Below are positions 1-64,000 of a DNA stretch of 64,000 bases, piece after piece; within the stretch, counting starts at the first letter, position 1; every line of letters begins with the position of its first letter. Under the pieces are notes generated by a model. The model was given only the letters and a program-made list of their open reading frames with translations, did not search any database and was not told the origin of the DNA. A program made the position numbers and the translations under genes. The DNA lies in the NCBI GenBank assembly GCA_900696685.1, contig CAADHA010000084.1:26405-90404 (forward strand), in the 5' to 3' direction. Origin of the DNA: an uncultured Planctomycetota bacterium (GTDB taxonomy: Bacteria > Planctomycetota > Phycisphaerae > Phycisphaerales > UBA5793).

Positions 1-117
1 CTACACTGATCGCGCCAAAAGAAAGTGATAGTGAACTTCCCCTCGATATGTGGAAACGTATTCGATCGTCTCAGTACGCAGCAATGCCGTTCCCCACACC
101 GCAGATGTATTCCTGGA

Positions 118-438
118 TCATCTCCAACCCGAAGTATACGTGCCGCTTCCTGCGCGACGGCAAGTTGCCGTTCTGTCCGTCCCGAACGCACCCCAGTCCG
201 GCCGCCCCTCCTCGTCGATGGCCGCTCGCACGCCTCGCGGCTCATGCCGCCGTGGCAACGCCAGGATCGGCCCCCATTCCGCAAGGAACACCTGCCGCTC
301 AAGCTCCGCCGGGTCGGCCAGTTCGTCGTCGTCGAGTCCCGGCACGCTGCCGTAACGGTTCCGCCGCTCCTCGTGCAACAGTGCCGACACCGGCACCCCT
401 TCGACATCCTCTTCATCGATTTCGTATTCGCTTCTCAT
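118..438 (-). CDS. Hypothetical protein, possibly frame-disrupted at its 3' end
   Basis: A 106-residue protein I do not recognise. The start at 438 is chosen because GGAGG sits 9 nt upstream of the ATG; an upstream in-frame ATG at 504 directly abuts the stop of the preceding gene but has no comparable site. The first 80 or so residues are acidic and look like real coding sequence (MRSEYEIDEEDVEGVPVSAL, then a D/E-rich stretch and RPDWGAFGT). The last 20 or so residues (RRAGSGTYTSGWR) look less natural. The +1 frame over the same bases continues as RKRHVYFGLEMIQEYICGVG, so the frame may have shifted near base 190. It lies downstream of the CRISPR array on the same strand. Function unknown. Confidence 0.45.
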   Translation of the reverse strand: MRSEYEIDEEDVEGVPVSALLHEERRNRYGSVPGLDDDELADPAELERQVFLAEWGPILALPRRHEPRGVRAAIDEEGRPDWGAFGTDRTATCRRAGSGTYTSGWR

Positions 439-504
439 GGTCTGTGCCTCCGGTGCAACCGCTTGTGACGGTTCGCCCGGTATGGAGCGAACCGATAGCG
501 ACAT

Positions 505-813
505 TCACGGCGAAGGCCCTTCAAGCGGACCCTTCGATAAACCTTGAGGCGCAGCCGACCCGCCGAAGCGAAAGAGCGCCGCGTCACAAACCTGACACCG
601 GCGGACGGCGAGCATGATTGCCGGCGACGCCACCAGCACGAACATCGCAACGATCACCGTGATCGCCGTTCCGGTCAGGTACTCCTCGCGGATGCGCTGA
701 GCCTTTGCAATGACGCCGGACCGTTCAAGCCAGCCGGCGAGTGCCACCAGGTTGGCCACAAGCAACACGAAACCGATCACCGAGGCGACGCGGGCGGACC
801 GGTCCGGCCCCAC
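505..813 (-). CDS. Small two-helix membrane protein abutting the CRISPR array
   Basis: About 102 residues from a GTG at 813. Two hydrophobic stretches (VIGFVLLVANLVALAGWL near residues 13-30 and AITVIVAMFVLVASPAIML near 50-68) are followed by a CxxC pair (CQVCD) and a Gly/Ser/Pro tail, so an inner-membrane protein with a small cytoplasmic metal-binding knuckle is plausible. The start lies only 2 bp from the last CRISPR repeat. The only upstream purine-rich signal is the GAAG contributed by that repeat, so the 5' end may have been lost to the array or the true start may differ. Its stop is immediately followed by an ATG (TGAATG). I know no family for it. Confidence 0.4.
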   Translation of the reverse strand: MGPDRSARVASVIGFVLLVANLVALAGWLERSGVIAKAQRIREEYLTGTAITVIVAMFVLVASPAIMLAVRRCQVCDAALFRFGGSAAPQGLSKGPLEGPSP

Positions 814-815
814 AC

Positions 816-3195
816 GCTTCAATGGGACCGCGGCTCGCGAGCCGCGGATGCGAGGCCGAGGCCGCGCTGTGCCTCCAGGCATAAGCGGCTTCAATGGGAC
901 CGCGGCTCGCGAGCCGCGGATGCTTTTGAGGGCGAATCGCTCCGCGTCACGATCCAGGAACTTCAATGGGACCGCGGCTCGCGAGCCGCGGATGCATGGA
1001 TTCAATGTCATCGCCCGCCGTGCTGATCGTACTTCAATGGGACCGCGGCTCGCGAGCCGCGGATGCTTTCCGGCCGCGGGGCTTGCGTCGCGCGCATAGA
1101 ACTTCAATGGGACCGCGGCTCGCGAGCCGCGGATGCAAAAAATTGACGCGAAGCCCCCCCGCCGTACCATGACTTCAATGGGACCGCGGCTCGCGAGCCG
1201 CGGATGCAACGCGGGCGATGTTATATCCTGCGCGCCGCAGACACTTCAATGGGACCGCGGCTCGCGAGCCGCGGATGCGCGGCGCTTCGGGCGCCGCCGG
1301 AGTGTGAAATCAAACTTCAATGGGACCGCGGCTCGCGAGCCGCGGATGCGCGGGCCGCGGAGTCGCGGGTCGGCGGCGGGGCTGATACTTCAATGGGACC
1401 GCGGCTCGCGAGCCGCGGATGCATGATCGTCGGCTGGGTCCTCGCGCCGCATGCCGAACTTCAATGGGACCGCGGCTCGCGAGCCGCGGATGCGGCGCGC
1501 GCGCTGTCACCGCCGCCGCCGCCAAAACACTTCAATGGGACCGCGGCTCGCGAGCCGCGGATGCTTCGCCGCGGGAGGCAATAAAAAACGAATTATTTAA
1601 CTTCAATGGGACCGCGGCTCGCGAGCCGCGGATGCGCGAGCTGCGGGTCCTCGCCAATCGGGCGCTTGACACTTCAATGGGACCGCGGCTCGCGAGCCGC
1701 GGATGCGGCTCGCTCATGGTCTTCCAACCCTGCCGCATCTACTTCAATGGGACCGCGGCTCGCGAGCCGCGGATGCGTAGATTTTGAGCGCGGGCCCATC
1801 AGCGGAAAAATCACTTCAATGGGACCGCGGCTCGCGAGCCGCGGATGCGAGATGGAACCAGCGGCGAACCGGCGCCGTCAAGAACTTCAATGGGACCGCG
1901 GCTCGCGAGCCGCGGATGCGTTGCCGCAAACCACAAACCGCACGCCGTACTGTGACTTCAATGGGACCGCGGCTCGCGAGCCGCGGATGCGCGGACTGTG
2001 GGGTAGATTGATGGGTTTTATTGAACTTCAATGGGACCGCGGCTCGCGAGCCGCGGATGCTGGGGGACGATGGGGACGATAAAAAGGCAAAACACTTCAA
2101 TGGGACCGCGGCTCGCGAGCCGCGGATGCGGTCCTCGATGACTGCGTATTCGGAGACCCTCTCAACTTCAATGGGACCGCGGCTCGCGAGCCGCGGATGC
2201 TACGATGCCGTACATCTCCCCGTACTCTGTTTTATACTTCAATGGGACCGCGGCTCGCGAGCCGCGGATGCTCGCACCGCCGGGAACAACAACCGCCGGA
2301 AACTACACTTCAATGGGACCGCGGCTCGCGAGCCGCGGATGCGACAAGCTCCGCGTGCGATACGACCCGGAGCGCTGGACTTCAATGGGACCGCGGCTCG
2401 CGAGCCGCGGATGCGAAGGCGCTCATCGCCTCGATCGGCGTCTTGCCGAAACTTCAATGGGACCGCGGCTCGCGAGCCGCGGATGCCTCGTCGCACGAAC
2501 CACCAGCTCGTCGGCCTTGATCCACTTCAATGGGACCGCGGCTCGCGAGCCGCGGATGCTCCTCAGCCCCCTCGAGCGAGACCGCGCGAACCAACTTCAA
2601 TGGGACCGCGGCTCGCGAGCCGCGGATGCTCAGCAATGAAGAACTCCGCGAGGCCCATCGCGAACTTCAATGGGACCGCGGCTCGCGAGCCGCGGATGCA
2701 CCGATCGGCTGGAGCGCGTCGAGCAGCAGGTGATACTTCAATGGGACCGCGGCTCGCGAGCCGCGGATGCCGCGCAGGATGGATGGGCGATCGATCGTCC
2801 TTGAAACTTCAATGGGACCGCGGCTCGCGAGCCGCGGATGCGCATCGAAGCCCAGGCGATCAGTGTGGCCCACTGCACTTCAATGGGACCGCGGCTCGCG
2901 AGCCGCGGATGCCGCAGTTGCAGCCCCACTCGCGGTTGGCGCGATTACTTCAATGGGACCGCGGCTCGCGAGCCGCGGATGCATCATGATTACACTCCGT
3001 TGCAATCCACAATTAAACTTCAATGGGACCGCGGCTCGCGAGCCGCGGATGCGCGTAGAGCCGAACCCAGTCCGGCCGCTCGCAGATGACTTCAATGGGA
3101 CCGCGGCTCGCGAGCCGCGGATGCGGTGGAACGCGACGGCCACGTCCGTAGCGAATGGCACTTCAATGGGACCGCGGCTCGCGAGCCGCGGATGC
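816..3195 (-). CRISPR. CRISPR array, 34 repeats and 33 spacers (type I-G)
   Basis: Thirty-four 36-bp repeats alternate with 33 unique spacers of 33-37 bp (mostly 35). On the plus strand the repeat begins ACTTCAATGGGA, contains the perfect 20-bp palindrome CCGCGGCTCGCGAGCCGCGG and ends ATGC. All copies read identically except the two leftmost (816-851 and 888-923), which start with G instead of A. On the minus strand the repeat ends in ATTGAAGT, the usual 8-nt type I crRNA 5' handle form, so transcription is predicted leftwards from a leader at 3196-3411. The variant copies are then at the old, trailer end, as expected. The array is collinear with and directly downstream of the cas effector genes. 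Repeat starts run from 816 to 3160. Confidence 0.99.
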
Positions 3196-3411
3196 TGCCG
3201 CTACCGTAAACCGTGCTGGATAAGCTGGTTGCGATAGTGATTGCGAGCGAGAGGGAGTTACATGGTCGGGCGAGCGTGGTTTACACCGCGAGTGTGGCAC
3301 AAGTCTTGAATTGCCAAAGAGCTGCGACACGCGAGCGTGCCCGGCACCCCCCTGCACCACCGTCGCACTCGCTGCGATATTAGCAGGTAATGCCGTTGAC
3401 ATGGAAATCCT
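3196..3411 (-). promoter_or_regulatory. CRISPR leader
   Basis: About 216 bp without a credible gene separate the csb2 stop from the newest repeat. Position and repeat polarity make this the leader that should contain the array promoter and the integration-directing sequence next to the first repeat. I see no strong -35/-10 pair, so the array may also be reached by read-through from csb2. Confidence 0.75.
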
Positions 3412-5181
3412 CTATTCCTCTGTATCACGATGGAATGGCCAGAAAAGCCCCATACCAAAGTGACTCGACGAGCCTAACAGAAGCGGCCCTTGAACTTCAA
3501 GGTCAAATTTGATGTGAAAGGATCCTGCAAGGCGATGACCACCGTCGTCGCCAGGCTTGCGACGGAAGCGCTTAAACTGGATCGGACGCAAAGCCAATGC
3601 GGACCCCGGAAGGTTGATGCGGAATGCGCCGTGTTGATCTGTTTGCGGCGATATATCCACCTGATCTGCCGAGAGTTTACCGCGAAGGTCTTCGCGTTGA
3701 TCGATCAATCGCTCGATCTCGCCGCGGAGATTCTCGACGAGCCAGCCTTGAGAATTGGAAAACACGCGGCGACGAAGCGGGTGCCCAGACTCGCGCGCGG
3801 TGGCCAGTTCCTCATCGGTACGAATGCTCCAGAAACGCGCGTCGTCGCGGCGCCCGCCGCGCTCCCGTGGATGTCGCGTGGCAAGATAAGGCGTGATGGA
3901 TATCCACTCGCGTGACGGCCGCAAAGGACCAGGATGATAGTCACGGAGCGTGCCCATGCCGAGTAGCAACATTCGCAGCGGATGTCTCGCTTCGGCATCC
4001 CGGCCCGAGTTCAACTTGGACAGTCTGTCGAGCGCGCGACACTCATCGGGTCCGAACCCGTCACGGGCGAAGACCGTGAGGTGATCGAGACGGCCGTCGC
4101 CATCTTCGTCGGTGGGCAGATAGTAGGCGTGGGTGTGGCCGGAGAGCGGGTTACCATGCCCGTCTTTGCCGGAGAGGATGGCAGAGCGGCCGCGAACGCC
4201 GTTCCGCTGGGTTAAGCGGCCGTGAATGCTCATCAGCGCGCGGCGGGCGGCTTCGGCGACTGGGAGAGTCTCCGTCACCAGCGGCAGGACGGTTGAGTCG
4301 AGAGCGTAGCGGGCAACCTGAATGCACCGGGGTGTGCTGCGTCCGCGCGGGCTGAAGCCCGCGGCTCGCTCACGCTTAGGTTCAATCTTGAAGCAGTCGC
4401 GCGGGCGGGCGTATTGGACCCAGCGCGAGCCGGGCGGGTCGGACCAGTGCTCCTTGTGCAGTTGAAGCGTCTCCATGCAGAGGTTCCAGGCGGGGTCGTA
4501 GAGTGTGGTTCGCTGGTTGCTCGTCTGTCTCTTCCGGCCACGGCCGGTCGTTTCAGTGACGGTGGCAACATGGTCCTCGGCGAACGCGGACTTTGCGTCG
4601 GCGCAGAGCAGGCGGACGATCTCGTGGTCGTCTGGGACGTCGCGGCTGTTGAGCGGTGTGACGTGGCACCCCTCGGTCGTCGAGCCCGGCAAGATATCGG
4701 AGAAACCGCTCCCTGACGGTCGCAGCTCTGATTCGAGCAGCTCCGCCGCGCACCAGGACTCCGATCGACCGAGCGTGTTGAGGTTTGCCAGGATGCGGCT
4801 AAGCGTTTGGCGCTGCGTGTCGTCAAGCGAAGCGTTCGGCCAGCGGACCAGCAGCGCCGCCTCGCGCGAGACGGCGACAAAAGTGTCAAACACCAACGTG
4901 CGATCATCCGGGCCTTTTTTGAACCACGGCATGTAGTGGCGCGTGTGGCCGGTGGAGGCCGGGGGCAGTACGAACTCGGGCGCCTCGGCCGCGAGAGTTT
5001 CGAGGATTGGCTTCACATCCGACTCCGGCACGTCCGGCTGCGTGCGTTTCCAGGTCGCGATCAGCGCGCGCAGAATCCGCCACGGCGAAGGCGGCCACTC
5101 GACCGCGCCCTCGTTGACGTGCCGACCCCACGGCGTGGCGTGGTAGCGGCCGGCGAGGAATCGGAGCGAAATGGCGATCAT
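3412..5181 (-). CDS. csb2: Type I-G Cas5-Cas6 fusion (Csb2, GSU0054 family)
   Basis: A 589-residue RAMP protein. In type I-G the Csb2 family supplies Cas5, which caps the crRNA 5' handle in Cascade, joined to a C-terminal Cas6-type domain that processes pre-crRNA. Visible marks are the Cas5-like N-terminus (MIAISLRFLAGRYHATPW followed by PPSPWRILRALIA) and the C-terminal glycine-rich RAMP loop (LLLGSSSHFGMGLFWPF). No separate cas6 exists in the locus, which fits a fusion. The ATG overlaps the csb1 stop (ATGA), so translation is probably coupled. It is the last cas gene before the leader and array. Confidence 0.93.
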   Translation of the reverse strand: MIAISLRFLAGRYHATPWGRHVNEGAVEWPPSPWRILRALIATWKRTQPDVPESDVKPILETLAAEAPEFVLPPASTGHTRHYMPWFKKGPDDRTLVFDTFVAVSREAALLVRWPNASLDDTQRQTLSRILANLNTLGRSESWCAAELLESELRPSGSGFSDILPGSTTEGCHVTPLNSRDVPDDHEIVRLLCADAKSAFAEDHVATVTETTGRGRKRQTSNQRTTLYDPAWNLCMETLQLHKEHWSDPPGSRWVQYARPRDCFKIEPKRERAAGFSPRGRSTPRCIQVARYALDSTVLPLVTETLPVAEAARRALMSIHGRLTQRNGVRGRSAILSGKDGHGNPLSGHTHAYYLPTDEDGDGRLDHLTVFARDGFGPDECRALDRLSKLNSGRDAEARHPLRMLLLGMGTLRDYHPGPLRPSREWISITPYLATRHPRERGGRRDDARFWSIRTDEELATARESGHPLRRRVFSNSQGWLVENLRGEIERLIDQREDLRGKLSADQVDISPQTDQHGAFRINLPGSALALRPIQFKRFRRKPGDDGGHRLAGSFHIKFDLEVQGPLLLGSSSHFGMGLFWPFHRDTEE

Positions 5182-6266
5182 TGATCGTCGCCTTCCTCAT
5201 CACCGTCGGCGCTGTCGTCGGCGTTCTCGTCCGCGTCTCCCTTACCCTTCCCGCCTTTGCCGCCCTTCTTCTTGCTCGGCTTCCACTCGACCTCGGTGAT
5301 GGGCGGATCGGCGAAATGCGACTTGCACGCGCCGATCAGGTGCTTGCACTCGTTGAGCAGCACGTCCTCGGCGGGGACCGTCCACCCGTCTAGCCGCATG
5401 ACGTCCAGATCGCCGTCGAGTTCCAGGTCGCACGCGGTGCGCAGGCGCAGACCGGTGGAAAGGAACCGGCGAATCTTGAACAGCGACAGCGCGATCAGGA
5501 GCTTCGTGGCATCGTCGCCCAGACCGTAACCGCGGAGCAGTGCGAGATCGATATTAAAGTATGCCTTGATCGACTTGGCGACGAACTCGGTGCGATGGAA
5601 GGGGACGTTGCCTTCGCCACTCTTAAGGTCGGGCTGAACAATGTTGTTCTTGACGCCGCCGCTCTCCACTACGTCGACGTCGCAGGCCTCGATGAAGCCA
5701 GACAGAGCCCGCGTCACACGCAATCGTCCTCCGATCTCTTCGAGAAAACACCCGTGAATGAGACTGTTGGGATCGTACTTGAGCAACCCCGCGCGGAACT
5801 TCTTCCAATCGACGCGACCATCGTTCTGATAGCCGATCTCTGCGGCAAACTCCTTGTTGAATGCATTCTTGGTGAGTTCCCGCTTGCCGTCAGTCTTTGA
5901 GACGCGCCGCGCTTCCTTCATCACGTACTCGGAGTTAATCCGATGCGCCTCCAGAATCGAATTGCTCAGGTGTCCGTTGTTCGCGTCCGTGATTTTGATA
6001 TATGGTAGGCCGCGCAGTTCAGCGATCAGATCCTCTGCTGCGGCGTCCCAGCACGCCAGTTCCATGCGGTTGGCCACGGATTGGGCGGATTCGACCAGCA
6101 GCATTTCGGTGCCGTCCGGAAGCGTGTAGCGGGCCGGGCCGAGGTCGGCGAAGCCGGTGGACTGGAAGCGGCAGCCCTGGAGCGGCTTGAGCTTGGCTTC
6201 CATCAGCAACCGCGGGGTGTCCTTGAGCTTCTCGTAGTCGATGCCTGATGTTTTCGTTTCGCTCAT
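5178..6266 (-). CDS. csb1: Type I-G Cas7 backbone protein (Csb1, GSU0053 family)
   Basis: A 362-residue protein matching the Csb1/Cas7u family, which forms the crRNA-binding backbone of the type I-G Cascade. The start at 6266 (MSETKTSGIDYEKLKDTPRL) follows GGAAGGAGAATCCGA and overlaps the cas8 stop as ATGA; in-frame codons further upstream lie inside cas8 and are rejected. Family-like segments include LLMEAKLKPLQGCRFQSTGF, the patch PARYTLPDGTEMLLVESAQS, and SNSILEAHRINSEYVM. The last 30 or so residues are a low-complexity tail that is first Lys/Gly-rich and then Asp/Glu-rich, which may be lineage-specific. Confidence 0.94.
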   Translation of the reverse strand: MSETKTSGIDYEKLKDTPRLLMEAKLKPLQGCRFQSTGFADLGPARYTLPDGTEMLLVESAQSVANRMELACWDAAAEDLIAELRGLPYIKITDANNGHLSNSILEAHRINSEYVMKEARRVSKTDGKRELTKNAFNKEFAAEIGYQNDGRVDWKKFRAGLLKYDPNSLIHGCFLEEIGGRLRVTRALSGFIEACDVDVVESGGVKNNIVQPDLKSGEGNVPFHRTEFVAKSIKAYFNIDLALLRGYGLGDDATKLLIALSLFKIRRFLSTGLRLRTACDLELDGDLDVMRLDGWTVPAEDVLLNECKHLIGACKSHFADPPITEVEWKPSKKKGGKGGKGKGDADENADDSADGDEEGDDQ

Positions 6267-8572
6267 TCGGATTCTCCTTCCGCCGAGACGGCGAGTGCTC
6301 CGACTGCCGCGGACTCGCCGCGACAGACGAGTTGGACCAGATGGTTCACGGATTTCGATGAGATGGGGATGAGCAACGCGGCCGCGAGGCGCTGGGCGCG
6401 GCGCGAGTCCATTGCCCCCTCGGACCAATTGTCGTCTCGCATCACGCCGGTGGGCAATGGGCCCGGCATCGGCGCCAATCCGGACACCCGGAGTCGCTGG
6501 GCGGCAATGCGGCACGCCTCGCCGACGCGCCCGGCGCGGAGCAAAGGCAGGATGCGCGGCTCGGGACGGATGGTCAGCCCGTTTTCCATGCGGCCGCCCT
6601 CAAGCCGGCGGGCAAGTCGCCACTTGACAGCTTCTCTCTCCCGCTCGGGTACGAGCGGTCGTGGCAGGAACACGAGTTTCAGGAGGGCGTATTCGCGCGG
6701 TAGCGGGTTGGGATCGGCTCGCTGATTGTCGCGGCTCTGCTTCATGCCGGCATGGGCGGGATGCCGGCGCCGGGGGTCGATCAGCATCAGGCCCCAGATC
6801 AATTGCTCGATGCGTTCGTCGTCGAGAACGGCGTTGATGAACGCGGCGATCGCATCGAGCGGTGCGGCATCGCGGGAGGCGAGCGGCAGACGTTCGCAGC
6901 CGGCGCGGGCGCCGTCCATCACGCGTCGCGCGAGGACGCTGACCAGATTGGTGGCCAAATCCGCAGCTTGCCAGACGACCGAACGGTCCTTCTCCGCCCA
7001 CGCCCGATAGCGCTTCCTCCAATCCGCGGTTTCGAGATTGGTCCTTAGTGGACCGATCCGGCCCTCGGCATCCTGGACGTCGGCGATCCCCCGCGCGACG
7101 GTGAACTCATCCGTGCCGTCGCTGGCGGCGTCGAACCAGGCCGACGACAAGCCAACGAGCGGATTGAGTCTCTTTTCCTCGCGGAACCGCTCGGCGCTGG
7201 CCAGCTCACGCTCGGCTGCCCCCAGCGCGATGATGATCCGCTGGAAGAAGGTCTGGCCGCCGTACTTGCAGAAATCGAAGATCGCTGAGTCGATGCGGCG
7301 AAGGGCTGAACCAAACCGCGGCGGCGAGTTCTTGTCGCCGGCGGCCCGACGAAATCGCTCAAGCCACGGATCGACCTCCCGGAGAAGATCGACGCCGCTG
7401 CGCTCGACGACCTCAAACCGTCCCAGAGGCGCGGCCAGGAATGCTTTACCGCTGCGCTTAAGGAACCCGAGCCGGTTGAATCCTGTGATGCCGCGGTCAA
7501 CGCCGAGCCCCGCCACAGCGCGGGCAAAGTCGGCGCCGTCCCGTGCCGCACGGCCGGAGATGTCTGCCCGACCCTCGCCGAACAATTGCCGGAGTTCGCT
7601 AGCGTTTGTCGGGCGGGTCCAGAGCGGCAACCACAGCTCGCCTCGTGACTCCGCTTCATCCTTGGAAGCAGGCGAATCGAATCCGGCGGCGACAGTGCGG
7701 ACCATGAACGGGAACGTGGCTCGCGACGAGTCCGGGAGGCCGAACCGTCGCACGGCGGCTCCTGCAAGCATCAGCGCGCCTTCAAGCATAAACACGAAGT
7801 CCCACGGATTGTCGCTCGAATCGCCTTCCATGCCCTGCGTGGCGTTTGGTCCGCCTGCGCGACCGGGCGCAAACTGGCCAACGCTGGCCGAGTTGAGCTT
7901 TGTTGGTGATGCAAATAATGCTTGGGCGAGCCATGCCCGCGATTGGTCGCTCGGCTGCTCATCCTTGTGCAAGCCGAGGGAGACGATCCGCTGCATGAAG
8001 TTCTGTGTGAAATCGAGACGCCCGTCGTTGCCGCCTGTGCCGAGCAGAGGGGCAAACCGCTGGCCGTCCTGCTGAACAACCATCGCGGCGTCAATCCACG
8101 CGATCACGTCATCGGGCAGTTCGCGGCGGTAGCGACGGATCAGACGATCCTTGTCGTCGTCCTTCGGCTTATCGCCGACATTCTCCTCCCTGAGGGTTGC
8201 TTGCACGCTCGGGATCACCGTCTTGTAGAGGTCGGCGCGAGTCGATGTGCTCCCGGCCAACTCTTCTACCGCTTTCTTGTTGTCCTTCTCGAAGAATCCA
8301 GACCCCCCGGCCCATGGTGCCACGATCGGTGTCGGCTTGTATTTCTCCAGGAAGAACCTCACCAGCGCGTCGCGCTTCGCTTGGTCTGTCCCCGCGTCCC
8401 GAAACAGCTTCGGCGACCACAGCCAAAATACATCGTTTCTCCACCACCCCCGGGCCTCGGCATCCACTTGTTCGCTCACTAGGCGCAGGATGCCCAGGGC
8501 CTTCAGGTACGCCATCAGCGGTTCGGGGGTGCAGCCCGGCAGTTCAAGGTCGAAGCGCGGCGTTTCAGCCAT
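6263..8572 (-). CDS. csx17: Type I-G Cas8 large subunit (Csx17/Cas8u2)
   Basis: A 769-residue protein of the Csx17 family, the large subunit that should recognise the PAM and organise the I-G Cascade. The start at 8572 (MAETPRFDLELPGCTPEPLM) overlaps the cas3 stop by 8 bp. Typical features are the N-terminal ELPGCTPEPLMAYLKALGIL, a WWRNDVFWLWSP segment, and the glycine-rich FAPGRAGGPNATQGMEGDS near residue 260. No separate cas11 gene is visible. It lies between cas3 and csb1, as in other I-G loci. Catalytic residues are not expected; the assignment rests on sequence character and gene order. Confidence 0.93.
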   Translation of the reverse strand: MAETPRFDLELPGCTPEPLMAYLKALGILRLVSEQVDAEARGWWRNDVFWLWSPKLFRDAGTDQAKRDALVRFFLEKYKPTPIVAPWAGGSGFFEKDNKKAVEELAGSTSTRADLYKTVIPSVQATLREENVGDKPKDDDKDRLIRRYRRELPDDVIAWIDAAMVVQQDGQRFAPLLGTGGNDGRLDFTQNFMQRIVSLGLHKDEQPSDQSRAWLAQALFASPTKLNSASVGQFAPGRAGGPNATQGMEGDSSDNPWDFVFMLEGALMLAGAAVRRFGLPDSSRATFPFMVRTVAAGFDSPASKDEAESRGELWLPLWTRPTNASELRQLFGEGRADISGRAARDGADFARAVAGLGVDRGITGFNRLGFLKRSGKAFLAAPLGRFEVVERSGVDLLREVDPWLERFRRAAGDKNSPPRFGSALRRIDSAIFDFCKYGGQTFFQRIIIALGAAERELASAERFREEKRLNPLVGLSSAWFDAASDGTDEFTVARGIADVQDAEGRIGPLRTNLETADWRKRYRAWAEKDRSVVWQAADLATNLVSVLARRVMDGARAGCERLPLASRDAAPLDAIAAFINAVLDDERIEQLIWGLMLIDPRRRHPAHAGMKQSRDNQRADPNPLPREYALLKLVFLPRPLVPEREREAVKWRLARRLEGGRMENGLTIRPEPRILPLLRAGRVGEACRIAAQRLRVSGLAPMPGPLPTGVMRDDNWSEGAMDSRRAQRLAAALLIPISSKSVNHLVQLVCRGESAAVGALAVSAEGESE

Positions 8573-11288
8573 TGGCTCCCTCCTTCCCGGACGCACCCGC
8601 GGACGACGAGATCGGCCCGGCGGCAGCCTGCTCCGCTGTCGCCGGCCGATCGGCCGCGATGCTGGCACGCATGTCCGCCGCGCGGAGGATCGCCTCCAGG
8701 TACGCCAGGCGGAATGGGCCCAGCGTATCGCGCAGGCGGATCATGCGCTCGGCCCACGACGGCTGACCCGCGAACGGCGGCTGCTCGCACAGGCCCATTT
8801 CCATCGGTTCCAGCGAAAAGGTCACGGCCGGTGCAGTGACGCCGTCGCCCAGGTCGGTCACGGGGAGCATGTCGCCGTCCCACACGCCGCGGGCGAAGCG
8901 CTTCTGCGGCGCTCGATTGCCGTTACCGTCGCGCGGACGAAGCTCATTCGGGAGCGAGCGGATCGACAAGCGCACTTTGCCATGATGGGCGGCTACGAGA
9001 TATGCCACGAGGTTCAAATCTTCATCGGTCAGCAGCTTGAGGTGATCGTGTGGTCGCTGAAGCACCGCCAGCGCTGAGGCCAACTCATGCCGGAAGTGCC
9101 GGCGTTTGTAGCGCTTCCACTGACCTACTGCCTTGGCCCAGGCCATTTCTGCATCAGGGACATCGTCGGGTAATGCGGCCCGAAACACCTCATGGGCCTT
9201 GCCCCAGTCGTGCCAGCGTGCAGAGAGCCGTAACATCTCTGTCTCGGCGAGTTCCAGCACTGCAAGTATGGACTCAAGCTCCGTGCATACTTCGTTCGTG
9301 TGCTGAGCGATGGTTTGCCACACACCGACGCGAGAGAGAATATCAGCATCTGCTCCATCGAGAGTTTTCCGTTCTGAAGTGGGAAGCTCTATAGGTGTGA
9401 CATGCCCCCCATTCGCTGGAGTCCATCCGATCTTCGCGGAGTATCCACCGGCGTCAGCATGAACCAAGTACACCTGGCCCGGCACAATCTTCGCCGCGTC
9501 AGCTTTCTCCCACGATTCGTCGAGGAAGTTCCATCGCCAGACTTGGCCTCTGTGCTGCTTCGTGAATTCGCGGAAGTCGGCGACCGGTGACGGGCAGAGT
9601 TCTTGTCGGCACGGCGCCGGTTCACTCACCGGAGGTGCTTCGTGGCCCTTGGGTCGATTCCATGCGCGCCAGAACACGCGCACATCTGAATCTTCAATCT
9701 CGCGGACGAAGCGGTCGATGTCGATGTCGTTGCCGGCTAGGTCCGGCGTTGTGTCGAACAGGTCGATCAGGTCTCGCTGGCGAATGACGTGCGTATGCTC
9801 GTACGGAAACAGCGCCGCCTGGTCTTCATCGCTTAACTTCTCTCTATGCGCTGCCAGAGAGCCGAGGCCGACGTCGTTCAGCTTCGCCAACTGTGCCGCG
9901 GCGCCGCGAAGATCGTTGAGCCCGTACGGAAGGCGCAGCTTCTCCGCGTCCTGATCCTTCACAGGCAGATCGATCCACTTCACGCAGGCATGCTCGTTCT
10001 GCTCGCCGCGCCGATTGCACCGCCCGAATCGCTGTACCAGCGACGCCCACGGCGCCAGTTCAGTGAACAACGTGGTCGCATCGACATCGACGCCCGCCTC
10101 AATCACCTGCGTGCTGACAACAATTGTTCCCTTCCCTGAAGGTTCGGCGAGCGCAGCCTCGACCGCCGTGGCGCGGTCTGTCGGCCTGAATCGGGAGTGC
10201 AGCAAGACGTACTCGGGCTGGTCATCGGATGACGCGCCCGCCGATTCCTGCGGCGCAGCTTTCTTCCGGCTCGTGCCTCTGGTCTTGCCAGCATTCGCCA
10301 GGTTCATCAACGCGTCGAACAGCTCACATGCCCGCCGCACGGAGTTCACAACCACGATCGTCCGCGTGCCGGGCCGATGTGCGTCCACAATCTCCTTCGC
10401 CAGGCCCTCAGCGTAACCTATTGCCGACTCGGCTTTCTTGAGCGGCTTCGACGCGTTCCAGCGCTGCTTAACTTGCTCGTCCTTGTGATCCTCAGCGATC
10501 AACGAGAGTTGCGCCAGACCGTCCACGCGATCCTTGAAGTCTACGGTCTCGAGCCAGTTCGGGTGCATCGTCGCGGACATCCACACGCTGTGGCATCCGT
10601 GGCCGTTCATCGCTTGGGGTGATTCAATGGTAGGTAGACACCGACGAAACGCCTCCAACTGCGCCGTCGTTGCCAAGCCGCTGCCCATGAGCTGGATTTC
10701 ATCGAATACCCACAGGCAGTCAGTGTGCAGCAGACCGAACTGCATCGGCCAGCGCGAGCGACTCGCCGCGTAGCCACGATTGAGCGCCCGCGACAAGAGC
10801 ATGTCCTGCGTGCCGATGATGATCGCTTCGCGCTCCGGGTGGGTGTCCCAATCGTCCTCCTCCTCGCCGCCCATAAGCACGTACACCGCGACTTTGTCGG
10901 GTTCGAAAGCGCTCGACGCGTACGTCGCAACGCGGTGGTTCAGCGTCGCTGACTCGCCAGCGCTCGGCGGCAGATCGAACGTCACATCACCGCCCAAGCG
11001 GCCCAGGTTGTGCAGCCATCGAATGGCGTTGTCCCGCGTCTGCTCCACGAGAACCCGCATGGGTAGGCAGTACACCAGCCGGCGCGGCGTCTGGCGGCGA
11101 ACCTCATCGCCCGCCCCGAACCGGCGCCACAGCCAGCCGAGTATGGCCATTGCTGTCTTGCCCAATCCGGTGGGCACGGTCACGAGTGACTGTAGCTTGT
11201 CTTTGAACTCGCATTGAAACGGAAACGGCGCAGCCCCACTTGTCGCGCTCTTGAAGAAATCTCTGAATGACTGTTCGGCGCGGCCCAC
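8565..11288 (-). CDS. cas3: CRISPR helicase-nuclease Cas3, helicase then HD
   Basis: A 907-residue effector nuclease-helicase that would unwind and degrade target DNA after Cascade binding. The superfamily 2 helicase comes first: Walker A VPTGLGKT at residues 38-45, DEIQ at 196-199, and motif VI QRFGRCNRRGE near 440. The HD nuclease is C-terminal, with the His-Asp pair in RWHDWGKAHE at 693-694, a second HH at 768-769 and a late Asp in LRAAD near 872. This order, reversed from most Cas3 proteins, is characteristic of subtype I-G. It starts with GTG after GGGAGAG and its 3' end overlaps cas8 by 8 bp, so cas3-cas8-csb1-csb2 form one translationally coupled unit. Confidence 0.96.
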   Translation of the reverse strand: MGRAEQSFRDFFKSATSGAAPFPFQCEFKDKLQSLVTVPTGLGKTAMAILGWLWRRFGAGDEVRRQTPRRLVYCLPMRVLVEQTRDNAIRWLHNLGRLGGDVTFDLPPSAGESATLNHRVATYASSAFEPDKVAVYVLMGGEEEDDWDTHPEREAIIIGTQDMLLSRALNRGYAASRSRWPMQFGLLHTDCLWVFDEIQLMGSGLATTAQLEAFRRCLPTIESPQAMNGHGCHSVWMSATMHPNWLETVDFKDRVDGLAQLSLIAEDHKDEQVKQRWNASKPLKKAESAIGYAEGLAKEIVDAHRPGTRTIVVVNSVRRACELFDALMNLANAGKTRGTSRKKAAPQESAGASSDDQPEYVLLHSRFRPTDRATAVEAALAEPSGKGTIVVSTQVIEAGVDVDATTLFTELAPWASLVQRFGRCNRRGEQNEHACVKWIDLPVKDQDAEKLRLPYGLNDLRGAAAQLAKLNDVGLGSLAAHREKLSDEDQAALFPYEHTHVIRQRDLIDLFDTTPDLAGNDIDIDRFVREIEDSDVRVFWRAWNRPKGHEAPPVSEPAPCRQELCPSPVADFREFTKQHRGQVWRWNFLDESWEKADAAKIVPGQVYLVHADAGGYSAKIGWTPANGGHVTPIELPTSERKTLDGADADILSRVGVWQTIAQHTNEVCTELESILAVLELAETEMLRLSARWHDWGKAHEVFRAALPDDVPDAEMAWAKAVGQWKRYKRRHFRHELASALAVLQRPHDHLKLLTDEDLNLVAYLVAAHHGKVRLSIRSLPNELRPRDGNGNRAPQKRFARGVWDGDMLPVTDLGDGVTAPAVTFSLEPMEMGLCEQPPFAGQPSWAERMIRLRDTLGPFRLAYLEAILRAADMRASIAADRPATAEQAAAGPISSSAGASGKEGANG

Positions 11289-11403
11289 GCTTCTCTCCCG
11301 GAAGTCTCCGGAACGTGATGAATCGCTCGGAAGCGATAGTCTAACGTGGCCTAACGATCCGCAAAAGAGTTTCGAGAAACCTGTGAAATCAGGAATAGAG
11401 CGG
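11289..11403 (-). promoter_or_regulatory. cas2-cas3 intergenic spacer with small hairpin
   Basis: The only sizeable gap inside the cas gene string (115 bp) separates the adaptation genes from the effector operon. It contains a perfect 6-bp inverted repeat (ATCGCT and AGCGAT around a 4-nt loop, about 11,325-11,340) without a T-run. An independent promoter for cas3 is plausible, but I see only a weak candidate. Confidence 0.35.
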
Positions 11404-11694
11404 TCAAATGACCACGACTCCGCACTCTTGTTCCGGCAGCGACGAGCCTAGAACCGTTGCCGACTCGCGGGCGGTCTCCTCATTGGCGCCTAAGTCCACG
11501 ATTAACACCTGATCCACCTTGAGGTTGACGACCTCACGGAGTGCATTCTCCAATCGGACGCGATCGATGGGCTTGAGCGTGCAGTAGAAAACCGAGTATT
11601 GCCACGCTTCGCCGTAGGCCTTCATCAGCTTGTGCGTTCGGCGGAGGCGCTTAGGGTCGCGGATGTCGTAGCAGACGAGATAGCAGCGGCGCAT
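11404..11694 (-). CDS. cas2: CRISPR adaptation protein Cas2
   Basis: A 96-residue Cas2, the ferredoxin-fold dimer that bridges Cas1 dimers in the spacer-integration complex. The start chosen is MRRCYLVCYDIRDPKRLRRT. The conserved beta-1 Asp of Cas2 is D10 in YDIRD, followed by the expected WQYSVFYCTL strand and the LIVDLG strand. The 12-residue in-frame extension upstream is rejected because homologues begin at this point. It lies 43 bp downstream of cas4-cas1 on the same strand and 115 bp before cas3. Confidence 0.96.
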   Translation of the reverse strand: MRRCYLVCYDIRDPKRLRRTHKLMKAYGEAWQYSVFYCTLKPIDRVRLENALREVVNLKVDQVLIVDLGANEETARESATVLGSSLPEQECGVVVI

Positions 11695-11737
11695 CTTGAA
11701 GGCTCCTTGCCGGCGAAACGCCGGCACCACCTGACCT

Positions 11738-13579
11738 TCATCGAGTCGTTAGGAAGGCCAGGGTCGGCACCTCGCCGAGCAGCCAGGCGGCGATCAGCCG
11801 CGCGTGCAGCATGATCATCCGGCGGTAGCTCAGGCGGTACTCGAAGACCGGATGCGTCACCTCCGTGTCCATCCGCCGGCCGTAGGCTGAGAAGAACGCT
11901 TTGCGGCCGGCATCGGTCAGTGCACAGCCCGCGTCGGTGTTGAGGAAGTGCCCCTCGACGAGTTCCGCACGATTGAACCCCGATACGGCGACCGAATCTG
12001 CGATCAGCGGTCGGAACGGTTCCATCAAGTCCAATGCCATCGCCGGGCGGCCGGGGCGCGTGGCGTGAAGCGCCGCAAGCGTTGGTTCCAGACTCGCCAA
12101 TCGGCAGGCCGCGGTGCACTCGTGCGTGAGCATCGAGTATGCGAACGACAGGACGGCGTTGATCGGATCGGGCGGCGGCCGCCGCTGACGACCGTTTGCG
12201 TCGAACCGGGCGGCGATCTCCTTCACGCCCTCCTTGAACATCCCCGCGAAATGTCGGAAGTAGATGGCAGCCGCGTTGCCTTCATGGCCGCGAAGCTCGT
12301 CCAACGTGGCGGCGCGTTCGGCGGAAGCGACGCAATCCTGAAGGTCGGCCGCTGCCCGTGACGGCAGGCCGGAGTGGTTTCGCATCAGGAGCGTGCGCTG
12401 ATTGGCGATCTTCGCTACGGTGACGGCGCGGGCGAGTTCCAGCGATTTTTCTGGTCGATCCAGCACCCGGACCTGCGCAGCGCGGACGGCGGCGCTGGTT
12501 GGGCCCAACGGGTCCATTATGGCGGTCAGTCTGCCAGCGGCCGTGAGGAAGGCGACTGGCACCTCCTGCTCCGCGAAGATAGCCAGCGCCTGCGTGGAGA
12601 TCTGCACGCCGCCCACGACCGCAAGCGACTCAACGTTTGCGAGCGGTAGTTCCTTGACCACGTCGCCGTCCTTGTCGGTGATCCGCACGGACTGGCCACG
12701 CACACCGACGCGGACGCCCTGGCGTTGGAGCACGACGTGGATGCCGTCATCACGCGGGGGCCAGAGTTTGCGGGGCGTGAGCTGTTCATCGACCGGCTGG
12801 CCGGCCACGGTCATCGCTGTGAATCGCTGGTGGTTGACCTCGTCGGGCAGGCAGATCGGTTGAAGCGAGCAACGCGGGCAGCGCGGATCGTTGACCAGCG
12901 GCGGCGGCCGCGGCCCGACTGCGTCGCGCTTAGCGGCTTCGAGTTCGGCCAGCGCATCGCTTCGCAGAACGTCATCGACCGACACGCGCAGCCGAAGTCG
13001 CTCCGCCGAATAATACAAGTACGCTTCAGGTACGATGTACCCGGCCTCCTCCAGGAGCAGCACCTGGAGGCCGAGTTGCACCCGATCCGTCGGCCAGGGC
13101 TCAGGGCCAAGGAGCAGAGGCAGTTGTTCCATTAACTCGTCGACAGCCCCGGCGACTTGGCTGCCGCCGCTTCGGCACGGCCGCCCCTTGCGGTATTCGA
13201 CCGGAACCGCGACGTTACCATTGATCTCGGCGAGGTCGAGCGTCGCGGTCAGTCCCAGCCGCCGGCTCGTGAGCGCCAAACTCCGAACAGAGCGTGGACG
13301 GTTGGAGTCGCTGTCGCTTTCTTCCAGTTTCTCGATTGTCTCGCGCTCCCTTGGGCGTTCCCGTGCGGCTGGTTCTGCGGACGCGGCGCTTGGCCGGTCG
13401 ACGCGCCGATGGATCCCCTTGCCTTGTTCGGTATCGGCACTGGGCGCAAAGATACCTTCCACCGTCATGTAATAGAAGAGCCGAGGACAATAGGCGTGCT
13501 CGGCGACCCCGCGAGCTGGCCAAAGTTCCTGATCCACTAAGGGTTCATCGGTCCAGGCCGTCGAGTTGGTAACCTCCAT
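11738..13579 (-). CDS. cas4-cas1: Cas4-Cas1 fusion protein
   Basis: A 613-residue fusion of the PAM-selecting Cas4 nuclease and the Cas1 integrase, as usual in type I-G. The Cas4 part (about residues 15-250) has the four iron-sulphur cysteines C31 (AYCPRLFYY) and C234, C237, C243 (CPRCSLQPIC). It also has RecB-type residues H57, D115 (TATLDLAE), E128/K131 (PVEYRKGRP) and Q172. The Cas1 part (about 275-613) has metal ligands E433 (GHEGNAAAIYF), H505 (LAALHATRPG) and D517/E520 (MALDLMEPFRP). It is the first gene of the cas string and diverges from the unknown pair starting at 13,996. No strong ribosome site precedes the ATG. Confidence 0.96.
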   Translation of the reverse strand: MEVTNSTAWTDEPLVDQELWPARGVAEHAYCPRLFYYMTVEGIFAPSADTEQGKGIHRRVDRPSAASAEPAARERPRERETIEKLEESDSDSNRPRSVRSLALTSRRLGLTATLDLAEINGNVAVPVEYRKGRPCRSGGSQVAGAVDELMEQLPLLLGPEPWPTDRVQLGLQVLLLEEAGYIVPEAYLYYSAERLRLRVSVDDVLRSDALAELEAAKRDAVGPRPPPLVNDPRCPRCSLQPICLPDEVNHQRFTAMTVAGQPVDEQLTPRKLWPPRDDGIHVVLQRQGVRVGVRGQSVRITDKDGDVVKELPLANVESLAVVGGVQISTQALAIFAEQEVPVAFLTAAGRLTAIMDPLGPTSAAVRAAQVRVLDRPEKSLELARAVTVAKIANQRTLLMRNHSGLPSRAAADLQDCVASAERAATLDELRGHEGNAAAIYFRHFAGMFKEGVKEIAARFDANGRQRRPPPDPINAVLSFAYSMLTHECTAACRLASLEPTLAALHATRPGRPAMALDLMEPFRPLIADSVAVSGFNRAELVEGHFLNTDAGCALTDAGRKAFFSAYGRRMDTEVTHPVFEYRLSYRRMIMLHARLIAAWLLGEVPTLAFLTTR

Positions 13580-13850
13580 GCTGGAATCTGCGATTGCCAG
13601 CGAACATCATCGGTCTGACGTTGTTAACGCCATCGATTTGGGACTACGAATGTGACCGAGCATCCGTTTCAACACTGGTACGACAAAACGCTTCGGCAAG
13701 TCAGGCACCATCAGCGGATGGTTAACGGGTTCGAGTGTTCCGACCATAATTACCGGAGTTTTTCATGTAAATTAGGCGTCAATAGAGGAACCCGTTTCGG
13801 ACGGATTCGGCAGGCAATTATCGGACATCGCTTCACCGATGTGGGGGGGC

Positions 13851-13879
13851 TTGACTTGAACCGAACATTAACCTAATCT
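13851..13879 (+). promoter_or_regulatory. Sigma70-type promoter for the unknown gene pair
   Basis: TTGACT (13,851-13,856) and TAATCT (13,874-13,879) are separated by exactly 17 bp, a near-consensus housekeeping promoter pointing right. Transcription would start near 13,886, leaving a 5' leader of about 110 nt. Confidence 0.65.
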
Positions 13880-13887
13880 CGTCCCTG

Positions 13888-13905
13888 ATCCGCCCGTCGG
13901 CGGAT
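13888..13905 (+). promoter_or_regulatory. Perfect 7-bp hairpin at the predicted transcript 5' end
   Basis: ATCCGCC and GGCGGAT flank the tetraloop CGTC. It begins within a few bases of the predicted transcription start, so it would cap the leader RNA of the unknown pair. It could stabilise the transcript or bind a repressor; no T-run follows, so it is not a standard terminator. Confidence 0.4.
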
Positions 13906-13995
13906 GCCAGCCGTAAGGTCGCCGAGCCTGGTCAAGGAATTGCGCGTCAGCGGACGACGCGGCTCGGTGTCTGTTTTGTCTCGGAGGAGACGAAG

Positions 13996-15162
13996 ATGGC
14001 GCGGCAATATTCTGCAAAGACTTTTCTGCGAAACGTACCCAACACTCTGCTCGAAGAATACTTCAAGCGGCGAGGAATCGACCTCGGATTCCGTTGGAGC
14101 CACCTGCACGAGACCGATGTTGATCCCGTCTTCCTGGCCCTCGAAAAACTGCCTGACCAAACTCGCGGCGAGATCGACACCGACTTCCGGATGATCAACG
14201 ATCTGTGCAGCGCCGCCGGCGTACTCAGCATTCTCGATCATGCGACGCTTTGGCAGCAGGACCTTGGGGATCGCTTCGCTTCGATGAAGAACGCCTACGA
14301 GCGGGCATTCTGGACATTTCTGAACGAGCCGCATCATTTCCGAGTCGCGGGCAACTTTCACGAGATGGATCGTCGAGGCGGGTGGCACCGACGCGCAGTC
14401 GGTCAAGCGATTGAACCGCTAACCGACGCGGACACCCGAAATGCCCTACAGGACCGCCTGCGCCTGATCTATCGTCGTCAAGGTCGGGGCAAGTACTGCC
14501 ACGTGGATTATTACTTTCGTCACTTTCCCGACCGCCATTGTTTCTTCGCGTACCCCGAGGATCACGCAGACACCGACCTTGGATTTGACGAGAAGGGACG
14601 GCTGCAGCAACGCGCCCGACGATCGGCCTTTGAAATCATCTTTGTGTATCGCCCGGACGAGGGCATGCTGGAACTTCATGCGCGCGGTAAGAGGAAAGAG
14701 ATCATGCAGCTCGAGACGGCGTTTTGCGAGGTCGTTCTTGGCTTGGATGAGTTGCCCAGCGATGGCTACATCCCATTCGACATGCGAATCCTGAAGGACC
14801 CCACCTTCTCATTCCCAACGGAGGCGGAGGATCGAGTTGCCACGGTTGATATTCGGCAGCTGCGTTTTGACGTGGTTGGGGTTTCTAACGAGCGGATTAC
14901 GTTCTCGGTTTCTCCTCGCGGAAGTGAGCCAGGGGCCCTTCATCAACTCATCGATCGGTCAATTCACAAGAGCAAATTGCCACTAGACGAATTGACGGTC
15001 TCTCAGGCCAGGATTCGATTCACCTTCGAGCCGGTGAACGGAGAACGCCCAAAAACGCTGACATTCGAAGTGTCTCATCCGGACCGTTGCTCGCTGCGAG
15101 ATGACCCACATGACCAGATCGCCAAGAAGTACCTAAGGCGGTGGGGGATTGCACATGGATGA
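13996..15162 (+). CDS. Protein of unknown function, first gene of island pair
   Basis: A 388-residue soluble protein. I have a general impression of similar proteins in other bacterial islands but cannot name a family. The start follows an excellent GGAGGAG site 8 nt upstream. The N-terminal half is helical (TFLRNVPNTLLEEYFKRRG). The centre has an aromatic, histidine-rich patch (KYCHVDYYFRHFPDRHCFFA, then YPEDH) followed by AFEIIFVYRPDEGMLELHAR, which looks like a beta-rich fold. The C-terminus ends in basic residues (IAKKYLRRWG). No transmembrane segment, helicase motif or obvious nuclease signature is visible, although the HxDYYFRHF/YPEDH cluster could be a metal or nucleotide site. It overlaps the next gene by 8 bp, so the two products probably act together. 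Confidence 0.85.
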   Translation: MARQYSAKTFLRNVPNTLLEEYFKRRGIDLGFRWSHLHETDVDPVFLALEKLPDQTRGEIDTDFRMINDLCSAAGVLSILDHATLWQQDLGDRFASMKNAYERAFWTFLNEPHHFRVAGNFHEMDRRGGWHRRAVGQAIEPLTDADTRNALQDRLRLIYRRQGRGKYCHVDYYFRHFPDRHCFFAYPEDHADTDLGFDEKGRLQQRARRSAFEIIFVYRPDEGMLELHARGKRKEIMQLETAFCEVVLGLDELPSDGYIPFDMRILKDPTFSFPTEAEDRVATVDIRQLRFDVVGVSNERITFSVSPRGSEPGALHQLIDRSIHKSKLPLDELTVSQARIRFTFEPVNGERPKTLTFEVSHPDRCSLRDDPHDQIAKKYLRRWGIAHG

Positions 15163-16063
15163 GATTCTTCGGGACGTGATCTGTCGGCTGGAGCTCAAGA
15201 CCGGCCCAATCTTCAGGGCGGATGAGGTCGCCCGTTGGCCGAAAGGCACGTTGGAGCGGCTTGTCCAAGCGGGGCTTCTCCGTGAAGGACCGCGCGCCCG
15301 CTGCATCGCCTACGACGGTTGCGATGAGGGCTGCATCGTCGAGCCGGAGATGATCGAAGGACCGGGTGGAATATCTCGCTTCGCTTTCTGGTGCTCGAGG
15401 GAAGAATGCGGCGGGATGATCCTTCTCGAACCAGCGTGCCTGCGGACGTGGGAAGTATGCATCGATTGGATCATGCAGGCGCTCGTAACCGATCTGCATC
15501 TATCGGGTGCCACCACCGTAGTGACCCCCGGCAGAATCTGGTTTCTCGGGGCCTGGCCCACAGGTGGAGGTCTTCTCGACGTGTTCCTGGTTCGCGGCCT
15601 CACGTGGACCGATGCCGCGACGGTATTGAATGATGCGGAAAGGCTGAAAACGTCCACCGCGCCGGTCATTCTCGCTCCCCGGCGACCGGCCCCCGACGCC
15701 GAGACAAGAGAAGCTCGCTCGCCACCGCTTTCGCTGATGGAGATGGTCAATTGGGATGCGGGCGAGGAGAAACTGGACCTCTCTCACCTCGTCCGGCCGC
15801 TGACGGCGCTTCGACCACCAGTTCCACAAACAGCGTGGCTTACCGTCAGTCATGCAGCGAGCTTGCTCCTAAATGACCTGCCGTTTCTGGATGTGAAGAA
15901 GGCGATGGCCCGCGTCTCCAAGGCGGCCGATGCCAGCAAGTTCGTGACCAACGGCAAGCAGAGGGCTGCGCGCCGAATCGATCGCGTCAGCTTCGACGCT
16001 TGGCGCCTCAAGCAGCGAGACAAAGACCTCGATGCGGAGGACAAGCAGGTGCTACAAAAATAG
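15155..16063 (+). CDS. Cys-cluster and HTH-like DNA-binding protein, second gene of island pair
   Basis: A 302-residue protein. The ATG at 15,155 is preferred over a TTG two codons upstream because GGGGG lies 8 nt before it; it overlaps the upstream stop (ATGGATGA). Residues 5-48 look like a winged helix (RADEVARWPKGTLERLVQAG). A cysteine set at C50, C56, C60, C80, C85 and C95 suggests one or two zinc sites. A middle alpha/beta region (TVVTPGRIWFLGAWPTGGG, DVFLVRGLTWTDAATVL) follows. The last 75 residues (VSHAASLLLNDLP through SFDAWRLKQRDKDL) resemble an excisionase/MerR-like DNA-binding helix set. The likely role is DNA recognition or regulation for a mobile element or defence module; this is inference. 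Confidence 0.8.
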   Translation: MDEILRDVICRLELKTGPIFRADEVARWPKGTLERLVQAGLLREGPRARCIAYDGCDEGCIVEPEMIEGPGGISRFAFWCSREECGGMILLEPACLRTWEVCIDWIMQALVTDLHLSGATTVVTPGRIWFLGAWPTGGGLLDVFLVRGLTWTDAATVLNDAERLKTSTAPVILAPRRPAPDAETREARSPPLSLMEMVNWDAGEEKLDLSHLVRPLTALRPPVPQTAWLTVSHAASLLLNDLPFLDVKKAMARVSKAADASKFVTNGKQRAARRIDRVSFDAWRLKQRDKDLDAEDKQVLQK

Positions 16064-16089
16064 CGCCGGAGGCCCAAAACAGCGCGGTC

Positions 16090-16111
16090 TTGCGCGGTCA
16101 CGACCGCGCAA
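16090..16111. repeat. Perfect 10-bp inverted repeat near the island end
   Basis: TTGCGCGGTC and GACCGCGCAA are separated by 2 bp. There is no T-run, so it is more like a protein-binding palindrome than a terminator. Its place about 105 bp inside the tRNA-like junction fits an integrase or excisionase site, which is inference. Confidence 0.5.
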
Positions 16112-16215
16112 AGGCCAGAAAACGCGCGCAAAAGGCCGCAATCCACAAAGGACTTGCAAATTGCAGACGGCGTTTGTATCGTCGTTTACGAGTTTCAGGT
16201 GGACCTTTGGTCGGA

Positions 16216-16257
16216 ATGGCATGCAAGAGGTCGAGGGTTCGACTCCCTTCGGCTCCA
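16216..16257 (+). other. Attachment-site remnant: 3' part of tRNA-Ala(GGC)
   Basis: Forty-two bases match a tRNA-Ala from position 32 to the discriminator base. They contain the anticodon loop ATGGCAT with anticodon GGC, the stem strand GCAAG, the variable loop AGGTC, the T-arm GAGGG-TTCGACT-CCCTT, the acceptor strand CGGCTCC, and A73. The bases to the left do not supply the complementary anticodon stem, D-arm or GGAGCCG-like acceptor strand, so there is no complete tRNA here. Tyrosine integrases commonly cross over at the anticodon loop, leaving exactly this displaced 3' fragment at the far island end. No integrase gene is in the window. Confidence 0.8.
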
Positions 16258-16407
16258 GTTTGCGTCAGAAACTCTTTTCACTCACGTCTTGCACAGCCAA
16301 GACGAACGGGCGGCTTCATGTCGACTCGACGTGCGACCTCTCTGAGGGTTACGCCAAGCAGAACGCGGGCCAGGGCAATTAATTACGGCAGTTCTGGTCT
16401 ATACAGT

Positions 16408-17082
16408 CTAGCGGGTGGATGATCGATTCCATTGCATCGCATCGGTGAGTGGTTTCTTTACCAGGTCCGGCACGCGGCAATTTTCGGCGGGATAACCGAC
16501 GGGGATGAGCAGGTAGGGCTTTTCATTCTCCGGGCGACGGCAGATGTCGCGCAGGAAATTCATCGGGCTGGGCGTGTGTGTAAGCGTGGCGAGACCGAGC
16601 TGGTGACACGCCATGAGAAAAAAGCCGGCGGCCAGGCCGGCGCTCTCGATCGGGTAGTAGTTCTTCACGCGGCGGCTGTCGATTTCCTCCCAGTCAATAC
16701 GAAAAATGACAACGAGCCAAGGGGCGACTTCGAGGAAGGGCTTTTTCCATGTGGTGCCGATGGGTTCAAGGGCGTCGAGCCATTCGCGGGGCATGCGATG
16801 GTCGTAGCTCTCCTTTTCTTCATGCTCGGCGGCGATACGGATTTCGCGCTTGATCGTGAGATCGTCGATGGCGACGAAGCGCCACGGCTTGCGATTCGCG
16901 CCGGATGGCGCACTGTGAGCGATGGCGATGGCCTGTTCGATGAGATCGCGCGGAACGGGCTTCGGCGAAAAGTCGCGGCAGCTTCGCCGCTGCTCCATCT
17001 CGACCAGCAACTCACGGGCGCGGTGCACCTGCCACGTGGGATCGCGCGGTGTGAGGGTGTATGGAACGAGCTTGGGCGGCAA
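16408..17082 (-). CDS. Nitroreductase-family flavoprotein, iodotyrosine-deiodinase type
   Basis: A 224-residue FMN-dependent oxidoreductase of the nitroreductase fold. RRSCRDFSPKPVP, then SAPSGANRKPWRFVAI, and W-x-KPFLEVAPWLVVIF are the FMN- and substrate-lid segments typical of the iodotyrosine deiodinase/BluB-like branch, so reductive dehalogenation or a related reduction is more likely than nitro-drug reduction. The substrate cannot be told. The reading frame starts with TTG after AAGGG; an internal ATG at codon 29 is an alternative. It lies 114 bp downstream of the selenoprotein on the same strand and may be co-transcribed. It converges on the island-end fragment. Confidence 0.85.
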   Translation of the reverse strand: MPPKLVPYTLTPRDPTWQVHRARELLVEMEQRRSCRDFSPKPVPRDLIEQAIAIAHSAPSGANRKPWRFVAIDDLTIKREIRIAAEHEEKESYDHRMPREWLDALEPIGTTWKKPFLEVAPWLVVIFRIDWEEIDSRRVKNYYPIESAGLAAGFFLMACHQLGLATLTHTPSPMNFLRDICRRPENEKPYLLIPVGYPAENCRVPDLVKKPLTDAMQWNRSSTR

Positions 17083-17196
17083 GAGTAACCCTTGAATGAC
17101 GAATCACGAACTACAGAAGGGCAACGACCACAGGACCTGTGACCGTTGTACGGGCCCTCCCTCTTTCGTCATTAGTAATTCGACTTTCGACGTTTC

Positions 17197-17421
17197 TTAC
17201 GCTTTCGGCTTGATCTGGTTGATCACCTCGTAGGGTTCGGGAAAGCGGCCTTCCTTGTGCTTGCTGAAGATCATTTTGCCGTCCACGACGACATCGAAGA
17301 TACCGCCGCGGCCCTCGATCATCTGGGGCTTGACGCCGATCTCCTCCTCGATGAGCTCCGCCAAACTGGCGGCCTTGGGGAGGTAGTTTCACTGTACGCA
17401 GTAGGTGATGGAAATCTTCAT
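17197..17421 (-). CDS. SelW/Rdx-family selenoprotein with in-frame UGA (Sec)
   Basis: A 74-residue thioredoxin-like protein that plain ORF calling misses because codon 11 is TGA (17,391-17,389). Read as selenocysteine, the N-terminus is MKISITYCVQ-Sec-NYLPKAASL, giving the C-x-x-U redox motif (C8, U11) of the SelW/Rdx family. It continues with LAELIEEEIG, then IEGRGGIFDVVVDGKMIFSK and HKEGRFPEPYEV, all characteristic of Rdx proteins, and ends at TAA. GGAGG lies 9 nt before the ATG. The family usually has a CxxC or CxxU pair at this site. The length is normal for bacterial Rdx proteins. A candidate SECIS hairpin follows the UGA. Its role is thiol redox; the partner is unknown. Confidence 0.88.
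17358..17372 (-). promoter_or_regulatory. Candidate bacterial SECIS hairpin
   Basis: On the mRNA strand CCGCCA and TGGCGG form a 6-bp stem around the loop GTT. The loop G is 23 nt downstream of the UGA. Bacterial SECIS elements lie just 3' of the UGA inside the coding region and carry a G near the start of a small apical loop, which this hairpin does. Confidence 0.65.
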
Positions 17422-17640
17422 CGTAACAGTCCTCCGACTCAGTTGGTTTCTCTTATTCTATCTCACAGCGCACGAATCGCCAAGTTTCACACCATCCGAG
17501 CCCGGAGCGCGAGCAACGGGTGGGACGCAGGGACCAGAGTAGGGAAATTGAGTTGCGGATTGGGGAACACTTCGAATGCGGAACGGGGTAGGCCGAATGA
17601 GCTTGGCGGTACTGGGCACCCGATTTAGAGAAGCGACGCG

Positions 17641-19392
17641 TCAGATTTCAACCGCGATGTCTGCCACTTGTGCGGGCTTTCTGCGTGCGACAGCCGCCTT
17701 GACGAGGCCAAGGAAGAAGGGATCGGGCCGCAGGGGGCGGCTGGTAAGCTCGGGGTGGGCCTGGGTGGCGATGAAGCAGGGGTGAACATCCTGCGGAAGT
17801 TCGAGAACCTGCATGATGGGGAAGTCGGGGGCCTTGCCTGAAAAGACGAGTCCGCCGGCTTCGAGCTTGTCGATGTAGCGAGGATCTACCTCGTAACGAT
17901 GGCGGAATCGCAGGCGAACTTCCGGTGCGCCGTTGAAGAGGCGCGAGGCGAGGGTGCCGCTTTTGAGCACCACGTCGTGGCCACCGAGGCGCATGTTGCC
18001 GCCGAGGCCTTCGATCTGCTTCTGCTCCGGGAGGATGTCGATGACCGGGTGCTTGCACTCGGCGCTGAATTCCGTCGAGCCGGCGCCGTCGAGGCCACAG
18101 ACGTTGCGGGCGAACTCGATGACGGCAAGCTGGAAGCCGTAGCAGAGGCCGAGGTAGGGCAGGCCGGTGGTGCGGGCATGGCGGATGCAGGATATTTTTC
18201 CTTCGACGCCGCGTGCACCGAAGCCGCCGGGGACGATGAGGCCGTCGAGATGGGCCAGACGATCGGCGACGTCTTCGAGGGGGATGTCGCTGACTTCGAT
18301 CCAGTTGATTTCGACGGCCGCGCCGCAGCGTGCGCCGGAATGTTCGAGGGCTTTGATAACGGAGGCGTAGCTGTCGCGCACGCTCGTGTACTTGCCGGCG
18401 ATGCCGATCGTGACGCGGGCGTCCACCTTTCGCAGCCGAGTGAGGTAGTCGTTCCACAGGGCGCGGGCTTTATCCTCGGCTTCGACGTGGACACGCTCCT
18501 GTATGCCGAGTATGTCCACCACGGCCTTGTCGAGGCCGGCCTCGCGGATCATCTCGGGGATGACATAGATGGATTCGCGGTCGTGCATGGAGAAGACGCG
18601 GTTGAAGGGAACGCTGGAATAAAGGGCGATCTTCTCGCGGACCTTGTTTGAGACGGGCTGGATGGCGCGGCAGGCGATGATGTTCGGTTGAATGCCGCTC
18701 TGGAGAAGCTGCTTGATGCCGAGCTGGGCGGCTTTGGATTTCTGTTCGCCGAGGGCCGGTGGCTGGAGGACGTAGGTGAGAGCGACGAAACAGGTGCTGC
18801 CTTGGCCTTCCTCGAAGGCGAGCTGTCGCAGGGCCTCGATGTAGTAGGCGTTTTCCACGTCACCGACGGTGCCGCCGATCTCGATGAAAACCACGTCGGC
18901 ATCGCTGGAGACTGCGAGCTGGCGGAGCTTGCTTTTTACTTCGCCGGTGACGTGGGGAATCATCTGCACATCGCGGCCGAGGTAGTTGCCGCGGCGTTCC
19001 TTCTCCAGCACGGCGGAGAATATCTGTCCGCTGGTGGAGAAGTTCATGCGGGTCATGTTCTGGTCGAGCATGCGCTCGTAGGTGCCGAGGTCCATGTCGC
19101 ATTCCATTCCGTCGTCGAGGACGAATACTTCGCCATGGCGGAATGGGTTAAGCGTGCCCGAATCGAGATTCAGATAGCCCTCGAGCTTGATGGGTGCGAC
19201 GGTGAGGCCCTTGTCCTTGAGGACGCGTGCGAGACTGCTGGCGAAGATGCCTTTGCCGAGGCCGGACATGACCGTGCCGAAGACGCCGACGTATTTTGTT
19301 TTTCCCGGCTTGTAACCGGGCGGCATCGGCGTATAGAACTCGGTCTCATCGGAAACGGCTGCCAGGGACGTGAGGGCATCTTGCGGGTTCAT
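17641..19392 (-). CDS. pyrG: CTP synthase
   Basis: A 583-residue enzyme converting UTP, ATP and glutamine to CTP. The synthetase domain has the P-loop SGLGKG (residues 43-48), HGEVFVLDDG, IEIGGTVGD and ERRGNYLG. The class I glutamine amidotransferase domain has nucleophile C417 in LGLCYGFQ and the H546/E548 pair in QAHPE. The start at 19,392 (MNPQDALTSL) is chosen because the 125 upstream in-frame codons are unlike the family. The sequence departs from the common form: GTVMSGLGKG for GGVVSxLGKG, KLEGYLNLD for KLDPYINVD, and GFQ for GMQ. This suggests a deep-branching CTP synthase. It converges on nothing upstream and is divergent from the hydrolase gene. Confidence 0.95.
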   Translation of the reverse strand: MNPQDALTSLAAVSDETEFYTPMPPGYKPGKTKYVGVFGTVMSGLGKGIFASSLARVLKDKGLTVAPIKLEGYLNLDSGTLNPFRHGEVFVLDDGMECDMDLGTYERMLDQNMTRMNFSTSGQIFSAVLEKERRGNYLGRDVQMIPHVTGEVKSKLRQLAVSSDADVVFIEIGGTVGDVENAYYIEALRQLAFEEGQGSTCFVALTYVLQPPALGEQKSKAAQLGIKQLLQSGIQPNIIACRAIQPVSNKVREKIALYSSVPFNRVFSMHDRESIYVIPEMIREAGLDKAVVDILGIQERVHVEAEDKARALWNDYLTRLRKVDARVTIGIAGKYTSVRDSYASVIKALEHSGARCGAAVEINWIEVSDIPLEDVADRLAHLDGLIVPGGFGARGVEGKISCIRHARTTGLPYLGLCYGFQLAVIEFARNVCGLDGAGSTEFSAECKHPVIDILPEQKQIEGLGGNMRLGGHDVVLKSGTLASRLFNGAPEVRLRFRHRYEVDPRYIDKLEAGGLVFSGKAPDFPIMQVLELPQDVHPCFIATQAHPELTSRPLRPDPFFLGLVKAAVARRKPAQVADIAVEI

Positions 19393-19654
19393 GATCTGCT
19401 CCGATCCAGACGGCGACGTGAGGCGGGAGATCGAGCCGGATGAGCGATGGCGAACCGGCAACATCCCGACGCAGGCATTTGTAGATTGTAATCGGGCTGT
19501 CAAGCTCCGGCGAATCGCTGCGAAGTTATGTCGGCGGGGTTTATGGGGCGAGGGTGTGAAATCGGAGTTGCGGGACCGTTTTGCACGGGAGGGCCGCTGC
19601 GAGCCCGTCATTCGCAGCGGTCTTTTCCGACGACTGAAAGCAAGTGAGGGCGCC

Positions 19655-21031
19655 ATGTCGCAGGATCGACGAATTCTAACTCGCGCATGTCTCGCATCCG
19701 TCGTGCTGGTCATCCTGGCGGCGATGCCGGGGATTGGATCGGACGAGACGCCCCGTAAAAAGCTCATCGAGAAGGCACGACGTTTCGTGAAGCAGCTTGC
19801 ATCGGGGGACGTGGATCAGGCCGTATCGCAGTTCGACGCGAAGATGTCGGAGGTGCTGCCGCCGGACAACCTGCGGGCGCTCTGGCGGAATCTGGAGTCT
19901 CAGGCGGGCTCGTTCAAGTCCATGGGAGAGGCGCGGGTCAGTCGTGCAGGCGGATTCGACACCGTGTATCTGGACATGGCTTTTGAGCAGCACGCGTTGC
20001 GGTTCAAGATCGTCTTCGACAAGTCCGAACGGATCAGCGGCTTCTGGGTGGAGCCGGCGGCTTCGACCACGGGCCCATCTGCGGCGCCAGCCGCGTACAA
20101 GCCGCCTTCATATGACAAGCCGGATCGATACAGCGAGGAACGCGTGAGCTTCGGGGAGGATCCGTGGATTGCCAAAGGCATCCTTACGCTGCCAAATGGA
20201 GTGGAGCGCGCGCCGGCCGTGGTACTGGTGCATGGATCGGGACCGCACGATGAGGATGAGACGATTGGCGTGAACAAGCCGTTTCGAGACCTGGCGACAG
20301 GGCTGTCATCGAACGGCATTGCGGTGCTTCGTTATCAGAAGCGCACGCACGCCTATCAACTTCGATTGGCGGCGGAAGGGCGGATCAGTGTTCGTGAGGA
20401 GGTCGTTGATGATGCGCTGGCGGCCCTGAAGTTTGTGCGGGCGCATCCGCGCGTTGATCCAGCGCGGGTCTTTGTGGTTGGGCACAGTCTGGGCGCCACG
20501 CTTGGGCCGCAGATTGCCCATGAGGACGGCAAGGTGGCCGGGGCCGTGCTCCTGGCGGGTACGGCGCGGGACCTGACGGATGTGCTGCTCGATCAGCTTG
20601 GTTACATCGCCTCGCTGCCGCTGCCGAACCAGGCGCAGAATCAGAAGATGTACGATGAGACGCTGGCGACGTTGATGAAGGTGCGCAACGGAGAGCTGGG
20701 GGACGACGCGACGGTGCTGAATGTGCCGGTGACGTACTGGAAGGAACTGAGTACGGCTGCGGAGCGCTCGCTGGAAATCGCGCGGGGCCTGTCGTGCCGG
20801 CTGCTGATTGTGAATGGCGGGCGGGACTACCAGGTGACGAAGAAGGATTACGATCTTTATCGTCGCGAGCTTGCAGCGCGGTCGAATGTCAGCTTCAAGT
20901 GGTTCAAGAACTGTAACCATCTTTTCTTTGCGGGCGAATCCATGAGCACGCCGCAGGAGTATGAGAAAGCAGGGCACGTGGATGAGGCGGTCATCAAGTA
21001 TCTGGTGAAATGGATCACCAGGTCGAAATGA
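19655..21031 (+). CDS. Secreted alpha/beta hydrolase with N-terminal DUF3887-like domain
   Basis: A 458-residue exported protein. It opens with a signal peptide (LTRACLASVVLVILAAMPGI). A region of about 100 residues follows (FVKQLASGDVDQAVSQFDAK through FDTVYLDMAFEQHALRFKIV) that resembles DUF3887. Then comes an alpha/beta hydrolase domain with the oxyanion segment VLVHGSGPHDEDE, the nucleophile elbow VVGHSLGATLG, an acidic residue in VNGGRDYQV and the catalytic His in FKNCNHLFF. The substrate is probably an ester or acyl bond but is not predictable. The start at 19,655 follows GAGGG. Its stop is 12 bp from the convergent adenine deaminase stop. Confidence 0.85.
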   Translation: MSQDRRILTRACLASVVLVILAAMPGIGSDETPRKKLIEKARRFVKQLASGDVDQAVSQFDAKMSEVLPPDNLRALWRNLESQAGSFKSMGEARVSRAGGFDTVYLDMAFEQHALRFKIVFDKSERISGFWVEPAASTTGPSAAPAAYKPPSYDKPDRYSEERVSFGEDPWIAKGILTLPNGVERAPAVVLVHGSGPHDEDETIGVNKPFRDLATGLSSNGIAVLRYQKRTHAYQLRLAAEGRISVREEVVDDALAALKFVRAHPRVDPARVFVVGHSLGATLGPQIAHEDGKVAGAVLLAGTARDLTDVLLDQLGYIASLPLPNQAQNQKMYDETLATLMKVRNGELGDDATVLNVPVTYWKELSTAAERSLEIARGLSCRLLIVNGGRDYQVTKKDYDLYRRELAARSNVSFKWFKNCNHLFFAGESMSTPQEYEKAGHVDEAVIKYLVKWITRSK

Positions 21032-21043
21032 TGGGGGCGGGCA

Positions 21044-22795
21044 TCAGCTGCTGATCAGCGGGATCACCTTGAATTGTTCCACGTCGATCAGGCCCTGATT
21101 GGTCAGCTTCAGTTTGCCGATCACGGACAGACTCAGGAACGAGAGGGCCATGAAGGGCTGCTCCAGCGGACAGCCGAGATTGCGTGCGGCCTGACACAGG
21201 GCGCGAAGTTTATCGGCGACGGCCTCGGCAGGTTCGTCGCTGACGAGACCGGCGATCGGAAGGGGAACCTCTGCCACGATTTGACCATCACTTGCCACGA
21301 CGAGGCCGCCCCGAAGCTTCACCAGCCGGACCGCGGCGGCGTGCATGTCCGCGTCGGACATACCAACCACGATGATGTTGTGAGCGTCATGCGCCACGGA
21401 TGAGGCGATCGCGCCGCAGCGCAGCTTGAAGCCGTGGACGAAGCCGTGGCTGATTTCTCCGCTGGCGCGATGTCGCTCGATCACGACCATCTTGGCCAGA
21501 TCGCGAAGGCGGTCGGCCACGAGGCGTCCGCGGCTGACCGTCGCTGCTTCGATGCTCCGTTCGGTGTCGATGCGGTTTTCCAGCACATGAATGACATGGA
21601 TGTTCGGCGGGTTTGCCTCGTCGGCGCCGGCCGGCGCTGGGATTTCAAAGTCGGACGGTTCGATCCAGTGGACATCCACGCTGCTGCGAAGCGGGGCGCG
21701 GCGCTCGGCCTCGTGGATCGGGGCGATGCAGCGGCCGCCTTCGGCGACGAGCTGCCCTCGATGGAATGTGTGCGTGACGCGGAAGTCCTTGAGGTTGTCG
21801 ACGATGGCGAGATCGGCACGATAGCCCGGCAGCACGGCGCCGAGATGGCGGAGTCCGAAGTAGCGGGCGGTGTTGTAAGTGCCGAGCCGAATTGCAAGGA
21901 TCGGATTTACACCAAGACGGATGGCTTTGCGGATGGCGAAGTCGATCTGGCCTTCCTCGAGCAAATCGCGGACGTCTTTGTCATCCGTGCAGAACATGAA
22001 GTGTTCGGCGGTGGCGGGAGTCACGAGCGGCAGCAGCGCTTCGAGGTTACGCGTCTGAGAGCCCTCGCGGATCATGATGAAGAGCCCGCGGCGCAATTTC
22101 TCCCGGGCTTCGTCAGCGCCGACGCATTCGTGATCGCTCATGATGCCGGCGGCGGCGTAGGCCGTGAGATCGCGGCCTGCGACGGCGGGGGCATGGCCGT
22201 CGACGACGCCGTGAGCGACCATGGCGATTTTGTCGAGCACGTCCGGCTTCGCGGCGATCACGCCGGGGTAGTTCATCATCTCGGCAAGGCCGAGGACCCA
22301 GGGGTTGGTGAGGAAGGGTTCGAGGTCTTCGGCGCCGAGTTCCGCGCCGGCGGATTCGAGCGGGCTGGCCGGCACACAGGAACTGAGCATGACGTAGACA
22401 TCAATCGGAGCGTATTTCGCACTTCGCAGAACGAAGGAGATGCCTTCGGTGCCCATGACGTTTGCGAATTCGTGCGGGTCGGCGACGACGGCGGTCGTGC
22501 CGTGAGCCGCGACGACGCGGGCGAACTCCGGTACGGCGAGCATGGATGACTCGATGTGCACGTGAGCGTCAATCAGACCGGGGCAGACGTATTGACCCTT
22601 GAGGTCGATCGAATGTGCCGCGGAATAGTCGCCGATTCCGACGATCCGGTCGCCGTAGATTGCGAGGTGGCCCTCCTGGATTTCGTGGGAAACGACGTTG
22701 ACGATGCGGGCATTGGTGAGGAGCAGATCGGCTGTTCGTCGGCCGGCAGCGACGTCGAGGAGGTCTTTGAGTGGTTTTATCGGCGGGTGCGGCAC
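21044..22795 (-). CDS. ade: Adenine deaminase
   Basis: A 583-residue amidohydrolase converting adenine to hypoxanthine for purine salvage. Visible are the metal-binding HxH in LIDAHVHIESSM (H78, H80), DPHEFANVMG, the AEMMNYPGV segment, VDGHAPAV with a further ligand His, and GIMSDHECV. The C-terminal part with VAHDAHNIIVVG and GGLVVASDGQIVAEVPLPI is diagnostic of the Ade family rather than of dihydroorotases. It starts at GTG with GGAG upstream. Length is normal. It stands alone between the convergent hydrolase and the divergent rpsP operon. Confidence 0.95.
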   Translation of the reverse strand: MPHPPIKPLKDLLDVAAGRRTADLLLTNARIVNVVSHEIQEGHLAIYGDRIVGIGDYSAAHSIDLKGQYVCPGLIDAHVHIESSMLAVPEFARVVAAHGTTAVVADPHEFANVMGTEGISFVLRSAKYAPIDVYVMLSSCVPASPLESAGAELGAEDLEPFLTNPWVLGLAEMMNYPGVIAAKPDVLDKIAMVAHGVVDGHAPAVAGRDLTAYAAAGIMSDHECVGADEAREKLRRGLFIMIREGSQTRNLEALLPLVTPATAEHFMFCTDDKDVRDLLEEGQIDFAIRKAIRLGVNPILAIRLGTYNTARYFGLRHLGAVLPGYRADLAIVDNLKDFRVTHTFHRGQLVAEGGRCIAPIHEAERRAPLRSSVDVHWIEPSDFEIPAPAGADEANPPNIHVIHVLENRIDTERSIEAATVSRGRLVADRLRDLAKMVVIERHRASGEISHGFVHGFKLRCGAIASSVAHDAHNIIVVGMSDADMHAAAVRLVKLRGGLVVASDGQIVAEVPLPIAGLVSDEPAEAVADKLRALCQAARNLGCPLEQPFMALSFLSLSVIGKLKLTNQGLIDVEQFKVIPLISS

Positions 22796-22888
22796 GATGC
22801 CAACTCCAAGTGATATCTGTAGTTATAGCATAACCTTCACTGCGGGGCCAGGGATCAGGGGCCTAAGTCCCGGGATACAGGTCGGGTG

Positions 22889-22916
22889 TTGAAGGAAGCT
22901 GCTTTTCTGTTATGAT
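22889..22916 (+). promoter_or_regulatory. Probable promoter of the rpsP operon
   Basis: TTGAAG (22,889-22,894) and TATGAT (22,911-22,916) are 16 bp apart and point toward rpsP, whose ATG is 114 bp downstream. Confidence 0.55.
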
Positions 22917-23029
22917 TTGTGATTCTCCGTCGCTTTCCGAGACGGGTTCGCCATCCGGTGATGCAGGGGCATCGGCGGGGATGGCTTCGTCGTCGGTACT
23001 ATTAGGCAATACTGGAAGTTGAGGCATAC

Positions 23030-23284
23030 ATGGCGGTTACGTTGAGACTGGTGCGGCTGGGTCGTCGCAATCGGCCGTTCTATCGGTTGAGGGCTTCGGA
23101 TTCGCGTTCAGCGGCGACAGGTCGGTTCATCGAGGAACTGGGCTTCGTCGATCCGTTGGAGAAGGATCCATCCAAGCAGGTCGTGCTGAAGCGCGAGCGC
23201 GTGGAGTACTGGCTCGGTCAGGGCGCGCAGACTTCCGACACGGTTCGGACTCTCCTGAAGAAGCAGGGCGTCGCGAAGAAGTAG
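23030..23284 (+). CDS. rpsP: Ribosomal protein bS16
   Basis: The 84-residue small-subunit protein bS16. The N-terminal signature LRLVRLGRRNRPFYRLRASD and the RFIEELGFVDPLEKDPSK loop are canonical. It heads a plus-strand run with trmD and rplS. The commonly intervening rimM gene is absent here; only 51 bp separate it from trmD, containing a small hairpin (CACCCG/CGGGTG at 23,308-23,325) that may adjust downstream expression. Confidence 0.98.
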   Translation: MAVTLRLVRLGRRNRPFYRLRASDSRSAATGRFIEELGFVDPLEKDPSKQVVLKRERVEYWLGQGAQTSDTVRTLLKKQGVAKK

Positions 23285-23335
23285 TTGCAGAATCGCTCGT
23301 TGGATGGCACCCGCCGCGACGGGTGACGAAGCGTC

Positions 23336-24070
23336 ATGCGGATCGACGTGCTCACGCTGTTTCCCGAGGCGTGCGAACCGTTTTTTGGCGCGAGCATGCT
23401 GGGTCGTGCCCGACAGGCGGGTCTGGTGGCGATCGCCTGTCACAACATTCGGGACTACTCGAAGGATCCGCATCGCAAAGTCGATGATCGACCCTTCGGC
23501 GGCGGCGCCGGCATGGTGATGATGTGCCAGCCGGTGATCGACGCGGTGGAAGCAGTGGAACAGATGGCGCCGATGGCGGCGGAGCGTGTGCTCCTATCGC
23601 CGCAGGGCGAGCGCCTGACGCAGCGGATCGTGGAGCAACTGGCGGCATGTCCCCGGTTGCTCATGATTGCCGGGCATTACGAAGGATTCGACGAACGGAT
23701 TCGTCAGCTCTTGTCGCCGCGTGAGCTTTCCGTCGGCGACTATGTGCTTTCCGGAGGAGAAGCAGCGGCCATGGTGGTCGTGGATGCCGTCGTCCGGCTT
23801 TTGCCGGGCGTTCTGGGGCACGACGAGGCCACCGTGGAAGAATCCTTCAACGTGCGGCCCGACGGCGCCCTGGAGGGCGAGGCGCCTGTGTTCCTGGAGT
23901 ATCCGCATTACACGCGGCCCCGGGAATATCGAGGGTTGGGCGTGCCGGAGGTCCTGCTTTGCGGTGACCATGCAAAGATTCGGGCGTGGCGGCTGGCCCA
24001 GGCCCGGGAACGAACAGAAAAGCGCCGGCCGGACCTTCTGCGACGCGCTGCGGAGGGGTTCGGCGAATAG
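23336..24070 (+). CDS. trmD: tRNA (guanine-37-N1)-methyltransferase TrmD
   Basis: A 244-residue SPOUT methyltransferase that makes m1G37 in tRNAs and prevents frameshifting. MRIDVLTLFPEACEPFF, then DRPFGGGAGMVMM, LSPQGERLTQ, IAGHYEGFDERI and the knotted SAM-binding loop SVGDYVLSGGEAAAMVVVDA are all present. The conserved Asp of the family lies in GHDEATVEESF. Length is normal. It is followed after 53 bp by rplS in the conserved trmD-rplS order. Confidence 0.98.
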   Translation: MRIDVLTLFPEACEPFFGASMLGRARQAGLVAIACHNIRDYSKDPHRKVDDRPFGGGAGMVMMCQPVIDAVEAVEQMAPMAAERVLLSPQGERLTQRIVEQLAACPRLLMIAGHYEGFDERIRQLLSPRELSVGDYVLSGGEAAAMVVVDAVVRLLPGVLGHDEATVEESFNVRPDGALEGEAPVFLEYPHYTRPREYRGLGVPEVLLCGDHAKIRAWRLAQARERTEKRRPDLLRRAAEGFGE

Positions 24071-24123
24071 GAACGAAGAACCGACTTGAGAATCGCCGAC
24101 ATTGAAGTTTTGGAGATCGTACG

Positions 24124-24570
24124 ATGCGTAACAAATTCATCGAAGCAGTGGATCAGGGGCAGCTCAAGAAGGAGCCCCCGAAATTCGAGATCGGCGACAC
24201 GGTATCGGTGGGCGTTCGCATCGTCGAAGGCAACAAGGAACGCGTCCAACCGTTTGTCGGCGTGGTCATCGGTCGTAAGGGACGCGGCCTGAATGAGACT
24301 TTTACCGTTCGGCGCATCGTGAACAACGAAGGTGTCGAGCGAATCTTTCCGGTCCAGTCGCCGCGGATCGCCGGGGTCGAGGTCATTCGCCACGGCAAGG
24401 TTCGGCGCAGCAAGCTCTACTACCTGCGCGATCGGGTCGGCAAGGCCCGCAAGCTTCGCGAGCGCGTTTCCGGCGGTTCCTCCAGTGAGGAATCCGCACC
24501 GTCGGAGGGCGCCCCACGTGCCACCCGTTCAGCATCGAAGCGGGATGCCGAAGTCGCGGTTCCGGTGTAA
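24124..24570 (+). CDS. rplS: Ribosomal protein bL19
   Basis: A large-subunit protein at the 30S-50S interface. FEIGDTVSVGVRIVEGNKER, QPFVGVVIGRKGRGLNETFT and the C-terminal RRSKLYYLRDRVGKARKLRE are canonical. The usual protein is about 115 residues; this one has 148, with an extra Ser/Glu/Ala-rich tail after residue 117 of the kind often seen in planctomycetes. It is the third gene of the ribosomal/tRNA-modification run. Confidence 0.97.
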   Translation: MRNKFIEAVDQGQLKKEPPKFEIGDTVSVGVRIVEGNKERVQPFVGVVIGRKGRGLNETFTVRRIVNNEGVERIFPVQSPRIAGVEVIRHGKVRRSKLYYLRDRVGKARKLRERVSGGSSSEESAPSEGAPRATRSASKRDAEVAVPV

Positions 24571-24600
24571 CGTCGGCGCAGGCGTCGCGGACTTTCAAGC

Positions 24601-24978
24601 ATGAGCAACGACGGCAAGCTGCTCGGCGCCGCGGGGGAAGAGGCGGCCGAGAGGTTTCTGCGCGCACGGGGGTATCGCATTCTTGCTCGCAATTTCTCCA
24701 CGCCGCTGGGAGAGCTTGATCTTGTCTGCTTCCACGAGGGCACGGTTGTCTTTGTTGAAGTCAAGGCCCGCGCGACGGATGCCGCGGCAGATCCCGAAGC
24801 GAACATCAATTCCGCGAAGCAGCGACGATTGTATCGCGCCGCCCGTGCCTGGCTGGCGGCAAACCGGTACCCGGAGTGTGCCTACCGGTTTGATGCCGTG
24901 AGCATTGTGCTGCCCGAATCCGGCGAGCCACGGATCCGGCATATCATTGAGGCCTTCGTCCCGGAAGGGGCGATCTAG
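24601..24978 (+). CDS. yraN: YraN/UPF0102 family putative nuclease
   Basis: A 125-residue protein of the UPF0102 family, a PD-(D/E)xK nuclease-like fold. GAAGEEAAERFLRARGYRIL carries the conserved early Glu. GELDLVCFHEGTVVFVEVKAR carries the Asp and the ExK pair. RRLYRAARAWLA and RFDAVSIV follow. The family is typical next to rplS/rnhB in many bacteria; the precise biological role is unsettled, but a Holliday-junction-resolvase-like activity has been proposed from structure. Confidence 0.93.
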   Translation: MSNDGKLLGAAGEEAAERFLRARGYRILARNFSTPLGELDLVCFHEGTVVFVEVKARATDAAADPEANINSAKQRRLYRAARAWLAANRYPECAYRFDAVSIVLPESGEPRIRHIIEAFVPEGAI

Positions 24979-25002
24979 TCTGTTTCATCGCGCGGGTCTG
25001 CC

Positions 25003-25776
25003 ATGCTGATTGATTCACATTGCCATCTGACATCCGGCGAACTGATCCCGCGGATCGACGACGTACTGGCCCGGGCACACTCGGCCGGTGTGACCGAGTT
25101 CGTCACGATCGCTACCGATCTGGAGGATGCCCGCCGCGCGCTGGAGCTGGCTGCGCGCTGCGAGGGTATTCATGTTGTCTGCGGCATTCATCCGCACGAG
25201 TCCGGCAAGGCGTGCGATGGCTGGGACGCCGCGCTGGACGAGTTGGTGCGACGGGAGGACGTTTATGCCGTGGGCGAAATGGGGCTGGACTATCACTACG
25301 ACTTCTCGGATCACGCGACACAACAGCGGGTCTTTCGGCGGCAGGTCGAGCTGGCGGCAGAAGTCGGGAAGCCGATCGTCATCCATTGCCGCGAGGCCCA
25401 TGAACAGGTGCTCAAATTGCTGGCGGATTGTCCCCGACCACCGAATGTGGTATTCCATTGCTTTACGGGGAGTGAAGCGGAAGCCCGTCAGATTCTGGAC
25501 CGGGGGTACTGGATATCGCTGACCGGCGTGGTGACCTTCAAGCGCGCCGACGAACTCCGCGAGGTGGCCCGACAAGTCACGGAGGATCGGCTGATGCTCG
25601 AGACGGATTCGCCCTACCTTTCTCCGGAGCCGGTGCGGAATGTGCGGCCGAACGAGCCCTCGCATCTGGTGCACACGGCAGCGTGCGTGGCTCGGGCGCG
25701 CGGCATATCGCTTGCCGAGCTGTCGGCACGCACGACGGAAAACACACGGCGGTTCTTTAATCTTCCTCGGCGGTAG
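25003..25776 (+). CDS. tatD: TatD-family metal-dependent DNase
   Basis: A 257-residue TIM-barrel metal hydrolase. The metal ligands are H6 and H8 (DSHCHL), the Glu in AVGEMGLDYHY, the His in VIHCREAH, the His in VFHCFTG and the Asp in LETDSPYLSPEP. The family acts as 3'-5' DNases or D-aminoacyl deacylase-like enzymes. Its stop is only 3 bp from the ROK kinase start, so the two are probably co-transcribed. Confidence 0.95.
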   Translation: MLIDSHCHLTSGELIPRIDDVLARAHSAGVTEFVTIATDLEDARRALELAARCEGIHVVCGIHPHESGKACDGWDAALDELVRREDVYAVGEMGLDYHYDFSDHATQQRVFRRQVELAAEVGKPIVIHCREAHEQVLKLLADCPRPPNVVFHCFTGSEAEARQILDRGYWISLTGVVTFKRADELREVARQVTEDRLMLETDSPYLSPEPVRNVRPNEPSHLVHTAACVARARGISLAELSARTTENTRRFFNLPRR

Positions 25777-25779
25777 TTC

Positions 25780-26751
25780 ATGAGTGACCAGACTCAGAAG
25801 GTGGCGATCGGTCTGGACATCGGCGGTACCGCGCTGAAAGCCGGTCTGGTGACGTCGGACGGAGTCGTGATCACGACGTCATCTCTTGAGACGCAGGCCA
25901 CCGCCGGTGTCGAACACGTTCTGCAACGGATCATCGGGCTGATACAGGAATTGGCAGCGCAGGCACAGGGTGACGGCCGATCGGTCGAGGCCGTTGGCGT
26001 CGGCGTACCGGGCACGCTGAGCCGTTCCTGCGGCATGGTCATCGCGCCGCCGAACCTGCCGGGCTGGAGAAACGTGCCAATCGTCAAGCGTTTGTCGGAA
26101 GCGACGGGTTTTCGCATCACGCTGGACAACGACGCCAACAACGCAGCGCTCGGGGAGTTTCGCTGCGGAGCCGGCCGCGGCGTCAAGAATCTGGTGATGC
26201 TGACACTGGGCACGGGCATCGGCGGCGGCATGATCTTCAACGGCCGCTTGTGGCGCGGAGCTTATGAAAACGCGGGCGAGATCGGTCACACGATCATCTA
26301 CGTCGGCGGGCGCACGTGTGGATGCGGACAACAGGGTTGCCTGGAGGCCTACGCGTCGGCCACGGCAACGGTGGCTCGTGCGGCGGAGCGTATCGAGTCC
26401 GGCGAGGCATCCACGCTGCGAGAGTTGCTGGAACGCGGCGACGCGCTGACGACCAAGCGGATCGTGGAACACGCCGCTGCGGGTGACATCCTGGCACAGG
26501 AAGTCTGGGAAGAAACCTGTCGATATCTTGCGGTCGGGTGCATCAACATACAGCACATCGTCAATGCGGAGCGGATCGTGCTGGCCGGTGGGATGAGTGC
26601 CGCCGGCGAGGCGCTGCGCCGCCCCGTGGTGGAGGCGATCGAGCGGTTGGGTTCCCGAATGCTCGGCGACCCGCCGGAGATTCGCATCGCGGAACTGGGC
26701 AACGATGCCGGTTTCATCGGTTCGGGCCTGAGCGTGTTCGAGCCGGTTTGA
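25780..26751 (+). CDS. ROK-family sugar kinase (glucokinase-like)
   Basis: A 323-residue kinase. GLDIGGTALKAGLV is the N-terminal phosphate loop. GVGVPGTLS, LDNDANNAALGE (catalytic Asp region), MLTLGTGIGGGMI and the zinc-binding CGCGQQGCLEAYAS identify ROK. VLAGGMSAAGE is the adenosine motif. No HTH precedes the kinase domain, so it is an enzyme rather than a NagC-type repressor. Glucose is the likely substrate but other hexoses are possible. Confidence 0.93.
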   Translation: MSDQTQKVAIGLDIGGTALKAGLVTSDGVVITTSSLETQATAGVEHVLQRIIGLIQELAAQAQGDGRSVEAVGVGVPGTLSRSCGMVIAPPNLPGWRNVPIVKRLSEATGFRITLDNDANNAALGEFRCGAGRGVKNLVMLTLGTGIGGGMIFNGRLWRGAYENAGEIGHTIIYVGGRTCGCGQQGCLEAYASATATVARAAERIESGEASTLRELLERGDALTTKRIVEHAAAGDILAQEVWEETCRYLAVGCINIQHIVNAERIVLAGGMSAAGEALRRPVVEAIERLGSRMLGDPPEIRIAELGNDAGFIGSGLSVFEPV

Positions 26752-26867
26752 TTGGAGTATGATCGTGGCGGGAGCACGGCCTCGGCAGAAGTGCCGCAGT
26801 CGTTATCCTGCGACCTGCTGGCGGCGTGAAGACCCGTCGTTACCCGCAAAAACCGGGAGGCCAGATC

Positions 26868-27323
26868 GTGACTGATACCGCACCGCTTCCGCCGAGCAAA
26901 GTCCTGGTGGTGGACGATAACCTGCAAAACCTGGAACTTCTCGAAGCGTATCTGGAGGAGTTACCGGGAGTCACGACGTTGCGCGCGACCAACGGCATGC
27001 AGGCCCTGGAGCGGGTGGCCGTCGACAAGCCGGACCTGATTCTTCTGGACATCATGATGCCGAAGATGAGCGGCTTTGAAGTATGCAAGAAGATCAAATC
27101 CGACCCGGCGACGAAAGACATCCCGATCATCATGGTCACGGCGCTGCACGAAGTCGGGGATGTGGAGCGCGGCGTCGAAGTCGGTACGAATGACTTTCTG
27201 ACAAAGCCCGTGAACCGGATGGATCTGCTGTCGCGTGTGCGGAGCTTGTTGCGCGTACGACATGCGGGGGCGTCGCCGGACGCACTGGATGACCCCGCCA
27301 TGCCCGGCGGCGCGCTTTCCTGA
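26868..27323 (+). CDS. Single-domain response regulator (CheY/PleD-like receiver)
   Basis: A 151-residue receiver. The GTG at 26,868 is chosen for its GGGAGG site; an upstream ATG at 26,826 lacks one. VLVVDD gives the acidic pair (D16, D17), LILLDIMMPKMSG the phospho-Asp D61, T91 and K113 (FLTKPVNRMDLLSRVRSLLR) the signalling residues. There is no output domain, only a Pro/Gly-rich tail. Its partner histidine kinase is not in the window. Confidence 0.93.
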   Translation: MTDTAPLPPSKVLVVDDNLQNLELLEAYLEELPGVTTLRATNGMQALERVAVDKPDLILLDIMMPKMSGFEVCKKIKSDPATKDIPIIMVTALHEVGDVERGVEVGTNDFLTKPVNRMDLLSRVRSLLRVRHAGASPDALDDPAMPGGALS

Positions 27324-27346
27324 TTGATTCGTCTTGTCCGTAGCGG

Positions 27347-30004
27347 ATGGGTCAGGCCATGAGTCGAAAGCCGGGCCGGAAAAGGGCGGTCGGTGAGGCC
27401 TATCGCCTGTCGGATACGCATGCACGCCTTGTCAGCGTGCTGGACAGCGGGCTGACGATCCTGGTGCAGCGCAGTGAGCTGATTCCGATCGTCGCGGTTC
27501 GGCTGTATGTCCGCGCCGGCAGCGCGCTGGAGGGGCGCTGGGCGGGCAGCGGCATTACGCACCTGCTGGAACACGTCGTCACCGGCGGCGATACCCGGGC
27601 CCGTGGCGCCGAGGAGATCATGGCCTTCGGCGACTCGATCGGCGGGTTAAACAACGCCTACACATCGGTCGATCACATGTGTTACCACGCGACGGTCGAA
27701 GCCGGCCGACTGAGGGCGGCGCTGGACCTGATCGCGGACTGGGTGGTGCGACCGGCGCTGTCGGAATCAGTCTTTGATCGCGAGCTGGGGGTCGTGCAGC
27801 GCGAATGGGAGAGCGACCGGGACGATCCGGAGACACAGCTCGACGAGATGCTCTGCGACATCATCTACCGGCAGCATCCGATGAGTCATCCGGTGATCGG
27901 TCGTGCCGATGCGCTGGCGCGACTCACCTATCCGGACCTGCTCGAATATCATCGCGTGACGCATACGCCCTCGAACTGCGTGCTGGTGTTGGCCGGTCAT
28001 CTGGACCCGGACGCCGCGTTGCGTGAGGCGCTCCGGGCCTTTGAGGGTTTCGAAGGGCCGACGGCGCCGCCTGCCGCACTGCTGGATCCTTCGCCGATCC
28101 GTTCTCCGCTACGTGCCGTTCGGATCATGGGAGTGGAGTCCGCATCGCTGGCCCTTGCATGGCCGACGCTCCGCGAAGGTTCCGCCGATGACGCGCCGCT
28201 CGATCTGCTCAACTCCGTCATGACCGAAGGCGACGTCGCCCGGCTGGTGAAACGGCTGCGCTGGGATCGCGGGATGGTCTACGATCTTTCCGGTGCGCAC
28301 GAGAGCTTCTGGCACAGCCCCGGCATCTGGCGCGTGTCCGCACAGCTCGATTCACGGCGCATCGATGAGGTCGAACGGGCGATCGTCGAGTCTCTGACCG
28401 CGACGGAGAAGCTGGCGATCACGGAGGGGGAACTCGAACGTGCTCGCCGGCAGAATGTCGTCGGGATTCTTTCGGCGCGACAGACGGCGGACGGTCTGGC
28501 ATCGCAACTGGGTCTGGACTTTCTGGCATTCGGCACGGCGGACTACAGTGACCATTACCTTCGGGCGATCGAGGCCGTCACCGCGACAGACTTGCAGCGC
28601 GTGGCATCGCATTACTTATCGCCGGAAGGTTATGCCATCGCGACGGTCCTGCCGCGTCGCAGACCGAGACATCGGCCGGGACCTGCCGCGCAACCGGCAG
28701 AAGCGGCGACCGGCCGATTCGAACTGGAGAACGGGCTGCGCTGTGTCTGGCGGCAGATGACAGGCAGCGGTTTCGCGGCCGTGGGGGCATCTTTCTGCGG
28801 CGGGCTCAGCGCAGAAGATGAGTCAACGAATGGCATTTACCATCTTCTCTCGGAAGTGATTCCGCGCGGCACCGTCCATCGCTCCGCGGATGAACTGATC
28901 AGCGCCTTTGAGCAGCGCGGAAGCTCCCTTCGATGCGGCAGCGGGCTGGACTCCATCGGGCTGGAGTTCGTCGCGCTCGCTGATGACCTGGAGCCACTGC
29001 TGGAATTGATGGCCGAAGCGGCGGCAGAGCCCGCCCTGTCTTCAGAGCAGATCGAGCATGTCCGACCGGCGATTCTTGATGCTGTCAGTCGTATCGATGA
29101 TGCGTGGGATTCTCAACTGAACCGGCTGGCGCGAAGGTGCTTTTTCTCGAAGAGTCCGTATCGGCTGCAATCGCTCGGGACGGCAGAGAATCTCCAGCGA
29201 TTTACGTCGGACGACCTGCGACGGGTGCATCGGTCTACGTTTCACGGTGGTGGCGTGATTTCGGTTGCGGGGGAGTTTGATTCCGGCAAGTTGCAGGAAC
29301 TGGTCGCGAAACACTTTGGACGTCTCCCGAAAAATGGGTCGGATCGCAATTCCGTGGGCGCAAGCAATCGTGTCGCGGAGCCGGTTCCAAGTGAGGATCG
29401 ACTTTTTGTTCGACATACGCCGGAAGAGCGGCACGTCGCGGCGATGTTCGTCGGCTTTCCGGGTTGCAGCGTTCTGGATCGAGATCATCGCGCGCCGCTG
29501 GCGCTGCTTGGCACGGCGCTTTCGGGTTATGCGCTTTCTGGCGGCCGCCTTTTTGCGGCGCTGCGAGGCGGTGATCGCGACCTGGCGTATGAAGTTTCCG
29601 GCGCGCATCTGTCCGGTCGACTGCCTGGGTACTTCGCCGTGGTGCTGGCCTGTGAACCGGATCGGATTACCGAGGTGTATGGCGTGGTGCGCCACGAGAT
29701 CGGCCAGCTGGTCGCCGGATGCATGGGCGAGGAGGAGCTGGACCGTGCGCGGACGATGATCCTGACGGCCGAGCTGGAACAGTTGCAGGCGCCGCTCGAC
29801 TATGTCCGACGTGATGGATTTGATGAATTGTGCGGCCCGGGCGTGGGTGATGGGACGGCTTTTCTGGAGGAAGTCTGTCGTACACCTCGCGACGTGGTTT
29901 GCGAGGCGGCGCATCGCTTTTTAACGCACGCCACCGTCGTGGTGGTCACGCCCCGGCCCGATGCCGTTCAGATCGGACTCACGCCGGTTACCATCGACTT
30001 CTGA
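27347..30004 (+). CDS. M16-family zinc peptidase, two-repeat form
   Basis: An 885-residue insulinase-family (pitrilysin-like) protein. The first half contains the inverted zinc motif HLLEH at residues 72-76 and the distal Glu region ELGVVQREWESD. The second half repeats the fold without the motif (RFELENGLRCVWRQMTGSGF, then AVGASFCGG), as in two-domain M16 proteins where the inactive half shapes the chamber. I see no signal peptide, so a cytoplasmic location is likely unless the start is wrong. An ATG four codons later at 27,359 is an alternative start. Confidence 0.92.
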   Translation: MGQAMSRKPGRKRAVGEAYRLSDTHARLVSVLDSGLTILVQRSELIPIVAVRLYVRAGSALEGRWAGSGITHLLEHVVTGGDTRARGAEEIMAFGDSIGGLNNAYTSVDHMCYHATVEAGRLRAALDLIADWVVRPALSESVFDRELGVVQREWESDRDDPETQLDEMLCDIIYRQHPMSHPVIGRADALARLTYPDLLEYHRVTHTPSNCVLVLAGHLDPDAALREALRAFEGFEGPTAPPAALLDPSPIRSPLRAVRIMGVESASLALAWPTLREGSADDAPLDLLNSVMTEGDVARLVKRLRWDRGMVYDLSGAHESFWHSPGIWRVSAQLDSRRIDEVERAIVESLTATEKLAITEGELERARRQNVVGILSARQTADGLASQLGLDFLAFGTADYSDHYLRAIEAVTATDLQRVASHYLSPEGYAIATVLPRRRPRHRPGPAAQPAEAATGRFELENGLRCVWRQMTGSGFAAVGASFCGGLSAEDESTNGIYHLLSEVIPRGTVHRSADELISAFEQRGSSLRCGSGLDSIGLEFVALADDLEPLLELMAEAAAEPALSSEQIEHVRPAILDAVSRIDDAWDSQLNRLARRCFFSKSPYRLQSLGTAENLQRFTSDDLRRVHRSTFHGGGVISVAGEFDSGKLQELVAKHFGRLPKNGSDRNSVGASNRVAEPVPSEDRLFVRHTPEERHVAAMFVGFPGCSVLDRDHRAPLALLGTALSGYALSGGRLFAALRGGDRDLAYEVSGAHLSGRLPGYFAVVLACEPDRITEVYGVVRHEIGQLVAGCMGEEELDRARTMILTAELEQLQAPLDYVRRDGFDELCGPGVGDGTAFLEEVCRTPRDVVCEAAHRFLTHATVVVVTPRPDAVQIGLTPVTIDF

Positions 30005-30055
30005 ACGCGTCCCCGAACGGCCGATGATTCCACTGGGGCCGGGGGCTGGTGCGGC

Positions 30056-31096
30056 ATGGACCTGTCAATGTTCATGAATCGGACATCTTCCGTCGAGACG
30101 ACTGTCGGACTCGCGTCGAGCGAAGAGACCGTCGCAAGCCGCTCCGATGCATGCGCCTCGTCCAGTCGGCACATCGTGAACGCCCTGACGATCGATCTGG
30201 AAGACTGGCCCATCGCGGTGCTTGGTCCGCAGCACGAAATCTCCGGTCGAGTTGTGGAGAATACGCGGCGGCTGCTTCAACTGTTGAGCTGGCATCATGT
30301 CCGGGCGACGTTCTTCGTGCTGACACGCGTGGCCCTGCGGTTCCCGGAACTGGTCCAGGAGGTTCACGCGGCTGGGCACGAGATTGCATCGCACGGGCAC
30401 GGTCACGAACTGCTGACGACCATCAGCCCGCGTCGGTTTGAGCAGGATGTCCGTACGAGCATCGAGGTCCTGACGCAACTTACCGGTCAGAGGCCGTTGG
30501 GCTATCGCGCGCCGGCGTTTTCGATCGTTCCGTCGACACGCTGGGCGGGTCCGATTCTTGCTGACCTGGGCTTCCGCTACAGTTCGAGCATCTTCCCGAT
30601 CCGACATCCGCGTTATGGGATTCCTGATGCGCCGAATGCGATTCATCGCTGGGCGAATTGCGATCTGATCGAGTGTCCGGTCGCCACGGTTCGAGCGCTA
30701 GGGCGGAACTGGCCCGTGGCGGGCGGCGGTTACTTCCGGCTCCTGCCAGGCATGCTGGCGCGCGGGGCGCTTCGCTGGGTGCATCGACAGGGACGGCCCG
30801 CGGTGGTCTATCTTCATCCTTACGAGCTGGACGTCGGCGGAGTTTCGTTTCATAAGGATGAAGGTCTGTCCGTGTCGCTGCGAAGGCACCTGACACAGGC
30901 GCTCTTCCGCGGGCGCATGGAGCACCGCATCCATCGATTGCTGGAGTGTTTCACGTTTACCACGCTGGAGGATCTGCTGCGCCGCAATCGCATTCAGGCA
31001 GGGGCGGATCGCATGTCGCATCCAGAGCAAGCCAGCGCAGGGCAGCACCGCGGAGCGGCCGGGGCGGTCGTCAGAGCATCTCTTCCCCGCTCTTGA
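30056..31096 (+). CDS. Polysaccharide deacetylase of the PEP-CTERM/exosortase-associated type
   Basis: A 346-residue NodB-fold deacetylase. ALTIDLEDWP carries the catalytic/metal Asp residues (D47, D50), and EIASHGHGHELL (H113-H117) the metal histidines. GYRAPAFSIV and the late YLHPYELDVGG match the subfamily found with exosortase-linked exopolysaccharide loci, including the C-terminal RMEHRIHRLLECFTFTTLED segment. The window's PEP-CTERM proteins fit such a system, although no exosortase is present. Its last 26 bp overlap the 3' end of the convergent ilvE. Confidence 0.88.
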   Translation: MDLSMFMNRTSSVETTVGLASSEETVASRSDACASSSRHIVNALTIDLEDWPIAVLGPQHEISGRVVENTRRLLQLLSWHHVRATFFVLTRVALRFPELVQEVHAAGHEIASHGHGHELLTTISPRRFEQDVRTSIEVLTQLTGQRPLGYRAPAFSIVPSTRWAGPILADLGFRYSSSIFPIRHPRYGIPDAPNAIHRWANCDLIECPVATVRALGRNWPVAGGGYFRLLPGMLARGALRWVHRQGRPAVVYLHPYELDVGGVSFHKDEGLSVSLRRHLTQALFRGRMEHRIHRLLECFTFTTLEDLLRRNRIQAGADRMSHPEQASAGQHRGAAGAVVRASLPRS

Positions 31097-31967
31097 TGTG
31101 AGCACGGAAGTCGGCAATGAGCTGCCGGGTGAAGGGGCCGGGCTTGCCATCGCCGACGGGGCGATTATCGATATCGATAATCGGGCAGACCTCGGCGCCG
31201 GTACCGGTGATGAACATCTCATCAGCGTAGTAAAGGTCGATTCGCGTCAAGGTTGTTTCTTCGGCGGGGATGCCGCGCTTCTGGGCCATCTTGAGCACCA
31301 GGCGGCGTGTAACGCCGTTCAGCAAACCACAGTGCGTCGCCGGGGTGCGGAGACGGCCGCCCTGGACGATAAAAAGATTGTCGCCGGAGCATTCCGCGAC
31401 ATAGCCCTCGTGGTTGAGCATGACGGCTTCGAGACAGCCGGCGTCGATGGCCTCGATCTTAGCGAGGATGTTGTTGAGATAGTTCAAGCTCTTGAGCTGC
31501 GGAGAGAGTGCATTCGGGTGATTCCGAATAGTGGATGCCGTGACAATTTTCATGCCCGTTTCATACATCTCCGGGCCGTACATCTGGATCTTGTCGCAGA
31601 TGATGAAAACGTTTGGCGCCACGCAGCGAAACGGATGAATCCCGAGCGTGCCCGGTCCGCGGGCGGCGACGAGACGGATGTACCCGTCGACGGTGTTGTT
31701 GGCGCGGATGCAGTCGTTCATTGCGTCGACGATCTGGTCCATCGTCCAGGGAATTTCGAGTCGGATGGCCTGGAGGCCGAGCGCGAAACGCTCCATGTGG
31801 GCTCGGCACTCGAAGATGCGGCCGCCATAGACGCGGATGCCTTCGAAGATGCCGTCGCCGTAGAGCAGTCCGTGCGAGAAGACGCTGATTTTGGCTTCGG
31901 CCGTGGGCACGAGCTTGCCATCGAGCCAGATCTTCAGATTGGGGTTCGGCGCATAGTCCTGGGCCAT
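31071..31967 (-). CDS. ilvE: Branched-chain amino acid aminotransferase
   Basis: A 298-residue fold-type IV PLP enzyme for valine, leucine and isoleucine synthesis or breakdown. The PLP lysine is K159 in PQLKSLNYLNN. FSHGLLYGDGIFEGIRVYGG, EGYVAECSGDNLFIV and DEMFITGTGAEVCPI are standard. The start at 31,967 follows GAGGAACGACCC; the frame is open further upstream but that extension is unlike the family. The 3' end overlaps the convergent deacetylase gene. Confidence 0.95.
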   Translation of the reverse strand: MAQDYAPNPNLKIWLDGKLVPTAEAKISVFSHGLLYGDGIFEGIRVYGGRIFECRAHMERFALGLQAIRLEIPWTMDQIVDAMNDCIRANNTVDGYIRLVAARGPGTLGIHPFRCVAPNVFIICDKIQMYGPEMYETGMKIVTASTIRNHPNALSPQLKSLNYLNNILAKIEAIDAGCLEAVMLNHEGYVAECSGDNLFIVQGGRLRTPATHCGLLNGVTRRLVLKMAQKRGIPAEETTLTRIDLYYADEMFITGTGAEVCPIIDIDNRPVGDGKPGPFTRQLIADFRAHIKSGEEML

Positions 31968-32165
31968 GGGTCGTTCCTCAAACTCGGTAGCCACGTGAGC
32001 AACGCTCCGAGCACTGCTTCGCAGATTCTCCGGGGTTCGGGCGATTGTCGTCATGGCGAAGCCCTCCAGTGTAGATGCGTGGAAAATTCCAGGGCACGCG
32101 ATAGCGGGGGCCGGAGCCCCTGCACCGTCACACTATAGGTCAGGCCGCACGTCGAAACAACCGCA

Positions 32166-33008
32166 TCATTTTACACGACCATCCACCAGTTGCACAACCA
32201 CATCGGTTTCCGCTGCCAGATCGCGGTCGTGGGTTACGATGACGATGGTCTGACCTGCCCCATTAAGGTCCTTGAGGAGATCGAAAATCTCCCGGCCGGT
32301 TCTGGCATCGAGGTTGCCGGTCGGTTCATCGGCGAACAGCACGCGCGGTTCATTCATCAGTGCGCGGGCAATGGCCACTCGCTGGCGCTCGCCGCCGGAC
32401 AGTTCGTTGGGTCGATGGTCCAGGCGGTCCTGCAGGCCGACGCGCTGGAGAAGTGCCCTCGCGCGGTGCTCAATCTTCGCGCGCTGCGCTAGCCAGCCGG
32501 CCATGGAATGACCGACCATCGCGGGCAGGAGGACATTCTCCAGAACATCGAACTCCGGCAGCAGGTGGTAGAACTGGAAGACGAAGCCGAAGGCCTCGTT
32601 GAGCAACTGGTTGCGCCGCGGTTCGAGTGTCTGCGTATTTCCGATGGATGGACTACGCGGGCCGGGTCGGCGAGCGACGTCCTGCGCGGACCTGCCGGAC
32701 AGGTCGGGCGATTTTTCCTGCCATCGGCGGCTGAAGGGTTCGCCGGCGTCGCAGTTTCGGCCGCGCGGGATTTTTCGAATCGCCTCGGGCTCAAAAAGCG
32801 GCTGATTTTCGAAATGGACCTGTCCGCGCTGAGGGACATCAAGGCCGGAGAGCACGTGCAGGAGCGTGCTCTTTCCACTGCCGCTGTTTCCGATGATAGA
32901 GACGAACTGCCCGCGCGGAATGGTCAGATCAATGCCGCGCAGGACGTGCAGTTCCGTCCTGCCGAGAGAGTAGCTCTTGTGGATGTTTTCGCAACGAAGA
33001 ATGCTCAT
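32166..33008 (-). CDS. lolD: Lipoprotein-release ABC transporter ATPase (LolD-like) with an insertion
   Basis: A 280-residue ATPase of the LolD/MacB family, which powers extraction of lipoproteins from the inner membrane. Walker [10 protein letters not shown] (residues 40-48), the Q-loop [13 protein letters not shown], signature LSGGERQR, Walker [13 protein letters not shown] and the switch His (VTHDRD) are intact. LolD proteins are about 225-235 residues. This one carries about 50 extra residues (roughly 81-129) between Walker A and the Q-loop. It lies immediately downstream of its presumed permease and of lysS. Confidence 0.92.
32622..32768 (-). other. In-frame insertion within lolD, palindrome-containing
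   Basis: About 147 bp with no counterpart in LolD proteins encode an Arg/Pro/Ser-rich segment ([17 protein letters not shown] onward). It contains the inverted repeat GACCTG-CCGGA-CAGGTC at 32,689-32,705. It keeps the frame and leaves all ATPase motifs intact. A dispersed palindromic repeat that inserted into the gene is a reasonable explanation, but no second copy is seen in this window. Confidence 0.55.
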
Positions 33009-33061
33009 CTCAGCACGCGCGAATGATCGGCTGTAAGTTGCAATCGGGCTTTGAATATCGA

Positions 33062-35716
33062 CTATTCATAACGCAGTGTCTCCACGGGCCAGGTGCGACC
33101 GGCGCGAAGGGCCGGAAAGGCGGCGCCGATGATCGACGCGATGATCGACAAGATGCTGATCCAGATCACTTCCGACCATTTCCAGACGTCCGGAATCTTG
33201 TCGAAGGAATACGTCTCCGGACTCCAGACGCGCCAGTCGGGGTTGAGCTTGGCGAGCCAGTCCTGGATGTCGTTGATGTGCTCGACGAAGGTCGTGCCGA
33301 GCAGGGCGCCGAGGATGCAGCCGACCAGGCCGATGGCACCGCCGTAGGCGAGGAAGACTGCGGCGACGCCTTCGGCGCTGCCGCCGACGCTCTTGATGAT
33401 TCCGATGTCGCGGGTCTTCTCCTGCACGATCATGTAGAAGATGCAGAGAATCAGGAAGATGGCGACGATGCTGATGACTCCGAACATGATGAGGACGAGG
33501 AACTTTTCCTTCTCGATGGCAGCAATGTAACTGGCCTGCATCTCTTCCCAGGTACTGATGTCCACAAGTCTGAGCATTTCGTACTCAAACGGATCCGACG
33601 GCGTTTCGGCAACCAGCTTTTCCCATTCGTTGTAGATGCGCTGCTTCTGCAGGGCAAGGATGCGGCGGTCGTTGCCCAGGTCGTCGCGGACCTTGATCTG
33701 AATCTGTGTGCATCGCGCGCCAGTCATGCCGCTGCCATCCGCGCGCTCCTGGGACTCCATGGACAGAAGCTGCTGGAGATAATCAAAATCGACGTAGACA
33801 TTCATCGTGTCGATTTCGTGAATTCCGGTCCGTGAGTCGTCCACGTAGCGAAGCGTCGGCTGAGGCGGCGACTCCGTGCTGATCTCGCCGCCGCGGGTCA
33901 TCGGCAGCACAGACAAACGGCATAGCTCGCCGCGCGGATAGAATTCGCTTCGCCGGTAGTCCCCCGACGGCAAACGGCGAAAGATGATGCTTCTGCCGAC
34001 GATGATGCCGGGGTACTCCTTACCGGTGTAGCCGGGCTGCTCTTCCGGCCCACGGAAGATACCTGGTCCGGGAAACAGGTCTCCCGGCTCGCGGTAGTAC
34101 TGCCGCGTCTCCTCCTCGCGCTGTGGTGAAGGGAGACTTTCAAGGTACTTCTGAAAGTTCGCTTCGAGTTCCTCCGGCAGAACGGCCAGACCTTGCGAAT
34201 TGAAGCCGTAGACGGGCTGTTGCTGCGGACCGAGATGGGTGTGGCCGAAACGGCGCTGGTAGAACAAGTCTTCACCGAACTTGTTGACCCGGACGTATTC
34301 ATCGAGCCGGATTCCAAGGACGGTGACCGGTGCGGTTTTCTTGTTTCTCGGAAACTGCAGGATACCGTAGGTGCGGACGATCGGGGTGGCCTGAACGACA
34401 ATCGGCGAGCCGTTCTCGTCCGTGAGGCGGCAGATGCGGTCGATGAATTCCTGGTAGAGCGGAAACCCTTGAAGACTGCCGTCCATCACGAGGTCGCCGA
34501 GCAGGCCGTGGGCCCTGTTGCGGATGCTGTCCACGAAACCGCCCATGACGCTGATGACAATGATCATCATGGCGACGCAGAGTGTGACGGCGCCGACGGA
34601 GAAGAAGGCGATTCGTTTTCGCTGTAGCAATCGCGACGCGAGAAAGGCGACGTAGTACTTCGGCCATCCCAGGAGCGGCGCCGTCCGCCAGGCCAGGAAC
34701 CAGCCGCCAGCCAGCAGGGCGATGAGAATCATCCAGAGTCCGGCATTGAAGAGGTACCACTCCGGACGAATCCAGAGGTCGTAGTCGATTCCCAGCCAGT
34801 GGGCGGGGCTGAGCGCGGCGAAGACGAAAGGTATCTCCGTCGGCATGAACCAGAAGCCGTAATACAGGGTTAACGGTTCCCAGGTGACGAGGTGATAGAT
34901 GGCCCCTGCGCAGAGACCCAGTCGAAGCAGCAGCCCGCAGAACCGCGCCGGCAGATTCGGGAGCACGCGGAACATGCCCGGCCAGCGAATCAGCAGCATC
35001 CATGCAAAGACGAGCGGGCCCAGCAGGAGGGCACTGTGGTCTGCACCGTCTTCGGAGACCTGGGCCGGCACGAAGTACCACGGCATGCCGGCGAGCTGTC
35101 TGCGCAGCGGCTCGTTTCGCATCCAGCGGAAGAGGTTTTCATCGTCCTGCAGGAAGCTCAGGATCGCATCCCACTGGGGGTGAACTCTTTCCTTGTGCCG
35201 TGTCAGATCGTCCATCAGGCGGTTGCGGCGCGATTGTGCATCCGGTGGCAGATCGCGCAGGGCACGGGCGCGCTCGATCCCGTCGACGTAGATGTCCTGT
35301 CCGCGGACCGGTCGCCCGACCCAGCTTGCGCCGACGGCGGCATTCAAACAGGTGACCGTGGTCCAGAGAGCGATCAGGAGCCAGACGCCGCCGATCAGCA
35401 GCGAGGCCCATCGTGAGCGCGTGCCGGCCTGCCAGCGGCCGAGCCAGGTCAGCCCGGACAGGATGAGCCGGACCATCCAGAGGAGCATGTGTGCGGCCGT
35501 GAAGAGCGGGGCGAGGAGCAGGACAGGTAGTGCGAATACAGCCATCTGTCCGCGCGAAAGGGCGATCGGTCTGCGCAGGAGCGGCGAGAGCGAGGCCTCG
35601 ATGACAATGTAGAACGCGCCGCCCAGGAGGTTGGAAAAGGCGAGAAAGAGCGCATATGCCGGCAGTGTGATCGGTGCAAAGAGCGTGAAGAGAATCGTAG
35701 CCGTTCGAGATCGCAC
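33062..35716 (-). CDS. LolC/E-type permease with long N-terminal membrane extension
   Basis: An 884-residue inner-membrane protein. From about residue 385 it has the FtsX/LolC-E layout: a first helix after LLQRKRIAFFSVGAVTLCVA, a large periplasmic domain, and three C-terminal helices (FLVLIMFGVISIVAIFLILC; GAIGLVGCILGALLGTTFV; WISILSIIASIIGAAFP) ending AGRTWPVETLRYE. Standard LolC/E proteins are about 400 residues. The first 380 residues add several helices and periplasmic loops of unknown role. GTG start, 2 bp after the lysS stop. With LolD it should form a complete transporter. Confidence 0.85.
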   Translation of the reverse strand: MRSRTATILFTLFAPITLPAYALFLAFSNLLGGAFYIVIEASLSPLLRRPIALSRGQMAVFALPVLLLAPLFTAAHMLLWMVRLILSGLTWLGRWQAGTRSRWASLLIGGVWLLIALWTTVTCLNAAVGASWVGRPVRGQDIYVDGIERARALRDLPPDAQSRRNRLMDDLTRHKERVHPQWDAILSFLQDDENLFRWMRNEPLRRQLAGMPWYFVPAQVSEDGADHSALLLGPLVFAWMLLIRWPGMFRVLPNLPARFCGLLLRLGLCAGAIYHLVTWEPLTLYYGFWFMPTEIPFVFAALSPAHWLGIDYDLWIRPEWYLFNAGLWMILIALLAGGWFLAWRTAPLLGWPKYYVAFLASRLLQRKRIAFFSVGAVTLCVAMMIIVISVMGGFVDSIRNRAHGLLGDLVMDGSLQGFPLYQEFIDRICRLTDENGSPIVVQATPIVRTYGILQFPRNKKTAPVTVLGIRLDEYVRVNKFGEDLFYQRRFGHTHLGPQQQPVYGFNSQGLAVLPEELEANFQKYLESLPSPQREEETRQYYREPGDLFPGPGIFRGPEEQPGYTGKEYPGIIVGRSIIFRRLPSGDYRRSEFYPRGELCRLSVLPMTRGGEISTESPPQPTLRYVDDSRTGIHEIDTMNVYVDFDYLQQLLSMESQERADGSGMTGARCTQIQIKVRDDLGNDRRILALQKQRIYNEWEKLVAETPSDPFEYEMLRLVDISTWEEMQASYIAAIEKEKFLVLIMFGVISIVAIFLILCIFYMIVQEKTRDIGIIKSVGGSAEGVAAVFLAYGGAIGLVGCILGALLGTTFVEHINDIQDWLAKLNPDWRVWSPETYSFDKIPDVWKWSEVIWISILSIIASIIGAAFPALRAGRTWPVETLRYE

Positions 35717-35718
35717 GC

Positions 35719-37251
35719 CTATTCCTTATTGGATGTGGAAGGGCCTGCGCCACCCCCGGTCTTCCCGAGCGGGCGCTGCAACGGAAAGAGGATTACGTCG
35801 CGGATGCTCGGTGAGTTGGTCATCAGCATCACCAGCCGGTCGATTCCCACGCCGAGACCGCCGGCCGGGGGCATGCCGTATTCGAGCGCTTTGAGAAAGT
35901 CTTCGTCCATGATGCGCATGGTCTCGTCGCCCTCGCCGGCGAGTTGCGAGCTGAAGGTTTCGCGCTGAATGGCCGGGTCGTTCAGTTCGGTGTAGGCGTT
36001 ACCGCATTCCATGCAGGCCACGAAGGCCTCGAATCGCAGTGCCAGATCGGGGGCATCCTTTTTGCGCCTGGTCAGCGGGCAGAGCACTGCAGGGTATTCG
36101 ATGACGAACGTCGGCTGGATCAGCTTGTCCTCAACCGTGGCCTCGAAGATCTTGTTTGCCACGAGCACCGGGTCCTCTGCCTCGACATGGGCGCGGGCCC
36201 CGGCCGGCGCCTCTCTGACCAGACCGAGTTGGCGTGCTTTGCGCAGGACGGCGTCGGTGTCCCGCCAGTCGATGCCGGCGTGTTCCTGAAGCAGTTCGCT
36301 GTACGTCTTGCGTGGCCAGGGCGGTGTGAAATCCAGCTCGTAATCGCGAAACCGTCGCTTGAAGCCACCGCCGACCGCCTCGATGGAATGTACGAAGATG
36401 CCTTCGACGTGGTTCATCATATCGGACAGGTCGCCGTAGGCCTGGTAACACTCCATCATGGTGAACTCGGGGTTGTGCTTCGTGCTGATGCCCTCGTTGC
36501 GGAAGTTGCGGTTGATCTCGAAGACCCGCTCCATCCCGCCGACGAGCAGCCGCTTGAGATGCAGCTCGGGACTGATCCGCAGATACAGGTCCATGTCCAG
36601 CGTGTTGTGGTGGGTCATGAAGGGCCGCGCCGCCGCGCCGCCGTAGACCGATTGAAGCATGGGCGTCTCAACTTCCATAAAGCCCTGTCCCGCGAAATAG
36701 CGGCGCACGGCATCCACGATGCGGCTGCGGGCACGGAAGGTCTGCATCACTTCGGGATTGGCGAACAGATCGACGTAACGCTCTCGATAGCGAAGGTCGA
36801 CGTCGGTCAGGCCGTGCCACTTTTCCGGCGGGGTGCGCAGGGCCTTGCAGAGCGGAGTGATGGTCTCCGCCCAGACGGTGACCTCGTTCGTCTTGGTGCG
36901 GCCCAGCAGACCATCTGCACCGATGAGGTCGCCCAGATCAAGCAGTTCGAGCACCTGCCAGCCGGCGTCGCCGACCTTGGCCCGCGAGATTCCGATCTGC
37001 AGATCGCCGGTCCAGTCGCGGATCGTCAGGAAGGCCAGCTTGCCCATCACGCGGCGGAGCATGACGCGACCGGCGGCCCGGACCTGTGCGGACTCGTCCG
37101 TCTGGCCGGCCTCCAGACTCAGCCGCTCGGCAAACGAGCGGATGTCGGCATTGGACCGGACATCGGTAAAGCGCTGGCCGTAGGGGTCATATCCCAGCGC
37201 GGCGAGTTGCAGAAGCTTTCTCTGGCGATCTTCGAAGTACTGATCTGTCAT
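35719..37251 (-). CDS. lysS: Lysyl-tRNA synthetase, class II
   Basis: A 510-residue class IIb synthetase. The N-terminal OB-fold anticodon domain (residues 50-170) precedes the class II core. Motif 1 is in MEVETPMLQSVYGGAAARPF, motif 2 in EINRNFRNEGISTKHNPEFT, and motif 3 is GGLGVGIDRLVML. The start at 37,251 (MTDQYFEDRQRKLLQ) is chosen; the frame is open upstream but the extension is spurious. It heads a minus-strand string with the LolC/E-like and LolD genes, a pairing with no obvious functional logic. Confidence 0.96.
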   Translation of the reverse strand: MTDQYFEDRQRKLLQLAALGYDPYGQRFTDVRSNADIRSFAERLSLEAGQTDESAQVRAAGRVMLRRVMGKLAFLTIRDWTGDLQIGISRAKVGDAGWQVLELLDLGDLIGADGLLGRTKTNEVTVWAETITPLCKALRTPPEKWHGLTDVDLRYRERYVDLFANPEVMQTFRARSRIVDAVRRYFAGQGFMEVETPMLQSVYGGAAARPFMTHHNTLDMDLYLRISPELHLKRLLVGGMERVFEINRNFRNEGISTKHNPEFTMMECYQAYGDLSDMMNHVEGIFVHSIEAVGGGFKRRFRDYELDFTPPWPRKTYSELLQEHAGIDWRDTDAVLRKARQLGLVREAPAGARAHVEAEDPVLVANKIFEATVEDKLIQPTFVIEYPAVLCPLTRRKKDAPDLALRFEAFVACMECGNAYTELNDPAIQRETFSSQLAGEGDETMRIMDEDFLKALEYGMPPAGGLGVGIDRLVMLMTNSPSIRDVILFPLQRPLGKTGGGAGPSTSNKE

Positions 37252-37477
37252 CGCTTTGCACGTTCTGCTCGGGCCGTGGTGAGTCTTCGGGTGGCATTCC
37301 CGTTTCGATGGTGAGGATGCTAATTGTTCGGGCGCTTTGCGGCAACCATTCGACCGCGAGGAGTACGCTCCAAACCGTCGATATTCTGATGACAGCCGAG
37401 TTCGAGCCGAGTACACTGGCTGATACTGACCTTGGGCGACCAAGCATCGTAACCAATCTTCATCAGAGGAACGGGCC

Positions 37478-38221
37478 ATGAGCGATCCACTGCGACGCAA
37501 CGAATACCGCATGACGGAAACAAGTGCCTTCGACGCGCGGGCCGGCGAGTACGGCGCACCAGTCGCCGTCGCCGTGGACCGCGGGGCCTTCGTCGTCAAG
37601 ACATACATGCACCTGCTGGGTGCGATTCTGCTGTTCGTGGGGATCGAGGCCGCATTGTTTCAGGCCGGTCTTGCCGAGCGGATCGCGTCGGCCATGCTCG
37701 GCACGAGCTGGTTGGTTGTCCTGGGCGGCTTCGTGCTGGTGAGCTGGCTGGCCTCGCGCGTGGCGCACATGTCCGCGTCGTTGCCGGCGCAGTATCTGGC
37801 ACTGACGGGTTTTGTCGCGGCACAGGCGCTGATCTTCGTTCCGCTTCTTTATGTCGCCGAGCGGTACGCACCCGGTGCGATCCAGAGCGCCGCCCTTTGC
37901 ACGGTGATCGGCTTCCTGGGGCTCACCTTTGTCGCATGGGGTACGCGGAAGGATTTTTCGTTTCTGCGGGGCATACTGATGTGGGCCGGCATCTGCGCCC
38001 TGGTGGCCATCGTCGCCAGTGTGCTCTTCGGTTTCACGCTGGGGACGCTCTTTTCCGTAGTGATGGTCGTCTTCGCCGGTGCAGCGATTCTGTACGACAC
38101 GTCGAAGGTGATTCACCACTATCCGGAAGACCGGTACGTCGGCGCAGCCCTGGAACTCTTTGCATCCGTGGCGCTGATGTTCTGGTACGTCCTGCGGATC
38201 TTCCTCGCCGCTCGGCGATGA
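37478..38221 (+). CDS. Bax inhibitor-1/YccA family membrane protein
   Basis: A 247-residue protein with seven likely transmembrane helices. The N-terminal soluble segment (MTETSAFDARAGEYGA) is followed by FVVKTYMHLLGAILLFVGIE. The family's conserved late stretch AAILYDTSKVIHHYPEDRYV and ALELFASVALMFWYVLRIFL places it in the BI-1/YccA (TMBIM) family, proposed to act as pH-sensitive calcium leak channels or protease modulators. It stands alone, divergent from lysS. Confidence 0.92.
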   Translation: MSDPLRRNEYRMTETSAFDARAGEYGAPVAVAVDRGAFVVKTYMHLLGAILLFVGIEAALFQAGLAERIASAMLGTSWLVVLGGFVLVSWLASRVAHMSASLPAQYLALTGFVAAQALIFVPLLYVAERYAPGAIQSAALCTVIGFLGLTFVAWGTRKDFSFLRGILMWAGICALVAIVASVLFGFTLGTLFSVVMVVFAGAAILYDTSKVIHHYPEDRYVGAALELFASVALMFWYVLRIFLAARR

Positions 38222-38307
38222 GGTTGAAGCGGGCCATGCTGATGACGGGACGTGTGGCTTAGTACTGTCCGGGCACGGTCCTGCTCGATCATGGCAGGGA
38301 AGTAACT

Positions 38308-40218
38308 TCAGGGCTTCTGCTTTCCGGTCGAAGTATCGCGGTCCTTTAGATATTCTGCTCGTCGTGATTCGAGTCCATCGAGCACCATCGGGTCGGCCCT
38401 GCGCGAGACTGCTTCGATACAGCGATCCATCAGTTCTACTGCCGCATCGTAGTCGCCTTCTCGGGCGCGGAGGATGGCCAGCCGCTCCAGCGCCTCGGGG
38501 TGTCGCGGATCCAGCTCCAGTGCGTAGAGCAATCGCGGGACGGCCTCCGCGTCGTGACCATGGAGCATGAAGAGTCGGGCCAGGGCGACATGAGCATCCG
38601 GGAGATCGAGCCGCAGTTCGAGGGCCTGCCGATAGGCATCGGCGGCATTCTGCACATCGCCCATGCGTTCGTATGAAATGGCCATGTAGTAATAGCTTTC
38701 CCATCGGCCGGGGTAATGCTGAATATCCGCACGGTAGGCCTCGATCGCCTCGGTGTGTTTCCCGGTTCGCTGCAAAATGGCCGCGAGATTTCGATAGACC
38801 GTCGGATGTCGCCAGCCCAGTGCCAGGCCTCGGCGATAGTGTTCGATCGCCTGATCCGAGTGCCCGGCCGTTTCGAGGGCCTGTGCCAGGTTGCAGTGCG
38901 CACCGCCGCTGGTGAGGTCCACGGCGAGCGCATGGTTCCAGAGGGTGATCGAATCACGCCACCGGGAGAGCTGCGACTGCGTACGCACGGTCAACGCGAT
39001 CAGAATCAACGCCGCCGTCAGGATCGCGAGGCCGCGCGATCTCAGCAGAAATCGTGCGAAAAGGCCGCCGGCGATCAGCGCGAAGGGGATGCACGACAGG
39101 TAGCTGTATCGATCCGCGGTCATCTGCGGTCCGCGCTGCGTCAGACCTGTAACCGGAAGGATCAGGATGACGTAGCAACAGACAGCGGCAGTCAGCCCGG
39201 GCCATTTCCTGCGAGCCATCATCAGTGCGATGATCGTGAGCAGCAGTGCGAGCCCGCTGATGAGTACACGCCGGTGCGTCAGACCGAACCCGATCGGGAA
39301 CTCATTGAGCGGTGAGAGAGAGCCCGGGACCAGCGTGCGATACGGATAATGCACGATCGACACGATCAGTTGCGCCAGTCGCGTGGAGAGCGGGTGCTCC
39401 CGAAGCCCTGCGACGGTATCACCGCCGGCGGCGAAGAAAGCGCCGGCGATCACCGCGCCGGAGATAATCAGCAGCGGGAGTTTCTCCAGCAGAATCGGCC
39501 GGTGCGGCGTGTCCAGCCATCGACGGGGACTCCCGGGCAGCCGGCGCAGCGGGTAGACATCCAGTACGATCAACACGGCCGGCAGGGTCACGGCCATTTC
39601 CTTGGAGAGCGCGGCCAGTGTAAAGAGCAGCGCGACGAGCAGCAGGCGCGACCCCGGCAGCGCGCGTTGGTGTGATGAAAGTGCCGCCGGAATGTATGCG
39701 AGGATTGCTGCGAGATAGAAGATGGTCGCCAGGACATCCCCGCGGGCGCTGGCCCAGGCCACCGATTCGACACGCAGCGGATGGAGCGCGAACAACAATC
39801 CCGCAAAGATTGCCGCGGCCCAGTGCAGGTCTGAATGCCAGTCCGGCGAAGCGAGACGCAGCAAGCGGTGCGAAACGCTCAGGACGAGTACCGCTGCCAG
39901 TGCGTGCAGAAACGCCTGCGTGAGGTGGTAGCGAGCCGGGTCCAGTCCGCCCAGTTGGTAATCGACGGCATAGGTCAGCCAGTTGATCGGTTGATAATGA
40001 CCGACGTGAGTGGTCGTGAAACACCAGCGGAGCGTGGCTGTGTTCAAGCCGCGATAGTGCGGATTGTTCAGAAAGTATTCCGGATCATCCCAGTTGATGA
40101 AGTCGTGGTCGACGACGGGAAGATACGCCGCCAGCCCGAGAAAGAAGACGGCGCCGGCCGACAGCCATCGGCGTACATCGAACCGATGTGTTACGGGGCT
40201 GCTGAGCACGTGTTGCAA
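38308..40218 (-). CDS. TMTC-like membrane protein with C-terminal TPRs
   Basis: A 636-residue protein. The first two thirds hold about ten membrane helices with the glycosyltransferase-C-like loop motifs DHDFINWDDPEYFLNN, HYQPINWLTYAVDYQLGG and LFALHPLRVESVAWASARGD. The last 200 residues are about five tetratricopeptide repeats (for example AYRADIQHYPGRWESYYYMA). This matches the TMTC/DUF1736 architecture, linked in animals to O-mannosylation of surface proteins. A bacterial sugar-transfer role for secreted proteins is inference. A paralogue lies at 42,606. Confidence 0.85.
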   Translation of the reverse strand: MQHVLSSPVTHRFDVRRWLSAGAVFFLGLAAYLPVVDHDFINWDDPEYFLNNPHYRGLNTATLRWCFTTTHVGHYQPINWLTYAVDYQLGGLDPARYHLTQAFLHALAAVLVLSVSHRLLRLASPDWHSDLHWAAAIFAGLLFALHPLRVESVAWASARGDVLATIFYLAAILAYIPAALSSHQRALPGSRLLLVALLFTLAALSKEMAVTLPAVLIVLDVYPLRRLPGSPRRWLDTPHRPILLEKLPLLIISGAVIAGAFFAAGGDTVAGLREHPLSTRLAQLIVSIVHYPYRTLVPGSLSPLNEFPIGFGLTHRRVLISGLALLLTIIALMMARRKWPGLTAAVCCYVILILPVTGLTQRGPQMTADRYSYLSCIPFALIAGGLFARFLLRSRGLAILTAALILIALTVRTQSQLSRWRDSITLWNHALAVDLTSGGAHCNLAQALETAGHSDQAIEHYRRGLALGWRHPTVYRNLAAILQRTGKHTEAIEAYRADIQHYPGRWESYYYMAISYERMGDVQNAADAYRQALELRLDLPDAHVALARLFMLHGHDAEAVPRLLYALELDPRHPEALERLAILRAREGDYDAAVELMDRCIEAVSRRADPMVLDGLESRRAEYLKDRDTSTGKQKP

Positions 40219-40243
40219 GCGTAACGGGTCGACGGGGTCCCTG

Positions 40244-42421
40244 TCACCCGCGCGAGGTCGGCATTCCCCACTCCTTCAGCCAGTCCTTCATTTCAGCCGT
40301 CAGGGCGCGCGTGTCGCGCAGTTCCGTCACATTCTTCTTAAGCTCCGCGGTCAGAGATTCGCGTTCCGCGCGGTCGGCAGAGGAGTCCCGCGCGAGGGCA
40401 TCGACCAGGTACTTGAGCGTGTTCGTTTTCATCGTCTTGAGCTGCATCGGATAGGACGAGACGATCTTGTCGCACATGGCGAGGGCCTCGCGCATCACCT
40501 GAACGGCCTTCTGCGGCTCGTTGTTCTCGAGGTAACAGACTGAGAGGTCCCGCATAAGGGCGATGTATTTGACCGGGTCGTCGATGCGGTTGCGTTCGAC
40601 GATTTCTCGGGCTTCTTCGAGGGAAAACTGGGCGATGTCGTAATTCTTCTGGGCAATCTGCACCTTGCCCATTGCATGCAGGGCGTAGGCCGCGTTCAGA
40701 CTGCGACGCGGAAACTTGTCTTCCGTGATGCGCAGCACTTCCGTGCAGGTTCTCGATGCGTCCGACAGTTCGTCGGCTTCCAGTTGTGCATGGGCGAGCG
40801 CCAACAGTGGGCCGGTCAATTCACGCTCTGTTTCCCCATAAAGTCCGCGGGCTTGTTCAACCGTCTTCGTCAAAAGCCGTACGCCGTCCTTCGCCCGACC
40901 TACTTCAACGTAGAGCCGCCCGAGGTGCGTGCTGCGGCGGATGGCGATTTCGTTCCTGCGGCCGGAACGCGCATCGTCATATTCCTGCAGTTTTTCGCGG
41001 ACGCGAACGGCATCCTCCAGCATGCGGCGGGACTGATAGGCGAGTGCCAGTTGATCCAGTTCGTTCATCGCCGCGCTCTGCTCGCCTGCTTCGTAGAGGC
41101 GGACTGCTTTGTTGAAGGCCCGCTCCAGCGTTTTTTCTCCTTCGAGCTGACGACCCGTTTCGAGTTCGAGCATGCCGACCATCATCAGGCGATTGACCGC
41201 ACCGGGGTCGGTCGCGGTGTCGGCTTGATCGTCCGCCTCGGACATGGATCGATAGAGCTTGAGGGCTTCATCAAGCTGGCCGACACTGCGGTAGGATTGG
41301 GCGAGGTTACTCTTTTCCACCATAGTATCGCGGTGCGTGGGTCCCAGTTGTTTCTCGAAGATGTCGAGGGCTCTTCGCCGCAGGGGGATGACTTCGTCGC
41401 GAAGTCCCGAGCGTGCATAGAGCCAGGCCAGATTGCTCAGCGAAATGCCGGCCTCCTTCGAGTCCGCGCCGAGCAGTTTCTCGCGGATGACCAGCGCACG
41501 CAGCTTATGATTGACGGCTTCGATGAAGTCGTTTCGTGAGGTACCCAGGGCGGTGCCGAGGTTGTCCATCGTCTCCGCGGTGTCAGCGTTTTCTCCGACC
41601 GCTGCGTTGAGGATGAAGAGCGCCCGCCGCAGGGCCGTCGCGGCGTCTTCATTCTTCGATTGATAAATCTGCAGCCAGCCGATGCGATCCAGCACCAGTG
41701 CCGTCTGGGGATGTGCTTTGCCGTAGATTCGCTCGCTCATATCCAGCGCTCGCAGCAGGGTGACGCCTGCCTCGTCGAGGGCTCGCAGCTCTGTCAAGGC
41801 ATTGCCCAGAATACGCAGCGGCTCCACCAGTTCCGGGTGCTCTTTGCCGAGGAGCTTCTCGCGGATTTCCAGGCAGGCCCGTGCGGCGGCTCTCGCCTCA
41901 ACGAAGCGGCCGTTTCGCACGGCATCCAGCGCGAGCTTCTCCTGTCGATCGCTTTCCTTGAATTGCGCGAGTTCGTCCGGTCCCGCACTGGCTCGCTTAT
42001 CGAGACTCGCCGCTGTGGAGACCGCCGTGACGAAGAGGTGCTGCGTCGGACTCAGCAGCTTCTGATAGGTCTGGATCGCGGGCTTCAGCTCGGCGCGGGC
42101 ACGCTGATACTCCCCCGAGCGCCGCAGCTCGATCGCCGTGTTTACCCTGCGCTCCGCGTCGCGAAGCTCGGACAATTCCGCCTCGGAGACCGGTTTGCCG
42201 TCCGGTCTTCGATACTCGGGTATCACGAGCGGTCGATCTGAAGCCGTCGCCACCAGTTCGGCATGGGTGGGAAGGCGCTGCTGCGAGGTGGTCGGGGCAG
42301 ATGTATCGGAATCCTGCGCGACGGCCTGCGTCGTGATCATCGAAAGGACCATCAGCCAGAAGCAGGCAATTTCAGCAGGAAGGAGAAGAATGCGGCGTGT
42401 CAATTCAGGTCGGCGCGTCAA
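40244..42421 (-). CDS. Exported tetratricopeptide-repeat protein
   Basis: A 725-residue protein. The TTG start at 42,421 follows GAGGAG and gives a plausible signal peptide (RRILLLPAEIACFWLMVLSM cleaving after TTQAVA). The mature part is built of TPR units of the kinesin-light-chain type (EHPELVEPLRILGNALTELR; LGPTHRDTMVEKSNLAQSYR). No enzyme domain is visible. It sits tail-to-head with the TMTC-like gene downstream and divergent from its paralogue, suggesting a shared envelope function. Confidence 0.8.
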   Translation of the reverse strand: MTRRPELTRRILLLPAEIACFWLMVLSMITTQAVAQDSDTSAPTTSQQRLPTHAELVATASDRPLVIPEYRRPDGKPVSEAELSELRDAERRVNTAIELRRSGEYQRARAELKPAIQTYQKLLSPTQHLFVTAVSTAASLDKRASAGPDELAQFKESDRQEKLALDAVRNGRFVEARAAARACLEIREKLLGKEHPELVEPLRILGNALTELRALDEAGVTLLRALDMSERIYGKAHPQTALVLDRIGWLQIYQSKNEDAATALRRALFILNAAVGENADTAETMDNLGTALGTSRNDFIEAVNHKLRALVIREKLLGADSKEAGISLSNLAWLYARSGLRDEVIPLRRRALDIFEKQLGPTHRDTMVEKSNLAQSYRSVGQLDEALKLYRSMSEADDQADTATDPGAVNRLMMVGMLELETGRQLEGEKTLERAFNKAVRLYEAGEQSAAMNELDQLALAYQSRRMLEDAVRVREKLQEYDDARSGRRNEIAIRRSTHLGRLYVEVGRAKDGVRLLTKTVEQARGLYGETERELTGPLLALAHAQLEADELSDASRTCTEVLRITEDKFPRRSLNAAYALHAMGKVQIAQKNYDIAQFSLEEAREIVERNRIDDPVKYIALMRDLSVCYLENNEPQKAVQVMREALAMCDKIVSSYPMQLKTMKTNTLKYLVDALARDSSADRAERESLTAELKKNVTELRDTRALTAEMKDWLKEWGMPTSRG

Positions 42422-42605
42422 GACAGACTCCTCGGTTCTGGGTGGGCGTGGCCGTGAAGTTATCAACGGTGGAATCTTCGAAAGTCTGGATACGGGCCTC
42501 TCCCACACCCTTTCATACTACTCCGGGCGGAAGATGTTCACAAACGGCCTGATCATTCTGCTCCCGTATGGATGCCTCCGGCAGCCGATATAATGGCCTT
42601 ATAAG

Positions 42606-44774
42606 ATGCCCAGCCGCACTTCCTCTGCCGTCTTATCCAACACGCCCAGGGTGGCGTCGTCGACGTTACTGGTCGCAGGACTGATCGCGGCCATTACGGT
42701 CGTCGCGTATCTGCCGGCCCTGCAAGGCGGATTAATCTGGGATGACGATGCGCATGTGACCCGGCCGGAACTGCGCTCCACTGAAGGTCTCTATCGAATC
42801 TGGTTCGACCTCGGCGCCACGCAGCAATACTACCCCCTGCTGCACTCGGCCTTCTGGCTACAGCACAAGCTGTGGGGCGACCGGCCCATCGGCTACCACG
42901 TTGTGAACCTGGCGCTGCATCTTTTCGCAGCAGGTCTGGTCTTCGTCGTTGTTCGGCTGCTGCTGATTGAGCGGCATGCTGCCTGGGCCGAGAGTGCCGC
43001 GCTGATAACGGCTGCCGTGTTCGCCCTGCATCCGGTTCACGTCGAGTCCGTCGCGTGGATCACCGAACAGAAGAACACGCTCTCTGCCGTCTTCTATCTG
43101 GCAGCCATGCTGATCTACCTGCGATTCGATGCCACGCGTCGTGTCGGCCCCTACGCGCTCGCGACCGGTTTCTTTGTGCTCGGGCTACTTACCAAGACCG
43201 TTACAGCGACGCTGCCGGCGGCACTTCTGGTGATCTTCTGGTGGAAGAACGGCCGTCTCTCCATGCGGCGCGACGGTTGGCCACTGATGCCCTGGTTTGC
43301 ACTCGGTGCGGCTGCGGGGCTATTTACGGCATGGGTCGAGCACGATCTGATCGGCGCCAAGGGTGCGGCATTCGAGCTCAACGCAGCGGAACGGTTCCTT
43401 CTCGCCGGGCGCGTCGTCTGGTTCTACTTGTCCAAGCTCTTCTGGCCCGCGGATCTTGTCTTCATCTATCCGCGATGGTCCGTCGATGCCGCCGACTGGC
43501 GACAATGGCTCTACCCGATCACGCTCATTGTTTTGTTCATTGTGCTCGCCGCCCGCAGTCGGAAAAACCGGGCACCGCTGGCGGGGCTGCTTTTTTTCGT
43601 CGGCTCGCTCTTTCCGGTGCTGGGCTTCCTGAACGTCTATCCGTTTCTCTTTTCGTACGTGGCCGATCATTTTCAGTATCTGCCGAGTCTCGGGGTGCTG
43701 ATGCTGGTCGGCACCGCACTTGCAGCGGGCCTATCGCGGATGGCGTCGCCATTGCCGCGTCTGGCGGTCGTCCTGGTGTTGTGTGCGGCGCTGGCGTCCC
43801 TGACTTACCGGCAGAGCAGCATGTACCGTGATGTACGCACGCTGTACGAGACGACGATCGCCCGGAATCCGTCCGCGTGGATGGCTTTCAATAACCTCGG
43901 GGTCGTGCTGAAGGGCGAGGGGCACATTGACGAGGCGATGGACCACTATCGCCGTGCGATCGAACTCCGACCTGCGTATCCCGAAGCGTGGAGCAATCTT
44001 GGCGTTGCTCTGAGCGAGTCGGGCCGCTACGAGGAGGCCATAGCCGCTCATCGAGAGTCCCTACGCATTCGTTCCGCCAATCCGGAAGCGCTGAGCAATC
44101 TCGCGACTGCACTGAGCCGGGCCGGGCGACACTCGGAGGCGATAGACGCCATGCAACAGGCCCTGCAGTACGACCCACGAAACGCCGCACTGCATCGCAA
44201 TCTCGGCGTTACGCTCCATGCCGCCGGCCGGACGGCTGATGCGGTCGCGGCCTATCGCAGGTCACTTGAATTGCATCCAGAGCAGCCCGAGGTTCGCGCA
44301 CAGATGGAATTGGCGCTGGCGGCCTCGCAGTCGCCGGAGCAGGCGATCGTGAGCTACCAGCGGATCCTGAAGGATGATCCGACGAATGCGCAGGCACATT
44401 TCAACCTGGCTGTGCTGCTGGCGAACATAGGGCAATCACAGGAGGCGATACGGCACTACGAGCAGGTCGTCGTTCTTCACCCGGATCATCTGGAAGCCCG
44501 AACGAACCTGGCCACGCTGTTGGCGCGTAGTGGCAGGGTCAGCGAAGCGATCCCCCATTTTGAGAAGGCCGCCCAACTCGGCTCTGGCCGCGTTGAGATG
44601 CACATGAACCTGGCGGTCGCGTATGCGTCGGCTGAGCGATTTGCAGATGCCATGGCCTCGGCTGCGAAGGCGCGGGAACTGGCTCAGGCCGTTGGGCCGC
44701 CGGAGGTCGTTGCGCGGATTGATGAATGGATCGCAGATTGCCGGAGACGAGAGATGTCCACGAAGGGTCGCTGA
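42606..44774 (+). CDS. TMTC-like membrane protein with TPRs, second paralogue
   Basis: A 722-residue protein with the same plan as the 38,308 gene: LPALQGGLIWDDDAHVTRPE, YYPLLHSAFWLQHKLWGDRP and VFALHPVHVESVAWITEQKN in the membrane half, then about eight TPR units (AWMAFNNLGVVLKGEGHIDE through HMNLAVAYASAERFADAMAS). The longer TPR array and different loops indicate divergence rather than recent duplication. It ends at a bidirectional terminator shared with the PEP-CTERM gene. Confidence 0.87.
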   Translation: MPSRTSSAVLSNTPRVASSTLLVAGLIAAITVVAYLPALQGGLIWDDDAHVTRPELRSTEGLYRIWFDLGATQQYYPLLHSAFWLQHKLWGDRPIGYHVVNLALHLFAAGLVFVVVRLLLIERHAAWAESAALITAAVFALHPVHVESVAWITEQKNTLSAVFYLAAMLIYLRFDATRRVGPYALATGFFVLGLLTKTVTATLPAALLVIFWWKNGRLSMRRDGWPLMPWFALGAAAGLFTAWVEHDLIGAKGAAFELNAAERFLLAGRVVWFYLSKLFWPADLVFIYPRWSVDAADWRQWLYPITLIVLFIVLAARSRKNRAPLAGLLFFVGSLFPVLGFLNVYPFLFSYVADHFQYLPSLGVLMLVGTALAAGLSRMASPLPRLAVVLVLCAALASLTYRQSSMYRDVRTLYETTIARNPSAWMAFNNLGVVLKGEGHIDEAMDHYRRAIELRPAYPEAWSNLGVALSESGRYEEAIAAHRESLRIRSANPEALSNLATALSRAGRHSEAIDAMQQALQYDPRNAALHRNLGVTLHAAGRTADAVAAYRRSLELHPEQPEVRAQMELALAASQSPEQAIVSYQRILKDDPTNAQAHFNLAVLLANIGQSQEAIRHYEQVVVLHPDHLEARTNLATLLARSGRVSEAIPHFEKAAQLGSGRVEMHMNLAVAYASAERFADAMASAAKARELAQAVGPPEVVARIDEWIADCRRREMSTKGR

Positions 44775-44848
44775 TCGGGTCGTACCAAGTCTTCAGCGGA
44801 CAGGACAGGGCTGTTCGCTCGCGTTTCCCCCCGGCCGGTCGCGCAAAA

Positions 44849-44882
44849 AAAGGCCGCGAGCAGTCGCCTGCACGCGGCCTTT
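44849..44882. terminator. Bidirectional intrinsic terminator
   Basis: AAAGGCCGCG and CGCGGCCTTT form a 10-bp stem around a 14-nt loop, preceded by a run of A, which gives a T-run on the minus strand. It lies between the convergent TMTC-like and PEP-CTERM genes. Confidence 0.85.
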
Positions 44883-44904
44883 AAGATTTCAGAGGTTAGC
44901 TGGT

Positions 44905-45606
44905 TTAGCGGCGTCGCCGGAGGAACAGGGCGCCGAGGGCCAGCAGACCGATGGTGCCGGGCTCGGGAATGACCAAGCCCTTAATCACCAGGTTATCGAC
45001 TCGGTTCGTGCCACCAGTCTGAACCGTGGCGCCATTCGCGCTGACCGTGGTTTCCATCACAAGTCGGACACAAACTTCGGCGGCATCATCGAGCTCGGCA
45101 AAATCGCTGAGATCCACCTTGTGGCGGTCCTGCAAACGAACGTTTTCAGGCAGACTCGACCATGCAGGACTGACGTTCGCGCGAACCGTGTAGCTCAGTA
45201 CATCTTCATACGGTCCGAGCTTGCCATTGGCACTGACAGCCAGAAGGAAATCGCGAGGGCCGGTATTGCTGCTGACCTGATCCCAGTTGACCTGAATGCC
45301 GTAGTAGCCCTCGGTCGAGGTGCAGAACTGGTAGTAGTCGCCGATCTGCCAGTTGTTGGAGCTGAATGACTCGGCCGAGCCGTTGCCGACCGGGTTGTCG
45401 TACACAGCATTCGCGCTTGCATGGAAACCTTTCGCTGGCGAGCCAGCACCGGCATTCAGTCCGCCCTCGGCGGCATGGGGGCCGGGGCCAATCGGAATGC
45501 TCGTCTCGAAGGTCCATACGGCGAGATTCGTCAGACCTGCGGAAGCGGGGGCGGCGATATAAGCCACGACCGCGAGAGCAACCAGAACTTTTGCGAAGCG
45601 GTTCAT
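44905..45606 (-). CDS. PEP-CTERM-anchored secreted protein
   Basis: A 233-residue protein with a signal peptide (FAKVLVALAVVAYIAAPASA) and a C-terminal sorting signal: PEPGTIGLLALGALFLRRRR, i.e. PEP motif, hydrophobic helix, arginine cluster. Exosortase-type enzymes recognise such tails and attach the protein at the cell surface. The body (WTFETSIPIGPGPHAAEGG, then DLSDFAELDDA) resembles a jelly-roll-like extracellular domain of unknown ligand. GGAGGAG precedes the ATG. Confidence 0.9.
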   Translation of the reverse strand: MNRFAKVLVALAVVAYIAAPASAGLTNLAVWTFETSIPIGPGPHAAEGGLNAGAGSPAKGFHASANAVYDNPVGNGSAESFSSNNWQIGDYYQFCTSTEGYYGIQVNWDQVSSNTGPRDFLLAVSANGKLGPYEDVLSYTVRANVSPAWSSLPENVRLQDRHKVDLSDFAELDDAAEVCVRLVMETTVSANGATVQTGGTNRVDNLVIKGLVIPEPGTIGLLALGALFLRRRR

Positions 45607-45980
45607 ACTTCAAACTCCTCCGGATAGTGGTCAGCGCTGAGCTGCCAGCAAACTCCAAACGTGCTGTATTTCCTCTCCTGAAGAAGGTACTTCCTTCCCT
45701 TCCACTCACGTTCCAGTGTACCAGAATCGATCTTCGGATTCAACCCCCGGAAGCACCTTACCTTCCTGCTGAGAACTCTTTGCCATGAATGGGGTTAAGT
45801 ACGGTCAAACACCTTCGAAATACGAACCTAATGAAAGCTTATCGGATGGAAAGTTCGGAGTGCCGTACGCCCGCTGGCAACCGATGCATACCCGTTTTAT
45901 TGGCCTTCAAAGGCCGCTTACGATTCCTTTTGGTGACGTTGCAGATAGGCCAGTACGTGCTGATCGAGGGAATCCGTCAA
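45607..45980. other. Intergenic region, nothing recognised
   Basis: These 374 bp separate two minus-strand genes. Apart from the GGAGGAG site of the PEP-CTERM gene at its left edge and a weak GGCC-rich hairpin near 45,900, I see no gene, RNA or strong promoter. Confidence 0.5.
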
Positions 45981-47873
45981 TCAGGGAGCGAGCAGGTTCA
46001 AATAGTCCTCGAGATTCAGATACCCGTCGCCGTTGGCGTCTTCCATGCTGTCGTGGCGGTTGGGATCCGTCCCGAGGATGTACTCGTAAAAATCCGGAAT
46101 GCCGTCCTGATCACTATCGATTCGTTGGTTGATCGGTATGACCGTGTTTGTTGGGTAGAGCGTCTGAAGCGTTCGTCGGTCCGGTATGACCATCGACTCG
46201 GTGCTCCACTGATAGGTTGTCGGGTCATTCAGGACGCGAATCGCATCTTGCGGAAGCGTGATGCCGTCGGGAAACGTGCAGCTCAGCGAGTTCAGAAAAA
46301 CCCACTTGGCCTCGAAGAGCGACATACCCGGTCGCATCCGGTATTGACGCGGCGCACAGAGGAAGCCGGGGTCGTTCGTCGGGCGAAACGTGAGCACCTG
46401 CGCCGTTTCTCCGTGGTGTACGCCCACGCGTCTCAGCAAGGGATCCTGTGTGGGATCGTACCCGAGATCGGTCCGACTAAACGGCTGCGTCTGGTGCACA
46501 TAGATCAGTTCATCGACCAGTTCGCGGTCGACCACGTCGCGCGACGGCAGGGTGGCACCGGCGCTTTGCAGCACGCGTTGTACTCCGATACGGGCCGTAT
46601 CCGTGGCCACTGCCGGTGCGTATGTTGGCACCGCCAGACTGTATAAGCCGTTGAACGTTTGTTCGAAAACGTCGATCCGGCAGCTTGAAGTACCCGGCGG
46701 GCAGACCGAACCGGTGTTCGGCGTTACGAAGAACACGCCGATGTCCCAGTCGTTCTGGCTGTCGGATTGTCTTTGTGGCGCGATGTTGTCGCGGATGTAG
46801 AGCTTGGGTGTGCCGGTCGGATTGGCTGGGGCGGCGACGTTGATGACGCGTCGATAGGACGACTGCGGCGTGTCGATTCCGCGCATCAGGTAGTTGCCGA
46901 CATAGTTGACTCGCATCGAAGCGATGAACATGCAGGCGGTCTCGTACCAGTTGTAGATGACGTTGTTGCGGAAGTCGATCGTGCCCCCGGCGGTCATCCG
47001 CGGATTGCGCCGCAGGTTGTGGGCGAAGATGTTGTGGTGGATCGACAGCCGCGCCAGATCGGCAGGACTCTGACTGCCGGCCGATCGCCCGACCAGCCAT
47101 CCTGCACCTCCGGACCCCTCGCGGTGGCCGTACTTCGCGGCCTCGGCGATGATCGACCACTGCACGGTCACATCCTTGACCCATGAGACAATGTCGACGT
47201 TTTCGTCAATTCCCCAGGAGAGGGAGCAGTGATCAATCATGATGTTCGTGACAACGTCGCGGTTGGGGTCCTGCACCTCGGAGTCGTTTCGCAACATCTG
47301 GATTGAGTCGCTTCCATGATTACCGTGTGGTTCCCCGGCCTCCTCGTCGATGAACATGCGGATTCGCAGGTGCCGCAGAACGACGTCTCGCGTGCGGATG
47401 CGCAGGCCGGCGCCGCCGATGGTGATTCCCGGATTCGGCGCCGTCTGTCCGGCGATCGTCAGGTACGGATTCCGAATAAAAAGGGGCTGGTTCAGAAGAA
47501 TGACACCGCCGACTCGGAAGACGACGAAGCGAGGTCCCGTGGCTTCCACGGCTTCTCTCAAACTGCCTGGCGCGGCTACGAGTTGACCGTTCTGCGGATT
47601 GACGATCATGTCCTGGAGCGTCGTCACACGAAAGACCCGCGGCGCCATGCCGAGTCCGCCGGGTCCGCGGCCGCCGAGCGAGTAGGCGCCGAAGCCCTCC
47701 GCTGTCGGAAAGGCGCGGAGTGAAGGCAGATGACCGGCGCCATCGGGATTCTCCAATCCCTGCGCTTTAGCCGTTGACGCGCCCGACGGTACGCGAGAAC
47801 CGAGTAAGCCCGCGCCGACGGCGCAACTGATGCAAATGAGGACGCTCCGACTCAACCTGGACGAACTTCTCAT
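45981..47873 (-). CDS. Secreted pectate-lyase-like beta-helix protein
   Basis: A 630-residue exported protein. A signal peptide (SRSVLICISCAVGAGLLGSR) is followed by FPTAEGFGAYSLGGRGPGGL and a right-handed beta-helix (LTIAGQTAPNPGITIGG; VVLRHLRIRM; IMIDHCSLSWGIDENVDIV) of the polysaccharide lyase family 1/pectate-lyase type. The C-terminus (DSDQDGIPDFYEYILGTDPN, then EDANGDGYLNLEDYL) is a calcium-binding thrombospondin-3/dockerin-like tail common in planctomycete secreted enzymes. The start at 47,873 is preferred over 47,894 because GAAGG lies upstream. The substrate is probably a uronic-acid polymer. Confidence 0.87.
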   Translation of the reverse strand: MRSSSRLSRSVLICISCAVGAGLLGSRVPSGASTAKAQGLENPDGAGHLPSLRAFPTAEGFGAYSLGGRGPGGLGMAPRVFRVTTLQDMIVNPQNGQLVAAPGSLREAVEATGPRFVVFRVGGVILLNQPLFIRNPYLTIAGQTAPNPGITIGGAGLRIRTRDVVLRHLRIRMFIDEEAGEPHGNHGSDSIQMLRNDSEVQDPNRDVVTNIMIDHCSLSWGIDENVDIVSWVKDVTVQWSIIAEAAKYGHREGSGGAGWLVGRSAGSQSPADLARLSIHHNIFAHNLRRNPRMTAGGTIDFRNNVIYNWYETACMFIASMRVNYVGNYLMRGIDTPQSSYRRVINVAAPANPTGTPKLYIRDNIAPQRQSDSQNDWDIGVFFVTPNTGSVCPPGTSSCRIDVFEQTFNGLYSLAVPTYAPAVATDTARIGVQRVLQSAGATLPSRDVVDRELVDELIYVHQTQPFSRTDLGYDPTQDPLLRRVGVHHGETAQVLTFRPTNDPGFLCAPRQYRMRPGMSLFEAKWVFLNSLSCTFPDGITLPQDAIRVLNDPTTYQWSTESMVIPDRRTLQTLYPTNTVIPINQRIDSDQDGIPDFYEYILGTDPNRHDSMEDANGDGYLNLEDYLNLLAP

Positions 47874-48080
47874 GATATACCTTCGATGGGGCATTCAGGA
47901 ATGCCATACGAGGGAGGTCGGGCCTAACTGGAATGCACTGCTACGTAACGTCTCGCGGTCGCTCACCCGAAACATACGTTATGAAAATCTCGGGTTGAAT
48001 TCAAGGCGGCGGTGGTGATTTTCAGGGCGACGACCGCCTGCAGATCGTGGGATGCTGAAGGAAGGCGCGCATTTCGCGTA

Positions 48081-49403
48081 TCAGGTGGCGGCCGTAGCGT
48101 GTCGTGAACCGATTTTTGCGGCGGGTTTCGGGTCGTCGGCGCGGCTGATGACACGGGTTTCGATGGGGGAGATCAGCTCGTATTCAATGTGTCGCCAACG
48201 GATGCGGCGCCCTCGGGCGGATGCCAGAAACAGTATTAAGTGGAGTGCTCCGGACCAGAGGGCTCCAGTGATATCCCAGAATGCATCAAGCGCCGTCAGG
48301 TCCGGCGGATGGAGTACTTTTCGGATTGCGATCTGCCGCAGCACGACGCGGCCGATGGCTGCTGTGGCGATGTATACCCACAGGATGCTCGCAACCATCG
48401 CCACGGTTGGATTCCCGAGCCAGCCCAGGAGCGCGCCGACGCAAAGCCCTGCCGCGATCATGCCACCGCCGACGAAGCTCAGGCACACAAGCAGACCGGC
48501 CCGCCAGATCTCCGGGGCGCAGATTCTTGTGATTACGAGCTGGCGGCGTGCGAATTCCCAGAAGCCAAGCAGCGTGGTTCGATCATGACTCGGGATCAAG
48601 GCGTGCGGCACAAAGACGATCTCGAGCCCCTGTGTCTTGATGGCCTTCGAGACCTGAAGGTCGTCCGAGAGTGCCCGGTCCCAATGTTCCGCAATGCGTA
48701 ACTGCTCGAATCGCCTGCGGGTGATGGCCGTCGCGCCTCCCCAGCAGAATCGCGTGTGCGCTCGTTCCATCAAGGTGATGCTGGCTGCATTCCAAACGCA
48801 ACGGACGCCGTTGGCCAGTCCGCCGGCCGCGCAATACCATCGAAAGCCGGTGGCGGCGCCGACCTGTTCGTTGGCCAGCGGTGAGACGATGTGGCCCAGC
48901 CAGTCCTGATTCGGTACCGCATCGGAATCGAGAAAGACGAGCACTTCGACGTCCTCGGGCACGACCGCAACGGCGGCAAGCAGGTTGTGTATTTTTTGTG
49001 ATCGATGAGGCGTTCGGCCGGCGATGACGCGGCGATACTGTGGGAAGGGTGAATTCGGTGTGACGCGATTGTGTTCGTCGATCCATCTGCCCACGGCAGC
49101 GTAGGCCGGATCGTCGCTCGACTCGAATGTAAAGAGCACGATGTAGGCGTCGTAATTCTGGCGGCCGAGGCGCTCCACGGTGTGGTGCAGTCGCTCGTCA
49201 ACGCCGCAGCACGGCAGGATCACGGCGACCTTCGGCTGATACTCGAAGCGTCCGGACGTGCCACGGAGTTTGTCGGCCTGGCGGACTTTTTCCGCTACTT
49301 CGCCCACGAAACGAACGCCGGAGAACAGACCGATCGTCGCCTGAATGCATGAGAGCAGACAAACGGCAAACAGGACCAGATAAATCCAGTGAAGGTCAGA
49401 CAT
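48081..49403 (-). CDS. Family 2/21 glycosyltransferase, membrane-bound
   Basis: A 440-residue protein with an N-terminal helix (IYLVLFAVCLLSCIQATIGL), a GT-A domain and four or so C-terminal helices. VAVILPCCGVDERL begins the fold. The metal-binding DSD is at residues 159-161 (VFLDSDAVPNQDWLG). LSDDLQVSKAI and WEFARRQLVITR correspond to the third Asp and the Q/RxxRW-like motif of ceramide glucosyltransferase/HpnI-type enzymes. A lipid acceptor such as a hopanoid or sphingolipid-like molecule is plausible, but this is inference. Confidence 0.87.
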   Translation of the reverse strand: MSDLHWIYLVLFAVCLLSCIQATIGLFSGVRFVGEVAEKVRQADKLRGTSGRFEYQPKVAVILPCCGVDERLHHTVERLGRQNYDAYIVLFTFESSDDPAYAAVGRWIDEHNRVTPNSPFPQYRRVIAGRTPHRSQKIHNLLAAVAVVPEDVEVLVFLDSDAVPNQDWLGHIVSPLANEQVGAATGFRWYCAAGGLANGVRCVWNAASITLMERAHTRFCWGGATAITRRRFEQLRIAEHWDRALSDDLQVSKAIKTQGLEIVFVPHALIPSHDRTTLLGFWEFARRQLVITRICAPEIWRAGLLVCLSFVGGGMIAAGLCVGALLGWLGNPTVAMVASILWVYIATAAIGRVVLRQIAIRKVLHPPDLTALDAFWDITGALWSGALHLILFLASARGRRIRWRHIEYELISPIETRVISRADDPKPAAKIGSRHATAAT

Positions 49404-49582
49404 AAGCGCCCACCGGGCAGACGGTCATCATACCGCCCGCACGCTGTATTGCTACGGGTGCATCGACGCAGTCCTGAGGACGCATTCTGCAGTCGTTGCG
49501 CTGGTGAGACCGCGGTCGCGCCGCTTAGAATGTCGCCTCCAGAGGTGACTGTGCTGATGTGCGTGTTTCAGGAGCAACTTTG

Positions 49583-50725
49583 ATGAAGCAGAAGGCCGTC
49601 ATACTCGGATGCGGAATGGTCGGCGCCACGATTGCACGTGATCTGGCGACGGACGATCAATTCGAGGTCACCGTCGCCGACGTTTCTGCGGACAATCTCG
49701 CCCGCGTTTCCGGCGTCACCAATGTCACGATACGCGTCGCAGATCTCTCCACGCCTCAGGCCGTCGCCGACGTGATCCAGGAAGCGGATGTGGTTCTTGG
49801 CGCCATGCCCAGCCGGCTCGGACGCATGGTTCTACAGACCGTCATCGAAGCGGGAAAGTCATTCTCGGATATTTCCTTCATGATCGAGGACGCCCGCGAG
49901 TTTGACGGACTGGCGCAACGAAAGGGCGTAACCGCCGTGGTGGACTGCGGCGTTGCACCGGGGCTGGCCAATCTGATCATCGGCCATTGCTACGCGACGC
50001 TCGATCGGACGGATCGGATCGCCTATTACGTAGGCGGGCTTCCGAAGTCGCCGGCATGGCCCTACTTCTACAAGGCGCCTTTCGCACCGTCAGACGTCAT
50101 TGAGGAGTACACGCGGCCGGCCCGACTACGAGTAGACGGACGAAACGTGGTGCGTCCGGCGCTGTCGGAAGCGGAGCGGATTTGCTTCGAGGGCATCGGC
50201 GAACTGGAGGCTTTCAACACGGATGGATTGCGCTCGCTGCTCGATACGATCGACTGCCCGAACATGGTCGAAAAGACCCTGCGCTGGCCGGGTCATGCGG
50301 AACTCATGGCCATCTTTCGGGAGACCGGTTTCTTCAGCAAGGAGGAGATCGACGTACGCGGCACGCGGGTACGACCGCTGGATGTGACCGCGAAACTGCT
50401 CTTTCCAATGTGGACGTATAAGCCGGGTGAGGAGGAATTTACGATCCTGCGCGTGGTTGTCGAAGGGCAGGAAAGAGGCGAGCAGGTGCGGCTGATCTAC
50501 GAGCTATACGACGTGTATGACGCGCAATCCGATCAGACCTCGATGGCCCGAACGACCGGCTTTCCCTGTGCGATCGTAGGTCGAATGCTGGCCCGTGGTG
50601 AGATCACACAGAACGGCGTCCTTCCTCCGGAACTCTTGGGCAAGCATCCGGGCATGCTTGAACGCATCACGGAAGAGCTATCTCGCCGCGGCGTACATAT
50701 CCAACACCGTCGCGAGCTGCTGTGA
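49583..50725 (+). CDS. Saccharopine dehydrogenase-family oxidoreductase
   Basis: A 380-residue NAD(P)-dependent enzyme. The Rossmann loop is at the start (KAVILGCGMVGATIARDL), VTVADVS is the second strand, and VVDCGVAPGLANLIIGH plus YYVGGLPKSPAWPYFYKAPF are typical of the lysine-6-dehydrogenase/saccharopine reductase branch. AGGAGCAACTTTG gives a good ribosome site for the ATG at 49,583. It may act in lysine or polyamine metabolism; the neighbours do not tell. Confidence 0.9.
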   Translation: MKQKAVILGCGMVGATIARDLATDDQFEVTVADVSADNLARVSGVTNVTIRVADLSTPQAVADVIQEADVVLGAMPSRLGRMVLQTVIEAGKSFSDISFMIEDAREFDGLAQRKGVTAVVDCGVAPGLANLIIGHCYATLDRTDRIAYYVGGLPKSPAWPYFYKAPFAPSDVIEEYTRPARLRVDGRNVVRPALSEAERICFEGIGELEAFNTDGLRSLLDTIDCPNMVEKTLRWPGHAELMAIFRETGFFSKEEIDVRGTRVRPLDVTAKLLFPMWTYKPGEEEFTILRVVVEGQERGEQVRLIYELYDVYDAQSDQTSMARTTGFPCAIVGRMLARGEITQNGVLPPELLGKHPGMLERITEELSRRGVHIQHRRELL

Positions 50726-50749
50726 GTCGATTCCCAGGCGAGCCACTGC

Positions 50750-51271
50750 TTATCGTCCGGCAGTTGTGTTCACGGCCATCACAGGACCGCGGAAGGACGC
50801 ATGGCAGGAATTGCAGGTGGTGAAAATCTCATCGACCTTTCGTGAAATCTGATCGACTTTCTTCCGTCGCGCCAATGCGGCCAGCTCGCTGCACTCTCGC
50901 GCCAGTCGAAGGGCGAGATCGTCATAGACGCGCCGGCTTTCCTCGCTCCATTCCGTCTCACGGAAGAGCCGTGGAATCAGTCGGGCGTCCTCCGCCAGCG
51001 CCGCGGCGTGAACGGCCACATCGGCCAGTTGTTCGTCAAGCTTCCGCTGATCGGCCTGCCGGGCGAGTTGATCAAAGTCAATTGCGCGCAGCTCATGCAT
51101 GATGAGTCGAAGATGCTCATTGCGCACGACGTGCAGCCCATGTGCGTCGTCGGCGTCGGATGCGGCGCCTTCCGTACCGGCGGGCTGCTGGCATGCAGGG
51201 TTCGTGAGGCAGACTGAGGCAAGCGCGAGAGACAAGACGGTGATGGTTGTTCGGTACACTTTGCGAAGCAT
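50750..51271 (-). CDS. Cytochrome c'-like exported protein
   Basis: A 173-residue four-helix-bundle type cytochrome. A signal sequence (RTTITVLSLALASVCLTNPA) ends in a possible lipobox cysteine (TNPAC). The single heme site is near the C-terminus, CNSCH at residues 153-157, as in cytochrome c'. GAGGTGG precedes the start. It could bind nitric oxide or act in periplasmic electron transfer. It converges on the saccharopine-dehydrogenase-like gene. Confidence 0.87.
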   Translation of the reverse strand: MLRKVYRTTITVLSLALASVCLTNPACQQPAGTEGAASDADDAHGLHVVRNEHLRLIMHELRAIDFDQLARQADQRKLDEQLADVAVHAAALAEDARLIPRLFRETEWSEESRRVYDDLALRLARECSELAALARRKKVDQISRKVDEIFTTCNSCHASFRGPVMAVNTTAGR

Positions 51272-51391
51272 GTCGTTACCACCTCAAGCTGATTTGAACT
51301 TCCGCGACGGGGTCCGCGGACGAACCGCCGGATAAGCGTACCACGGGCTCAGGAGGTCTGCATCCCGCTGCATCACTCTACATCGGCTATC

Positions 51392-51820
51392 ATGATGTCC
51401 ATGGAACATGATCCGATTGCCTTCCGGCAGGCCCTGGTTCGCGGCTGGCGTCGGCGCTGTCCGAGATGCGGCGAGGGTCCGCTTTTCGGGCGATGGAATC
51501 ATCTTCGGGAGTGCTGCCCGATCTGTGGTCTGGAGTACGAACCGCTGGAAGGCAATTCGTGGTGGTTCATGTATTACTCGACCGCAATGTTGACCGGCGT
51601 CATCGTGATTCTCATGTTTCTCATTCGACCTGCGAACCTCTGGCTGGGTCGGCTTGTCGTCTTTGCGACCGCGCTGGTGCTCATTGTGCTGAGTCTGCCC
51701 TATCGCAAAGGCATTGCATTGGCGATCGATTATCTCTCGGAACATCGTTGTTCCAAAATGCACAAAGCCGACACCGAAGGGTCCTCGCGCTGCGAGGGCG
51801 AGCAGGATTCGCGCCAGTGA
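51392..51820 (+). CDS. DUF983 family membrane protein
   Basis: A 142-residue protein. A zinc-ribbon-like pair of knuckles (RRCPRCGEGPLFGRW and CCPICGLEYEPLEGN) precedes two transmembrane helices (STAMLTGVIVILMFLIRPAN; LGRLVVFATALVLIVLSLPY). This is the DUF983 arrangement. Function is unknown; members often lie near cytochrome oxidase or lipid genes. Other ATGs lie at codons 2 and 4, and no strong ribosome site decides among them. Confidence 0.88.
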   Translation: MMSMEHDPIAFRQALVRGWRRRCPRCGEGPLFGRWNHLRECCPICGLEYEPLEGNSWWFMYYSTAMLTGVIVILMFLIRPANLWLGRLVVFATALVLIVLSLPYRKGIALAIDYLSEHRCSKMHKADTEGSSRCEGEQDSRQ

Positions 51821-52005
51821 TGTCTCGATGCCGACGGGATGACAGTTCGTTCGCGCTCACTCTTGAAACAGATCATCTCTTGAATTAGTCCTGCCCCTTG
51901 GGGTATCTTGGTACGTGTTCGGTCAGAAGCACCTGAAAACTCAGTCTCGTGCGCCGTCCGGAATCGCGGCGTGCGACTCACATCGCCAATTAAGAAAGGG
52001 CACAC

Positions 52006-53832
52006 ATGCGCCAGTTCTTACTTGCAGCAACCGTCTCAGGTCTTGTAGGGTTCTGGTATCAGCCGGCAGTGGCCGCTTCCCCCTGCGCGCCAGGTACCTG
52101 GAGCCCGACAGGCGAGCAGCCCTGTTATCCCTGCCCGGCGGGTTCGTACTCCGGTTACCCCGGTGCACGAAAGTGTCTGCCATGCAGCCCCGGTACGTTT
52201 AGCAGCCAGGAAGGGATGTCATCCTGCCAGTCGTGTCCCGCCGGAAGCTACTCGGATCAATACGGGAGTGCCGAGTGCGACCCGTGTCCGTCAGGTACCT
52301 ACAACGATGAAATCGGCCGCACCGATTGCGATCCCTGCGCGCCGGGTCACTATGCGTCCGGGTTGGGTAGCACATCCTGTCAACCATGCAATCCCGGTCA
52401 GTATGCGCCATGCTCGGGAAGCGCCGTGTGTCAATACTGCCCGGCGGGATCATACACATCCACGAGCGGCAGCTTGGTGTGTACACCCTGCGCAAGCGGA
52501 ACTTTCGCGCCGAATATCGGCTCCATCTATTGTACGCCCTGTCTTCCGGGCAGCTTCGGCCCCATCGAAGGCCTCTCGGAGTGTTTTCCGTGCAGGCCCG
52601 GTGAGTATACGAACGCGCCTGGACGACAGGAGTGCGATCTATGTAATCCGGGGACTTACTCAAGCGCGGAGGGAGCCATCGATTGTACGCCGTGTTCCGC
52701 CGGCCTGTTTGCACCATTGGGAGGCATGGCAAGCTGCATTCCGTGCACGCCGGGTGAGTATACATCCAGCTCGGGCAGCACTTTCTGCACTGCCTGCGGC
52801 GAAGGCACCTACGCTCCCGTCGGTGGAAGCATCACTTGCTCAAGCTGTCCGCCGGGCAGTTACGCGCCGACAGTCGGAAACAGAGAATGCGCGCAGTGTC
52901 GACCGGGTACCTACGCTTCGGCGAGTGGTAGCACGGCCTGTCTACGCTGCCCGGCCGGCAGCATTGCCTCCATGCCGGGAGCGACCGCATGCACACCCTG
53001 CCCGGCAGGTTTTCATTCCAACGCTACACAAATTTCGTGCGAGCCCTGCCCTCCTGGAACGTCTACAGGGAACGTGACGAGCAGTTTTTGTGAACCCTGT
53101 GCGCCGGGATTCTTCGCATCCGATCCGGCAACCGTTCTTTGTTCTCCCTGTCCTCCGGGAACTTTCGCAGCCGGTGGGGGCAATGTTTCGTGCGAGACTT
53201 GTCCACCGGGTACGATCGCTTCCTCGCATGGGGCATCTGAATGCGTCCCTTGTGCGGCGGGTACGATACCGAATGCGGCGCGGACAGATTGCGTACCATG
53301 TCCTGCGGGAACCTATTCGCCGATCATCGGCGGTCAGATTTGCCTGTCATGCCCGCCGGGAAGTTTCACGAACTTCTCAGGTGCGCAGTCCTGTACAGCA
53401 TGTCCGGCAGGCACCATCTCAAGCCCTACGCTGACATCCTGCCTGAATTGTCCGGCTGGTACCTTCTCCCGGCCCGGCAGTTCGGTCTGCCAGAACTGCA
53501 ACTGCGATGATTGCAATTCATGTACGAATGATTCCTGTGAAGTAACGACAGGTGCGTGCAGCAACACGCCGATCTTAGGATGCATCGCCTGCTGTCTGCC
53601 GACCGGCGAGTGTGCCTACCTGTCGGACAAAGAATGCACCGACCGCGGCGGCATTCCGCAGCCGGCGAGTACGCTGTGCGAGTTTGCAGAATGTGAGACG
53701 GTCTGTCCCTGCCCCGGCGACATGAACGGAGACAATGTTCTGGATGCGCTGGACATCCAGGAATTCGTCGATCTGCTGCTCAGCAAAGACATCAAGCTCT
53801 GCGATGCCTTGCGTTCAGCGGTCAGCAGATAG
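52006..53832 (+). CDS. Secreted cysteine-rich GCC2/GCC3 (ephrin-receptor-like) repeat protein
   Basis: A 608-residue exported protein. A signal peptide (LLAATVSGLVGFWYQPAVAA) is followed by 28 tandem units of about 17 residues with the pattern C-x-x-C-x-x-G-[ST]-[FY]-x5-G-x3-C (for example CPAGSYSDQYGSAECDP). This is the ephrin-receptor-like/GCC2-GCC3 motif better known from animal and protist surface proteins. A short Cys-rich module (CNCDDCNSCTNDSCEV) and a dockerin-like tail (GDMNGDNVLDALDIQEFVDL) follow. Each unit probably forms two disulphides, giving a rigid extracellular rod. Confidence 0.92.
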   Translation: MRQFLLAATVSGLVGFWYQPAVAASPCAPGTWSPTGEQPCYPCPAGSYSGYPGARKCLPCSPGTFSSQEGMSSCQSCPAGSYSDQYGSAECDPCPSGTYNDEIGRTDCDPCAPGHYASGLGSTSCQPCNPGQYAPCSGSAVCQYCPAGSYTSTSGSLVCTPCASGTFAPNIGSIYCTPCLPGSFGPIEGLSECFPCRPGEYTNAPGRQECDLCNPGTYSSAEGAIDCTPCSAGLFAPLGGMASCIPCTPGEYTSSSGSTFCTACGEGTYAPVGGSITCSSCPPGSYAPTVGNRECAQCRPGTYASASGSTACLRCPAGSIASMPGATACTPCPAGFHSNATQISCEPCPPGTSTGNVTSSFCEPCAPGFFASDPATVLCSPCPPGTFAAGGGNVSCETCPPGTIASSHGASECVPCAAGTIPNAARTDCVPCPAGTYSPIIGGQICLSCPPGSFTNFSGAQSCTACPAGTISSPTLTSCLNCPAGTFSRPGSSVCQNCNCDDCNSCTNDSCEVTTGACSNTPILGCIACCLPTGECAYLSDKECTDRGGIPQPASTLCEFAECETVCPCPGDMNGDNVLDALDIQEFVDLLLSKDIKLCDALRSAVSR

Positions 53833-53891
53833 CGACAAGCGATGCTGCTGCCCCAGGCGTTCTCGACCCTTCTACTGCGATGAGCCGCGTC

Positions 53892-54644
53892 TCACGGCTT
53901 GGGCGGATTGAAATCCGGCTGCTCCATCACGGTCACGCCCGGCGGGGCTTTGAATTCGAACCGATCGTCGCTGATGTCGGAATTGATTTTGACGTTCGTG
54001 AGCACCGAGGTCGAGATGACCTTGCCGTTGGGGTCGTAGTTGACACCGCGGATCGAGAGGCCGGTTTCCTTGTCGTAGTAGGAAAGTGATCGCCCCATGA
54101 TGTTCGTGGGGTCGACACCTTCCTTGGGCTTGGTCTCCAGCACCCAGGCGGACTTGCCGTCCACCGTTTCATCCGGCAGTAGTTTGATCTCGAAGCTCTC
54201 GGCCAGCAGCTTGAAGCTCAGAAGCGCGTTGAACGGGTTCGGCTCGTTTTCCGGGTTGACCTTCCGCCGCGTGGCCATCTGCTGGCCCATGCGCTCGACG
54301 AGGTTATGCCAGTGCTTGCCGTCGGAGACGTCGGTGGACTTCGTGTCGTAGGACTGCTCCTGATCACCCATCTTCTGGGAAGTGCTGCTCGTCGTTTCGA
54401 TTCGTGCCAGCACCCGGTCGTCCTTGCGGGCGAACTGCGCCACCTGACGCGTCGTGGACTTGATCGTAACCTGCTGCATGGTCATCTCGGTCTTGAGATC
54501 GAGCGTGTACTCGAGACTCTTCATCGTCGAGACTTTCGTATGAATCTTCTTCTGGACATCTTCGAGGGTCTCGGCGCGGGCCGCGGAAGCGGCGAAGGCG
54601 CAAACAAAGCATGCGACGATGAGCAGGGGCCTGGCAGAATACAT
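53892..54644 (-). CDS. LolA-like exported lipoprotein-carrier family protein
   Basis: A 250-residue protein with a signal peptide (LLIVACFVCAFAASAARA). SLEYTLDLKTEMTMQQVTIK, KDDRVLARIETTSS, GKSAWVLETKPKEG and MGRSLSYYDKETGLSIRGV fit the LolA/LolB-like outer-membrane lipoprotein-sorting fold that binds acyl chains. It may carry a lipid-modified cargo, but it is not next to the lolCDE-like genes at 32-36 kb. AAGGAT lies upstream of the ATG. Confidence 0.78.
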   Translation of the reverse strand: MYSARPLLIVACFVCAFAASAARAETLEDVQKKIHTKVSTMKSLEYTLDLKTEMTMQQVTIKSTTRQVAQFARKDDRVLARIETTSSTSQKMGDQEQSYDTKSTDVSDGKHWHNLVERMGQQMATRRKVNPENEPNPFNALLSFKLLAESFEIKLLPDETVDGKSAWVLETKPKEGVDPTNIMGRSLSYYDKETGLSIRGVNYDPNGKVISTSVLTNVKINSDISDDRFEFKAPPGVTVMEQPDFNPPKP

Positions 54645-54753
54645 GGGTGATCCTTCCCAAAAAGGGGTGTGACGCGCAGGGTGTCAATTCACCAGCGCCA
54701 CATTCATCCTAGCATGCCGTCGATGGGTGGGCAACGCCCGGAGGATGTGCGCT

Positions 54754-55956
54754 TCAGACCTCTGGCTGTGATGCGGAAGCGTTCTCTGCCTGCCGACGGG
54801 GAGTCTTCGATCCGGTGTAAAGATCGTACTTCAGCAGACGGCACTCGATCCGGGCATTCCAGAATTCGAACTTGCGACTTGTTCGCAGCCCGACCGATTT
54901 CGCCAGAATCGGGTTGCCCGTGAAAATGTAGCCCGTCCAGCCGGCGCAGCGTTGCTTGAGAAAGTCTCCCAGCCGTTCGTAGGTCTTCCTGAGTGCCTGT
55001 GTTTCTCCCAGCCGACGACCATACTCCGGGTTAACGATGAGAATTCCCGCCGTCGCGGGCAGCGGCGTATCCGCGAAATCACACACGGAAAAATCAATGA
55101 GGTGATCGACGCCTGCAGTCTTCGCATTCTGCCTTGCCGCGGCAATCGCCTTCGGATCGATGTCCGTCGCCACGATCGGTGCCGGTTGACCCTTGGAGCG
55201 AATTTTGCCTTCGTCCACGCGCACTTGTCGCCATGCGGCTTCATCAAAGCCCGCCAGGTGCATCAGCCCGTAGTTGGATCGCAGAAGGCCCGGCGCACGG
55301 TTGGTGGCGATCAGCGCCGCCTCAATGGCCAGCGTACCGCTTCCGCACATGGGATTAACAAGCGGGGCTTCACCAGTGTAGCCGGTGGCAAGCACGACGC
55401 CCGCTGCAAGGGTTTCCGTCATCGGGGCCTTATGCGGGATCTTCCGGTAGCCGCGCTGGGAAAGTTTCTCGCCGGAGGTGTTCAGCGAGACGGAGCACTG
55501 GTCATGTTTCCAATAGACATTTAGGACGACGCCGTGGCGATCCGGTCCGCTGGTTGGCCGTGTTCCGAAGTGCTCGGCCATGCGATCCACAATGGCATCC
55601 TTCACACGCTGGTTGACATACATCCAGTTGTCGATGGATGGGTGATCGCCCCGCGAATCGACGCAGATGTACTCCGCGGGCGGGATGATTCGCTCCCACG
55701 GGATGGCGAGGCAGTTGGCGTAGAGTTCGTCGGGGCCTCCACAGGGAAAACTTTGCAGCAGGTAATGAACGGACAACGCCGTTCGAAGACGAAGATTAAG
55801 CCGCATGCAGACGCGCAGCGAGCCGGTCAGGGCGACCGTGGTATCGTGAACCTCTTCGATGTTGTAGCCGAGTGCTGCGACTTCCTGTTCAAGGTAGCCA
55901 ACCAGCCCCGGTGCCGTTGTGATGCGGAGCAGATTCGGCGCGTCGAGTTCTAACAC
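54754..55956 (-). CDS. RlmL/RlmK-type rRNA guanine-N2 methyltransferase
   Basis: A 400-residue enzyme: an N-terminal THUMP-containing region (residues 10-150) followed by a UPF0020 methyltransferase domain. The SAM site is VNPMCGSGTLAIEAALIA (200-217) and VATDIDPKAIAAARQNA. The catalytic motif, usually NPPY, reads NPEY here (309-312), an unusual substitution in an otherwise normal protein. The family methylates guanine N2 of 23S rRNA. It starts at GTG only 6 nt from a perfect TATAAT, so its mRNA may be leaderless. Confidence 0.9.
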   Translation of the reverse strand: MLELDAPNLLRITTAPGLVGYLEQEVAALGYNIEEVHDTTVALTGSLRVCMRLNLRLRTALSVHYLLQSFPCGGPDELYANCLAIPWERIIPPAEYICVDSRGDHPSIDNWMYVNQRVKDAIVDRMAEHFGTRPTSGPDRHGVVLNVYWKHDQCSVSLNTSGEKLSQRGYRKIPHKAPMTETLAAGVVLATGYTGEAPLVNPMCGSGTLAIEAALIATNRAPGLLRSNYGLMHLAGFDEAAWRQVRVDEGKIRSKGQPAPIVATDIDPKAIAAARQNAKTAGVDHLIDFSVCDFADTPLPATAGILIVNPEYGRRLGETQALRKTYERLGDFLKQRCAGWTGYIFTGNPILAKSVGLRTSRKFEFWNARIECRLLKYDLYTGSKTPRRQAENASASQPEV

Positions 55957-55962
55957 GCCGGG

Positions 55963-55968
55963 ATTATA
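55963..55968 (-). promoter_or_regulatory. Consensus -10 box giving a probably leaderless mRNA
   Basis: TATAAT on the minus strand ends 6 nt before the GTG of the RlmL-type gene, so transcription would begin at or next to the start codon. No Shine-Dalgarno sequence fits in that space. The -35 region is weak. Confidence 0.5.
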
Positions 55969-56153
55969 ACGGGCCGCGTCAGAACCTGTCTCACGGGGAG
56001 ATTAGCCCCGGGTATTACGGCGCGCGAAAATTGGTCCATAACAGCGTCGCAATCAAAATGGACCGCTCCAAATCTCTGCATATGTGGGCAATACTGTCGA
56101 CCATGGCTTCGCCATTCCGATCGATTCGGAACCGGTGATCGGGACGATCCCCC

Positions 56154-56181
56154 TTGACATCGGGCTCAAACATCGGATAAG
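56154..56181 (+). promoter_or_regulatory. Rightward promoter of the PEP-CTERM gene
   Basis: A perfect TTGACA (56,154-56,159) is followed after 16 bp by GATAAG (56,176-56,181). The downstream PEP-CTERM start is about 175 bp away, leaving a long 5' leader. Confidence 0.5.
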
Positions 56182-56356
56182 TTGCATCCGCTTGAGTCCA
56201 ACTTGGAAGGACTGGAGTCATGAGTCATGCTCGACGTGATTGCGTCGGGAACACCCTCTTACGAAATAACTCTCCCGTGTCCCTCCCCGTTTGGATGTGC
56301 GCGCATTCGGGGTGCAAAGTGGGAAACTGGCGCGCAATCAGGTAAGGAAAGGAAGT

Positions 56357-57328
56357 ATGTTCAAGAAGTTAGTCATCGCGATGACGCTGCTCTGTACACC
56401 GGTGGTGGCGATGGCCGGTATCGGAGACCCCAATGACATCTACGCCATGAGCGACGCTCACAGTGAGTTGTATCAGTTTGAACGGAATCCGCCGTTCAAT
56501 TATGTGCCAGGCAACTACACAGGGGCCCTGGGCGGCACCTATGCTAATGTGTTTTCCAACAGTACCGAGCTGTCGAGCAACTTCCCCTATCTCGGGGCGG
56601 TTGCCGGGACTGCGCAGAACTTCTTCATCGGCGGGTTTACCTCGCTGATCGAGATCGATTCCCTGACCGGCGCCGCGGTCCAGACCATCGCGGGCGGCAC
56701 CCGCCTCGGTCCTGCCCGGGCGCCGAACGACAACATTGTCGTGGGCGGTCCGACTGGCGTGGAAGAGTACGATTCGAACACCGGTGCCTTTGTCCGCACC
56801 GTGGTCGGCGTGGGCGACGGCGGTAACCTGCACACCTTCAACGGCGGTGAGATGTACGTCGCCAACTGGTTCCAGGGGTCGGGTTTCGGCATCAAGCGCT
56901 ACAACTTCGTCACGGGCCTTTCGAGCGGTCCGGACATTGCCGTTCCTTTTGCTCCGCAGGAGATCGGCTTTGGTCCCGATGGCGCCCTGTACGCGACGGC
57001 CCTCTACGAGGGACCGGGCATCGAAGGCCTCTGGCGTTACAATGCGGGCTCGGGCACCTGGTCGCAGTTCATTGACGTGCAGTCGTTGCCCGGTGGCGGA
57101 CCGCACGGTTTTACTTACGATCCCGTGACGTTTGATTGCTTCATGGCGTTCAACACCGGCGAGATTTATCGCTTTGATGGCTTCACCGGCGCCTACATCG
57201 ATCAGCCGGCTTACGTGCCGACGAAGCTGACGGACATCCTCTTCAAGACGGTGATTCCGGAGCCGACGACGGCCGCTTTGATGATGCTCGGTTTAGCCGG
57301 CCTGATTTCGCGACGACGATCGCGATAA
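56357..57328 (+). CDS. PEP-CTERM-anchored beta-propeller-like secreted protein
   Basis: A 323-residue protein. The ATG at 56,357 follows AAGGAAAGGAAGT and gives a signal peptide (MFKKLVIAMTLLCTPVVAMA). The body contains repeated YVTN/NHL-like strands (EIDSLTGAAVQTIAG; EYDSNTGAFVRTVVGVGDGG; GFGPDGALYATALYEGPG; YRFDGFTGAYIDQ), suggesting a beta-propeller. The C-terminus PEPTTAALMMLGLAGLISRR is a PEP-CTERM sorting signal with trailing arginines. It ends before a strong terminator. Confidence 0.9.
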   Translation: MFKKLVIAMTLLCTPVVAMAGIGDPNDIYAMSDAHSELYQFERNPPFNYVPGNYTGALGGTYANVFSNSTELSSNFPYLGAVAGTAQNFFIGGFTSLIEIDSLTGAAVQTIAGGTRLGPARAPNDNIVVGGPTGVEEYDSNTGAFVRTVVGVGDGGNLHTFNGGEMYVANWFQGSGFGIKRYNFVTGLSSGPDIAVPFAPQEIGFGPDGALYATALYEGPGIEGLWRYNAGSGTWSQFIDVQSLPGGGPHGFTYDPVTFDCFMAFNTGEIYRFDGFTGAYIDQPAYVPTKLTDILFKTVIPEPTTAALMMLGLAGLISRRRSR

Positions 57329-57360
57329 ACAGTCCACGATCACGTCTATTGCGTAACAAA

Positions 57361-57399
57361 AAAAGCCCCGGGCGGACGATGCATCCGCTCGGGGCTTTT
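57361..57399. terminator. Bidirectional intrinsic terminator
   Basis: AAAAGCCCCG and CGGGGCTTTT pair, with an inner GCGGA/TCCGC extension, giving a long hairpin with A and T flanks. It separates the convergent PEP-CTERM gene and sucC. Confidence 0.9.
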
Positions 57400-57454
57400 A
57401 CTGTTGAGAGATCGTATCTGCGTTACAGACGCGCGGGTTTATCGCTTGGCGGCT

Positions 57455-58630
57455 TCACACCGCCGCGCAGACCTTCTTCGCCGCGTCGGTCAGGTCCGCG
57501 GCACTGATGAGTCCCTCGATCTTTGCTTCGGCGAGCATCTTGCGGGCCTGTTCGACGTTCGTGCCTTCCAGCCGTACGACCACCGGTACCTTGAAGCCGA
57601 CTTCCTTCGCCGCGTGAATCAGGGCATCGGCGATGACGTCGCACTTGGCGATACCGCCGAAGATGTTGACGAGGACGCCTTTGACCTTCGGATCGCTCAG
57701 GATGATGCGGAAGGCCTCGACGGCGCCGTCCTTGGTGACGCTGCCGCCGACGTCGAGGAAATTGGCCGGTTCGCCGCCGTGCAGCTTGATGATGTCCATG
57801 GTGGCCATCGCCAGGCCGGCGCCATTGACGAGACAGCCGATGTTGCCGTCGAGGGCGATGTAGGACAGATTGTGCTGCGAGGCGCGGATTTCGTTGGGAT
57901 TCTCCTCGGTCGGGTCGAACATCGACTGCACGTCGGGGTGGCGGAAGAGGGCGTTGTCGTCAAAGTTGAACTTGGCGTCGATGGCCATGATCTCGCCGGG
58001 TCTGCCGCCGCCTTCCTTCGTGAGCACGAGCGGGTTGATCTCCGCCAGCGAGCAGTCCTTCTCGATGAACAGCTTGGCCAGCGCCTCCATTGTTCGCGCG
58101 GCCTGTTTGGCGTGTTCGCCTTCGAGGCCGAGAGCGGCTGTCAGGCGACGGACCTGGTAGGGCTGCAGGCCCAGATGCGGGTGCAGCCATTCCTTGATGA
58201 TCGCGTCGGGATTCTTCGCGGCAACTTCTTCAATCTCTACGCCGCCTTCCTTCGAGACCATCATCACCGGGCAGCCCATCGCGCGATCGATAACCATGCC
58301 GATGTAGTATTCCTTCTCAATATCGACGGCAGGTGCGAGCAGAAGCTTGCGGACTTTGACACCCTGCGGGCCGGTCTGCTTGGAGATCATCGGCTCGGCG
58401 AGCATGCGGCGGCTGTTCTTCTCAATCTCAGTGGGATTGTCGGAGAGAACGACGTAACCGGCCTTGCCGCGACCACCGGCGTGAACCTGTGCCTTGACGA
58501 CGAGCGTACCGCCGCCGAGGTTCTTGATGGCGGTCGCAACCTGATCGGGCGAGTCGATGACCTCGAAGCGCGGCACCGGCGCACCGGCGGCCTGAAGCAG
58601 TTCTCTTGCCTGATACTCGTGGACTTTCAT
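57455..58630 (-). CDS. sucC: Succinyl-CoA synthetase beta subunit
   Basis: A 391-residue ATP-grasp subunit that with SucD interconverts succinyl-CoA and succinate. MKVHEYQARELLQAAGAPVP, VVKAQVHAGGRGKAGYV, EINPLVLTKEGG, GCLVNGAGLAMATMDIIKLH and NIFGGIAKCDVIADALI are canonical. sucD is not next to it, which is unusual since the two are normally an operon. gltA is divergent on the other side, so the two TCA-cycle genes share a control region. Confidence 0.97.
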   Translation of the reverse strand: MKVHEYQARELLQAAGAPVPRFEVIDSPDQVATAIKNLGGGTLVVKAQVHAGGRGKAGYVVLSDNPTEIEKNSRRMLAEPMISKQTGPQGVKVRKLLLAPAVDIEKEYYIGMVIDRAMGCPVMMVSKEGGVEIEEVAAKNPDAIIKEWLHPHLGLQPYQVRRLTAALGLEGEHAKQAARTMEALAKLFIEKDCSLAEINPLVLTKEGGGRPGEIMAIDAKFNFDDNALFRHPDVQSMFDPTEENPNEIRASQHNLSYIALDGNIGCLVNGAGLAMATMDIIKLHGGEPANFLDVGGSVTKDGAVEAFRIILSDPKVKGVLVNIFGGIAKCDVIADALIHAAKEVGFKVPVVVRLEGTNVEQARKMLAEAKIEGLISAADLTDAAKKVCAAV

Positions 58631-58792
58631 ACTGTCGTCTCCAGATTGCCGGCATCGATGGCGTGGGTCGATCACCGCGCTCGATTCGCCCGTGAACAGG
58701 CCCTATCGTAGCAGTTTTCCATCCTGACGAAAGCCCTTATACTCTTCGCAAGACGTACAACCGTGACGCGAACCCTGACCGAGGTATCAGCC

Positions 58793-59992
58793 ATGCCCAA
58801 ATTTCTTGGCCGAGTCGAGTTTCCCTGCACGATTGAGCTGGGGCGAGGGCTCGAAGGAGCCATCACCAACATCACCAAAATCGGCTATGTGGATGGCGAT
58901 GCCGGCCACCTGATCTATCGCGGCTACACTGTTTCAGATCTCTCCGATCATTGCACGTACGATGAAGTCGCCTATCTGCTCATCTTCGGCAAGCTTCCGA
59001 ATCGATCTGAGCTGACCGCCTTCCGCAAGCGCCTCGGTGACAACGGCGACCTGCCCCAGCCGATCATCCGGTTCATTGAGTCGATGCCGAAGGACGCCCA
59101 CCCGATGAATGTGCTTCAGGCCGGTGTCGCGGCGCTCGGCTGTCTCGATAAGGACAGTCTGTTCGTCACCCAGCACGTTTCCGATCCGGCGACGGCCGTG
59201 GAAATGGAAACCGAGATCGCCATTCGCATCATGGCCCGAACGCGCAGCATCGCAGCGGCCATCGCCCGGGCACGAAAGGGCCTGCCGATCCTGCAGCCCG
59301 ATCCGAATCTCTCCTTCACGGCGAACTACCTCTACCAGATGAGCGGGGAAAAGCCGAGCGAAGTGACGGAACGAGTGATGGACATCTGCCTGATCCTTCA
59401 GGCCGACCACGGCATGAACGCATCGACCTTTACGGCGATGGTCACCCATAGCTCGCTGGCAGACATGTATTCAACCATCGCGGCTGCGATTGGCTCTCTG
59501 CGCGGTCCGCTACATGGCGGCGCGAACGAAGCGGCGCTGGAGCATCTCAAGGCCATCGGCGGCCCTGAGAAGGCCAAGGCCTGGGTCGCGGAACGGATCG
59601 CCAAAGGGGAGAAGGTCATCGGTTTCGGCCATCGGGTGTACAAGGCCTACGACCCGCGCGCGGTCGTCCTCAAGAAGCATGCCCAGGCGCTCTGCCAGGA
59701 GAAAGGTCTGGAAACGCTCTACCGCACGGCCGCCGAAGTGGAAGACCTCTTCATCGCCGAGATGCAGGCCAAGGGCAAGCCCATCTATCCCAACGTCGAT
59801 TACTACAGCGGCATCGTCTATCACGCCCTCGGTTTCCCCACTCCGCTGTTCCCGGTCATCTTTGCCGTCTCCCGTACGGCGGGCTGGGCCTCGCGCGTGC
59901 TGGAGTATCTGCCGGAGAATCGCATCTTTCGACCGCGCGCGGTCTATGACGGGCCGACGGATTTGAAAGTCGTGCCGATCGACCAGCGATAA
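58793..59992 (+). CDS. gltA: Citrate synthase
   Basis: A 399-residue enzyme condensing acetyl-CoA and oxaloacetate. The catalytic segments are GPLHGGANE, GFGHRVYKAYDPRA and the late Asp in YPNVDYYSGIVYHALGFP. NPMN-like and DHGMNASTF stretches are typical of the short bacterial/CitZ-type enzymes. The ATG at 58,793 (MPKFLGRVEF) has GAGG upstream and is preferred over a GTG ten codons earlier. A TATACT box about 50 bp upstream may be its -10. Confidence 0.96.
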   Translation: MPKFLGRVEFPCTIELGRGLEGAITNITKIGYVDGDAGHLIYRGYTVSDLSDHCTYDEVAYLLIFGKLPNRSELTAFRKRLGDNGDLPQPIIRFIESMPKDAHPMNVLQAGVAALGCLDKDSLFVTQHVSDPATAVEMETEIAIRIMARTRSIAAAIARARKGLPILQPDPNLSFTANYLYQMSGEKPSEVTERVMDICLILQADHGMNASTFTAMVTHSSLADMYSTIAAAIGSLRGPLHGGANEAALEHLKAIGGPEKAKAWVAERIAKGEKVIGFGHRVYKAYDPRAVVLKKHAQALCQEKGLETLYRTAAEVEDLFIAEMQAKGKPIYPNVDYYSGIVYHALGFPTPLFPVIFAVSRTAGWASRVLEYLPENRIFRPRAVYDGPTDLKVVPIDQR

Positions 59993-60121
59993 ACCCCGGC
60001 CCACAACGGCCGAAGTGCGCCGTACCAGTCTGTCGGCGCGCGGCACATGCCGCTACGCAATCATGTGAGACGTAAATCCCGCCGCCAGAGCGCGAACGTG
60101 CTGATTTTCTCCCGCTTCGAT

Positions 60122-61243
60122 CTACAGGGTGCCGTCGCCTTTCTTCGGCAGCTCCGCCGGACGCTGGACCTTGATGGGCTCGGGGCTGGAAAGGGCCTCC
60201 AGAAAAGCGAGCAGATCGTCGAATTCCTGATCGGTAAGCTCGAAGGGTTTGAGCAGCGGGTCCTTGTTCGGATGGTTGCCGCCGCCCTTCATGTAGAACT
60301 CGATCACATCCTCAAGCGTCTCGAAGGCGCCGTTGTGCATGTAGGGCGCCGTCCACTTGAGTTCACGCAGCGACGGCGTCTTGAACTTACCCCGGTCGGA
60401 CTGACTCTTGGTGATCAGCTCTCGGCCGTAATCCGCGTCTACACTTCGAGGGTTGGGATACTTCTGCCCGGTGGCGAAGAAGTGCCGCGTGGCGATGCGG
60501 TCGCTCTCGGTCTTGAGCGGCTCGATCTCCGGAACGCCGGTCGTGTGGAATTCGTTGTCCGACAGGACGGGGCCGTGGTGACAGGCGATGCAGTTCGCCT
60601 TGCCGGTGAACAGCTCCATGCCGCGTCGCTCGGAATCATTCAAGGCCGATTTGTCGCCCTTGAGGTACTGGTCGACCTTGCCGGGCTTCGACACGATGGT
60701 GCGCTCGAAGGCCGAGACGGCCTTGGCCAGGTTCTCCATGGTGACATCGCTCTTGAAGACCTTACGGAATTGCTCGCGGTACCACGGAATACCGTTCAGT
60801 TTCTCCACCAGATGAGCGAAGTTCTGATTCATTTCGATTGGTGCTTCGATCGGTCCGAGGCACTGTTCTTCCAGACTACCGGCCCGGCCGTCCCAGAACT
60901 GGTGTTTGAGGTACGCGGCATTCAGAACCGTCGGTACATGTCGCCAGTGCTTCGTGCCCGGGTAAGCGTCAGACATTTGCAGCCCGTTGGAGAATCCCTT
61001 GTCGGGGTCATGACACTTGGCGCAGGCGATGCTGCTGTCGCCCGAGAGCCGCGTATCGAAGTAGAGCATCCGCCCGAGTTCGATCTTTTCCGGGGTCATC
61101 GGGTTGTCAGCGGGGACCGGTACCGGTCCGATCGGCTCGAGCTTCTTTGCACCGCCGCTCTGTGAGCCGGCCGAGAGAATCGCACTGGCCGCGAAGACCA
61201 GCATCACCGCCATTACACTGCCGAGTTTACGAGTTGCCTTCAT
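60122..61243 (-). CDS. Di-heme cytochrome c peroxidase (MauG/CcpA family)
   Basis: A 373-residue periplasmic protein with a signal peptide (LGSVMAVMLVFAASAILSAG). Two heme sites are CAKCH (C74-H78) and CIACH (C218-H222). GRMLYFDTRLSGDSSIACAK, FWDGRAGSLEEQ and FKTPSLRELKWTAPYMHNGA are family hallmarks. It would reduce hydrogen peroxide using cytochrome electrons, or oxidise a protein partner as MauG does. The start has GGAGG upstream. It lies in the same orientation, 127 bp downstream of a cupredoxin-like gene that could be its electron donor; that link is inference. Confidence 0.94.
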   Translation of the reverse strand: MKATRKLGSVMAVMLVFAASAILSAGSQSGGAKKLEPIGPVPVPADNPMTPEKIELGRMLYFDTRLSGDSSIACAKCHDPDKGFSNGLQMSDAYPGTKHWRHVPTVLNAAYLKHQFWDGRAGSLEEQCLGPIEAPIEMNQNFAHLVEKLNGIPWYREQFRKVFKSDVTMENLAKAVSAFERTIVSKPGKVDQYLKGDKSALNDSERRGMELFTGKANCIACHHGPVLSDNEFHTTGVPEIEPLKTESDRIATRHFFATGQKYPNPRSVDADYGRELITKSQSDRGKFKTPSLRELKWTAPYMHNGAFETLEDVIEFYMKGGGNHPNKDPLLKPFELTDQEFDDLLAFLEALSSPEPIKVQRPAELPKKGDGTL

Positions 61244-61370
61244 CGTGAAGTACCTCCGCTTCAACTGCTCAGTTTGTTGTGCTATGCCGGTAGTTACCAG
61301 CCGATCACCATAAATACATCGTTGCACATCATGCGACGGATGCGGGTTGATCGTCGTCCCGCACGCCGGG

Positions 61371-62264
61371 TCAGTGACTGGCCTTGGTGTCGGATGCCCC
61401 TGCCGCTTTCGGCTTCAGGGTGAGGTTCAGAGTGCTCGTCTCGCCGGGTTTGACTTCCACGTCGAACGTTTGTTCATCAAGAAATTCCTGCCAGACCGCC
61501 AACTCATACTTTCCCGCCGGGACGTCGTCAAACTTGAACGTACCGTCTTCGGCCGTGATCACGACGTAGGGATGTACGACGACGTGTACATAGGCCTGCA
61601 TCCAGTCGTGGACGTTGCAGCGTAGGTTCACCAGGCCGGGCCGGTCGAACTGCTGCGTGGCGCGCATGTTCTGCTGGGGCTGGAGAATATTAAACAATGT
61701 ATAGATTCGCTGGGATGCGTTGATGTTGTGGGCCACCGGGTCGCTGTTGACGATCTCCACCGGCTGGCGCGCCCGAACGACCTGCACATGCGGATGAAAC
61801 TGGCAGGCCTTCTGATCGATGATCGGCGGTGCACCCGACTTCGGGAAGTCCTTGCCTTCCGCGATGTCCGCCAGGAAGACGACGGCCTCGGCCACCCGGC
61901 CATCCTTGTCGACGTTGATCAACGGAACCTCCGACGGGTGGTGGCCGCATGTTTCGTGATCTTTCACGATCTGCGGTTTCTTCGGTGGAGGTATCTCGCC
62001 CTGATACTTCACCACGCCGCTGATCGTGCCGCCGTTCTTGACTTCCATGACCTTGTAGCTCGTCGGTCGCCGGCGCGAGCGACGCGAAGATGCCGTCGCA
62101 GCGCCGTCCTGCGAAGTGACGGCAGCCAACAGTATCGACGGATGGTCCTGTTTTTCGGATGCGGGATTGGCCGGTCGAGGTTCATCGGCGCTCAGGAAGG
62201 ATTCGTAACCGGCAAGCAGGCAGATTGTCAGGGCGGTAACGAGCGAGAGTCGTGGCTTCGTCAT
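61371..62264 (-). CDS. Cupredoxin-like exported protein with regulatory beta-sandwich tail
   Basis: A 297-residue exported protein. A signal sequence (LSLVTALTICLLAGYESFLS) and an Arg/Ser-rich linker precede GTISGVVKYQGEIPPPKKPQ. A plastocyanin-like metal site follows, suggested by VAHNINASQ and LRCNVHDWMQAYVHVV. The end (AEDGTFKFDDVPAGKYELAV) is a carboxypeptidase-regulatory-like fold. Proteins of this make-up commonly accompany cytochrome c peroxidases, as here. A copper electron-transfer role is inference; the metal ligands seen are His, Cys and His. Confidence 0.82.
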   Translation of the reverse strand: MTKPRLSLVTALTICLLAGYESFLSADEPRPANPASEKQDHPSILLAAVTSQDGAATASSRRSRRRPTSYKVMEVKNGGTISGVVKYQGEIPPPKKPQIVKDHETCGHHPSEVPLINVDKDGRVAEAVVFLADIAEGKDFPKSGAPPIIDQKACQFHPHVQVVRARQPVEIVNSDPVAHNINASQRIYTLFNILQPQQNMRATQQFDRPGLVNLRCNVHDWMQAYVHVVVHPYVVITAEDGTFKFDDVPAGKYELAVWQEFLDEQTFDVEVKPGETSTLNLTLKPKAAGASDTKASH

Positions 62265-62641
62265 AGGGTGTCCTCGATATAACTCGTATGTCTCAATGTG
62301 GTGCTTATCCTCCTCGATTCGCCACAGAGTTTAGCGCGCCGAGCGCAGACTCGCCACTTCGCAGCGCGCCGGCTTGTACGGTGGAATCCGTGCGCTGCAA
62401 GAACCCTACCCGGAATGCGACATAAAGACTCTTGACAGCCCTGCCGCGCGGAGCATACTTCCCCGCTGTTGGCGCGGGCACGATCCGACATGCCTCGCGG
62501 GTGGCATCGATCGCCCGCGGGAGCGGGTTTCGGATCGCTCTGCCGGCCTGCCCATCGCACGTTCTAGTCTGGCAGTTCGTCCATTCGGGTGTACGGCGCG
62601 TTGTCCCCGGTAGCGCCCCGGGAAAACCTAAGGAACCGACC
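62265..62641. other. Divergent intergenic region upstream of the aquaporin
   Basis: These 377 bp lie between the divergent cupredoxin-like and aquaporin genes. The aquaporin frame is open back to 62,432, but that extension is not aquaporin-like. Apart from an AAGGA ribosome site for the aquaporin I see no clear signal. Confidence 0.5.
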
Positions 62642-63367
62642 ATGAACAACCTGAGCAAACTCGTGGCCGAAGCGATCGGTACGTTTATCCTCTGTTTCAT
62701 CGGTGCCGGTGCAATCTGCATGGCGACCATGAAAGGTGCCGGTTACGAAGGCCTCCTCGGTATCGCCGTTGCTCACGGCATTGCCCTGTCGGTTGCCGTC
62801 TCTGCGACGATGGGCGTCTCCGGCGGCCATGTGAACCCCGCCGTGACGGTCGGCCTGCTGCTCACCAAGCGAATCAGTCTGCCGGACGCCATCGCCTACA
62901 TCGTTGCGCAGCTCGCAGGTGCGACGCTTGCCGGTGTTCTGGTGCTGGCCATCTTCAAGGGAATGGTGACAGCGGACGGCGCATCGGTCGTCGAAACGGC
63001 TGGCCTCGGCACACCTGCGTTCGATGCGGACACCCTCACGATGGGCAAGGCCATCCTCATCGAAGCGGTGCTGACATTCCTGCTGGTCACGGCGGTCTTC
63101 GGGACTGCGGTCGATCCCCGGGCGCCGAAGATCGGCGGGTTCGGGATCGGCCTGATCATCTGTGCAGATATCCTTGTCGGCGGCCCGCTGACCGGCGCGG
63201 CCATGAACCCGGCGCGAACCTTCGGCCCCGGCATCGTGGCGTTCTTCTCCGGCAATCTGCCGGCCTTCTGGTCGCAGCACGCGGTCTACTGGCTCGGTCC
63301 GATCATCGGCGGCGGCATCGCTGCGCTGGTGTACGACACCTTCATTATGCCGAAGCAGTCGAGCTGA
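62642..63367 (+). CDS. Aquaporin/MIP-family channel
   Basis: A 241-residue six-helix channel. The two half-helix motifs are NPA at 65-67 (GVSGGHVNPAVTVGLLL) and NPA at 189-191 followed by selectivity Arg192 (AAMNPARTFGPGIV). AEAIGTFILCFIGAG is the usual first helix. The short loops favour a water channel (AqpZ-like) over a glycerol facilitator. The ATG at 62,642 has AAGGA seven bases upstream. Confidence 0.94.
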   Translation: MNNLSKLVAEAIGTFILCFIGAGAICMATMKGAGYEGLLGIAVAHGIALSVAVSATMGVSGGHVNPAVTVGLLLTKRISLPDAIAYIVAQLAGATLAGVLVLAIFKGMVTADGASVVETAGLGTPAFDADTLTMGKAILIEAVLTFLLVTAVFGTAVDPRAPKIGGFGIGLIICADILVGGPLTGAAMNPARTFGPGIVAFFSGNLPAFWSQHAVYWLGPIIGGGIAALVYDTFIMPKQSS

Positions 63368-63844
63368 TCGGACATCGCAGCAGCGTGTGAGGTCTGGCGC
63401 GCCGCCAATCTTTCGGTGACCAGCACCATTGCGCGCAGCGCGCCGTGTGCAGCACGCGACGGAGTGATACGGCCGCGGTAACACATGGCCGCTTAAAGCG
63501 GCGGCCAGCCACCCGTCCGAGGCCATCTCACGCGTTGCGAAGTTTTTACTTTTCCAAATACGAACTTTTTTGGTCATCGCGCTGGTGTCGCTGCTCTGTC
63601 TTCGAGCGCAATTATCAGCTCGGGGCTGAAAAAGCGCGGCGCGCTCCTGAAAAGTAGTGAAAAATTCGGAGAAAGTCAGAGCCGGTTGTCCGTTGTCGGA
63701 CGATCGGGAATCGCGGTTGCGCAGTTGGTCGCATACGGAAGAAGTCTTGCTCGCTGTGCGCGCCGGGGAAGTACGAATGACGTATTTCGATTTACGAATT
63801 GCGGAGCGGCGAGCAGGAGCGCCGGCGTCGAAGCTCCACGGCGT
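63368..63844. other. Intergenic region without a supported gene
   Basis: These 477 bp follow the aquaporin. A short hairpin (GCCGC/GCGGC at 63,488-63,502) may end its transcript. Small open frames from 63,657 lack ribosome sites and run antisense over the PEP-CTERM tail, so I do not call them. Confidence 0.5.
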
Positions 63845-64000
63845 TCACGCCGTACGACGCAACATGATCCCGAGGCGGGGTTTGAAGATCGAGATTGACA
63901 GTACCAACAGCGCCAGCGTGGCCGGTTCCGGGACGGGGGTGATGGTGAATCGCAAGTGGCCCTCGCCGAAGCCGTAGGTGCCCGGCGGTGTGGGGTCGAA
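63845..64000 (-). CDS. PEP-CTERM protein, C-terminal fragment at window edge
   Basis: The last 51 codons of a minus-strand gene whose 5' part lies beyond the window. GTYGFGEGHLRFTITPVPEP leads into the PEP motif, then a hydrophobic stretch (ATLALLVLSISIF) and a basic end (MLRRTA). The Lys/Pro/Arg in the middle of the tail make the signal less regular than the window's other two, but the PEP motif and layout are clear. Confidence 0.8.
   Translation of the reverse strand, partial: FDPTPPGTYGFGEGHLRFTITPVPEPATLALLVLSISIFKPRLGIMLRRTA

What the first reader, a model, noticed from the sequence alone, without database searches (positions are those of the whole stretch)
17197..17421. Hidden selenoprotein: SelW/Rdx protein with UGA at codon 11
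Reading the minus strand through TGA at 17,391-17,389 gives a complete 74-residue Rdx protein with the C-x-x-U motif, a GGAGG ribosome site and a TAA stop. A hairpin with a G-starting loop follows the UGA at bacterial SECIS distance (17,358-17,372). Standard gene calling would miss or truncate it. It implies that the organism makes selenocysteine.
Basis: partly seen in the sequence, partly recalled or inferred. Interest (0 to 1): 0.75.

Follow-up and report, generated by a model that had tools for sequence, protein, structure and literature searches.

The report
Selenocysteine SelW protein hidden by stop
This DNA, likely from a planctomycete bacterium, holds a small SelW/Rdx gene interrupted by a TGA codon that is very likely read as the amino acid selenocysteine; it is an ordinary new member of a selenoprotein family already known from many bacteria, and databases store most of its relatives as cut-off fragments.

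Summary
Confirmed, with one correction. The minus strand 17421-17197 encodes a 74-residue Rdx/SelW protein with one in-frame TGA at codon 11 (CVQ-U). A sequencing error is excluded: 79 of the 80 best-matching places in named species genomes have TGA at this column. The hairpin 17372-17358 fits the published bacterial SECIS model. Its two pairs that join third codon positions have the largest pairing excess of 2,415 third-position pairs (88 of 88 sequences paired), with changes on both sides, so it is very likely a real RNA element.

Correction: the assembly holding the window has selD-selB-selA-selC, but the window's contig is very probably mis-binned there (its pyrG is 62-64% identical to two same-genus genomes; the bin's other pyrG is 86-89%). 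That cluster does not show what the window's organism makes. Relatives are the better evidence: selA occurs in 49 of 50 genomes carrying this UGA gene, and the closest named one (Planctomycetota PLA2) has selA, selB and tRNA-Sec.

SelW-like selenoproteins were the most abundant family in two marine surveys, and their being missed in annotation is in print. New member of a known kind; low surprise.

The parts
17197..17421 (-). SelW/Rdx coding sequence, 74 residues plus TAA, read through one TGA
17389..17391 (-). TGA, predicted selenocysteine codon 11
   Evidence: conserved in 79 of 80 matched places
17389..17400 (-). C-x-x-U redox motif (CVQU)
   Evidence: aligns with CxxC in five solved Rdx chains
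17358..17372 (-). SECIS hairpin, stem CCGCCA/UGGCGG, loop GUU
17431..17435 (-). GGAGG, likely ribosome binding site
   Evidence: sequence
17197..17364 (-). 55-residue TTG-started ORF that table-11 gene calling gives instead
   Evidence: 18 of 21 database relatives lack the CxxU segment
16408..17082 (-). nitroreductase-family gene directly downstream
   Evidence: PF00881 92.9 bits; beside SelW also in L031
17641..19767 (-). pyrG upstream (longest ORF; homology starts further in), ends in TGA as a stop; used to test the binning

Best explanation
The gene at 17421-17197 (minus strand) encodes a SelW/Rdx-family protein whose in-frame UGA at codon 11 is very likely decoded as selenocysteine, predicted to be directed by the SECIS hairpin at 17372-17358. 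Inferred steps: SelB carrying Sec-tRNA (anticodon UCA) would bind the hairpin, whose loop has a G followed by U, and deliver Sec at the UGA 21-22 nt upstream of the loop. The product would be a small thioredoxin-fold thiol/selenol oxidoreductase with a C-x-x-U redox centre; its substrate is unknown. Shown: the reading frame, the family, the conservation of UGA, the co-varying hairpin, and Sec machinery in relatives. Not shown: Sec in the protein, and Sec genes in the window's own organism.
For: Rdx domain 69.3 bits over a 22.6 cut-off; TIGR02174 CXXU_selWTH 62.6 over 34.2. All 9 Rdx copies found in 61 genomes (own and 60 relatives; 8 genomes have Rdx) carry exactly one TGA. 79 of 80 matched places in named species genomes carry TGA at this column, although the search pattern lay elsewhere in the protein and the query had Cys there. 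Phylum sample: 139 of 150 listed Rdx matches have one TGA (hand count). No other in-frame stop in codons 2-65 in 81 of 81 sequences, and third-position-biased variation on both sides of the UGA. Hairpin: 95.3% of cells paired against 21-56% for slid versions, 23 double-change cells against 2.3 shuffled; its two third-position pairs rank 1 and 2 of 2,415 by pairing excess. It meets the bSECIS constraints quoted in PMC13188914 (passages): loop 3 or 5 nt, G then U, 6 or 5 bp, spacing 22 or 21 nt, -9.9 kcal/mol. selA in 49 of 50 genomes with the UGA gene; selA (E 1e-60 or better) in 125 of 137 phylum genomes with a listed TGA-Rdx against 117 of the other 255. Closest named relative: selB beside selA, tRNA-Sec UCA.
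Against: The window's contig is very probably mis-binned, so Sec genes of its own organism were not seen. 12 of 137 TGA-Rdx genomes show no selA (completeness 59-92%), and 1 of 50. Rdx paralogues with Gly at this column exist, and by eye two of them (L140, L141) could still form most of the stem. Single-sequence folding is weak. In one search the slide by -1 has nearly as many double-change cells (21 against 23) and the slide by +3 more pairs with a double change (4 against 3), and 19 of 500 shuffles reach the observed 3 pairs. By mutual information the two pairs rank 1 and 3, not 1 and 2. Columns 22-32 fail to pair in 24 of 88. NF041051 is missed by 1.5 bits. Rfam finds nothing here. No protein data.
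Confidence: 0.95

Rival explanations
1. The TGA is a real stop or a sequencing/assembly error, and the gene is a pseudogene or is expressed only as the 55-residue fragment from TTG 17364.
For: By table 11 the open frame begins at TTG 17364, and 18 of 21 database relatives lack the segment with the motif.
Against: The same TGA stands in 79 of 80 matched places from separate genomes. The codons before the UGA vary mostly at third positions, the region before the start does not. The fragment lacks the C-x-x-U motif. The hairpin co-varies at synonymous sites.
Confidence: 0.02
2. The organism reads TGA as an ordinary amino acid (for example Trp as in table 4) throughout its genome.
For: Three of 21 database proteins show Trp at this column (P0005, P0009, P0010).
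Against: The neighbouring pyrG ends in TGA (17643-17641), 17 residues past the end of the TIGR00337 match. Only the one TGA occurs in codons 2-65 of the SelW frame in 81 of 81 sequences. The SECIS hairpin and the link to selA have no role under this reading. The Trp entries are most simply table-4 translations of the same UGA (inference; their DNA was not seen).
Confidence: 0.01
3. The window's contig truly belongs to the assembly G000, which would then have two SelW paralogues and two pyrG genes, one set gained by horizontal transfer.
For: The assembly lists both. Composition overlaps partly: the first 20 kb of C84 correlates 0.895-0.934 with other bin contigs, about as with the rest of C84 (0.896-0.919).
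Against: Window pyrG is 62-64% to G001 and G002 of the same genus, while the bin's other pyrG is 86.4 and 88.5% to them (in G003 and G004 pyrG is split in two pieces, 60 and 76-78% to the window). Window SelW is 42-47% to the genus's four SelW copies, the bin's other copy 72-84%. GC 60-64% against 65-68% and mostly lower tetranucleotide correlation. The bin is 4.23% contaminated. Weak: the 90%-identity cluster of the window's pyrG reaches a contig of 295,236 bases, longer than C84's 90,404.
Confidence: 0.06

Closest known systems
Bacterial SelW-like selenoproteins (CxxU; Pfam Rdx PF10262, NCBIfam TIGR02174)
   Same: Same family, same Cys-x-x-Sec motif, UGA followed by a bacterial SECIS inside the coding sequence. 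48 genes, the most abundant family, in the Sargasso Sea data (PMC1088965, passages); 427 in the GOS survey (PMC2398784, passages).
   Different: No defining feature. Here in a likely planctomycete; PMC2398784's main text has no occurrence of 'planctomycet'.
Epsilonproteobacterial SelW (NCBIfam NF041051 SelTWH_Campy)
   Same: Highest NCBIfam score (86.5 bits, residues 3-71); SelW genes there were also missed in annotation (PMC4607533, passages).
   Different: Falls 1.5 bits short of the curated cut-off of 88, so it is not counted as a member of that narrower group.
Solved Rdx proteins: Atu0228 (2fa8), SAV_2001 (3dex), human C17orf37 (2ljk), selenoprotein W (2npb)
   Same: Homologous by profile (E 3.9e-14 for 2fa8, 1.1e-5 for 2npb); the Sec column aligns with the second Cys of CxxC in the five alignments printed, which do not include 2npb.
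   Different: The five printed chains have Cys at that column.

Membership tests
SelW-like (Rdx) selenoprotein | Rdx domain over the curated cut-off across the whole protein | tested here: met
   PF10262 69.3 vs 22.6 bits, residues 2-71; TIGR02174 62.6 vs 34.2
SelW-like (Rdx) selenoprotein | C-x-x-U motif with in-frame UGA at the second redox position | tested here: met
   CVQU at codons 8-11; column aligns with Cys of CxxC in five solved Rdx chains
SelW-like (Rdx) selenoprotein | UGA conserved in orthologues | tested here: met
   79 of 80 matched places, the 80th (L091) having a TGA sibling; 9 of 9 copies in own genome and relatives
SelW-like (Rdx) selenoprotein | Selenium in the protein; redox activity | not testable with these tools
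   Needs expression and mass spectrometry
Bacterial SECIS element | Loop 3-9 nt, upper stem 4-16 bp, G in the first two loop positions, 16-37 nt from UGA, -7.5 kcal/mol or lower (PMC13188914, passages) | tested here: met
   Triloop GUU with 6 bp or pentaloop AGUUU with 5 bp, 22 or 21 nt, -9.9 kcal/mol
Bacterial SECIS element | Stem kept by compensatory change | tested here: met
   one of six pairs (columns 22-32) fails in 24 of 88 sequences
Bacterial SECIS element | Bound by SelB and required for Sec insertion | not testable with these tools
   Needs a reporter or binding assay
Sec-decoding organism | selA, selB, selC, selD in the same genome | tested here: inconclusive
   All four in assembly G000 on C48, but the window's contig is probably mis-binned. 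Closest named relative has selA, selB, tRNA-Sec; its selD was not searched
SelTWH_Campy (NF041051) | Score over the equivalog cut-off | tested here: not met
   86.5 bits, cut-off 88

The most novel reading that the evidence does not exclude
The selenoprotein SelW and the nitroreductase-family flavoenzyme encoded directly downstream (16408-17082) form a redox pair: the flavoenzyme is the missing reductase or partner of a bacterial SelW, linked in this Phycisphaerae-like lineage.
Probability: 0.05. Interest if true: 0.5.

Novelty: new member of a known kind. Interest (0 to 1): 0.22.

Why it matters
It adds one more lineage to a well-known selenoprotein family and shows, with 88 sequences, co-variation of a SECIS stem at synonymous sites. 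Practically it warns of two traps: SelW genes are stored as fragments or with Trp at the Sec codon, and Sec machinery found in 'the same genome' may belong to another organism when the contig is mis-binned.

Tried and rejected
Rfam scan of 16800-17800 at E up to 10: nothing. Folding energy as sole evidence for the hairpin: weak (z -1.06, -1.88, -0.27 for the window, -0.70 for L001), so co-variation was used instead.

Two SelW paralogues in one organism: my first reading, rejected after the pyrG comparison. The sel cluster on C48 as proof for the window's organism: rejected for the same reason; its selD, selB and selA are 64-83% identical to those of G001 and G004 of the same genus, so it fits the bin.

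tRNA-Sec by Rfam score alone: rejected. In G000 two of three matches over the gathering score are tRNA-Ser by ARAGORN, and one of 13 is tRNA-Leu; only ARAGORN-confirmed ones are counted.

Conserved gene neighbourhood as a clue to function: of 80 loci (flanks up to 3 kb, shorter in some) only L031 has a match to the nitroreductase (82%) and none to pyrG; not general. Other selenoprotein genes in the window: 32 TGA codons pass a loose C..U/U..C filter, 17391 being one; the other 31 were not pursued.

Controls without Sec: the Cys and Gly paralogues were too few and too distant for a quantitative SECIS control; by eye L140 and L141 (Gly) could still form most of the stem. L117, L129 and L134 (TGA copies) do not fit the hairpin in this register. 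None of the loci from then on was in the co-variation set, and the pattern printed only part of L111-L137 and not L144. In 11 of 81 sequences the codon aligned with the start is not ATG, GTG or TTG, so their starts lie elsewhere.

Literature: SelW with Planctomycetota and selenoprotein gave 0 papers; Phycisphaerae with selenocysteine gave 2, seen as a listing only; PMC5029168's main text has no occurrence of SelW or planctomycet.

Full report
1. The observation. On the minus strand an ATG at 17421 opens a frame that meets TGA at 17391-17389 (codon 11) and ends with TAA at 17197; read through, it gives MKISITYCVQUNYLPKAASLAELIEEEIGVKPQMIEGRGGIFDVVVDGKMIFSKHKEGRFPEPYEVINQIKPKA. GGAGG lies 9 nt before the ATG. 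Under the bacterial code the open part of this frame is a 55-residue fragment from TTG 17364. The product matches Pfam Rdx with 69.3 bits (cut-off 22.6) and TIGR02174 CXXU_selWTH with 62.6 (cut-off 34.2); NF041051 is missed by 1.5 bits.

2. Is the TGA real and conserved? In 79 of the 80 matched places the column is TGA. The 80th, L091 (a Myxococcales MAG), matched a TGT copy and has a TGA sibling 236 bases upstream. Among 61 genomes (own and 60 relatives) 8 have Rdx, 9 copies, all with exactly one TGA. In 392 genomes of the phylum 143 have Rdx; 150 matches are listed (the match column sums to 165 by my addition), 139 with one TGA and 11 with none by my hand count. Of those 11, the ones I read have Cys (2) or Gly (6) at the column. 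Of 81 sequences checked none has another stop in codons 2-65; third positions vary most both before the UGA (0.545) and after it (0.478 and 0.592), while the stretch before the start is equally variable at all three positions (0.72-0.73). This excludes a sequencing error and makes a pseudogene untenable.

3. How the databases treat it. Of 21 database proteins found, 18 begin downstream of the CxxU segment; the other three (P0005, P0009, P0010) have Trp at the Sec column. I take the Trp to be table-4 translation of UGA; their DNA was not seen.

4. The SECIS. UGA is followed at 17372-17358 by CCGCCA-GUU-UGGCGG. The model quoted in a 2026 review (PMC13188914; passages only) asks for a 3-9 nt loop, a 4-16 bp stem, G in one of the first two loop positions often followed by G or U, 16-37 nt spacing, and -7.5 kcal/mol or lower. 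Here: 3 or 5 nt, 6 or 5 bp, GU, 22 or 21 nt, -9.9 kcal/mol. Against its own shuffles the folding energy is unremarkable (z -1.06, -1.88 and -0.27). Co-variation is the stronger test. On 89 sequences (window, 8 from own genome and relatives, 80 from the species scan; 88 distinct) 95.3% of cells pair, against 21.2-55.9% for slid versions, with 23 double-change cells against 2.3 in shuffles. Less favourable rows of the same call: 19 of 500 shuffles reach the observed 3 pairs with a double change; the slide by -1 has 21 double-change cells and the slide by +3 has 4 such pairs; columns 22-32 fail to pair in 24 of 88. Two pairs join third codon positions. Among all 2,415 pairs of third positions in the gene these two have the highest excess of pairing (z 10.5 and 9.5; the next is 4.75; by mutual information they rank 1 and 3), with 88 of 88 sequences paired, in C-G, U-A, G-C, A-U and G-U combinations; one of the 89 sequences was dropped because its stretch was short. 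Such third-position changes are mostly synonymous, so a protein constraint does not explain them; related sequences share changes, but the other pairs carry the same relatedness. Three TGA copies outside this set (L117, L129, L134) do not fit the hairpin in this register, so some family members seem to use another form.

5. Sec machinery, and a correction. The assembly in which the window lies (G000, 4.3 Mb, 215 contigs, 4.23% contamination) has selD (itself with an in-frame TGA, NCAGUAG), selB, selA and a tRNA-Sec with UCA anticodon together on contig C48, and a second TGA-containing Rdx on C75. But the window's contig C84 very probably does not belong to it. The window's pyrG is 62-64% identical to that of G001 and G002 of the same genus, whereas G000 has another pyrG on C133 that is 86.4 and 88.5% identical to them; in G003 and G004 pyrG is split in two pieces and was not compared with C133. 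The window's SelW is 42-47% identical to the genus's four SelW copies, the C75 copy 72-84%. GC is 60-64% on four C84 pieces and 65-68% on pieces of C133, C75 and C48; tetranucleotide correlation is 0.953-0.973 among the latter, 0.832-0.934 between them and C84 pieces, and 0.873-0.960 within C84, which alone would be only suggestive. Among the 120 listed database relatives of the window's pyrG, those with a named organism are Phycisphaerae, Phycisphaerales, or Planctomycetota, and the cluster of the window's own sequence reaches a contig of 295,236 bases. So the C48 cluster shows what the bin makes, not what the window's organism makes.

6. Indirect evidence for the window's organism. selA is over the cut-off in 49 of 50 genomes that carry this UGA gene (50 of the 80 were submitted). 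The one without, G452, has tRNA-Sec. Of 13 genomes searched for tRNA-Sec 12 have it, confirmed as UCA by ARAGORN, and G429, which lacks it, has selA. In the phylum sample 125 of 137 genomes with a listed TGA-Rdx have selA at E 1e-60 or better, against 117 of the other 255 (Fisher p about 1e-20, genomes not independent). G063, whose only Rdx has Cys, has no selA at that threshold. The closest named relative, Planctomycetota PLA2 (L031: SelW 78-79%, nitroreductase 82%), has adjacent selB and selA and a tRNA-Sec on another contig. Its selD was not searched. A Planctomycetota record with pyrG at 88% (DCC65_18490) may be the same MAG; that was not checked.

7. Mechanism. Ribosomes reaching UGA codon 11 would meet SelB-Sec-tRNA held by the hairpin just downstream and insert Sec; the product would use Cys8 and Sec11 as a redox pair on a thioredoxin-like fold. 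The fold follows from profile matches to solved Rdx proteins (2fa8, E 3.9e-14; 2npb selenoprotein W, E 1.1e-5), in which the Sec column aligns with the second Cys of CxxC in the five alignments printed; no model was folded here. Redox use is inference and the substrate is unknown. That TGA otherwise serves as a stop is shown by pyrG, which ends in TGA.

8. What is known. SelW-like selenoproteins with CxxU were the most abundant family in the Sargasso Sea data (48 genes; PMC1088965, passages) and head the list of the GOS survey (427; PMC2398784, passages). A 2006 survey noted few or no Cys homologues of SelW-like in Sec-using organisms (PMC1794560, passages), in line. SelW genes completely missed in annotation were reported in Epsilonproteobacteria (PMC4607533, passages). 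Sec insertion genes and selenoproteins are known in planctomycetes (PMC4807772, passages). So this is a new member of a known kind. A search for SelW, Planctomycetota and selenoprotein together gave 0 papers; that covers open-licence papers and exact words only, and is no claim of novelty.

9. The most novel reading left open is that the nitroreductase gene directly downstream (16408-17082) is SelW's partner. Beside the window it was seen next to SelW in L031 only, of 80 loci, so I give it 0.05.

Noticed in passing
window 1-64000 (G000:C84:26405-90404): The contig is very probably mis-binned in its assembly: window pyrG 62-64% to G001 and G002 of the same genus while the bin has another pyrG at 86-89%; GC and tetranucleotides differ.
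   Followed up: yes
L091: 2789 and 3025: A Myxococcales MAG carries two SelW genes in tandem, the first with TGA and the second with TGT (Cys) at the same column.
   Followed up: no
L138-L143 (G203, G388, G327, G383, G188, G363): Rdx paralogues with Gly in place of Sec (C-x-x-G) in genomes of the phylum that also hold a TGA copy.
   Followed up: partly
L117, L129, L134, just after the TGA: TGA copies whose sequence does not fit the common hairpin; by eye a stem some bases nearer the UGA seems possible.
   Followed up: no
G000:C48:30682-35380 (L022): selD (with its own in-frame TGA), selB, selA and tRNA-Sec in one cluster of the bin.
   Followed up: partly
window 11738-13579 (-): A Cas4-Cas1 fusion gene (Pfam Cas_Cas4 and Cas_Cas1); a repeat search of 7000-14200 showed no CRISPR-like array, only one two-copy family.
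   Followed up: partly
window 17083-17196: The 114-base gap between SelW and the nitroreductase gene holds an inverted repeat seen by eye (AATGACGAA ... TTCGTCATT); no tool was run on it for this.
   Followed up: no
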